A stretch of 33,286 nucleotides of DNA from an uncultured delta proteobacterium. Its GTDB lineage: Bacteria > Desulfobacterota > Syntrophia > Syntrophales > Smithellaceae. The number at the start of each line of letters is the position of its first letter. Positions within the stretch are counted from its first letter, which is position 1. The translations under genes and the position numbers were made by a program. Below are positions 1 to 33,286 of the stretch, piece after piece. Where the stretch lies: contig CAIVDK010000357.1 in the NCBI GenBank assembly GCA_903904655.1, positions 1 to 33,286 of the forward strand, written 5' to 3'. The notes under the pieces are model-generated. The model was given only the letters and a program-made list of their open reading frames with translations, was not told the DNA's origin and did no database searches.

Positions 1-1285
1 GGCCTTCAGCACATCGGTTTTTGCTTTGGATGTCAAGTTCAGCGGCGAGTTTTATGCGGCAGGCATGTATCTGGACCGCACCACAGTTAAGAAAGATACA
101 GTCACCGACGGTCCCTCGACCGCATTTTATTATCAGAGATTAAGAGTTAGAACAGACTTCACCGTGGCGTCGGGGCTGACTTTGATTACCCGTTTTGATG
201 CGATGGAGCGAGCCTGGGGCGCTCAAAGATCGGATGTGCCCGTTGTAACGACCAATGCGGTCGATTCAGCCGGTACGCGTGCGGAAAATGAAAACATCGC
301 CTTTGATTGGGCATACATCAATTATAAATCACCCATCGGTATTTTTGATGTCGGTTACATGAATGACGGTGCTACGGGAACTATCTTTGGCAACAGCTAT
401 GCTCCTGCCGGACGGATCAAGTATTCATACACTTTTGCTCCGGTAACGATCAACTTGGCCTATACCAAAATCAAAGAGGCCAGCAACACAGCTATTTATG
501 CCGGCAATACCGCCGCTGCCGACAACGATAAATACGGTGCCGAAGCGGTTTTCAAATGGAAAGGCGGCAGCGCAGGTTTTCAAGTCAACTATTACGATTA
601 TGCCAATACACGTACTCCGGCCACCAACTACAAAAGAACCTATTTTTTGCTGACGCCTTACGCGGCGGCCAAAATTGGCCCGGTGGCTCTGCAGGCAGAA
701 TTCAACTACCTCACAGGCGATCAGAAGTATGAAGGGCCTTCAACCACTGCCGATAAGAAGCTCGAGAATATTTCGGGCTGGGTTGATGCAACGGCTGATT
801 TCGGAATGTTCTATGCGGGCGGCAGCATCGCATATGTGTCGGGTGTTGATCCGAGCAGCAGTGATAAAATTACAGGCGGTATTATCAACGGCGGCCGTGA
901 CTGGAGCCCCTGCCTGATTATGTGGAACTACGAACGTACCAACTGGGCAGGCGGCTTGGCCGGTTACGATACCGCTAACCAAGATACTGCCATGGCCAAC
1001 GGCTGGTTCTTCCAAGCCAGAAGCGGTGTGAAACCGATTGCTGCGCTGGACATCATGGCGTCTGTTTCCTATGCCAGCGCCGATAAGAAGCCTACCGCAG
1101 CATGGCTTTACAATGACTACGGTTACGAAGTGGATTTAACCGCAACCTACAAAATTACCAATAACCTGTCCTATATGCTGGGCGCCGGTTATCTGTTCAC
1201 CGGCAAATATTACAGAGGCGTTTCGGATACCAATTCCCTTAACAACAATTATCTTCTTATCAATAAGCTGACGCTTACGTTCTAA
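1..1285 (+). CDS. Outer-membrane porin-like beta-barrel protein (5' end missing)
   Basis: The reading frame is open from base 2, so the true start and most of the signal peptide lie upstream of the window. A TTG at 26 is only an internal codon. The visible N-terminus reads AFSTSVFA-LDVKFSGEF, which fits the end of a signal peptide with cleavage after Ala and then the first beta strand. The remaining ~420 residues are rich in alternating aromatic and small residues, and the protein ends NKLTLTF; a C-terminal Phe is the usual BamA-recognised signal of outer-membrane barrels. No cysteine-rich or enzymatic motif is visible. It probably forms a pore in the outer membrane, as inferred from fold signals only. 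A strong terminator follows at 1312-1348. Confidence 0.7.
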   Translation, partial: AFSTSVFALDVKFSGEFYAAGMYLDRTTVKKDTVTDGPSTAFYYQRLRVRTDFTVASGLTLITRFDAMERAWGAQRSDVPVVTTNAVDSAGTRAENENIAFDWAYINYKSPIGIFDVGYMNDGATGTIFGNSYAPAGRIKYSYTFAPVTINLAYTKIKEASNTAIYAGNTAAADNDKYGAEAVFKWKGGSAGFQVNYYDYANTRTPATNYKRTYFLLTPYAAAKIGPVALQAEFNYLTGDQKYEGPSTTADKKLENISGWVDATADFGMFYAGGSIAYVSGVDPSSSDKITGGIINGGRDWSPCLIMWNYERTNWAGGLAGYDTANQDTAMANGWFFQARSGVKPIAALDIMASVSYASADKKPTAAWLYNDYGYEVDLTATYKITNNLSYMLGAGYLFTGKYYRGVSDTNSLNNNYLLINKLTLTF

Positions 1286-1311
1286 GCGGATTTTCAGATC
1301 GCAGTTCATTC

Positions 1312-1348
1312 AAATCCCCGCGGGATTTTCGCCTGCGGGGATTTTTTT
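1312..1348 (+). terminator. Rho-independent terminator of the porin-like gene
   Basis: A 10-bp perfect stem (AAATCCCCGC at 1312-1321 and GCGGGGATTT at 1335-1344) with a 13-nt loop is followed directly by a T run. It sits 27 bases after the stop codon of the porin-like gene. Confidence 0.85.
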
Positions 1349-1504
1349 ATTTAGTGCGCCCGGTCGGGCGCGCTTGCCTGGTAGCAAATCTGTGGAAGGA
1401 TGCGGTCCGGTGATCTGTTGGGTAACCTCCATTAAATCAGCTTGCTTTTTGATGGTTAAACGTTTTATGAAACAGCATCAGTCTATACGCCGGGAGGTTA
1501 TAAG

Positions 1505-1750
1505 ATGAATTTAAAGATATTCCTGCTCATCATTCTTGCCTGTCTTGCCGTCGTATTCATTATACAAAATGCGTCCGTCGTGACGGTCAGTATTTTTTTC
1601 TGGGAAATATCTTTGTCTCTCGCTCTGCTGATTTTTTTTGTACTGGCGATAGGTTTTGTCCTCGGCTGGTTTTTGCACAGCTTTCTGGCGTATCAAAAAA
1701 TAAAAAAAGAAGTGGCCGACACTCAGGCCGACATGCGTTTAAAGAGATGA
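1505..1750 (+). CDS. LapA-domain small membrane protein
   Basis: This is an 81-residue protein with two hydrophobic segments (about residues 3-22 and 34-60). Between them lies the QNASVVTVSIFFWE stretch typical of the LapA/DUF1049 family (PF06305), which includes LapA of E. coli, involved in lipopolysaccharide assembly control. The C-terminal tail is charged and helical (KIKKEVADTQADMRLKR). A GGGAGG ribosome-binding site at 1492-1497 lies 7 bases before the ATG. It stands alone between the upstream terminator and the convergent symporter gene. A role in envelope biogenesis is by family; the partner LapB is not in the window. Confidence 0.75.
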   Translation: MNLKIFLLIILACLAVVFIIQNASVVTVSIFFWEISLSLALLIFFVLAIGFVLGWFLHSFLAYQKIKKEVADTQADMRLKR

Positions 1751-1763
1751 GGCAGGGAGGTGG

Positions 1764-1866
1764 CCTCGAGTGACCTCGAGTGACCTCGAGTGACCTTCAG
1801 GTCATCAGGCTATCAGGTCATCGGTCATTAGGGGGTCAGCCTTCGGTCTTCAGCCTAATCCCCTAA
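1764..1866. repeat. Short tandem repeats (three 10-mers, then 8-mers) between convergent genes
   Basis: Three exact head-to-tail copies of CCTCGAGTGA (1764-1793) are followed by 8-base units of the form TCAGGTCA, TCAGGCTA, TCAGGTCA, TCGGTCAT (1797-1828). TTAGGGG (1828-1834) pairs with CCCCTAA (1860-1866) to make a hairpin that overlaps the end of the symporter gene. No spacer/repeat organisation of a CRISPR kind is present. Confidence 0.7.
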
Positions 1867-3102
1867 TTTCTCCATCCATTCTTTTCCTCCCAGCACGCGG
1901 GCGACCATCATGCTCCCAACATTATCGCCAACGGCGTTCACCATCGTAGCGGGTGCGTCCACCAGCGTGCCGATCATGGTGATGAGCGGAAACGCTTCGG
2001 GAGGAAAGCCATACAGTGACAAAATCAGAAGCTCGCCGATGGTGCCGCCGCCGGGAATGCCGCTGACGACCACGCCGGTCAAAAGGGCGATACCCAGCGC
2101 GGTCAGAATCGTATCGATGCCGGTAAAGGGCATCTGAAAAATGCCGAACAGAAAAGCGATTTTCAACACGGCGGCCAGACACGATCCTTCCATGTGCATT
2201 GTCGCGCCGATGGGGATGACAACTTCACGGATGTCTTTGGGTACGCCGATTTTCTCCGCTGCCTGGAGATTGGCCGGGATGGTCGCCATGGAACTCCCGG
2301 TGGCCAGCGCCGTGACGGACGGCGGAATAATGTTACTCCAGAATTTCTTAACACCGACTAAGCGGCCGGCGAGAAATGCATACAAGGTAAAGGCGATGAA
2401 GAAATACAAGATCGCTATCGGATAATAAACGGCCATCGCGCGCGCATAAGAGCCCAGAAGCTCCGGCCCAAACAAGCCGACCAGATAGGCAAAGTAGGCG
2501 CAAAGACCAATGGGCGCGTAATACATGATGAAGGAAATCAGCTTCATCATGACGGTATTGGCTGAAGAAAGAAATTCGGCAAAGGCTTTTCCTTTATCTC
2601 CCACGGCGGACGCGGCCAGTCCGACCAAAATAGAGAAGATAATCAGAGCCAGCATGTTGGTCTTAGATAAAATATTAGGGAAATCCGGAACGCTGAAGGC
2701 CCGGACGATATAATCGCCCGCCGTGATCTGTTGAACGTCTGCTGCCACAGGCATAGGTATGTTTATCCCGGAGGCGGGGGGATAGAAAATGACGGCGGCA
2801 ATCATGACCGCGGATGCGATGATGCCTGTGATCACAAAGATGAGGATCATCACGGAGAGAACTTTTCCCAGACGATTAAGGTTGGTCATGGAGGCCACGG
2901 TGGACGAGATGGAAAAGAAAACCAGTGGGACAATCACGGTAAAAAGCAGGTTTAAAAAGATGTCGCCCAACGGTTTCAACATGGCGGCGTCTTTTTTTAA
3001 GATGAGGCCGACACTGGCGCCGATCAGGATGGAAATAATCAGAAGGATCGAAAATCCGTAGGACTTCAGAAATGGCGGCATATTGCTTTTCATGTTGATC
3101 AC
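1855..3102 (-). CDS. Dicarboxylate/amino-acid:cation symporter (SDF/DAACS family)
   Basis: This is a secondary transporter of about 415 residues, the usual length for the GltP/DctA family (PF00375). Visible family marks are the hairpin region ATGSSMATIP, the following IPIGATMHMEGSCLAA (counterpart of the GATINMDG substrate/ion-binding loop) and a C-terminal segment PATMVNAVGDNVGSMM. Several long hydrophobic helices span the protein. The likely role is inner-membrane import of a dicarboxylate or acidic amino acid with Na+ or H+; the substrate is not decidable here. The GTG at 3102 overlaps the stop of the upstream vanX-like gene by 4 bases (GTGA), and an ATG at 3093 is an alternative start. 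It is the last gene of a three-gene minus-strand operon for envelope or peptide processing. Confidence 0.85.
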   Translation of the reverse strand: MINMKSNMPPFLKSYGFSILLIISILIGASVGLILKKDAAMLKPLGDIFLNLLFTVIVPLVFFSISSTVASMTNLNRLGKVLSVMILIFVITGIIASAVMIAAVIFYPPASGINIPMPVAADVQQITAGDYIVRAFSVPDFPNILSKTNMLALIIFSILVGLAASAVGDKGKAFAEFLSSANTVMMKLISFIMYYAPIGLCAYFAYLVGLFGPELLGSYARAMAVYYPIAILYFFIAFTLYAFLAGRLVGVKKFWSNIIPPSVTALATGSSMATIPANLQAAEKIGVPKDIREVVIPIGATMHMEGSCLAAVLKIAFLFGIFQMPFTGIDTILTALGIALLTGVVVSGIPGGGTIGELLILSLYGFPPEAFPLITMIGTLVDAPATMVNAVGDNVGSMMVARVLGGKEWMEKLGD

Positions 3103-3866
3103 TTCACCGGGAAATTAAAATAAATGTCGGGATATGGTTCATTATTCAAAGTGAAGTGCCACCACTCTTTATCATAGTTTCGGAAACCGTGTTTTGCCAT
3201 CAGTGTTTTTAAAAGCAGACGGTAGCTTCTTTGCTGTGGTCCGAGGGTTTTGTTTTCCGGGTGCGACAATTCATGGAAACAGTCAAAGCCCGTGCCCATA
3301 TCCAGCGAATTGTCCGCGAAGCGAACACCTGCGGGCAGATAACACTCCGAAAGCGGTTCGCCTGCAACATAGGAAGGTTGAATAGGCGCCGGCAGCGGTA
3401 CGATGGTCAGATCCACTGTGCTGCCCCGGCTGTGGCCGGAGCGGCTGTCGATATAGCCGTCGTGGAAAAGATTTCGTTTGTCCACTGTGGGATAAAACTC
3501 TTTTTTTGTTTTGGTGTCGTCAATATCTTTGGCCCAGCGTACAAAGTGATCAACAGCCTGTTGCGGACGGTAGCAGTCGTAAATTTTCAGACTCAGGGAA
3601 AATGGCGCCAGGTCTTTTTGTACTTTGGCCAATGCCTGAGCCGCAGGCTGGGTCAGGATGCACTTCGGCGCCAGGTAGCTATCCACCCTAACGCCTAAAA
3701 AATTATGCTCGCCGAAATAACGGATATCCAGAAGGGCATCAGGAATAACAGTTTCAATATCGACAAAAGTATCCGGCATGGTATCGGCCGAATGCGATGC
3801 GCGAGGCAGCGTTGCAAAGAGCAGTGTCGCCGTCAGCAGCGCGGCAAGAGACATTTTAAATTTCAC
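3099..3866 (-). CDS. D-alanyl-D-alanine dipeptidase, VanX/DdpX type (exported)
   Basis: This is a 255-residue member of the zinc peptidase family M15D. The metal and catalytic set is readable: SGHSRGSTVDL gives His145 and Asp152, EWWHF gives Glu234 and His237, and YDCYRPQQA carries the conserved Arg100. An N-terminal signal peptide (MKFKMSLAALLTATLL..., cleavage near residue 26) places it in the periplasm. VanX-like enzymes hydrolyse D-Ala-D-Ala; in organisms without vancomycin resistance they are generally linked to salvage of cell-wall dipeptide. The start is GTG, with AGGAGG 8 bases upstream. It is 18 bases after an L,D-transpeptidase gene and overlaps a symporter gene, so the operon may crosslink wall peptides, hydrolyse released dipeptide and take up a product (inference). 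No vanH/vanA homologues are nearby, so this is not a resistance cluster. Confidence 0.88.
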   Translation of the reverse strand: MKFKMSLAALLTATLLFATLPRASHSADTMPDTFVDIETVIPDALLDIRYFGEHNFLGVRVDSYLAPKCILTQPAAQALAKVQKDLAPFSLSLKIYDCYRPQQAVDHFVRWAKDIDDTKTKKEFYPTVDKRNLFHDGYIDSRSGHSRGSTVDLTIVPLPAPIQPSYVAGEPLSECYLPAGVRFADNSLDMGTGFDCFHELSHPENKTLGPQQRSYRLLLKTLMAKHGFRNYDKEWWHFTLNNEPYPDIYFNFPVK

Positions 3867-3884
3867 GGAATAATCCTCCTTATT

Positions 3885-4607
3885 TTATAGGGGGTCAGGG
3901 TTGATGAGAATGACGGGATTGGCCGCAGGATTCAGCCAGGCAAGAATATTCAGGATGTCTTCTTCAGACACGGCTACACATCCTGCCGTCGTTGACTTTG
4001 TGCTTGCCCAGATATGAAAAAAAATCGCACTGCCGTAACCTTTGAGGACCGGATCGGTATTATATTGGATGGCGATTCCGTATTTGTAAAGATCATCATC
4101 CCGCTTCATTTTTTCGTAGGAGAGAGCTCCTGTTTGGCCTTGTTTGACCCAGCGGTTGTAATCCGGGGCGTTCGGGTCGTCAATCCACAGGTCATCCGCC
4201 AGCGCCTGACGGTAGGGCATTTTCGTGACGGCTGATTCGGCATATCCAAAAGCCGTTCCCAGTCGATAGAGTCCGGAGGGCGTTCGTCCGTCTCCTTCTC
4301 GTTTCTCGCCGACCTTCGCGAAGCCGTTTCTGCCAATGGCGGTATCCATGGGCGCCATGGCCTGCCGCCAGGTGACATCTGACTTTTCCAGGGCGTAAAC
4401 CTTTCTGGAATTGAAAAAAAGAAAACGGTCATCCATTACCAGGAGAACCTGGCTTATATCAGACGCAACGTTTTTATCGGCCAACAGGAGGGTCGCGGTT
4501 TTTACTTTAGAAGCAGAGGGATAAGAGGCGCAGGCCATCAGAGCAAGAACGGCGAACGCTATGACTGCAAAACGGATCGTTATCCCAATAATATTTCTTT
4601 TATTCAC
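3885..4607 (-). CDS. L,D-transpeptidase (YkuD-domain) lipoprotein
   Basis: This is a 240-residue protein with a lipoprotein signal peptide; the lipobox LMAC puts the lipidated Cys at residue 26. The YkuD catalytic motif is visible as FFHIW (His198) followed by TTAGCVAVS (Cys210), and EGDGRTPSGLYRLG is typical of this subgroup. YkuD enzymes form 3-3 crosslinks in peptidoglycan or attach proteins to it, using the active-site Cys. The start is GTG with an AAGGAG ribosome-binding site 5 bases upstream. It is the first gene of the minus-strand operon with the VanX-type dipeptidase and the symporter. Whether it makes crosslinks, attaches lipoprotein or cleaves such bonds (some YkuD proteins are hydrolases) cannot be told. 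Confidence 0.85.
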   Translation of the reverse strand: MNKRNIIGITIRFAVIAFAVLALMACASYPSASKVKTATLLLADKNVASDISQVLLVMDDRFLFFNSRKVYALEKSDVTWRQAMAPMDTAIGRNGFAKVGEKREGDGRTPSGLYRLGTAFGYAESAVTKMPYRQALADDLWIDDPNAPDYNRWVKQGQTGALSYEKMKRDDDLYKYGIAIQYNTDPVLKGYGSAIFFHIWASTKSTTAGCVAVSEEDILNILAWLNPAANPVILINPDPL

Positions 4608-4958
4608 GAAGGCTCCTTTATGTTTGTGTATCTGTAATTTAAAGCAGAACGTTTTTCAATATAATTATCTATTTCAAACCGAAAAATAACGACCGCAATA
4701 TTTGATGGATAGGATTGTAATCACAACGGTGGAGTAAGATACGCTTCAAAACGTCTTCTCTCCTTTCCTGGAAGGTAAGATCAAATGGCCGGGGGCTTCC
4801 TGCCACAAATGATACGCGATTCAGTTGGGGTCGTCAATATCTAATAAATATTTGATATTCGTAATGGATTTCTATTTAAGATATATTTACAGCAAGGTCG
4901 TGCTTATATGAAAGATACAAAATTGAACCGTAAAAATTGGAAAAATACAAATTTGTGT

Positions 4959-4987
4959 TTGACAAAAAAGTGGTTTGTCGCTAGAAA
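4959..4987 (+). promoter_or_regulatory. Sigma-70-type promoter candidate for glutamate dehydrogenase
   Basis: A perfect TTGACA (4959-4964) is followed after 17 bases by TAGAAA (4982-4987, 4 of 6 to TATAAT). Transcription would begin near 4994 and give a leader of about 105 bases before the ATG at 5100. Confidence 0.55.
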
Positions 4988-4989
4988 TA

Positions 4990-5005
4990 CGGCAATCGAT
5001 TGCCG
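4990..5005. promoter_or_regulatory. 16-bp perfect palindrome at the gdhA start site (operator candidate)
   Basis: CGGCAATCGATTGCCG is a perfect inverted repeat. It begins 3 bases after the -10 box of the candidate promoter, so it covers the predicted start of transcription. That is the usual place for a repressor site; an RNA hairpin at the 5' end of the transcript is another reading. Confidence 0.5.
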
Positions 5006-5060
5006 ATTGCAGATGGAAGATGCATGAAGCGGCTTTTTCAAGCTGGAAGACATCGAATAA

Positions 5061-6458
<1,398 letters not shown>

Positions 6459-6462
6459 GAAC

Positions 6463-6611
6463 AGGCTATAGGCTATAGGCCAAAGGCTGAAGGCTGAAGG
6501 TTAAAATGATAAAAAAAGCCGCGATCCAAAAAAGGATCGCGGCTTTTTATTTTTATTTAATTGGGCGCAAAGCGCCCTACATCTTAACCTTCAGTCTTCA
6601 GTCTACAGTCT
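6463..6611. repeat. Heptad tandem repeats on both sides of a terminator
   Basis: Six head-to-tail 7-base units run from 6463 to 6504: AGGCTAT twice, AGGCCAA, AGGCTGA twice, AGGTTAA. After the terminator the theme returns inverted: TTAACCT (6584-6590), TCAGTCT twice and ACAGTCT (6591-6611). The unit resembles those at 1797-1828. No coding potential is seen. Confidence 0.65.
6513..6548. terminator. Bidirectional rho-independent terminator between gdhA and the ATP-grasp gene
   Basis: A 15-bp perfect stem (6513-6527 with 6534-6548, core GCCGCGATCC) has a six-A loop. It is flanked by A-run and T-run, so it can stop transcription from both convergent genes. Confidence 0.9.
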
Positions 6612-6646
6612 CGCGTCCACTTCAGGGGAAAAGTAGCCTGTTTTTT

Positions 6647-9238
6647 CTACTTTCCAAAGAAACAGATCATCTTCTGTGTCACGATATTCGAGAGGATCCG
6701 TAGATCCTTAGCCCGCACATCATACACATGCACCACATCCGCGAAGCGCCCGTCGTCCGGCATCAGATCCGTCAAAATATTCGGCTGTTTTTTCATCCAG
6801 GCGGTATTGAAAATGACGCCGTCTTTTTCGGGATAGATGGCCACGTAAAAAATATCCATTTCCACCATGTCCTGGAAAAAATGCGTGCCGAAAGACAAAT
6901 CCGGGATCAGGGAGCCGTCCTGATAAGCTATTTCGCCAATAGCCGTAATATTGTTGATTTCAGAGAATGTTACTGGAATGCCCATAGCCGGTGTGGTGGT
7001 TCCCCATCGTCCCGGCCCCAATAGGATGGTCGGCATTTTATCGCGCTTACCGATCTGCTTATTTAATTTGCCCGTTAGCCTGGCGACTTCGTGCTTTTCG
7101 GAAAGGTTTAATCCGGCATAACCTTGGGGATCAATATAGATGATGCGGGATATAGCTTGATAGATGCTGCCGCCCATAAAATTGGCTTCCTGTTGCAGCA
7201 GAATCTTTGACTTGCTGATTTTTTCCGGCAACTCCACCCGGCTGTAATGTCCCTTGGTCTGGAATGGCCGGCACTGCAGAAGATTAATCTGTGGTTTGCC
7301 CTGAGCGTTAAAGTTAACGGTAAATTCAATATCGACCGGATAGCGATAAACCTGCTCCAGTCTTTTGAGCATTTTCGACATGGTCCTGGCGAATGGCGTG
7401 CTGGCAAGCAACTCGTCGAATGTCAGGATCCACACGTCTAAGGCCGGTTTGCCCAGTGATTGCAGGTATTCAGATGCGGCGATGTCGCGCGTGGCGATCA
7501 GATCCATGTGCGCTTCAATGGAATCGTTGAGCAACTCTGTTGCCGGAAGCGTCTGAAATTTATTGTCTTGAAGGTTCAGAATATCCACTTCGTTCTGGGA
7601 GAATCGTTTAATATCCTCCTGTTTGGCGTATGGCTTGGTGAGCGGCGCGTCCAGCGCGACGATGCGCGGATAATCATTCTCCACGCGATTGACCGCTCTT
7701 GTTCCCAAGCCAAAGACAATGCGCAGCATACCGGCTTTCGGGTCCATGCCTTTTTGCCAGACGAAGGTATTGTAGGACAAACCGACACCCGCCAGATCGG
7801 GGAAAAAATAGGTGTTGCGGTGCGAGCCGGAGACGCGTTGAACGAGTAGCGCCATCTGTTCATCCTGCTGGGCCATGCCTCGCTGCAGGCGATAGGTCAG
7901 GGCGTCTTCGTTCATGGTGGATGCAAAAATTTTGCGAACGGCTTCTTCAAAATGACGGTAACGTTCTTCGGGTGTTCCCTGATTGACGCAGAAATAGCTT
8001 TCATATTTTCCGGCAAAGGCATTGCCGAATGCGTCCTCCAGAAGCGAGCTGGAACGAACGATGATTGGCGACTGTCCGAAATACTCTAGCATGAGTTGGA
8101 ACTGCTCCTTGACTTCGTCGGGGAAGATACCATGCAGCATCTTGCTTTTGAGTTCGCGGGCGACTTCAAAATATCCTTCATCGGTCTTTTGCACCATCAG
8201 CAGCTTCCACCAGCCGTTTTGCACCATGTAGGAGTAGAAAATATCCGAGCCGATGTAAAAAGAATCGTGTATTTCCAGTTCGGCGTTCCAGTCAAAGGTC
8301 GCATCTTTGCGCAGGATGTTGCGCGCAAGCAGCATGCCCACGGATTTGCCGCCGATAAACCCCGTGCCGATCAGGCGTTTCTTGATCTCCACCAGATCTT
8401 CCAGAGAGAAGTATTCCTTCACCAGCGACAGCATCCTTTTCTCGCGTCCGATCAGCACGCGCGAGAGAGATTCCACCATGTCCTGCTTTTCTTTCACGGC
8501 ATCCGGGTCTTCCAGAATGGTAGTCGCTTTGAGGAAGATACGGTCCCAATAATCAAGATTGCGCACGCCGCCGGTGGCATTCTTGTCCGTCAGGTAAGAC
8601 AGAATACTTGCGGCATCCGCGCTATTTAAGATCGGGACAAATTTATCACCTTCCATGACGTGCGGCAGATACATTGTCGGTGTGTAGCGTTTCCAGGCCT
8701 TGAGTGGATGGACGCATATTTTGCCGTTGTTGTTGTATACATCCAGCAGCACCTGTGTGGTTTCGCGAATACGCGCTACGGTCTTGAATGAATGGCGGCT
8801 GCGCAGAATCGCAAAGTAGGCCACCGTGTTTAATTCAAACAGGTAGGGGCAGGTGATGACAAAGAAATTGCCGATCATCAGATCCGTCGCCCAGGCCATG
8901 AGCAGGTCGGACAGACAGTCAAAAACATAAAACACATCCCGTCCTTCATCCCGGACGATGTTATGCACTTGGGTGGAAAATGATTCAAAGCCCTTATTCG
9001 CATTGAGTTTATAAACTTTAATTTTTTTGTCTGGTTCCAGAAGGGGAGGGTGGTTGGCAAAACGCATATAGACAAGGCGCTGATTGCGGGCCAGGGCGGT
9101 TTCCACATAAGGAGCGACAAATTTTTTGTAGTCTTCAATATCGTCAACCTGATAAACGACATTGTCGCCCATTTGCAGATAATTGAGTATTTCATCCAAG
9201 CCGATCATTCCTGTGCTGATGCGGGTGTATGGTGTCAT
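6647..9238 (-). CDS. KaiC-like domain fused to PEP-synthase-type ATP-grasp domain
   Basis: This is an 863-residue protein. Residues ~1-190 resemble a RecA/KaiC domain (TGMIGLDEILNYLQMGDNVVY; FDCLSDLL as Walker-B-like strand), but the GxxxxGKT loop is absent. The rest matches the pyruvate/PEP-dikinase N-terminal ATP-grasp domain (PF01326): GGKSVGMLLARNI, VRSSSLLEDAFGNAFAGKYES, FGLGTRAV and LQCRPF. The phosphohistidine swivel domain and PEP-binding barrel of full PEP synthase are missing, so it cannot be a complete PEP synthase. A phosphotransfer or regulatory role is possible; function is unknown. ATG 9238 is preferred over ATG 9259 because an AAGGA site lies 10 bases before it and none precedes the upstream one. 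It converges on gdhA. Confidence 0.75.
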   Translation of the reverse strand: MTPYTRISTGMIGLDEILNYLQMGDNVVYQVDDIEDYKKFVAPYVETALARNQRLVYMRFANHPPLLEPDKKIKVYKLNANKGFESFSTQVHNIVRDEGRDVFYVFDCLSDLLMAWATDLMIGNFFVITCPYLFELNTVAYFAILRSRHSFKTVARIRETTQVLLDVYNNNGKICVHPLKAWKRYTPTMYLPHVMEGDKFVPILNSADAASILSYLTDKNATGGVRNLDYWDRIFLKATTILEDPDAVKEKQDMVESLSRVLIGREKRMLSLVKEYFSLEDLVEIKKRLIGTGFIGGKSVGMLLARNILRKDATFDWNAELEIHDSFYIGSDIFYSYMVQNGWWKLLMVQKTDEGYFEVARELKSKMLHGIFPDEVKEQFQLMLEYFGQSPIIVRSSSLLEDAFGNAFAGKYESYFCVNQGTPEERYRHFEEAVRKIFASTMNEDALTYRLQRGMAQQDEQMALLVQRVSGSHRNTYFFPDLAGVGLSYNTFVWQKGMDPKAGMLRIVFGLGTRAVNRVENDYPRIVALDAPLTKPYAKQEDIKRFSQNEVDILNLQDNKFQTLPATELLNDSIEAHMDLIATRDIAASEYLQSLGKPALDVWILTFDELLASTPFARTMSKMLKRLEQVYRYPVDIEFTVNFNAQGKPQINLLQCRPFQTKGHYSRVELPEKISKSKILLQQEANFMGGSIYQAISRIIYIDPQGYAGLNLSEKHEVARLTGKLNKQIGKRDKMPTILLGPGRWGTTTPAMGIPVTFSEINNITAIGEIAYQDGSLIPDLSFGTHFFQDMVEMDIFYVAIYPEKDGVIFNTAWMKKQPNILTDLMPDDGRFADVVHVYDVRAKDLRILSNIVTQKMICFFGK

Positions 9239-9577
9239 AATATTTTCATCCTTATCCATCGTTTTTATGGAACAAATTTGTACGCCGTAAATCGGTTTAT
9301 TTTAAGACTTGCATCGGGCAGAAAATTCTTTCTGCTTAACGAAAAGCAAGTCAGTTTCATGGGTTGCGGTAAAACTACTTTCTTATGGTTTTGGTCGCCT
9401 TTGCTTAATTCATTCTTTTATTGCAAACAATTCATAATTCCTTCAATAATTGTGCCAATGGTAATAATTTGTTCCAGGTATTTTCTGATCGGAATTTGGC
9501 TTGAATTGTGATATAAAGCCTTCAATATCAAGGCAATAAATTTTTATTCTTTCACATTTGAATGGAGGAGGCCTGTT
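9239..9577. other. Divergent intergenic region with an inverted repeat
   Basis: About 340 AT-rich bases lie between two divergent genes. The perfect dyad GCAGAAA (9318-9324) / TTTCTGC (9329-9335) with a 4-base gap is the only clear structure. No promoter pair convinced me, and no coding region was found. Confidence 0.45.
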
Positions 9578-10489
9578 ATGAAGTCGCTGCATAGAGTGGG
9601 AATCTCAATCGTTGTCAGTATCATTCTTCTGTGTGCCGGTATCGGCTTTGCTCAGGAGAACAAAGACGGGAATGTCGGTATGACGGATTGGGCGAAGATT
9701 ATCGAATCAAAGGTAACGGATCAGGTAGGCGACAAGGGACTGGTGAACTATCAGGATGGATATATAGAAGCCGTTGGAACAGGTGCGCCACCGGAGCAAT
9801 ATTACGGAAAACCCCAGGCGCGCCCCATGGCGCTTCGGGCCGCCCAGGTTGACGCCTACAGAAACATGCTGGAAACCGTGCAGGGTGTCCAGATCGATTC
9901 TAAAACAACTGTCAAAGACTTTGTTGTGGAGAGCGATGTGATCAATACCGCCATAAACGGTATGGTCAAGGGTGCGGCTATTGTAAAAAAGGAATATCTG
10001 TCGGATGGAACAGTGGAAGTGACCGTGCGCATGCCCCTGTCCGGCGTGGCCAAAGCGGTTATTCCTCAGGTCATTGCCGATGATAAAAAGGAAGACATGA
10101 AGGAGCATAAACCAGTTCCTTTTTCCAAAAAGCCTGCGCCGAAGGATGAAGTTTATACCGGGCTGGTTATTGATGGCCGAGGCCTTCAGGGCCGTCCGGC
10201 CATGTCTCCCAAAATCTTTGACGAAAACGGCGCTGAAGTTTACGGAACCCTGATCGTGAAAAAAGACTATGCCGTCCAGCAGGGCATTTGCGGTTATGCC
10301 CGTGATCTGACTGCCGCACAAAGTAACGCCAGAGTGACGAGCAATCCCTTAACCGTCAAGGCTGTCCGCGCACAGGGCGGGGGCATGTCGGAATTCATTA
10401 TCAGCACGGATGATGCCAACAAGATTCGCTCCGCGAAGGAAAACCTGACCTTCCTCCAGAAATGCAGAGTCATGGTTGTTCTGGACTGA
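9578..10489 (+). CDS. Exported LPP20-domain protein
   Basis: This 303-residue protein has a signal peptide (MKSLHRVGISIVVSIILLCAGIGFA) and no lipobox at the predicted cleavage site. Residues ~58-155 fit the LPP20 family (PF02169): GYIEAVGTGAPPEQ, ARPMALRAAQVDAYRNMLE, then a region ending KKEYLSDGTVEVTVRMPL. The C-terminal half (VYTGLVIDGRGLQGRPAMSPKIFDENG) recurs in exported proteins of this type but has no assigned role known to me. LPP20 proteins are envelope proteins of uncertain function, sometimes linked to flagella or surface structures. GGAGGAG at 9564-9570 lies 7 bases before the ATG. It appears to be a single-gene unit, divergent from the ATP-grasp fusion. Confidence 0.7.
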   Translation: MKSLHRVGISIVVSIILLCAGIGFAQENKDGNVGMTDWAKIIESKVTDQVGDKGLVNYQDGYIEAVGTGAPPEQYYGKPQARPMALRAAQVDAYRNMLETVQGVQIDSKTTVKDFVVESDVINTAINGMVKGAAIVKKEYLSDGTVEVTVRMPLSGVAKAVIPQVIADDKKEDMKEHKPVPFSKKPAPKDEVYTGLVIDGRGLQGRPAMSPKIFDENGAEVYGTLIVKKDYAVQQGICGYARDLTAAQSNARVTSNPLTVKAVRAQGGGMSEFIISTDDANKIRSAKENLTFLQKCRVMVVLD

Positions 10490-10552
10490 TTAGATAATTA
10501 GTTTGCGCTACGGACGAGCGGACATTTTACGAGATATCATTTGAACCAACAA

Positions 10553-10582
10553 AGGCCGCTTCATCCGCAGATGGGGCGGCCT
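10553..10582 (+). terminator. Stable hairpin after the LPP20-domain gene, possible terminator
   Basis: AGGCCGC (10553-10559) pairs with GCGGCCT (10576-10582). Two T-G wobble pairs and CATC/GATG continue the stem to a CGCA tetraloop, 13 pairs in all. No T run follows, so it may be an RNA-stabilising or rho-assisted 3' end rather than a classical terminator. Confidence 0.45.
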
Positions 10583-10624
10583 ATTGCATGGATGTTCTTT
10601 ATCAAAGATTTGAATCCCGCTTAG

Positions 10625-10769
10625 AGACTGTGTCGCAATTCATTTTTGTGTCATAACCTTTCAGGTCACGCGTTTCGAAGCGAAGCGAGAAATCTTGTTT
10701 TCAATAAATTCAACACTTTACCTATATTTATACCCGGAATGACATTTCTTACTATTGCGACACAGTCTT
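10625..10769. mobile_element. MITE-like element 1 (about 145 bp)
   Basis: Perfect 15-base terminal inverted repeats, AGACTGTGTCGCAAT (10625-10639) and its complement (10754-10768), flank ~115 bases without coding capacity. TTAG occurs just outside on both sides (10621-10624; 10770-10773, after one extra T) and fits a target duplication. Outside that, CCCGC and GCGGG continue the symmetry. The exact ends are uncertain by a base or two. A non-autonomous transposon is the simplest reading; its parent insertion sequence is not in the window. Confidence 0.6.
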
Positions 10770-10772
10770 TTA

Positions 10773-10820
10773 GCGGGACGAGCGTTCATTTCATACCTCG
10801 ACGGCTTGCTCGCGAAGTGG
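10773..10820. repeat. REP-like dispersed repeat, copy 1
   Basis: GCGGGACGAGCGTT (10773-10786) and TTCATTTCATACCTCGAC (10785-10802) both recur exactly at 27566-27579 and 27612-27629. The following CCTCGACGGCTTGCTCGCGA can fold back on itself. Confidence 0.6.
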
Positions 10821-10845
10821 TTGAATTAAACTAATTTATTTCCGG

Positions 10846-13128
10846 TTATCGGGCGCTCCCGGTCAGCTGAAAGGACGCCCAGTAATAAGGATGCGGATAT
10901 TTTTTGCGCGTCTCCAGTTGAGCGTTCCGCAAGGCATTCAGCTTATCCGTTTGCTGCATGCCCTGATAGAACCGGATCATCAGGTGGGCCGTGGCCAGAT
11001 CGTCCACTTTCCAGAGACTGGCTACAATGGAGCTTGCCCCGGCATAGAGAAATCCCCGTGTCAGTCCCACCAGATCATCTCCGTTGGCCACTTTGCTCAA
11101 GCCTGTTTCACAGGCGCTCAGGGTTACCAGATTGGCGCCAAGCTGCAAGGAATAAAGCTTGTCCACGGTCAAAAGACCGTTGGAACGGACGTCGGGCGAT
11201 AAAAGAAGAGCGGACTGCAACGGGCTGTCTGGTGAAAACCGACCGTGTGTGGCGAAGTGAATGATGTTAAAGTCCGACCCGTGGTTGCGCAGGGCGTCTT
11301 CCGTGGCTTCTTTGCGAACATAGACTTTTGAGCGCGGCCATATTTTTGCAACCTCCACAGCCTCTTTCTGGGCAAAGGCAAGATCATGACGGGGATCACC
11401 GAGATCGGGATTACCGAAGGCCAGGATGCCGCCTCGTTTTCCTTCTTTCTTCTCTCCGAGATATTTCATGGTGCTGGCGCTGGGCATTAATCGGATTTTA
11501 TACCGGTCGATCAGATACTGTTTCCCGTCATGCAGGGCATTCATGGGAATGTAGTGCAGCAGACCGTGGGGGACGATAATAACGTCGCGGCCATGGAGCG
11601 CACCTTCCAGAGGTTTGAATAAACGGGAATAAAGCCTGCCTGACGGCGTCAATGTGGTCTGCGAGCGGGGATTCTCCAGGGCCTTCCGAAAGGCGGCCAC
11701 GTCTTCGGCAAGCCCGGCTGCCTGAAGCTTGACGCTTTGCAAACCACGCTCGGAAAGCACAAAAGCAAACATATCATCGCCATTATAGTAGTATTCAACC
11801 AGAGCCTCGCCCCGCGGAATATAAGATTGGATGTCGGATACGGGCGCGGAGGCAACCGTCACCAGCGAGGCCAACTCCGGAGCCTCGCGTTGCAAATCCC
11901 GGCGCGCCTTGACGACAATGCTCCGGCTTCGGGACTTGTCCATTTTGCTATCCAGGGCTAGAATATCTTCTTCCGACTTGTCTGCGGCAACCAGGACATC
12001 GCGCACCTGTTCCACATTTCCCGCCGTCTTTACGGCAAAGTTTTTCTTGCCGGCCAGGAGATCCACCAGCGCGCGGGATTTGGAACGCTCCACATATTCG
12101 AACGCTTTCCCGTATTGTTTGTCGGCATAGAGCGACGTGATCAGGCGGTGATAAACGGCCTGCTTATTCCCGACAAATCCGATTTTGCTCGCCTCGACAT
12201 TGATGGTGGACCGTTGCTGTTCGACGACCTCCGCCGCTTTTTCGTAAAACCCGATCGCTTCTTTGAGGTTGCCTTCTTTTTCGGCGATCCGTCCCCGGTC
12301 AAAGAGAATGATCCAGTGCATTTCCCCGCGATCCTGCATGTAGGGATACGCGAGAAGAGCGTCGTAGCCCTGTTTGGCCTCGGATGTGCGTCCCACTTCC
12401 ATAAGGCTCTTGTTCTTCATAAACTCAAAAGAAAGCTTATTGTTGACGAAGACGTCCCACCCGCTGATGGTTTTCAGAAAGGCATTCGAGTCATCAAATT
12501 TGTAGGAAACGATATTGATAGCGTCGGAGTATTTCCTGAGGATGATGTAAATTCTGGCCAGCGCAATGTTGCGATCATCCGTGACCAGCATGTAGGGATA
12601 ACCCAGATATAATCCCTTGAGCTGGTCGGCTGTGGCATTGGCCTTATCCTTTTTACCGGCCAGGGCATAGGCAATGCCCAGGACTTCCAGAATCTTGATT
12701 TCTTCAAATCGCGTCAATTGTTTATCGACAACTATTTTGTTGGCGATTTCGGCGGCCCGGACCGCCTCATCGTACTGTCCCAGTTCAATCAGGGCAATGG
12801 CCTTCAACCTCGATGGGGTTGCCGAATGGTTCCACGCGTCGGCGGTAAAATCGCCTGCATTTACTTTGCCCTGCGCCGCTTCCAGACAGGGAAAGAGTTT
12901 CCGGTAATTTTTCAATTCGCCGTAGGCCGAGCAAAGATAGATCAAGTCCTGAAAAGGCAGACCGGCGTATTTTCCCTGCTGCGGTTCAAATTCTTTGACG
13001 ATTTGTGTGTAATTCGCCTCGGCGGCCAGGTTCAATCCCCGGCTGTTAAACGACGCGGCGCAACCGGTTAATAACAGCGCTGCCAGGATTGCAGCAGACA
13101 AGAAACATATCTTCTTTCCCAATGCCAT
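10846..13128 (-). CDS. CHAT-domain protein with TPR repeats, lipoprotein
   Basis: This is a 760-residue protein. The signal peptide ends in the lipobox LLTGC, so it is probably lipid-anchored. Residues ~40-400 are helical with TPR-like repeats (GQYDEAVRAAEIANKI; GNLKEAIGFYEKAAEVVEQQ). The C-terminal ~250 residues are a CHAT domain (caspase fold, PF12770) with the His-Cys dyad visible in IIHFATHG (His ~628) and TLSACETG (Cys ~673), then SLWKVDD. CHAT proteins are caspase-like proteases or scaffolds; substrate unknown. An in-frame TTG at 13134 exists, but ATG 13128 has the AAAGG site at better distance. A good sigma-70 promoter lies upstream at 13180-13208. It looks monocistronic. Confidence 0.85.
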   Translation of the reverse strand: MALGKKICFLSAAILAALLLTGCAASFNSRGLNLAAEANYTQIVKEFEPQQGKYAGLPFQDLIYLCSAYGELKNYRKLFPCLEAAQGKVNAGDFTADAWNHSATPSRLKAIALIELGQYDEAVRAAEIANKIVVDKQLTRFEEIKILEVLGIAYALAGKKDKANATADQLKGLYLGYPYMLVTDDRNIALARIYIILRKYSDAINIVSYKFDDSNAFLKTISGWDVFVNNKLSFEFMKNKSLMEVGRTSEAKQGYDALLAYPYMQDRGEMHWIILFDRGRIAEKEGNLKEAIGFYEKAAEVVEQQRSTINVEASKIGFVGNKQAVYHRLITSLYADKQYGKAFEYVERSKSRALVDLLAGKKNFAVKTAGNVEQVRDVLVAADKSEEDILALDSKMDKSRSRSIVVKARRDLQREAPELASLVTVASAPVSDIQSYIPRGEALVEYYYNGDDMFAFVLSERGLQSVKLQAAGLAEDVAAFRKALENPRSQTTLTPSGRLYSRLFKPLEGALHGRDVIIVPHGLLHYIPMNALHDGKQYLIDRYKIRLMPSASTMKYLGEKKEGKRGGILAFGNPDLGDPRHDLAFAQKEAVEVAKIWPRSKVYVRKEATEDALRNHGSDFNIIHFATHGRFSPDSPLQSALLLSPDVRSNGLLTVDKLYSLQLGANLVTLSACETGLSKVANGDDLVGLTRGFLYAGASSIVASLWKVDDLATAHLMIRFYQGMQQTDKLNALRNAQLETRKKYPHPYYWASFQLTGSAR

Positions 13129-13179
13129 AAGCAATGCCTTTCCCTGTTATTTGACAGGACCTTCTTTTTCGTGGAAGAA

Positions 13180-13208
13180 AGTATAGGGACATCGGACTTG
13201 CAAGTCAA
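13180..13208 (-). promoter_or_regulatory. Sigma-70-type promoter of the CHAT-domain gene
   Basis: On the minus strand TTGACT (13208-13203) is followed after exactly 17 bases by TATACT (13185-13180). Both boxes match 5 of 6 consensus bases. Transcription would begin near 13173, giving a leader of about 45 bases. Confidence 0.7.
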
Positions 13209-13384
13209 GCGTATCTTGACCGGCCTGACTATCGCATGATAGGTGGGATGTCGCAATTTTCTGCATAAGACCACTGGAAAGGCAAGCTTCTTGACATTAA
13301 AATCCATATAAATTAAGCTGACCCGCAAATGGTGTAAATTCAAGGGGCATGGGCAAACCATTTATTTTTTAAAAGGAGACAGGC

Positions 13385-13726
13385 ATGAAAAAAATATCTC
13401 AGATCGCATTGGTGGCAGCAGTGGTATTGATGTTGTTTGCGGCTTTATTGGGTATCTCTCCGGTGGCGGCGCAGGGTAGATCGGTCACCACCGTGGAAGG
13501 TGCGAAGTTTGACACAGCCGGTTCGATCAAAGACAATTTAAAAATCTATGCCGGTAAAGACGTGGTGATTCATCTCCGTTCGGGAAAATCCTTTCAGGGA
13601 TATGTCAAAGCCATCGGCGATCACTTTGTTCATCTGGAAAAACTCTCGGGCCGGGATTTTTATGACGCTCTGATCCGCATCGAAGACATCACCGCCATCG
13701 AAGCGAAGTTTCGGGAATTGAAGTAG
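13385..13726 (+). CDS. Small exported protein with an Sm-like domain
   Basis: This 113-residue protein has a signal peptide (MKKISQIALVAAVVLMLFAALLGISPVAAQG, cleavage near Ala28-Ala29). The mature part reads IYAGKDVVIHLRSGKSFQGYVKAIGDHFVHLEKL...DALIRIEDITAIE, which follows the five-strand Sm/LSm pattern (a strand with the G-K-x-F-x-G turn, then a bend, then a strand ending in an I-x-x-I motif). Sm-like proteins normally bind RNA in the cytosol (Hfq), so an exported version more likely binds another ligand or forms a ring-like adaptor. AAAAGGAG precedes the ATG. It is divergent from the CHAT gene. The Sm assignment rests on pattern only. Confidence 0.6.
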   Translation: MKKISQIALVAAVVLMLFAALLGISPVAAQGRSVTTVEGAKFDTAGSIKDNLKIYAGKDVVIHLRSGKSFQGYVKAIGDHFVHLEKLSGRDFYDALIRIEDITAIEAKFRELK

Positions 13727-13895
13727 GCCAGAATGAAAATTGCGAAGGCATTCTGCAAATAATGATTCAACGCTTTTGAATTATGATCCTGTTTTTCATA
13801 TAACAGAACAGCGATTCATTATAGACAAATGGATTTGTGGCTAATCGGTTAGAGACAAAATGAAACCCTTAAATCGTATATCAAATACATGAATA

Positions 13896-14101
13896 GAGAG
13901 CTTTGCAAAACCCCTCTATTCGTCATGCCGGCGAATACCCTGAAGATCACGAGCGCCGGCAGCGTGCCCTTCAGGGTATATCCAGGAAGCTATTGATAAT
14001 ACTGGATTCCGTCACTCGTTACCTTCAGGTTATTCAACAGAACGCATGACCTGAAAGGTTATGACAAAATTGTTGGTTTTATGCGGTTGTGCAAAGTTCT
14101 C
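13896..14101. mobile_element. MITE-like element 2 (206 bp)
   Basis: Terminal inverted repeats of 16 bases, GAGAGCTTTGCAAAAC (13896-13911) and GTTGTGCAAAGTTCTC (14086-14101), match at 14 of 16 positions. AATA lies directly outside both ends (13892-13895, 14102-14105) as a 4-base target duplication. Inside, ATACCCTGAAG (13935-13945) pairs perfectly with CTTCAGGGTAT (13969-13979). There is no coding capacity. The element shares a 20-base segment with element 1 in opposite orientation. Confidence 0.7.
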
Positions 14102-14115
14102 AATATTACTATAAT
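14087..14115 (+). promoter_or_regulatory. Hybrid promoter candidate with -35 inside a MITE end
   Basis: A perfect TATAAT (14110-14115) has TTGTGC (14087-14092) 17 bases upstream. The -35 hexamer (TTG conserved, 3 of 6) lies within the right terminal repeat of MITE-like element 2. The start of transcription would be near 14122, about 30 bases before the crotonase start codon. Confidence 0.45.
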
Positions 14116-14150
14116 TTAATACAATTTTATGAAACAGGAGACCAGTGAAA

Positions 14151-14852
14151 ATGAAAAAAATGAATTACTCGATTGAAGACCGTATCGCCAGGATTACCCT
14201 GGATGACGGAAAAATGAACGTGATGAACTGGGAATTTTTCAGTGAACTCAATGAATGCCTTGATAAGGCTGAAGCCGAAAATGCCCAGGTTCTTATCTTT
14301 ACAGCAAAACCAGGTGTTTTTTCCGCCGGTCTGGATCTGAAGTTACTGCCGACCTTGTCTTTCCAGGAGCAGATAAAGTTTCAGAAAACTTTTGCCACGA
14401 CGATGATGCGACTCTATTTATTCCCCATTCCAACGATTGCAGCCTATTGCGGACATTCCATTGCCGGCGGCGCCATTCTTTCTTATGCCTGTGATCGCTT
14501 CATGGCCGTTGACGGGCCGTATAAAATTCAAATCAACGAGATAGCCAACCATATGGTTCTGCCCAGCTGGATTCTGCTTATTTGCCGTTCTTCGATTCCT
14601 CCCGGTTACTGGAAAGAAGCTCTCTTGCACGCTCATATTTATACGCCTCGGGAGGCTTTTGAAAAAGGCATTATAGATGACCTGATTCCTGAAAAGGGTG
14701 ATGTTCAGGAAGCCGCGAACGTATATGCCAGGGATCTTTTCCGGCTTGGCGTTCCCATGTATGCGGCGTCAAAAAGATTTCTGCGCCAGAAGGAAGCGGA
14801 TGATGCTCTGAGAGCTTTTGACCATGAAATTCTGGAATTATTGCTAAAATAA
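14151..14852 (+). CDS. Enoyl-CoA hydratase/isomerase (crotonase) family protein
   Basis: This protein of about 233 residues has the crotonase fold. Marks are ARITLDDGKMNVM near the N-terminus, the oxyanion-hole segment PGVFSAGLDLKLL and the second glycine-rich segment SIAGGAILSYACD. A Glu follows in QINEIANHM at the position of one catalytic glutamate. Crotonases hydrate, isomerise or otherwise act on acyl-CoA thioesters in the cytosol; the exact reaction cannot be read. AGGAG at 14136-14140 lies 10 bases before ATG 14151 and 4 before an in-frame GTG at 14145; either may be used. It is the first gene of the same-strand island and lies 21 bases before the thiolase-like gene. Confidence 0.82.
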   Translation: MKKMNYSIEDRIARITLDDGKMNVMNWEFFSELNECLDKAEAENAQVLIFTAKPGVFSAGLDLKLLPTLSFQEQIKFQKTFATTMMRLYLFPIPTIAAYCGHSIAGGAILSYACDRFMAVDGPYKIQINEIANHMVLPSWILLICRSSIPPGYWKEALLHAHIYTPREAFEKGIIDDLIPEKGDVQEAANVYARDLFRLGVPMYAASKRFLRQKEADDALRAFDHEILELLLK

Positions 14853-14873
14853 AAATCTCTTGAGGGAATGAAA

Positions 14874-16379
14874 ATGTCTTCTTCGCCCGTTATCATCGGT
14901 ATAGCCCAGTTTACCCAAGCTAAGAAAACAGAACGACCCCTTGACCCACTGGGGCTCATGGTCAAGACAAGCCTTGAGGCATTGAGCGATGCAGGCTCAT
15001 CGAGGCTGAAAGACGTTATCGATTGTGTGTATGTGATGAATCTCTTCCAGTGGTCCTACCGGGACGCACCAGGGCAGCTCTCGGCAAGACTTGGTCTTAG
15101 GCCGAGGCAGGCCTCTTATCTCCCTGTGGGAGGCAATACCCCGCAGTTGCTCGTGAACAAGGCGGCCCGGGATTTGGCTGCCGGCCGTTGCAAGGCCGTA
15201 CTCATGACCGGTGCGGAAGCCATCTATTCCCTGCGAAGGGCTTTGAAGGGCGATATCGTGCTGGATTGGCCGGAGAGTGTGCCCCCGGACCGGATCGATG
15301 GAGAGAATACAAACGGCGTGGATAAGATCGAAGAGTTATACGACCTCTTTTTCCCGTCATTCATGTATCCGTTGTTTGAGACATCTTTGCGGGCGTCATC
15401 CGGCAGGTCTCCCGAAGAACATCAGATGTACATGGGAAAGTCTTTTGAACGTCTTTCCCGGATTGCTTCCCAAAACCCGTTTGCCTGGTCAAAACAGTCG
15501 TTATCCGCTCAGGTGATAGCCACGCCTACACCGGACAATCGGTATGTCGGATACCCCTATACCAAGTACATGAATGCCAATGTCGATGTGGACCAGTCTG
15601 CTGCGGTCATCATGACCACGGAAGATTCTGCGCGGTCCCTCGGTATCCCTGAGGATAAATGGGTTTATCCCATAGGCGGTGCGGACTTCAATGATGTCTG
15701 GCATGTCACACACAGACCGTGCCTTCATGAATCGCCGGCCATACGCCATGCAGCCCGCATTGCCCTTGAGCAGGCTGACCTGACCCTTGAGGACATCGAT
15801 GTGTTCGACCTCTACAGCTGCTTTCCCTCAGCTTTTGAGATTGCCCGGAGAGAAATAGGCATTCCGGAGGATGACCGGAGAGACTTGAGCGTCACTGGGG
15901 GGCTTCCTTTCTTTGGCGGCCCGGGGAATAACTATTCGATGCACGCCATCGCTGCAGTCGTTGATCTGATCAGGAAGGACCGCTCGCGAAAGGCCATGGT
16001 GACGGCCAACGGCTGGTACCTGACAAAACACGCAATCGGCGTCTATGCCGGGTCATCTTCCGGACAACCGTGGGATGACCGGGATGATTCACCCGTGCAG
16101 CGCTCAATCAATGCAAAAGCCCTACCCATGCCCATTGAAAGGGCGTCAGGTTCTATGATGGTTGAGGCCTATGTCATCCAGCACGACAAGGCCGGCAAGC
16201 CGGTGAAGGGGACTGTGGTCGGCAGGCTTGAAGATGGCGGCAGGGCGTTGGCAGTTATTGACGCAGGCCTGGAAGAACTTCTGGAGATGGAGACGTTCGA
16301 GCTGGTTGGCAAGCAAGGTGATGTCCGGTATGATCAGGCAACCGGCAGGAATTTAGCTCGGTTCAATTTCAATACTTGA
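14874..16379 (+). CDS. Thiolase-like acetyl-CoA acetyltransferase with C-terminal OB-type extension
   Basis: This is a 501-residue protein. The N-terminal ~380 residues look like the SCP2-type thiolase group: VIIGIAQFTQ, the GGNTPQLLVNKAARDLAAGRCKAVLMTGAEA segment, DVFDLYSCFPSAFEI and GGLPFFGGPGNNYSMHAIA. The usual nucleophilic Cys position reads GGNT rather than a clear Cys motif, so activity as a classical thiolase is doubtful. The last ~100 residues (EAYVIQHDKAGKPVKGTVVGRLEDGGRALA) resemble OB-fold/DUF35-like partners. Such proteins act on acyl-CoA carbon-carbon bonds, often with a separate OB-fold partner. ATG 14874 is chosen because GAGGG is 7 bases upstream; ATG 14868 would be only 1 base away. 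Confidence 0.75.
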   Translation: MSSSPVIIGIAQFTQAKKTERPLDPLGLMVKTSLEALSDAGSSRLKDVIDCVYVMNLFQWSYRDAPGQLSARLGLRPRQASYLPVGGNTPQLLVNKAARDLAAGRCKAVLMTGAEAIYSLRRALKGDIVLDWPESVPPDRIDGENTNGVDKIEELYDLFFPSFMYPLFETSLRASSGRSPEEHQMYMGKSFERLSRIASQNPFAWSKQSLSAQVIATPTPDNRYVGYPYTKYMNANVDVDQSAAVIMTTEDSARSLGIPEDKWVYPIGGADFNDVWHVTHRPCLHESPAIRHAARIALEQADLTLEDIDVFDLYSCFPSAFEIARREIGIPEDDRRDLSVTGGLPFFGGPGNNYSMHAIAAVVDLIRKDRSRKAMVTANGWYLTKHAIGVYAGSSSGQPWDDRDDSPVQRSINAKALPMPIERASGSMMVEAYVIQHDKAGKPVKGTVVGRLEDGGRALAVIDAGLEELLEMETFELVGKQGDVRYDQATGRNLARFNFNT

Positions 16380-16483
16380 GCTTGATGGCTTTCATCTGCA
16401 TGAAGGTCCAGCGGATGTGTGTTAACTTATGGTTTGTTATTAATAATCTTTTAAACTACAATGCGTATGCTAGGAGGAATCTT

Positions 16484-17359
16484 ATGGATCAGCTCAGACC
16501 TTATCGTTCTTTTGTGAGTTATATCGACCGCAGTAGAGAATATTACGCTGCCCAGGGCTATGACAAACCATATACATGGCCGCACTATGACTATATTCCC
16601 TTTACTCCCCTGCGAAAGCCGCTTTCGGAATGCCGTGTCGGATTGGTAACAACCACAGGTTTGCCAAAGCCTGTCGACCCCATGCAGGCCATTATGTATC
16701 GTCGGGAGATATACGCCCAACCGGCAATTCCGCCGCCAACATCTCTCTATACCGATGATCTGTTTTGGGATAAGAAAGCCACCCACACGAAGGATGTGGA
16801 CAGCTTTTTACCCGTGAACCGCCTGGCGGAGTATGCCCAAAAAGGATACATCGGATCGGCCTCACCCCGGTTCTATGGCGTACCCACTGATTACAGCCAG
16901 CCCAGGACCATCGAACGTTATGGCCCCCAGATTCTCAAATGGTGTCGCGAGGACGGTCTCGATGCCGTGATCCTTTTGGCGCTTTGACCGGTTTGCCACC
17001 AGACCGTGAGTCTGGTTGCCCGTCACCTGGAGGAGAATGGTCTTGCAACGGTCATCATGGGGTGTGCGCGGGACATTGTCGAAGAGTGCGGCGTCGCGCG
17101 CTTTGTGTTTACCGATTTTCCCCTGGGGAACCCCTCTGGCAAACCGTGGGACGCAGGGATGCAATACGCGACCGTAGGCATCGCGCTTGATCTTCTTGAA
17201 CGGGCCTGGATGCCGCGTACCACGATTCAGACTCCTTACCAATGGCACAACGATGAATGGCGGGAAGCCTTCATGAAGGTTGACGCCACCAATCGCGAGG
17301 CCCTTGCCCGCGAAGGAGAGAAGCGTCGCGAAATTCAGGCCAAAGTGAAGAAAAGTTAG
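16484..17359 (+). CDS. Selenoprotein of the glycine/sarcosine/betaine reductase B family (in-frame UGA = Sec)
   Basis: One frame runs from ATG 16484 (AGGAGG at 16472-16477) to TAG 17357-17359, 291 residues, interrupted only by TGA at 16985-16987. Read as selenocysteine this gives LLAL-U168-P-V-C171-HQTVSLVARHLEENG, a U-x-x-C redox pair at the position where the GrdB-like family (PF07355) carries Sec or Cys. Sequence after the UGA continues the same domain (FVFTDFPLGNPSGKPWD). A SECIS-type hairpin follows (see 16998-17016). GrdB-type proteins reductively cleave C-N bonds in glycine, sarcosine or betaine; shorter family members such as this one have unknown substrates. Without recoding the gene appears as two fragments, the second starting at GTG 17006. 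A frameshift or simple nonsense mutation is less likely because the frame is kept and the hairpin is present. Confidence 0.85.
16998..17016 (+). promoter_or_regulatory. SECIS-type hairpin for selenocysteine insertion
   Basis: ACCAGAC (16998-17004) pairs perfectly with GTCTGGT (17010-17016) around a 5-base loop CGTGA. After one mismatch (16997/17017), GC (16995-16996) pairs with GC (17018-17019). The loop begins 17 bases after the UGA and has G as its second base. Published rules for bacterial SECIS (loop 16-37 bases from UGA, short loop, G in the first two loop positions) are met. Confidence 0.75.
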
Positions 17360-17482
17360 TCATTCATTATGCGGTCAATGAAATGCAAGTGTTTGGTATA
17401 AACCCGCCGGCAGGTTTCGGAAATGCAGCGGAAGGTGATCTATAACTCCAGTTAATGACAATTGTCGGGAAGGGAAAAAAGG

Positions 17483-18874
17483 ATGCGACCCATTCGGGAA
17501 GTCTTGGAAGCTAAAAGTATTGCAGTTATCGGGGCATCGCGGGATCAGGAGAAGCCGGGCGCGCAGCTTCTTAAAGTTCTGAAAAGAGTTGGATATCAGG
17601 GTCATGTCGCAGGTGTAAATCCTCAGGGTGGAGAAGTTTTTGGCAACACTTTATATCGAAGTCTGGAAGAAATTCCCTTCGATGTTGAGCTGGCGGTTTT
17701 GCTTATTCCCCCCCGGTTTGTTCCTGATGCCCTGCGGGAGTGCGCCCGTAAAGGTGTCAAGGGGGTAGTGATTTCCGCGGAGGGTTTTGCGGAAACAGGG
17801 CCCCAGGGGGCAAAGTATCAGGAAGAAGTAAGCGCTATCTTAAAATCCACAGGCATGAGGGGATTTGGACCCAATACCTTGGGCTTGGTCAATACGGCAA
17901 CCAAACTGACCACGTCTTATTTTGCCAATTCCTGGATGTTGATGCCCGGATCCATTGGATTTGCCGCGCAGTCCGGGATTTTTGTGGGGGCACTTCTGCG
18001 GTATTTGAGTTCCATCAATGGACTGCATCTCTCCAAAGGTATTGGTCTGGGAAACAAAGTGGATGTGAACGAAGCGGATGCTCTTTCCTACCTCATGGAT
18101 GACGAGCAGACCAAGATCATCGGCCTGTATCTGGAGGATGTCAAAGATGGACGTCTGTTTCTGGAAAATCTCAGGAAGGCTGTGGCTAAAAAGCCCGTGC
18201 TCATCATCAAGAGCGGGCGGACTCAGGCGGGCGCCAGGGCTTCGGCATCTCATACGGCAAGCCTCGCGGTCGAAGACACTGTTTTTGACGGCGCTATCCG
18301 CCAGGCGGGCGCCATCCGTCTGACCGGGATCGATGATTTTATCCGCACGCTTAGAGGCTTTTTGAATATGCCCCTTCCCAAGGGAGATCGGCTGGCTTTT
18401 GTTACCTATAGCGGGGCTCAGGCTATTATGAGCATCGATGCGGCCATTGATCATGGACTGCAGGTGGCCATCCTGAGCGAAGCTACTCAGGCAAGAATTG
18501 CCAAGGTGATCGCAACGTCTTCCAAGACCAAAAACCCGATTGACATTTTTCCCGATTGGTTAGCCCATGGATATGAAAAGACAACGTCCGAGATCCTGGA
18601 AGCCCTCTTGGATGACGACGGGGTGGACGGCATTGTTTTTATTTCTTTTGCCGATGCCACGCCGGAAGTGTACCAGCCCATGGCTGATATTCTCAAGGGG
18701 GACCGCCGCAAGCCGGTCTTTTTGTCCCTGTTGGGGGATATTAAAGACAAAGAAGCCTGTCAAAAGTTTCTGGATGCGAATGGCCTGCCTTGTTATGATT
18801 TCCCCGAATATGCCGTTCGCGTCTTTGCCCATATGCGGCAATATGCAAGGACCAAAGAAAGACAGGCAGAATAG
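17483..18874 (+). CDS. ADP-forming acyl-CoA synthetase, alpha subunit (CoA-binding plus ligase domains)
   Basis: This is a 463-residue protein. The N-terminal CoA-binding Rossmann domain shows SIAVIGASRDQEKPGAQLL, and the succinyl-CoA-ligase-like domain follows (FGPNTLGLVNTAT, AAQSGIFVGALLRYL, IGLGNKVDVNEAD). The phosphohistidine loop GARASASHTASLA places His at residue 257. The family makes acyl-CoA from acid, ATP and CoA, or the reverse with ATP gain, in the cytosol. The ATP-grasp beta part is not fused and no beta gene is in the window, so it must be supplied elsewhere. ATG 17483 is preferred to TTG 17462 because of the GAAGGG site 8 bases upstream. Part of this gene is duplicated as a decayed fragment near 26548. 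Confidence 0.87.
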   Translation: MRPIREVLEAKSIAVIGASRDQEKPGAQLLKVLKRVGYQGHVAGVNPQGGEVFGNTLYRSLEEIPFDVELAVLLIPPRFVPDALRECARKGVKGVVISAEGFAETGPQGAKYQEEVSAILKSTGMRGFGPNTLGLVNTATKLTTSYFANSWMLMPGSIGFAAQSGIFVGALLRYLSSINGLHLSKGIGLGNKVDVNEADALSYLMDDEQTKIIGLYLEDVKDGRLFLENLRKAVAKKPVLIIKSGRTQAGARASASHTASLAVEDTVFDGAIRQAGAIRLTGIDDFIRTLRGFLNMPLPKGDRLAFVTYSGAQAIMSIDAAIDHGLQVAILSEATQARIAKVIATSSKTKNPIDIFPDWLAHGYEKTTSEILEALLDDDGVDGIVFISFADATPEVYQPMADILKGDRRKPVFLSLLGDIKDKEACQKFLDANGLPCYDFPEYAVRVFAHMRQYARTKERQAE

Positions 18875-18935
18875 GAAACCGGTCAGTCTGTATAAGGAGA
18901 CACAACCTCAAACCGCAACAGCAGGAGGAAAGCGC

Positions 18936-19871
18936 ATGAAAGTTTTAAGAACACCCGATGAACGATTTGAGAATCTTCCCGGCTACTCTTTCGCGCCTCA
19001 TTATGTAGAGATTCCTGATGGTGAAGGTGGAAATCTGAGAATCCATTACGTTGATGAGGGCACAAGAGATGCCGATGTTGTTTTGCTCATCCATGGGGAA
19101 CCCACCTGGTCATTCCTTTATCGCAAGATGATCCCCATTATTGTGAAAGCCGGACATCGGGTGATCGCCCCCGATCTGGTCGGTTTCGGCAGATCCGATA
19201 AACCGGCCAGTCGGAACGATTATTCGTTTCAACGCCACGTGGATTGGATGCTGTCTTTGCTCGATAAACTCAAGTTGACGCGGATTACACTTGTTTGTCA
19301 GGACTGGGGAGGCCTCATCGGACTTCGCCTTGTCGCAGCGAAACCAGACCTCTTCGATCGGGTTATAGCCGCCAACACAGGTTTGCCTACCGGAGATGGA
19401 CCGATTACCGACGCTTTTCTGGCGTGGCAGAAATATTCTAAAGAAGCTCCCCATTTCGAGGTGGGCGCCATTATCAAAATGTCCAATCCGGCCTTTTCAA
19501 AAGACAACAGTTTACCGATTCTTTCCGACGAGGTTGTTGCCGCATACGACGCGCCGTTTCCCGATGATTCCTACAAGGAAGGCGCCCGCATCTTCCCGTC
19601 ACTTGTTCCCACAAAACCGGAAGATCCTTCTGCAGCGGCCAACCGTAAGGCATGGGAAGTGCTTTCAGCCTTTAAGAAGCCATTCCTGACAGCATTCAGT
19701 GATGGCGATCCGATAACACGCGGAGGTGATCACGTTTTTCAAAAGCGGATTCCCGGTACGCAGGGCCAACCCCATACAACGATTAAAGGGGCAGGGCATT
19801 TCCTGCAGGAAGACAAAGGAGAGGAATTTGCCGAAGTCACCGTAGCTTTCATCGCGAAAACGTCTGCGTAG
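18936..19871 (+). CDS. Haloalkane dehalogenase homologue, subfamily I (alpha/beta hydrolase)
   Basis: This is a 311-residue protein resembling Xanthobacter DhlA along its length: RTPDERFENL at the start, HGEPTWSFLYRKMIP, and APFPDDSYKEGARIFP. The nucleophile elbow CQDWGG gives Asp123 followed by halide-binding Trp124; the acid is in FSDGDPIT (Asp256 or Asp258, after strand 7, as in subfamily I), and His288 is in GAGHFLQED. Trp164 in FLAWQ may be the second halide-binding Trp. These enzymes hydrolyse carbon-halogen bonds in the cytosol without cofactors; real substrate range is unknown, and an esterase or epoxide hydrolase role is an alternative. AGGAGGAAAGCGC precedes the ATG. It lies 61 bases after the synthetase gene. 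Confidence 0.85.
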   Translation: MKVLRTPDERFENLPGYSFAPHYVEIPDGEGGNLRIHYVDEGTRDADVVLLIHGEPTWSFLYRKMIPIIVKAGHRVIAPDLVGFGRSDKPASRNDYSFQRHVDWMLSLLDKLKLTRITLVCQDWGGLIGLRLVAAKPDLFDRVIAANTGLPTGDGPITDAFLAWQKYSKEAPHFEVGAIIKMSNPAFSKDNSLPILSDEVVAAYDAPFPDDSYKEGARIFPSLVPTKPEDPSAAANRKAWEVLSAFKKPFLTAFSDGDPITRGGDHVFQKRIPGTQGQPHTTIKGAGHFLQEDKGEEFAEVTVAFIAKTSA

Positions 19872-19927
19872 ATTGTAAATAGAACCGAACAAGGATTGGA
19901 AACTTAATATACAAGGAGAATACTGTT

Positions 19928-20818
19928 ATGTCTAAATTACTGGAAATTCTTGGTTGTCGTTATCCTATCATACAAGGACCTATCGGGCTGTTTAACAGTC
20001 CTGAAATGGTGGCTGCCGTTTCCAATGCCGGAGCATACGGCATGCTGGCATTGGGGTTTGTCGGTGATCCTGATGAAGTAAAGAGGCTTGTTGATGACGT
20101 ACGGAAATTGACGGATAAACCTTTTGGAGCAAACCTCATGCTCATGAATCCGCATAATGAAAAAATTCTTTCAATATTGGCCGGCGCCGGCATCAAAGCG
20201 GTCACAACATCTGTTGGTTCTCCGGCAAAGGTATATCCGATCATCCATAATCTCGGCATGAAAGGTATTCATGTGGTTCTTGCCTTACAGCACGCGAAAA
20301 GCGCCGTCAGCGCAGGCGCAGACGGACTGGTTGTGGTGGGATCAGAGGCCGGAGGACTTCGCACCGTAAATCCCGAATCGTCAACGATGGTTCTTGTGCC
20401 TTTGGTAGCGGATTTCGTTTCTGTACCTATTGTTGCTGCGGGAGGCATTGCCGATTCAAGGGGGTATAAAGCAGCGTTTGCGCTGGGTGCACAGGGTGTG
20501 CAGGTTGGCACGCGGTTTCTGGCATCCGAAGAGAGTCCGGCCTTTGAGCAGTGGAGACGTGCAATCGTTGAATGTGGAGACGGCGGCACTGACTTGCTAC
20601 CATCTAAAAATACGAGAATGGCGGAACGAGTCATCATAACGCCTTGGATCAGGGAGAAAAAGGCCGACCCTACGGTAAAATGCATCGCCGATGAACTGGA
20701 TTATCAACCGGCGAAAACAGGCCATTATGATCGAGCAGCTTTTGGCGGAGGCCAGGTCAGTGCTCTTATCAGGGACGTAAAGTCTGTAAAGGAAATTGTA
20801 GCAGAGATGGTTTCCTGA
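19928..20818 (+). CDS. NPD/FabK-like FMN-dependent oxidoreductase
   Basis: This 296-residue TIM-barrel flavoprotein is of the nitronate-monooxygenase/2-nitropropane dioxygenase-like family (PF03060). Marks are YPIIQGPIG at the start, the FMN-binding VPIVAAGGIADSRGYKAAFALGAQGVQVGTRFLA and a central GSEAGGLRT. In nitronate monooxygenase and FabK the last motif normally reads EAGGH or ESGGH with a catalytic His; here it is Leu, so standard nitronate oxidation is unlikely. Other members reduce enoyl thioesters or related acyl groups, which would fit the acyl-CoA context. CAAGGAG lies 9 bases before the ATG. The gene sits 56 bases after the dehalogenase homologue. Confidence 0.8.
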   Translation: MSKLLEILGCRYPIIQGPIGLFNSPEMVAAVSNAGAYGMLALGFVGDPDEVKRLVDDVRKLTDKPFGANLMLMNPHNEKILSILAGAGIKAVTTSVGSPAKVYPIIHNLGMKGIHVVLALQHAKSAVSAGADGLVVVGSEAGGLRTVNPESSTMVLVPLVADFVSVPIVAAGGIADSRGYKAAFALGAQGVQVGTRFLASEESPAFEQWRRAIVECGDGGTDLLPSKNTRMAERVIITPWIREKKADPTVKCIADELDYQPAKTGHYDRAAFGGGQVSALIRDVKSVKEIVAEMVS

Positions 20819-20839
20819 CGACTGGCACTAGGATTTTCG

Positions 20840-20965
20840 ATGAACCGGCTGCGCATATTTCAGTTGAAAAGGATCGATAACCTTATCTACGGATGCGGCC
20901 TTTGCGCCACCGGCGTACCCTGTGAATCAGAGATTCCGAAGCAACTCCAGAGAGGTGCTGTATGA
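20840..20965 (+). CDS. Possible 41-residue cysteine-motif small protein
   Basis: This short frame from ATG 20840 to TGA 20965 encodes a basic N-terminus and then YGCGLCATGVPCESEIP, three cysteines spaced like part of a ferredoxin motif. A TAGGA site lies about 7 bases upstream. Its stop overlaps the start of the next gene (ATGA), which suggests translational coupling. It also lies in the same frame as the preceding NPD-like gene, separated by that gene's TGA. It may be a real small protein, a leader for coupling, or a decayed ferredoxin end. Confidence 0.4.
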   Translation: MNRLRIFQLKRIDNLIYGCGLCATGVPCESEIPKQLQRGAV

Positions 20966-21846
20966 GTGTGCCAATCAAGGGATCTATAGATAAAGTCGAC
21001 GCCCCGACCGTTAAGCAATGGATTCAGGCCGAAGGCATAGACCTGGTAGCTATCGCCGATGCGCGAAATTTAAGTCTGGCATTTCCAACACGGCCGGCGA
21101 CGGCGCTGATGCCGTCTGCCAGAAGTGTCATCGTTATGGCCGTTGCCCATTCGCTGGGCGCCGTGTATTCCCCGAATATCATGCTCTGGACGCGGAGCAA
21201 GATGCAGACATCCCGGTTGCTGGATGAAACCGCTGAAAAAATTGGCCGCCTGCTTGAACGGGAAGGATTTCTCTCTCTTCCGATTTCAGCGGATAAGCCC
21301 GTGGAGATATTTAAACACGACCCAGAGACTGGCAAAAAGTTCCGCCAGACCCGTACATCAGGGTTTATCTCGCTTAAGCATGCGGCCGTCAGTTGCGGCA
21401 TGGGTGAGATAGGCGGGAACAATCTGCTGCTCACGCCAGAATTCGGGCCACATCAGCGGTTGTGTGCCATCGTGACGGAAGCGCCCCTTGCAGCCGATCC
21501 GGGTCGGGAACTCGATCTTTGTAATCACTGCGGGCGGTGCGTAAAGGCGTGTCCATCAGGGGCTTTGAAAGATGACCGCTATGATGTTGATCCCTGCTTT
21601 GCCTACTGGAGTTCCGGTTTCAAGCGTCTGCCGCCGGTGAAGTTCCGGGAATGGCCGGGATATGTCAGAATGATAGTTCAACATTTGAAACGTCGGGATC
21701 TCCTGGTGGAAATGGGTCAGACTTATATCACGGATGTGGACAATTGCATCGAGTGTATGCGTGTCTGTCCGGTGGGTGAAAATTGGAAGGAAATTCGGCC
21801 GAAGCTGCTGCCACCACAGAAATCCAGTGGGACGGAAATTCAATAG
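20962..21846 (+). CDS. QueG/RdhA-like iron-sulfur protein
   Basis: This 294-residue protein resembles the epoxyqueuosine reductase/reductive dehalogenase superfamily: PSARSVIVMAVAHSLG near the N-terminus, AAVSCGMGEIGGNNLLLTPEFG (counterpart of GLGWIGKNTLLINPEFG in QueG), then ferredoxin cysteines CNHCGRCVKAC (187-197) and CIECMRVCP (262-269). It is shorter than QueG (~370-380) and lacks a YGRDYH-like segment that carries the catalytic acid, so queuosine synthesis is unlikely. Superfamily members use a corrinoid plus two [4Fe-4S] clusters for reductive chemistry. No Tat signal is present, so it is cytosolic. AGAGG precedes the ATG by 7 bases. Neighbouring dehalogenase and selenoprotein genes make a reductive role in the island plausible. 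Confidence 0.72.
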   Translation: MSVPIKGSIDKVDAPTVKQWIQAEGIDLVAIADARNLSLAFPTRPATALMPSARSVIVMAVAHSLGAVYSPNIMLWTRSKMQTSRLLDETAEKIGRLLEREGFLSLPISADKPVEIFKHDPETGKKFRQTRTSGFISLKHAAVSCGMGEIGGNNLLLTPEFGPHQRLCAIVTEAPLAADPGRELDLCNHCGRCVKACPSGALKDDRYDVDPCFAYWSSGFKRLPPVKFREWPGYVRMIVQHLKRRDLLVEMGQTYITDVDNCIECMRVCPVGENWKEIRPKLLPPQKSSGTEIQ

Positions 21847-21885
21847 CATGGCTACGCTGAATACAAAATCATCACGGAGGAAACG

Positions 21886-22947
21886 ATGAACAATTTAGAA
21901 TTATATACGAAGTTAGCCGAACGTTATGATAAGGGACAGCTGGTCGGCGCCCCTATGACCAGGACGCTTTTAAAAATTTTCATGCACCTGTTTAACCCGG
22001 AAGAGGCTGAGGTGGCCTTGACGCTGCCCTTCGAGAAAAATCTGTCCCTCACTGAAGTCAAAACACTGTACCCGGACAAGGTCGACCGCATTGAAGAAAT
22101 CCTCGACGGTATGGCAATCAAAGGCACCGTTTATCGTGATATAAGACCGGGGAAGGAGAAGAAGTACCGGTTGCTGCCCTCCCTGGTCGGGTGGCAGGAA
22201 ACACCATTTTGGCACGGCCGGGAAACTGAGCAGGCCAAAGTACTGAGTCCGCTTTACAAGGAGTACCACAAGGAGGCCTTTGCCGCGGAAATGGCCAGAG
22301 GCGTACCCCTGATGCGGGTGATTCCCGTTGACACATCGCTCAAAGCGACATCCGATATCCTCCCTTTCGACGAAATCAAGCCGCTGATCGATGCTTCTTC
22401 CTATCAGGCGGTAGGCCACTGTCCCTGCCGCGTTACGGCTAAATTTCGGGGTGAGGGCTGTCAATACACAACAGAGAACTGCCTCCATTTCGGCAACATG
22501 GGGCGTTACATGGTCGTGCATGGTATGGCCAGGGAAATCACAAAAGAAGAAGCCTTGAAAATACTGAAAGCGGCGGACGACGAAGGACTGGTTCATATCA
22601 TCGACAACATCGAAGGGTACATGCATACCATCTGCAACTGCTGCCGATGCTGCTGTTCATTCCTGGTTCCTATCAACGAAAACTGGGGCCTGGATATTCT
22701 CTCCTATTCCAATTATTTGGCTGGGGTGGATGGTGATATATGTATCGGTTGTGGTGTTTGCACGGATCGTTGTCCTGTAGGTGCTGTCCAAGTGATAGAC
22801 GACGTGTCGCAGGTGAATGAATCCATTTGTATCGGCTGTGGCGCCTGTACGTCCACCTGCTCCACGGAAGCGATTCGTCTCAGCCGGCGGCAGGACGTCA
22901 AGCCGCCGCTGCAGGTCCATGAATTTGCCGCAGCGAGGTTGAAATAA
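21886..22947 (+). CDS. Winged-helix, multi-cysteine, 2[4Fe-4S] protein (paralogue A)
   Basis: This is a 353-residue protein. The N-terminal ~100 residues look like a winged-helix fold (SLTEVKTLYPDKVDRIEEILDGMAIKGTVYRD). The middle has HCPCR (Cys179, Cys181), C192 and C199 (GCQYTTENCLHF), then CNCCRCCCSF (Cys250-257). Two ferredoxin motifs close it: CIGCGVCTDRCPVGA (286-296) and CIGCGACTSTCSTEA (315-325). The set can hold two [4Fe-4S] clusters plus one or more further centres. It is probably an electron-transfer or redox-sensing protein in the cytosol; no enzyme domain is recognised. A paralogue with the same plan lies at 25341-26528 in the same island. Confidence 0.75.
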   Translation: MNNLELYTKLAERYDKGQLVGAPMTRTLLKIFMHLFNPEEAEVALTLPFEKNLSLTEVKTLYPDKVDRIEEILDGMAIKGTVYRDIRPGKEKKYRLLPSLVGWQETPFWHGRETEQAKVLSPLYKEYHKEAFAAEMARGVPLMRVIPVDTSLKATSDILPFDEIKPLIDASSYQAVGHCPCRVTAKFRGEGCQYTTENCLHFGNMGRYMVVHGMAREITKEEALKILKAADDEGLVHIIDNIEGYMHTICNCCRCCCSFLVPINENWGLDILSYSNYLAGVDGDICIGCGVCTDRCPVGAVQVIDDVSQVNESICIGCGACTSTCSTEAIRLSRRQDVKPPLQVHEFAAARLK

Positions 22948-23014
22948 GACCCCATTTGGTTGATATGCAAACAATTTTCATAATATACTACTACTTCGAG
23001 GGAGGATTTTATTT

Positions 23015-23509
23015 ATGGCAGAGAAGATTGAGATCAAAGACGAGTGGAAGGCACAACTCGGCATCGACTCTCCGCCCTGGACCTACGAGGTGACCACCAC
23101 CAGCATCCGTGCCTTTGCCAGAGGCGTGGGGTATACCGACCCGGTTTATTATGATATCGATGTTGCCAGGGCGGCGGGGTACCAAAATTTGCCGGCGCCC
23201 CCGTGCTACCTGGGCACCCCGGTGTTTATCCCCGGCAAATCCGATGACACGTTTTCCGGACCGGTGAATTCCGGTATGAGTCTTCTTCAGTTCGAGCTGG
23301 TCAATGTTCTTGATGGCGGCACAGAAGTCGAATATTTCGACTCCATTTGCGCAGGAGACATTCTGACGGCCGTCAATCGACTGGTCGGACTCGATGTGCG
23401 CGAAAGCAAGGCGCTCGGGCAGATGCTGATCCTTAGCCTGGAAATGGAATACAAGAATCCAACCGGAAAAGTAGTCATGATTTCACGCGGTCAGACAATC
23501 TTATATTAA
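23015..23509 (+). CDS. MaoC-like hydratase subunit, FAS1-type N-terminal hot-dog domain
   Basis: This 164-residue single hot-dog domain resembles the MaoC N-terminal dehydratase family (PF13452): SIRAFARGVGYTDPVYYD, APPCYLGTPVFIPG and a C-terminal strand YKNPTGKVVMISRGQTILY. Such halves pair with a catalytic MaoC half to hydrate enoyl-thioesters or dehydrate 3-hydroxyacyl-thioesters. The catalytic Asp/His motif is not in this half but in the gene 12 bases downstream, so a heterodimer is expected. GGGAGG precedes the ATG. Confidence 0.8.
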   Translation: MAEKIEIKDEWKAQLGIDSPPWTYEVTTTSIRAFARGVGYTDPVYYDIDVARAAGYQNLPAPPCYLGTPVFIPGKSDDTFSGPVNSGMSLLQFELVNVLDGGTEVEYFDSICAGDILTAVNRLVGLDVRESKALGQMLILSLEMEYKNPTGKVVMISRGQTILY

Positions 23510-23521
23510 GGAGAAATAAAA

Positions 23522-23938
23522 ATGGCTCTCACATGGGATAACATAAAAGAAGGGGATGCGTTGCCGGAAATGAAAAAAACACCGGGCGTCACCCAATTGG
23601 TAAAATATGCGGCGGGAGGCGGTGATTTTAACCCAATGCATCATGATTACAATTTTTTCCAATCCAAGGCGATCGGTTCCATCATCGTCCACGGTCGATT
23701 TAAATGGTCCTCTCTCGGCGAACTCGTGTCCAACTGGCTGGGTCACCAGGGACGAATCAAGAAGGTTTCCTGCCAGTATCGGGGTATGGATTTTCCGGAT
23801 CAGGAAATGACCGTCAAAGGCGTTGTCGAGAGGAAATGGCAGGAAGGCGGAGAAAAACTAGTGGAAGTTGCTGTCTGGACTGAAAACGCGGAAGGCAAAC
23901 TGACGACTCCAGGTAAGGCTGTTGTTATATTTAAATAA
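23522..23938 (+). CDS. MaoC-like hydratase subunit carrying the catalytic motif
   Basis: This is a 138-residue hot-dog protein with the hydratase-2 motif GGGDFNPMHHDYNFFQSKAI (Asp and His of the R-hydratase type) and IVHGRFKWSSLGEL. It would hydrate 2-enoyl-CoA or dehydrate 3-hydroxyacyl-CoA of R configuration with the partner encoded just upstream. It starts 12 bases after that gene, with AAGGAG at the end of the partner, so the two are very probably cotranslated. It complements the crotonase at the start of the island; two hydratase types suggest more than one hydration step or stereochemistry. Confidence 0.85.
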   Translation: MALTWDNIKEGDALPEMKKTPGVTQLVKYAAGGGDFNPMHHDYNFFQSKAIGSIIVHGRFKWSSLGELVSNWLGHQGRIKKVSCQYRGMDFPDQEMTVKGVVERKWQEGGEKLVEVAVWTENAEGKLTTPGKAVVIFK

Positions 23939-24007
23939 GGGAGAGCAGGAGGAACATCTTCCGTTCAATAAGGTTCATAACACACAGGAGCGAAAAGGGG
24001 AAATATT

Positions 24008-24841
24008 ATGACTGATTTATCCGCGTACCATGAGGCCGGGCGCCGGCTCATTGAAAAGCTGAGGCTTTATACCGATCCCGTGGCCATCAAATACATCCGG
24101 GATGTTGCGGAGATACCTGACCAGGCCCGCAGGCCTTCGGCAAAAGGTCAGAAGTGGGCACTCTGCCAGGCATTCACCTATGCCCGCCGCCATCGAATGC
24201 ATGTGGCGATGACATCCGACGATAACTTCTGCATCCCTTCAACAGTGGGGCATCGCTGGGAAGACGTGCCCAATGAAGATCTGATTGAAAGCCAGGTGCG
24301 ACAGGGTTGGCATAAAGACCGGGCAGCCGAAGAGAAAAGGTTTGCGTTCGCCATGAATCTGATCGGTGAAGCGAATTACGAGCGGATGGCCGAATTCAAG
24401 GGATTTGTCTGTTCGCCTCTGGCTGATGCGCTTGTTACACCCGATTCGATACTGATCTATGGTGATGGCGTCCAGATCACTCACATCATCCAGGCACTGA
24501 CCTACGAGTATAAGTACCCTGTTACTTCTTCCTTTGAAGGGTTCGGCGAATCATGCCAGAAAGGGGCTCTGATGCCTTTCTTGACGGGGAAGCCGCAAGT
24601 TGTCATTCCGGGGATGGGCGATCGTGCATTCTCCGGTACAACCGAAAACGAAATAGCCATCGGGATTCCGGGCCATCTCGTTTTCTATGTCCTCGGTAAT
24701 CTCTTCAAGTCCGGCGGACGCCTCAATATCGGGCAGCCGGTGAGAACCGTCCTGCCCAACAACATTACGGAGCGAATGACGCCAGGCTATTCTTTTATGT
24801 ATGACAAGATTCAGGAATACAAAAATACAAAGGAGAAATAA
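24008..24841 (+). CDS. DUF169 family protein
   Basis: This 277-residue protein matches the DUF169 family (PF02596) in its arrangement: an N-terminal EKLRLYTDPVAIKYI, ALCQAFTYARRHRM with a conserved Cys, GFVCSPLADALVTPDSILIYGDG in the middle and a C-terminal GMGDRAFSGTTENEIAIGIP. DUF169 proteins occur in anaerobes beside methyl-, corrinoid- and acyl-CoA-related genes; no reaction is established to my knowledge. AGGGG lies upstream of the ATG. One base separates its stop from the start of the DUF1330 gene, so the pair is cotranslated. Confidence 0.75.
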   Translation: MTDLSAYHEAGRRLIEKLRLYTDPVAIKYIRDVAEIPDQARRPSAKGQKWALCQAFTYARRHRMHVAMTSDDNFCIPSTVGHRWEDVPNEDLIESQVRQGWHKDRAAEEKRFAFAMNLIGEANYERMAEFKGFVCSPLADALVTPDSILIYGDGVQITHIIQALTYEYKYPVTSSFEGFGESCQKGALMPFLTGKPQVVIPGMGDRAFSGTTENEIAIGIPGHLVFYVLGNLFKSGGRLNIGQPVRTVLPNNITERMTPGYSFMYDKIQEYKNTKEK

Positions 24842-24842
24842 A

Positions 24843-25235
24843 ATGGAGCTATGTATTCTGCCGACAAAGGAACAGTTTTCACAGTTGATGGCCATGGATT
24901 ATCAGGGACCCATTTACATGATCAACCTGCTTAGGTTTAAACCCGATGGCGGGGTGGCGCTGTACGAAAAATATGGCGAGACCTGCGCAGTCATCTGGAA
25001 GAGGATCGGCCTCAAACTGGTGCTCCGGACAAAAAGCGCTCCCCTGACCATCATCGGCGGGGAAGCCTGGGACGAAGTTATTATCGTCTTGTATCCCAGT
25101 GTTGCCGCTTTTATCGATATGAACCGGGACAAGGAGTACCAGGCAAATGTCCGATACCGTCATGAAGCCTTGACAGACTCGCGCCTGTATCTAATAAAAG
25201 CCGAGGAGACAGACGTTTCGTTTTCAAATGAATGA
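24843..25235 (+). CDS. DUF1330-like ferredoxin-fold protein
   Basis: This is a 130-residue protein. PIYMINLLRFKPDGGVALYEKYGE and the DEVIIVLYPSVAAFIDMNRDKEYQ segment fit the DUF1330 family (dimeric alpha+beta barrel fold), which is often found beside catabolic genes. The ATG at 24843 has AAGGAG upstream and lies one base after the DUF169 stop. No catalytic residue can be named. It may be a small isomerase, lyase or binding protein of the pathway. Confidence 0.65.
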   Translation: MELCILPTKEQFSQLMAMDYQGPIYMINLLRFKPDGGVALYEKYGETCAVIWKRIGLKLVLRTKSAPLTIIGGEAWDEVIIVLYPSVAAFIDMNRDKEYQANVRYRHEALTDSRLYLIKAEETDVSFSNE

Positions 25236-25348
25236 TGGGAAAAAGGAGATCAGCGCCGGTCTACTTGGCTAAGCAAGCGTATGATGTTGGACCGCAATCC
25301 GGATCAATTAATGCTCTGGAATTAATTTTAGAATCACGATATGAGTAA
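25232..25348 (+). CDS. Possible 38-residue coupling leader upstream of paralogue B
   Basis: This short frame begins ATG at 25232 (overlapping the DUF1330 stop as ATGA) and ends TAA at 25346-25348, just inside the next gene, whose ATG at 25341 has no ribosome-binding site. The peptide has no recognisable domain. Its only support is position: it would bridge translation across an otherwise untranslated 100-base gap. Confidence 0.2.
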   Translation: MMGKRRSAPVYLAKQAYDVGPQSGSINALELILESRYE

Positions 25349-26528
25349 CCCCATGGAAACCAATCAACGAACGATGCCGGAACAGGAACGCGCAACGTAT
25401 GCCCAATTCATTGAATGGCTCAAGCAGAGCTGGTATGGTGTTCCGGATTCTGATGTCCTGCTGCCCTATGTAGCCGCGCGTTACACACCGGAAGAGGCAG
25501 CAATCCTCACCGGCATGCCCTTTACGCCGAAGACACTGGCTGAACTTTCGGATTTAACTAAAACCGGCACGGATGTGCTGGGGCCGAAACTAGACGCACT
25601 GGCCTCCAAAGGGCTTGTCTACAAGCAGGGTCAAGAGAATCGAGAACGCTATTATTTAAACGACATTTTTTTCATCTACCGCAGCTTCGGTTGGCCCGGC
25701 CGTCGTGACGAGTATGACCAACGCGTGGGGCCGCTTCAACACAAGTATCTGACCGGCGGGTTAATGTCACTGTGGCGGAATGTTAAAGAGAAAGGTTTGC
25801 GGGTACTGCCGATAGAAGTCACAATCGAAGATACAAGCGGTGTACTGCCCTATGAAGAAGTGCGCAAGATATTGGATAAAGTCGAGTACTTCACGGTGAG
25901 CCACTGTCCCTGCCGGCATCCCAATAATCTTGACCCGGACTCACCGGATTGCCGTTATCCCACGGAGGTCTGCCTGCATTTTGATAAGCTCGGGCATTAT
26001 ATCGTGGAAAACGGCATGGGCAGGGAGATCACCAGGCGGGAGACGGAAGAGATACTCAAGCGCTGTGCTGATCTGGGGCTTATCCACGGCATCTCCAATC
26101 ATCAGGAGAAGCCTGATACCATCTGCAACTGCTGCAGTGACTGCTGTATCTGGTTTTTGGCCATGAAAAATTATGGGCATGCCGGAAGTTTGACTCCCTC
26201 AAACTTCCGCATTATGATCAACCCATCCACCTGTGTGGGCTGCGGTTTGTGTGTGAAGCGCTGCCCCATGGAAGCCCTGAATTTAATGGCTGCGCCGTCG
26301 GTTAAGGGACGCAAGGCCACGGTTGCAGGCAAAAACGGCAGGCAGCGAGAACTGACCAATAAGACCGGCAAGGTTGCTGAGCTTAATCCCGAGCGCTGCA
26401 TAGGTTGCGGCGTATGTGCCTATAAATGTCCGTCGCAATCGCTTACCATGGAGCGCAACCCCGTTTCGCATCATCCGCCGCAAACCGGGCGCGATTGGGG
26501 AATGCAATTCATGACTGACGCCAGATGA
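25341..26528 (+). CDS. Winged-helix, multi-cysteine, 2[4Fe-4S] protein (paralogue B)
   Basis: This is a 395-residue paralogue of the protein at 21886-22947. The winged-helix region is TLAELSDLTKTGTDVLGPKL with ERYYLND. The middle keeps HCPCR (Cys189, Cys191), C204 and C211 (DCRYPTEVCLHF) and CNCCSDCCIW (262-269, one Cys fewer than in A). Ferredoxin motifs are CVGCGLCVKRC (298-308) and CIGCGVCAYKC (353-363), separated by a basic insert of ~45 residues absent in A. It is likely cytosolic and redox-active; function unknown. No ribosome-binding site is seen before ATG 25341 or the ATG at 25353, so translation may be coupled to upstream frames. Confidence 0.75.
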   Translation: MSNPMETNQRTMPEQERATYAQFIEWLKQSWYGVPDSDVLLPYVAARYTPEEAAILTGMPFTPKTLAELSDLTKTGTDVLGPKLDALASKGLVYKQGQENRERYYLNDIFFIYRSFGWPGRRDEYDQRVGPLQHKYLTGGLMSLWRNVKEKGLRVLPIEVTIEDTSGVLPYEEVRKILDKVEYFTVSHCPCRHPNNLDPDSPDCRYPTEVCLHFDKLGHYIVENGMGREITRRETEEILKRCADLGLIHGISNHQEKPDTICNCCSDCCIWFLAMKNYGHAGSLTPSNFRIMINPSTCVGCGLCVKRCPMEALNLMAAPSVKGRKATVAGKNGRQRELTNKTGKVAELNPERCIGCGVCAYKCPSQSLTMERNPVSHHPPQTGRDWGMQFMTDAR

Positions 26529-26545
26529 TTTCAACACGGCACTCA

Positions 26546-26668
26546 GGAGGTGGATAGTATTGTTTTATGTTGCTTGCTGACACCAGGCCTGAAGTGTATC
26601 AGCCCATGGCAGATATTCTCAGGGTGTACTGCCGCAAGCCGGTGCTGTTGATGTGTCAGGTCAGGTAA
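26546..26668 (+). pseudogene. Decayed fragment of an ADP-forming acyl-CoA synthetase alpha gene
   Basis: About 110 bases align by eye with 18622-18735 of the intact synthetase gene. The frame reads RPEVYQPMADILRVYCRKPVLL against TPEVYQPMADILKGDRRKPVFL, then stops. A one-base loss in the TTTT run near 26563 shifts the frame at the left. Similarity fades on both sides. It is a remnant of a duplicated or recombined copy. Confidence 0.7.
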
Positions 26669-26696
26669 TCGGAAATTAAAATAAAGGAGACATCCC

Positions 26697-27284
26697 ATGA
26701 AAGTGATCGCATTAAACGCCAGCGCGCGCAAAGACGGCAATACGGCGATATTGCTCAACACGGTTCTTGATGAATTGAAAAATGAAGGCATTAAGACAGA
26801 CATGATTCAGTTTGCGGGTAAAACGCTTCGGGGTTGCACGGCCTGCAATAAGTGCATGAAGACGCTGGACAAGCATTGCGCGGTTAAAAAAGATATACTC
26901 AACGATATCATGGATCAGATGCTTTCCGCCGACGGAATCCTGCTGGGGTCGCCGACTTATTTCTCCGATGTGACGGCCAATATGCGGGCGTTTATCGAGC
27001 GATCGGGACGGGTCTCCCGGGCTAACAATTACATGCTGAAGCGCAAGGTGGGTGCCGGCGTGGTTGCTGTGCGCCGCGCCGGAGCCATACCCGCTTTCAC
27101 CGGGATGTTTTTATATCTGCACTATATGCAGATGGTCATTCCCGGTTCCAGTTACTGGAATGTAGGTATCGGCAGAGATATTGGTGACGTTCTGAAAGAT
27201 GAAGAAGGCTTGCAGACCATGAAGACCCTCGGACAAAATATGGCCTGGCTGCTTAAAAAAGTAGCTGATCCCAAAAAGAAGTAA
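26697..27284 (+). CDS. Isf-type iron-sulfur flavoprotein / NADPH-dependent FMN reductase family
   Basis: This is a 195-residue protein with the flavodoxin-like fold. The FMN phosphate loop is NASARKDGNT at residues 7-16; GSPTYFSDVTANMRAFIERSG is the second flavin-binding region. Cysteines 47, 50, 53 and 61 (GCTACNKCMKTLDKHC) form the compact CX2CX2CX7C cluster motif of iron-sulfur flavoprotein (Isf), which holds one [4Fe-4S]. These proteins move electrons between ferredoxin and other acceptors or reduce O2/H2O2 in anaerobes. AAAGGAG precedes the ATG. It is the last gene of the island on this strand and converges on small minus-strand genes. Confidence 0.85.
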   Translation: MKVIALNASARKDGNTAILLNTVLDELKNEGIKTDMIQFAGKTLRGCTACNKCMKTLDKHCAVKKDILNDIMDQMLSADGILLGSPTYFSDVTANMRAFIERSGRVSRANNYMLKRKVGAGVVAVRRAGAIPAFTGMFLYLHYMQMVIPGSSYWNVGIGRDIGDVLKDEEGLQTMKTLGQNMAWLLKKVADPKKK

Positions 27285-27344
27285 CGGCAGGCAAAAATTT
27301 TCGCATCACCACGCAAGAAAACAACAGTCACAGGGTGATTTCTA

Positions 27345-27458
27345 TCAGGGCTTTCTTTTCGGCTGCTTATCCTGCTTGTTTCTTGACTTCTGTTTCTGTT
27401 TATCAGCGTCTTGTCTCTGGCCTTTTTCCTTATCTTTCTTACCGCCCTTGTCTCCCAT
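27345..27458 (-). CDS. 37-residue lysine-rich small protein
   Basis: A short minus-strand frame begins ATG at 27458 and ends TGA at 27345. AAGGAG lies 7 bases upstream, an optimal distance. The peptide (MGDKGGKKDKEKGQ... QPKRKP) is almost wholly Lys, Asp, Gln and Arg with no hydrophobic core, so it should be disordered. Its binding site quality and clean frame support a real gene. A nucleic-acid-binding or stress role is only a guess from its charge. Confidence 0.6.
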   Translation of the reverse strand: MGDKGGKKDKEKGQRQDADKQKQKSRNKQDKQPKRKP

Positions 27459-27565
27459 GACATCTCTCCTTTTCTGCTTTTCTAGAACAGTTTTTTACGG
27501 CGCGATTTCTGTTACAGACATAGTAGGTTCATTATGAACAGGCTGACTTTTTTAATCCCGCTGTT

Positions 27566-27640
27566 GCGGGACGAGCGTTAATTCGCCGTAGCTTGCTGCG
27601 ATATGATGACATTCATTTCATACCTCGACAGCTTGCTGCG
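27566..27640. repeat. REP-like dispersed repeat, copy 2
   Basis: It shares two exact segments with 10773-10802 (GCGGGACGAGCGTT at 27566-27579; TTCATTTCATACCTCGAC at 27612-27629). CCCGC (27557-27561) and GCGGG (27566-27570) form a hairpin with loop TGTT; CCTCG and CGAGG around 27623-27643 form another. The right part overlaps the 3' end of a small minus-strand gene. Confidence 0.6.
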
Positions 27641-27845
27641 AGGTTGTTGATGGTTGCAGAGGTTTTCCGACAATGTTGTCTGTGAAAATCGGTTCCGCAG
27701 TCTCTGAGCCTGTTTTGGGAGCACTTGTCTTTGCATGTGCCCTTTGCCGCCGGGCCAACATGCGTTTTGATGCTTTATCTGTTTGTTTTTGCTGCCTTGC
27801 TCTTTCTTTTGCCTGCGTTCCAAAGTTAGACATGAGCTTTCCCAT
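27618..27845 (-). CDS. 75-residue basic small protein
   Basis: This minus-strand frame from ATG 27845 has AGGAG 7 bases upstream. The N-terminal half (SNFGTQAKERARQQKQTDKASKRMLARRQRAHAK) is a positively charged helix; the C-terminal half is polar. Its last ~10 codons are made of REP-like sequence, so the C-terminus may have been extended by the repeat. No family with known function is recognised. It lies downstream of the cold-shock gene on the same strand, separated by a terminator-like hairpin. Confidence 0.55.
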   Translation of the reverse strand: MGKLMSNFGTQAKERARQQKQTDKASKRMLARRQRAHAKTSAPKTGSETAEPIFTDNIVGKPLQPSTTSQQAVEV

Positions 27846-27903
27846 TTTAAAACTCCTAATTTCTTACCTTTTCTACAAATGTAAAAGAATATGCAGAAAA
27901 TAG

Positions 27904-27943
27904 AGAGGCGCTCCAAGATAGTATATCTTCATAGAGCGCCTCT
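27904..27943 (-). terminator. Terminator downstream of the cold-shock gene
   Basis: AGAGGCGCTC (27904-27913) and GAGCGCCTCT (27934-27943) form a 10-bp stem; the loop contains a smaller hairpin (AAGATA/TATCTT). The minus-strand side is followed by CTATTTT, the plus-strand side by a T-rich tract. Confidence 0.75.
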
Positions 27944-27965
27944 TTCTTCTTTACCTGAGATTTAA

Positions 27966-28166
27966 TTAAAGGGGTTTTACGTTTTCCGCTGCCGGGCCTT
28001 TTGCTCCCTGAACGACATCGAAGCTCACAGCCTGTCCCTCGGTTAGTGTTTTGAAACCAGCGGCTTGAATAGCACTGAAATGGACGAAAACGTCCCCGCC
28101 ATCACTCTTCTCGATAAACCCAAAGCCCTTACTTTCGTTGAACCATTTAACTTTACCTTCTGACAT
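27966..28166 (-). CDS. Cold-shock protein, CspA family
   Basis: This 66-residue single OB-fold protein begins [19 protein letters not shown], with the RNP1-type motif KGFGFIE and RNP2-type DVFVHFSAI, and ends with [10 protein letters not shown]. CspA-family proteins bind single-stranded RNA and DNA and melt RNA structure. AAGGAGG lies before the ATG. The 240 bases upstream hold no gene and may include a long leader as in cspA of other bacteria, but no cold-box was identified. It is followed by the hairpin at 27904-27943. Confidence 0.95.
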
Positions 28167-28406
28167 AATTAGGATCCTCCTTTCCTAAAATTTACCTAAA
28201 GTCGAATGCCTTTATGACAGAAATAAAGAAACCATCAACACTCTAAAGAGTAAGGTGGCGGCCTTTTCACTTCAAATTGTCATAACGCAACTTTTACTGT
28301 ACCCTGATAACAAAAGACCAGCAGAACAGTGCGGATATGATTGAACCCTACTTTACCTGCGATTCAATGTCAAGTTATATGAATAAGATTTCATTCATGA
28401 AGCTGA

Positions 28407-29771
28407 TTAATATATATTGAATGTCTCACTGGCAATCTTGACACCTTCCACGTAAAGGTCCACACGGTAGGTGCCCGCAATCCATGTGTTGGACGCTTTT
28501 TCTCTCCAGCCATACCCGGTATTATGATGGGAATAAGTCCAGTTTTCAAGGACATAAGGGTTAAATGTCGAACGAAATATCTCTATGGAGCTAGGATTAT
28601 GCCAGATGTGTTCAATAACAAATTCTTTCTTTTTACCTTGAGCTGGATACTCAAGGGTAAGCTCCCAATTCACATATCGCGTTCCCGTTCTGGAAAAACT
28701 GGTCCTGTATGAACGCTGATCCATCGGAGGCGCATCATAGCCGCTTTCGAAAAACTTGACGTGGGTCACTTTTGCGTTCAGAAAATCAATAGACCTTGTG
28801 CCTCTAACCGCTTCCGCTTTGGCCACATGGGCAAGTCTTAGTTTTTCTTCATTGAGTTTTCTGCGTTCCTCTTCCATCCGGCGCCTTGTCTCGGCAAGAG
28901 CGTTCTTTTCAGCAAGAAGCGCCGCTTCTTTGCGCAGTCCTTCCTTTTCCTCCGCTAACTTTCTTCGTTCTTCTTCCAAATCGGTTTTCTCAAAAACCGT
29001 ATTGGGAAGTGTCGGCTGTCTTGCCCCGCCGGTATTAAAGTAAAAATCACCACTCAAGGACGACAATTCCCATGGAATCTGCAGTCCGTTCGTTTTATTA
29101 GCCAGTTCCTGACGTATTTTTTTGAATAAATGTTCAATAGGCAAGTTGGGCGTGATCATGTGCTTTAAAAGGGATTCAGTGTAGGGGCTGTTGCGTCCTT
29201 TGCCGTCGGCGGCCACATTTCCGGGGCTTGTGGAATAAGTAATAAAAGTGCCCCGCGGTGCTGAAGGAATAATGCTGAGACCGCGGCTGGCTGAACGAAA
29301 ACTTCGGCTGAAGGGATTGTCGCGACAGGCGTCAAGAATGACTATATTCATGCCGTTTGCGGCGTTATCCATTTCGTCAAGAATTCTCCCTGCATTGACC
29401 GCCCGGTACTTGATATCCGATTCCTTCTTAATGTTTGCACCTATCGGAATAAGATAGTTCGATCCATAAACCTGAATGCCATGGCCGGCATAGAAAAATA
29501 AACCGATACCGCCCTTTTTCAGCCGATTGCCGAAATCCTCAATGGCTTCTTCCATCACTTCAAGATTGGCGTTATTTTTGAGAATTACCGTAAACCCGAG
29601 TTTTTTTAAGGCTGCCGCCATATCCGAGGCATCATTGACGGGATTAGCCAGAGGCGCGGCATCATAACTGCCGTTGCCAATGACAAGCGCTAACCTTTGT
29701 TCGGCGGCTGCCGGCAAACTAACGGTGATGAATAAAAGGAACAGCAATGATGTAATGATCACTTTTTTCAT
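28407..29771 (-). CDS. Exported caspase-fold (peptidase C14-like) protein with coiled coil
   Basis: This is a 454-residue protein. The signal peptide MKKVIITSLLFLLFITVSLPAAA is followed directly by a metacaspase-like domain: RLALVIGNGSYDAAPLANPVNDA, FFYAGHG (His97) and VILDACRDNPF (Cys149) make up the His-Cys dyad, and APRGTFITYSTSPGNVA follows. Residues ~265-320 are a charged coiled coil (EEERRKLAEEKEGLRKEAA). The C-terminal ~130 residues form an extra domain without a family I can name. It is probably a periplasmic cysteine protease with specificity after basic residues, by family. ATG 29771 is chosen because it begins the signal peptide; the frame is open further upstream without a start signal. 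Confidence 0.85.
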   Translation of the reverse strand: MKKVIITSLLFLLFITVSLPAAAEQRLALVIGNGSYDAAPLANPVNDASDMAAALKKLGFTVILKNNANLEVMEEAIEDFGNRLKKGGIGLFFYAGHGIQVYGSNYLIPIGANIKKESDIKYRAVNAGRILDEMDNAANGMNIVILDACRDNPFSRSFRSASRGLSIIPSAPRGTFITYSTSPGNVAADGKGRNSPYTESLLKHMITPNLPIEHLFKKIRQELANKTNGLQIPWELSSLSGDFYFNTGGARQPTLPNTVFEKTDLEEERRKLAEEKEGLRKEAALLAEKNALAETRRRMEEERRKLNEEKLRLAHVAKAEAVRGTRSIDFLNAKVTHVKFFESGYDAPPMDQRSYRTSFSRTGTRYVNWELTLEYPAQGKKKEFVIEHIWHNPSSIEIFRSTFNPYVLENWTYSHHNTGYGWREKASNTWIAGTYRVDLYVEGVKIASETFNIY

Positions 29772-29908
29772 GATGCAGATTCTAGCAGAAATTAAAAAAT
29801 AAAAATACCTTTGTCTATATTCTCGTGACGATATATTTCCTTTACAGCGGTGAAAAATATTTGTAGGCTTTGAACAAGAAATAAAAGAAAGAAACGGAAA
29901 AATGTATA

Positions 29909-31087
29909 ATGAAGCAAAAAATAATAAAACCGGCCGCCGACTTTCGGCGGTTATCAATACCCCTGATCATTTTAGTACTGACAGTGTTTCAACTTCAACC
30001 GGCCCTGGCCCTGCCTTTCCAGGACAGTTCCCACGCTGTTCCCGCCGCGGCCATGAAGCTTGTTCAGTTCGGGGCTGATCCCAAAGCCGGATTCGATGCC
30101 CGGGCCGCCGCTACGCTTGTGGACTATGTTTTCGGATCAAAGCCGAATAAGGAAGCTGATCTCCCGATATTCCAGAAAACCCCTGGAGCCTATTATGAAT
30201 TCGACACAAGGATAAGTTTCTCCAATTTTCTGCAATACTCCTACAGCAACCAAATTCCTTCGGTTCTAACAAGCCCGTCGTCTCTGCGCTATTCTCTGTG
30301 GACCGGCTCCCAGGGGAAATTACAAAAATTGCCCAACAGTTGGATATTGGTCTTGCCGGATGGCAAGCCCGTAATCATTCGAGGATCACAACGCGACGGC
30401 ATCACGCCGGATCTTACCACCGGTGTTTACTATGAATACGAACTGAATAGAACGCTTATCCTTTTTAATCACAAGGGACGGCAGGCGCTTATTTCCATTT
30501 CCAAACAAATTAATATATCCGATGTTGGGAAAAAAGGCTTCATTCTGGGGGATGATGACGATTGGAATTACTACTATTCGGGCGAACCCGGCTCGGCTAA
30601 AGCAGGTCTGGGCTGGGTTAAATCCTATATCTACGACTATTTTTCCGTGAGCGTTCATGTCGAGACGGGCTCTTCGCCATCCATGGTCAGAACCGGAATA
30701 TTTCAATGGATTCGGGCCGGATGGTCTGGAATTAATTTTGTTCAAACGGAGCATATCATCAAGGGAATGAAGCGGTATGCCAAAAATTCAAAAACCATCC
30801 TTGAATCGCCAAGCCTACCCGCGCCAAACCAGATAGCCTCCGCTTATCAACGGCTTTCATCCTTGCCCCAAAGTGATTTACTGGAAAAATATGCGGCCTT
30901 GCAGCAGGCCCGACAGTCCCTGGCCGTTCAGAGCGGGAAAATCGAAACAACCAAAATTAAAAAAAATGACTCTTATACCGGCATCCCGAAAGAGCAAATC
31001 GTCGAAGAATTGATGCTGGAGTATTTGAAGGGTGTTCTTGGCAAATCATCCTTGTTAGGGAAGCAAGTCGTTTTGGGTATGAATTAA
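29909..31087 (+). CDS. Exported protein of unknown function
   Basis: This is a 392-residue protein. A long signal peptide (hydrophobic IPLIILVLTVFQLQPALA, cleavage near residue 35) points to export. The mature part is rich in Tyr, Trp and Ser with beta-like stretches (YYEFDTRISFSNFLQYSYS; SYIYDYFSVSVHVETGSS) and a helical, charged C-terminus. No domain is recognised and no metal-binding or catalytic motif stands out. It is divergent from the caspase-fold gene and 63 bases before the SDR gene. A surface or periplasmic structural role is possible but not shown. Confidence 0.6.
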   Translation: MKQKIIKPAADFRRLSIPLIILVLTVFQLQPALALPFQDSSHAVPAAAMKLVQFGADPKAGFDARAAATLVDYVFGSKPNKEADLPIFQKTPGAYYEFDTRISFSNFLQYSYSNQIPSVLTSPSSLRYSLWTGSQGKLQKLPNSWILVLPDGKPVIIRGSQRDGITPDLTTGVYYEYELNRTLILFNHKGRQALISISKQINISDVGKKGFILGDDDDWNYYYSGEPGSAKAGLGWVKSYIYDYFSVSVHVETGSSPSMVRTGIFQWIRAGWSGINFVQTEHIIKGMKRYAKNSKTILESPSLPAPNQIASAYQRLSSLPQSDLLEKYAALQQARQSLAVQSGKIETTKIKKNDSYTGIPKEQIVEELMLEYLKGVLGKSSLLGKQVVLGMN

Positions 31088-31150
31088 TCAGGAGTGAACG
31101 GATAAAGTCTCTCATGAATAAACCAATCATTGCAACTTTAGGAGGATAAG

Positions 31151-31945
31151 ATGAATTTTTCACAGTTTTCACTGGAAGGTAAAGTCGCCCTGATCACCGG
31201 CGGGAGCCGCGGCATAGGCCGCGCCAGTGCCCTCGCCCTCGCCGACGCAGGCGCGAACGTGATCGTGAGCAGCAGGAAAATCGCGGATCTCGAACCGGTG
31301 GCGGAGGAATTAAGGGCCAAAGGTGTCAAGTCTATGGCCATAGCGGCGCACAACGCCAAGACCGAAGATTCGAAGGCGCTGGTGGAAAAGGTCATGCAGG
31401 CGTTCGGCAGGATTGATATCCTCTTGAACAACGCGGGCACCAACCCCTATTATGGTCCAATCATGGACCAAGACGAAAAGACCTATGACATCACCATGAA
31501 TGTTAATCTGAAAGGCATTTTTATCCTGAGCCAGCTTACGGCGAAAATTATGAAGCCGCAGGGCGGGGGATGCATCATAAACACGTCGTCCATCGGTGGC
31601 CTGAGAGCAGGCGACCTGGGTGTGTATTGCATATCCAAAGCGGCGGTCATCATGCTCACGCAGGTCATGGCCAAGGAGTGGGGGCAGTTCAATATAAGGG
31701 TGAACGCCATCGCACCGGGTATCATCAAGACGCGCCTCAGCGAAGCGCTATGGAAAGATCCGGAAGTCAACGACAAAGCCCTAGGCAGTATCCCCCTGAT
31801 GCGGCTCGGCGAGCCTGAGGAAATTGCCGGCACAGTCGTGTTCCTTGCATCTAAAGCGGGAAGCTATATCACCGGGGAAACGATTGTTGTTGATGGCGGG
31901 CGCCTCCACGGCGAACCGGCGCATCTGCAAAAGAAAACCCCCTGA
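31151..31945 (+). CDS. Short-chain dehydrogenase/reductase (FabG-like)
   Basis: This 264-residue classical SDR has the cofactor motif TGGSRGIG (16-23), NNAG, the catalytic Ser in NTSSIGG, YCISK with Tyr and Lys, and the usual C-terminal VDGGRLHG. It reduces a keto group or oxidises a hydroxyl with NAD(P)H in the cytosol; 3-oxoacyl thioesters are typical for this subgroup. SSRK after the second strand gives an Arg that would favour NADP. AGGAGG is 6 bases upstream of the ATG. It lies 4 kb from the acyl-CoA island and may serve it. Confidence 0.9.
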
Positions 31946-32070
31946 GGACAAGTCAGGTCAAGCGGGTCAAAGCGGGCGCCTGAAGCGTTGATGTGATGGG
32001 TTCATGCCCGATCCGTCGGCACATGCCGTCGAACTGTCCTGTCGCATCTGTAGTCAATCAAAATACTTCC

Positions 32071-32106
32071 TTGACATACCACTTCTATTTGGCTATATGG
32101 CAAAAT
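32071..32106 (+). promoter_or_regulatory. arsR-operon promoter with overlapping operator candidate
   Basis: A perfect TTGACA (32071-32076) is followed after 17 bases by TATATG (32094-32099). ATTTGGC (32087-32093) and GCAAAAT (32100-32106) form an imperfect dyad (6 of 7) centred on the -10 box, where an ArsR-type repressor would sit. Confidence 0.6.
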
Positions 32107-32125
32107 AAGAAAAGGAGCATGACTT

Positions 32126-32458
32126 ATGAAAAGCAGGCTTAGACCGCAGTATGAAGCGCGGGCGAGAATTATCAAGGCAATGGCTCACCCCAGCCGTCTA
32201 TTTATTATCGAAGAACTGCAAAAGCAGGAACGATGCGTGGGGGAACTCACCGAAATGATCGGATCGGATACGTCCACGGTCTCCAAGCACTTGAGCGTTT
32301 TGAGAAACGCCGGGCTGGTATCCGATGAAAAACGCGCAAATTCCATATATTATACCTTACGTTGTCCTTGTGTTATGGACTTCATCGGCTGTGTGGAAGA
32401 GGTATTGTCGGCCAATGCCAAAGAACATGCAGATATTTTGAAGTGTTGTAAAAAATAA
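32126..32458 (+). CDS. ArsR-family transcriptional repressor
   Basis: This 110-residue winged-helix protein has the ArsR pattern: ALAHPSR-like AMAHPSRLFIIEEL, CVGELTEMIGSDTSTVSKHLSVLRNAGLV (helix-turn-helix) and YYTLRCPCVMDF. Cysteines at 37, 80, 82, 89 and a CC pair near the C-terminus are candidate metal or metalloid ligands; C37 corresponds to the alpha-3 type site. Such repressors leave DNA on binding As(III), Cd, or thiol-reactive inducers, and usually control their own operon. The promoter and dyad lie just upstream and AAGGAG precedes the ATG. Thioredoxin-like and permease genes follow on the same strand. Confidence 0.9.
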   Translation: MKSRLRPQYEARARIIKAMAHPSRLFIIEELQKQERCVGELTEMIGSDTSTVSKHLSVLRNAGLVSDEKRANSIYYTLRCPCVMDFIGCVEEVLSANAKEHADILKCCKK

Positions 32459-32471
32459 AAGGAGGTCGAAG

Positions 32472-32708
32472 ATGAAAATTGAAATTTTAGGCACAGGTTG
32501 TGCCAAATGTCATAAACTCGACGAACTTGTCCGAGAAATCGTTAAGGAATCGGGCGTTAGCGCTGAAATCACCAAGGTTGAGGACATCAAAAAAATAATG
32601 AGTTATGGCGTCATGACGACACCCGCTTTGGTGATTGACGGGCAAGTTAAAGTTGCCGGCAAAATTCCATCTGTAGAAGAAATTAAGCAAATGATCGGCA
32701 TTAAATAA
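32472..32708 (+). CDS. Small thioredoxin-like (redox-active disulfide) protein
   Basis: This 78-residue protein is of the MTH895/TM0996 type with a thioredoxin fold. The active-site pair is Cys10 and Cys13 in LGTGCAKCHKL, the cis-Pro loop is MTTPALVIDG. Members often stand beside ArsP/DUF318 permeases. It may deliver electrons or hold a thiol-bound ligand for the membrane protein. It starts 13 bases after the arsR stop, with AAAGGAGG before the ATG. Confidence 0.88.
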   Translation: MKIEILGTGCAKCHKLDELVREIVKESGVSAEITKVEDIKKIMSYGVMTTPALVIDGQVKVAGKIPSVEEIKQMIGIK

Positions 32709-32722
32709 TAAGGAGTAGCGAC

Positions 32723-33286
32723 ATGTCTGAATGCTGCACTACGCCCGACAGCAACAAACAAAATAGGCGAAAATATATTCCCTTTCTGCTGATACCGCTG
32801 GCGATTATCGTTTATATTTTTTTGGAACAGGGCGTTGAATTTTTTGTCTATCGAGTATTGCAATTGGACAAATCAGCGCATTTGACCGAAGCGATCCGTT
32901 TTTTTCTCTACGACACCCCCAAGGTGCTTATCCTTCTGACGGTTATTGTCTTTGCTGTGGGAATTATCCGCTCCTATTTTTCACCGGAAAAAACAAGAAA
33001 AGCACTGGAAGGCAAACCCTTATTTGTCGGCAATGTCATGGCTGCCTCACTGGGTATCGTAACACCCTTTTGCTCCTGTTCGGCGGTTCCTCTCTTTATC
33101 GGTTTTGTGGAAAGCGGGATTCCGTTGGGTGTTACCTTTTCTTTCCTTGTCGCCGCTCCCATGATCAACGAAGTTGCGCTGGTCTTGCTGTTTGGCCTTT
33201 TTGGTTGGAAGACTGCCCTGCTTTATGCAGGCACGGGATTGCTCATCGCTATCGTTTCCGGCTGGGTGATCGGCAAACTTAAAGTA
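32723..33286 (+). CDS. Permease of the DUF318/ArsP family (3' end outside the window)
   Basis: The frame runs from ATG 32723 to the window end without a stop (188 residues seen). A short Cys-containing head (MSECCTTP) precedes several membrane helices. The family signature FCSCSAVPLFIGF (TPFCSCS), followed by SGIPLGVTFSFLVAAPMINEVAL, matches PF03773. ArsP-type members export organoarsenicals or related compounds; others have unknown substrates. AAGGAG precedes the ATG and 14 bases separate it from the thioredoxin-like gene, so the three genes form one operon under the arsR promoter. Confidence 0.88.
   Translation, partial: MSECCTTPDSNKQNRRKYIPFLLIPLAIIVYIFLEQGVEFFVYRVLQLDKSAHLTEAIRFFLYDTPKVLILLTVIVFAVGIIRSYFSPEKTRKALEGKPLFVGNVMAASLGIVTPFCSCSAVPLFIGFVESGIPLGVTFSFLVAAPMINEVALVLLFGLFGWKTALLYAGTGLLIAIVSGWVIGKLKV

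Follow-up and report, generated by a model that had tools for sequence, protein, structure and literature searches.

A probable free-standing selenoprotein of the PrdB/GrdB family encoded through an in-frame UGA in a Smithellaceae genome

Within the window, by which we mean the whole 33,286-nucleotide stretch of DNA analyzed here, a 291-codon frame on the + strand (16484–17359; ATG at 16484, TAG at 17357–17359) contains a single internal TGA at 16985–16987. Does this codon end a gene or encode selenocysteine, and if it is read through, what kind of protein does the frame specify? The original prediction had described one frame with a lone in-frame TGA and good start signals, and its coordinates all check. 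A Shine–Dalgarno sequence, AGGAGG (16472–16477, + strand), lies 6 nt before the ATG. Upstream of the gene is also a promoter-like TTGTTA-17-TACAAT (16434–16462, + strand), found by consensus match only; such matches are no evidence of function. Overall, the locus is best explained as encoding a free-standing UxxC selenol reductase of the PrdB/GrdB family, a reading to which we assign a probability of roughly 80%.

We examined conservation of the UGA at three scales. All 54 homologous loci read at the sequence level, the window included, carry a TGA at the same site followed by xxC, and 27 of them form a clade whose members are 48–96% identical. Of four further matches among these loci, those in L040 and L050 are out of frame and amount to noise, and those in L030 and L055 are full-length GrdB-type proteins. 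Exactly one TGA occurs in the homologues of all seven relatives (62–95% identity). A search of 155 genomes of the class recovered orthologues down to 48% identity, and a search of 395 genomes of the phylum found 96 with a homologue. The TGA is present in every listed match from either search that spans residue 168; the few rows without it are fragments lying to one side of that residue. The nearest named records, from Syntrophaceae, Smithellaceae, and Smithella metagenome-assembled genomes (MAGs), show 82–95% protein identity. Two variations were seen among the matches: one locus (L026) has a second TGA, at codon 252 of a 257-codon match, and one genome of the phylum sample (G235) has six places matching the family, suggesting expansion into paralogues.

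The region after the TGA is maintained as coding sequence. Pairwise dN/dS values are 0.06–0.16 both before and after the TGA, indicating purifying selection on both parts. At the position of Sec168, homologues from Roseomonas (NCPVCHQT) and Haematobacter (NCPICHQT) carry Cys; these alphaproteobacterial plasmid proteins are 43% and 41% identical to the window protein, respectively, and their alignment continues on both sides of the site. The proposal that the motif U-P-V-C falls at a Sec-or-Cys position is thus borne out by homologues that have one or the other residue there and align through the site. We also looked for the opposite pattern, a position occupied by neither Sec nor Cys with no alignment after the UGA, and this does not hold. 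The Cys form was not found among the Desulfobacterota phylum matches, a hint that the reaction depends on selenium.

The source MAG (3.81 Mb in 473 contigs, completeness 100, contamination 4.66%) contains the machinery for selenocysteine insertion. SelA (603 bits) and SelB (365 bits) both score above their cut-offs, SelD (371 bits) is itself broken by one TGA, and a tRNA-Sec with anticodon UCA is present. The original prediction had called for a search of this genome for selA, selB, selC, and selD and would have been refuted by a lack of selB or selC; all four were found. The tRNA-Sec gene and the SelD with its in-frame TGA are recorded under loci L010 (G000:C162) and L109 (G000:C311). A second tRNA-Sec candidate proved to be a tRNA-Ser and was rejected.

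A candidate bacterial SECIS hairpin (16998–17016, + strand) follows the UGA. Its 7-bp stem pairs 16998–17004 with 17010–17016 and is capped by a 5-nt apical loop, CGUGA (CGTGA in the DNA, 17005–17009). The stem starts 10 nt from the UGA and the apical loop 17 nt from it, so that the predicted spacing of 17 bases is right for the loop and not for the stem. As had been anticipated, the hairpin lies inside the published bSECIS limits (PMC13188914) for loop length (5 nt; 3–9 nt), stem length (7 bp; 4–16 bp), UGA-to-loop distance (17 nt; 16–37 nt), a G within the first two loop bases (CG), and minimum free energy (−9.1 kcal/mol; ≤ −7.5). Rfam gave no match within the window. Taken alone, the hairpin is not beyond chance, because its energy is no stronger than that of shuffled sequence (z = −0.46) and a SECIS-like stem of at least 7 bp follows about 72 of the window's 1219 TGA triplets (about 6%). 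We therefore rejected hairpin energy as evidence.

Frame and hairpin together are beyond chance: the TGA, the downstream frame, and the hairpin are kept across dozens of genomes. Over 25 close orthologues, mean third-position conservation in codons with an invariant amino acid is 0.98 within the hairpin; upstream of the TGA it is 0.60, and downstream of the hairpin 0.585. Among 28 distinct sequences, the stem is formed in 96.4% of cells, and the covariation score is 0.432 versus 0.177 when shuffled (0/500) and at most 0.078 when slid. Two-sided changes occur at three stem pairs (C-G to U-A; G-C to A-U; U-A to A-U or G-C), and 6.85 of 7 stem pairs are kept versus 4.7 (4.71) under synonymous codon resampling. 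The loop is CGUGA in the close clade and CGUGU in L099, while in distant homologues an eighth pair narrows it to GUG or a variant thereof. These orthologues offer an unusually clear example of SECIS covariation.

From these sequence comparisons, the UGA at 16985–16987 (+ strand) almost certainly encodes selenocysteine, as residue 168 of a 291-residue selenoprotein, with SelB guided by the SECIS hairpin. We give hardly any credence to an ordinary stop codon, whether between two adjacent genes, in a pseudogene, or created by a sequencing error. Mechanical ORF calling does yield two pieces, one ending at 16987 and the other starting at 17006, but the same TGA recurs in dozens of independent assemblies, and the purifying selection downstream, the Cys homologues, the SECIS covariation, and the Sec machinery all speak against termination at this codon.

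To which family does the product belong? The protein is a member of PF07355 (GRDB) in the wide sense, with a weak match of 27.7 bits against a gathering score of 22 that covers only profile positions 200–345, in the C-terminal part. The best NCBIfam profile is that of PrdB (TIGR04483), at 100.1 bits over residues 40–255; this is under the cut-off of 300, and a control PrdB scores 424.7 bits. Betaine, sarcosine, and glycine reductase B follow in that order, all far under their cut-offs (27 bits for glycine); the values for TIGR01917, NF040794, and NF040795 are 26.7, 35.1, and 53.4 bits against 602, 800, and 775. In a maximum-likelihood tree, the window protein and 28 others form one clade with support of 100/100, which includes the alphaproteobacterial Cys proteins and lies apart from both PrdB and GrdB as well as from several further Sec clades. 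Because the profile scores are below cut-off and the clade is separate, filing the protein as GrdB or PrdB is unjustified, and "PrdB/GrdB-like, standalone" fits. The earlier description as GrdB-like was accordingly loose: the PF07355 threshold is passed, but the PrdB profile is nearer (100 versus 27 bits) and the clade lies apart. Sequence searches against solved structures returned nothing convincing. A predicted structure, built with five close sequences, has a pLDDT of 53; compared with the PDB it gave no match at E ≤ 0.001, the Foldseek matches, all at E > 0.001, being to assorted folds. Phages yielded no match.

In the established chemistry, for which PMC10838667 cites the primary work, the substrate attacked by GrdB or PrdB is carried by the pyruvoyl group of GrdE or PrdA. 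Neither PF09338 (GrdE/PrdA type) nor PF04723 (GrdA) has a match in the source genome, a MAG in 473 contigs with 4.66% contamination; this absence is not absolute because of that fragmentation and contamination, though it recurs across many genomes. The PF09338 profile recognizes a known PrdA, and the same PF09338 and PF04723 searches are positive in four genomes of the class, which are the only PF09338-positive ones there and those with full-length GrdB and GrdA. In the phylum sample, PF09338 occurs in 17 of 395 genomes, 16 of them among the 96 that carry a homologue, leaving 80 of the 96 sampled Desulfobacterota carriers without it. In a cell without GrdE/PrdA or GrdA the usual pyruvoyl chemistry would be unavailable, and a free-standing selenol reductase is therefore the simplest reading. 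The missing partners also lend indirect support to the earlier suggestion of a possible substrate other than glycine or betaine.

We accordingly weighed whether the protein could be a true PrdB (or GrdB/GrdH) subunit with a pyruvoyl partner elsewhere in the genome or missed, and consider this very unlikely. That PrdB is the best profile, over residues 40–255, and that PF07355 is above its cut-off would fit such a subunit, but 100 bits is well short of the TIGR04483 cut-off of 300 and of the 425 of a real PrdB. Likewise, PF09338 and GRDA are not in the genome despite positive controls in the same class, PF09338 is missing in 80 of 96 phylum carriers, and the tree sets the protein in a separate clade. 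Within the limits of a MAG, we regard it as very likely that this PrdB/GrdB family protein stands alone, working without a pyruvoyl-bearing GrdE/PrdA and without GrdA.

The neighboring genes raise another alternative, that the selenoprotein serves an adjoining acyl-CoA pathway, for example, by reductively removing a hetero group from an intermediate that is an acyl-CoA or an acid. By profile, the gene is flanked on the same (+) strand by an enoyl-CoA hydratase/isomerase family gene (14145–14852), a thiolase-like acyltransferase gene (14868–16379), and an NDP-forming acyl-CoA ligase alpha-type gene (17483–18874), any functional link to these neighbors being putative. The predicted acyl-CoA island is therefore real as to the kind of neighbors, and close relatives within the genus share the order hydratase, thiolase, selenoprotein, ligase; however, it is confined to the window and its 94–95% identical relatives, and in L086 the thiolase position is occupied by an ORF that does not cluster with the thiolase. 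Acyl-CoA genes occur occasionally beside other orthologues (a CoA ligase in L087 and L093, an acyl-CoA dehydrogenase in L098, and a thioesterase in L096), but those that are 62–82% identical have mostly unrelated neighbors, such as two-component regulators, MnmE, YidC, QueG, and phospholipase. Because this order is common only to relatives at least 94% identical, the island is a recent local arrangement and weak evidence of function. Syntrophaceae genomes are, moreover, rich in acyl-CoA genes, which makes proximity to them weak evidence as well. We consider a role in this pathway unlikely; neighbors that differ between genera are what would be expected of a free-standing gene.

Several other genes in the window deserve mention. 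Two genes past the selenoprotein, 18939–19871 encodes a haloalkane-dehalogenase-type alpha/beta hydrolase (NF002043, 473 bits; cut-off 265), kept at that place only in L086 among the relatives compared. The product of 20962–21846 is an Fe–S protein with weak, sub-cut-off matches to QueG (46 bits) and reductive dehalogenase (42 bits), and 23015–24841 encodes two hydratase-fold proteins (FAS1_DH_region, MaoC) followed by a DUF169 protein. Translations judged by eye show CHAT-like motifs at 10846–13134 and caspase-like motifs at 28407–29957.

How might a free-standing selenol reductase of this kind work? SelB, via the SECIS hairpin with its stem 10 nt downstream, almost certainly inserts Sec at the UGA. 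Sec168, predicted to follow a beta strand and to open a helix, may then attack a small substrate that has already been activated, whether through nucleophilic displacement or through selenenylation. The other residue of the UxxC pair, Cys171, would resolve the Sec168 intermediate, and a thioredoxin-type dithiol would re-reduce the protein. The catalytic geometry is putative because the structure model is weak, and we offer the sequence of attack, resolution, and re-reduction tentatively, at somewhat less than even odds. It is improbable that the substrate is glycine or D-proline processed through a pyruvoyl Schiff base. A broader possibility, which we judge distinctly improbable, is that a large unrecognized class of free-standing PrdB-fold selenoenzymes, commonly labeled proline or glycine reductases, cleaves a C–heteroatom bond (for example, C–halogen, C–S, or C–N) of an activated acid without a pyruvoyl cofactor. 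In the window, a haloalkane-dehalogenase-type hydrolase sits two genes away.

Proteins of the Sec PrdB type have been on record since 2005, and what is new here is one more member; its interest lies in which partners are missing. Within the body of literature covered, full-text searches found no characterization of a standalone PrdB-type member, and the orthologues described here are a well-defined set for biochemistry. Sec-containing PrdB-type UxxC proteins numbered 42 in the Sargasso Sea (PMC1088965) and 235 in the GOS data (PMC2398784), where they are listed with the prokaryotic selenoproteins of highest abundance, and also occur in some Deltaproteobacteria (PMC1794560). Proteins of Geobacter uraniireducens and Anaeromyxobacter were placed in the same Sec "proline reductase PrdB" group (PMC1088965, PMC2398784, PMC1794560). 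As described, this group resembles the window protein in its pfam07355 match, its UxxC motif, and its mixture of Sec proteins and Cys homologues, and on that description the two probably belong to the same broad group; the difference is that those papers name the proteins after PrdB. The ocean surveys thus read PrdB-type selenoproteins as proline reductase, a name that probably misdescribes what such proteins do, because 80 of the 96 Desulfobacterota carriers lack a PrdA/GrdE-type subunit.

PrdB itself (TIGR04483; Clostridium sticklandii and relatives) shares with the window protein the family, the alignment over residues 40–255, a UxxC motif with Sec at the corresponding position, and a short form without the N-terminal half of GrdB. 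It differs in that the window protein has no prdA neighbor or PF09338 gene in its genome, belongs to a separate clade, and is only 28% identical to Terrisporobacter PrdB. GrdB, GrdF, and GrdH (PF07355) are alike in the matched C-terminal part of the profile and in having Sec in UxxC; however, they are about 430–440 residues long, compared to 291, the window protein reaches 27–53 bits against cut-offs of 600–800, and its genome is without GrdE and GrdA. The closest relatives found outside Desulfobacterota are the Roseomonas (WP_207415257) and Haematobacter (WP_035710215) proteins, annotated as "glycine/sarcosine/betaine reductase selenoprotein B family protein". Both organisms are known as aerobes. 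Their proteins are 41–43% identical to the window protein over most of its length and are likewise standalone, with no reductase partners adjoining, but carry Cys instead of Sec. Finally, FarB, the fluoroacetate reductase of Cloacibacillus, is by its description another GrdB-related selenoprotein with a proposed non-amino-acid substrate, and is unlike the window protein in having a proposed GrdE-like partner, FarE (PMC10838667).
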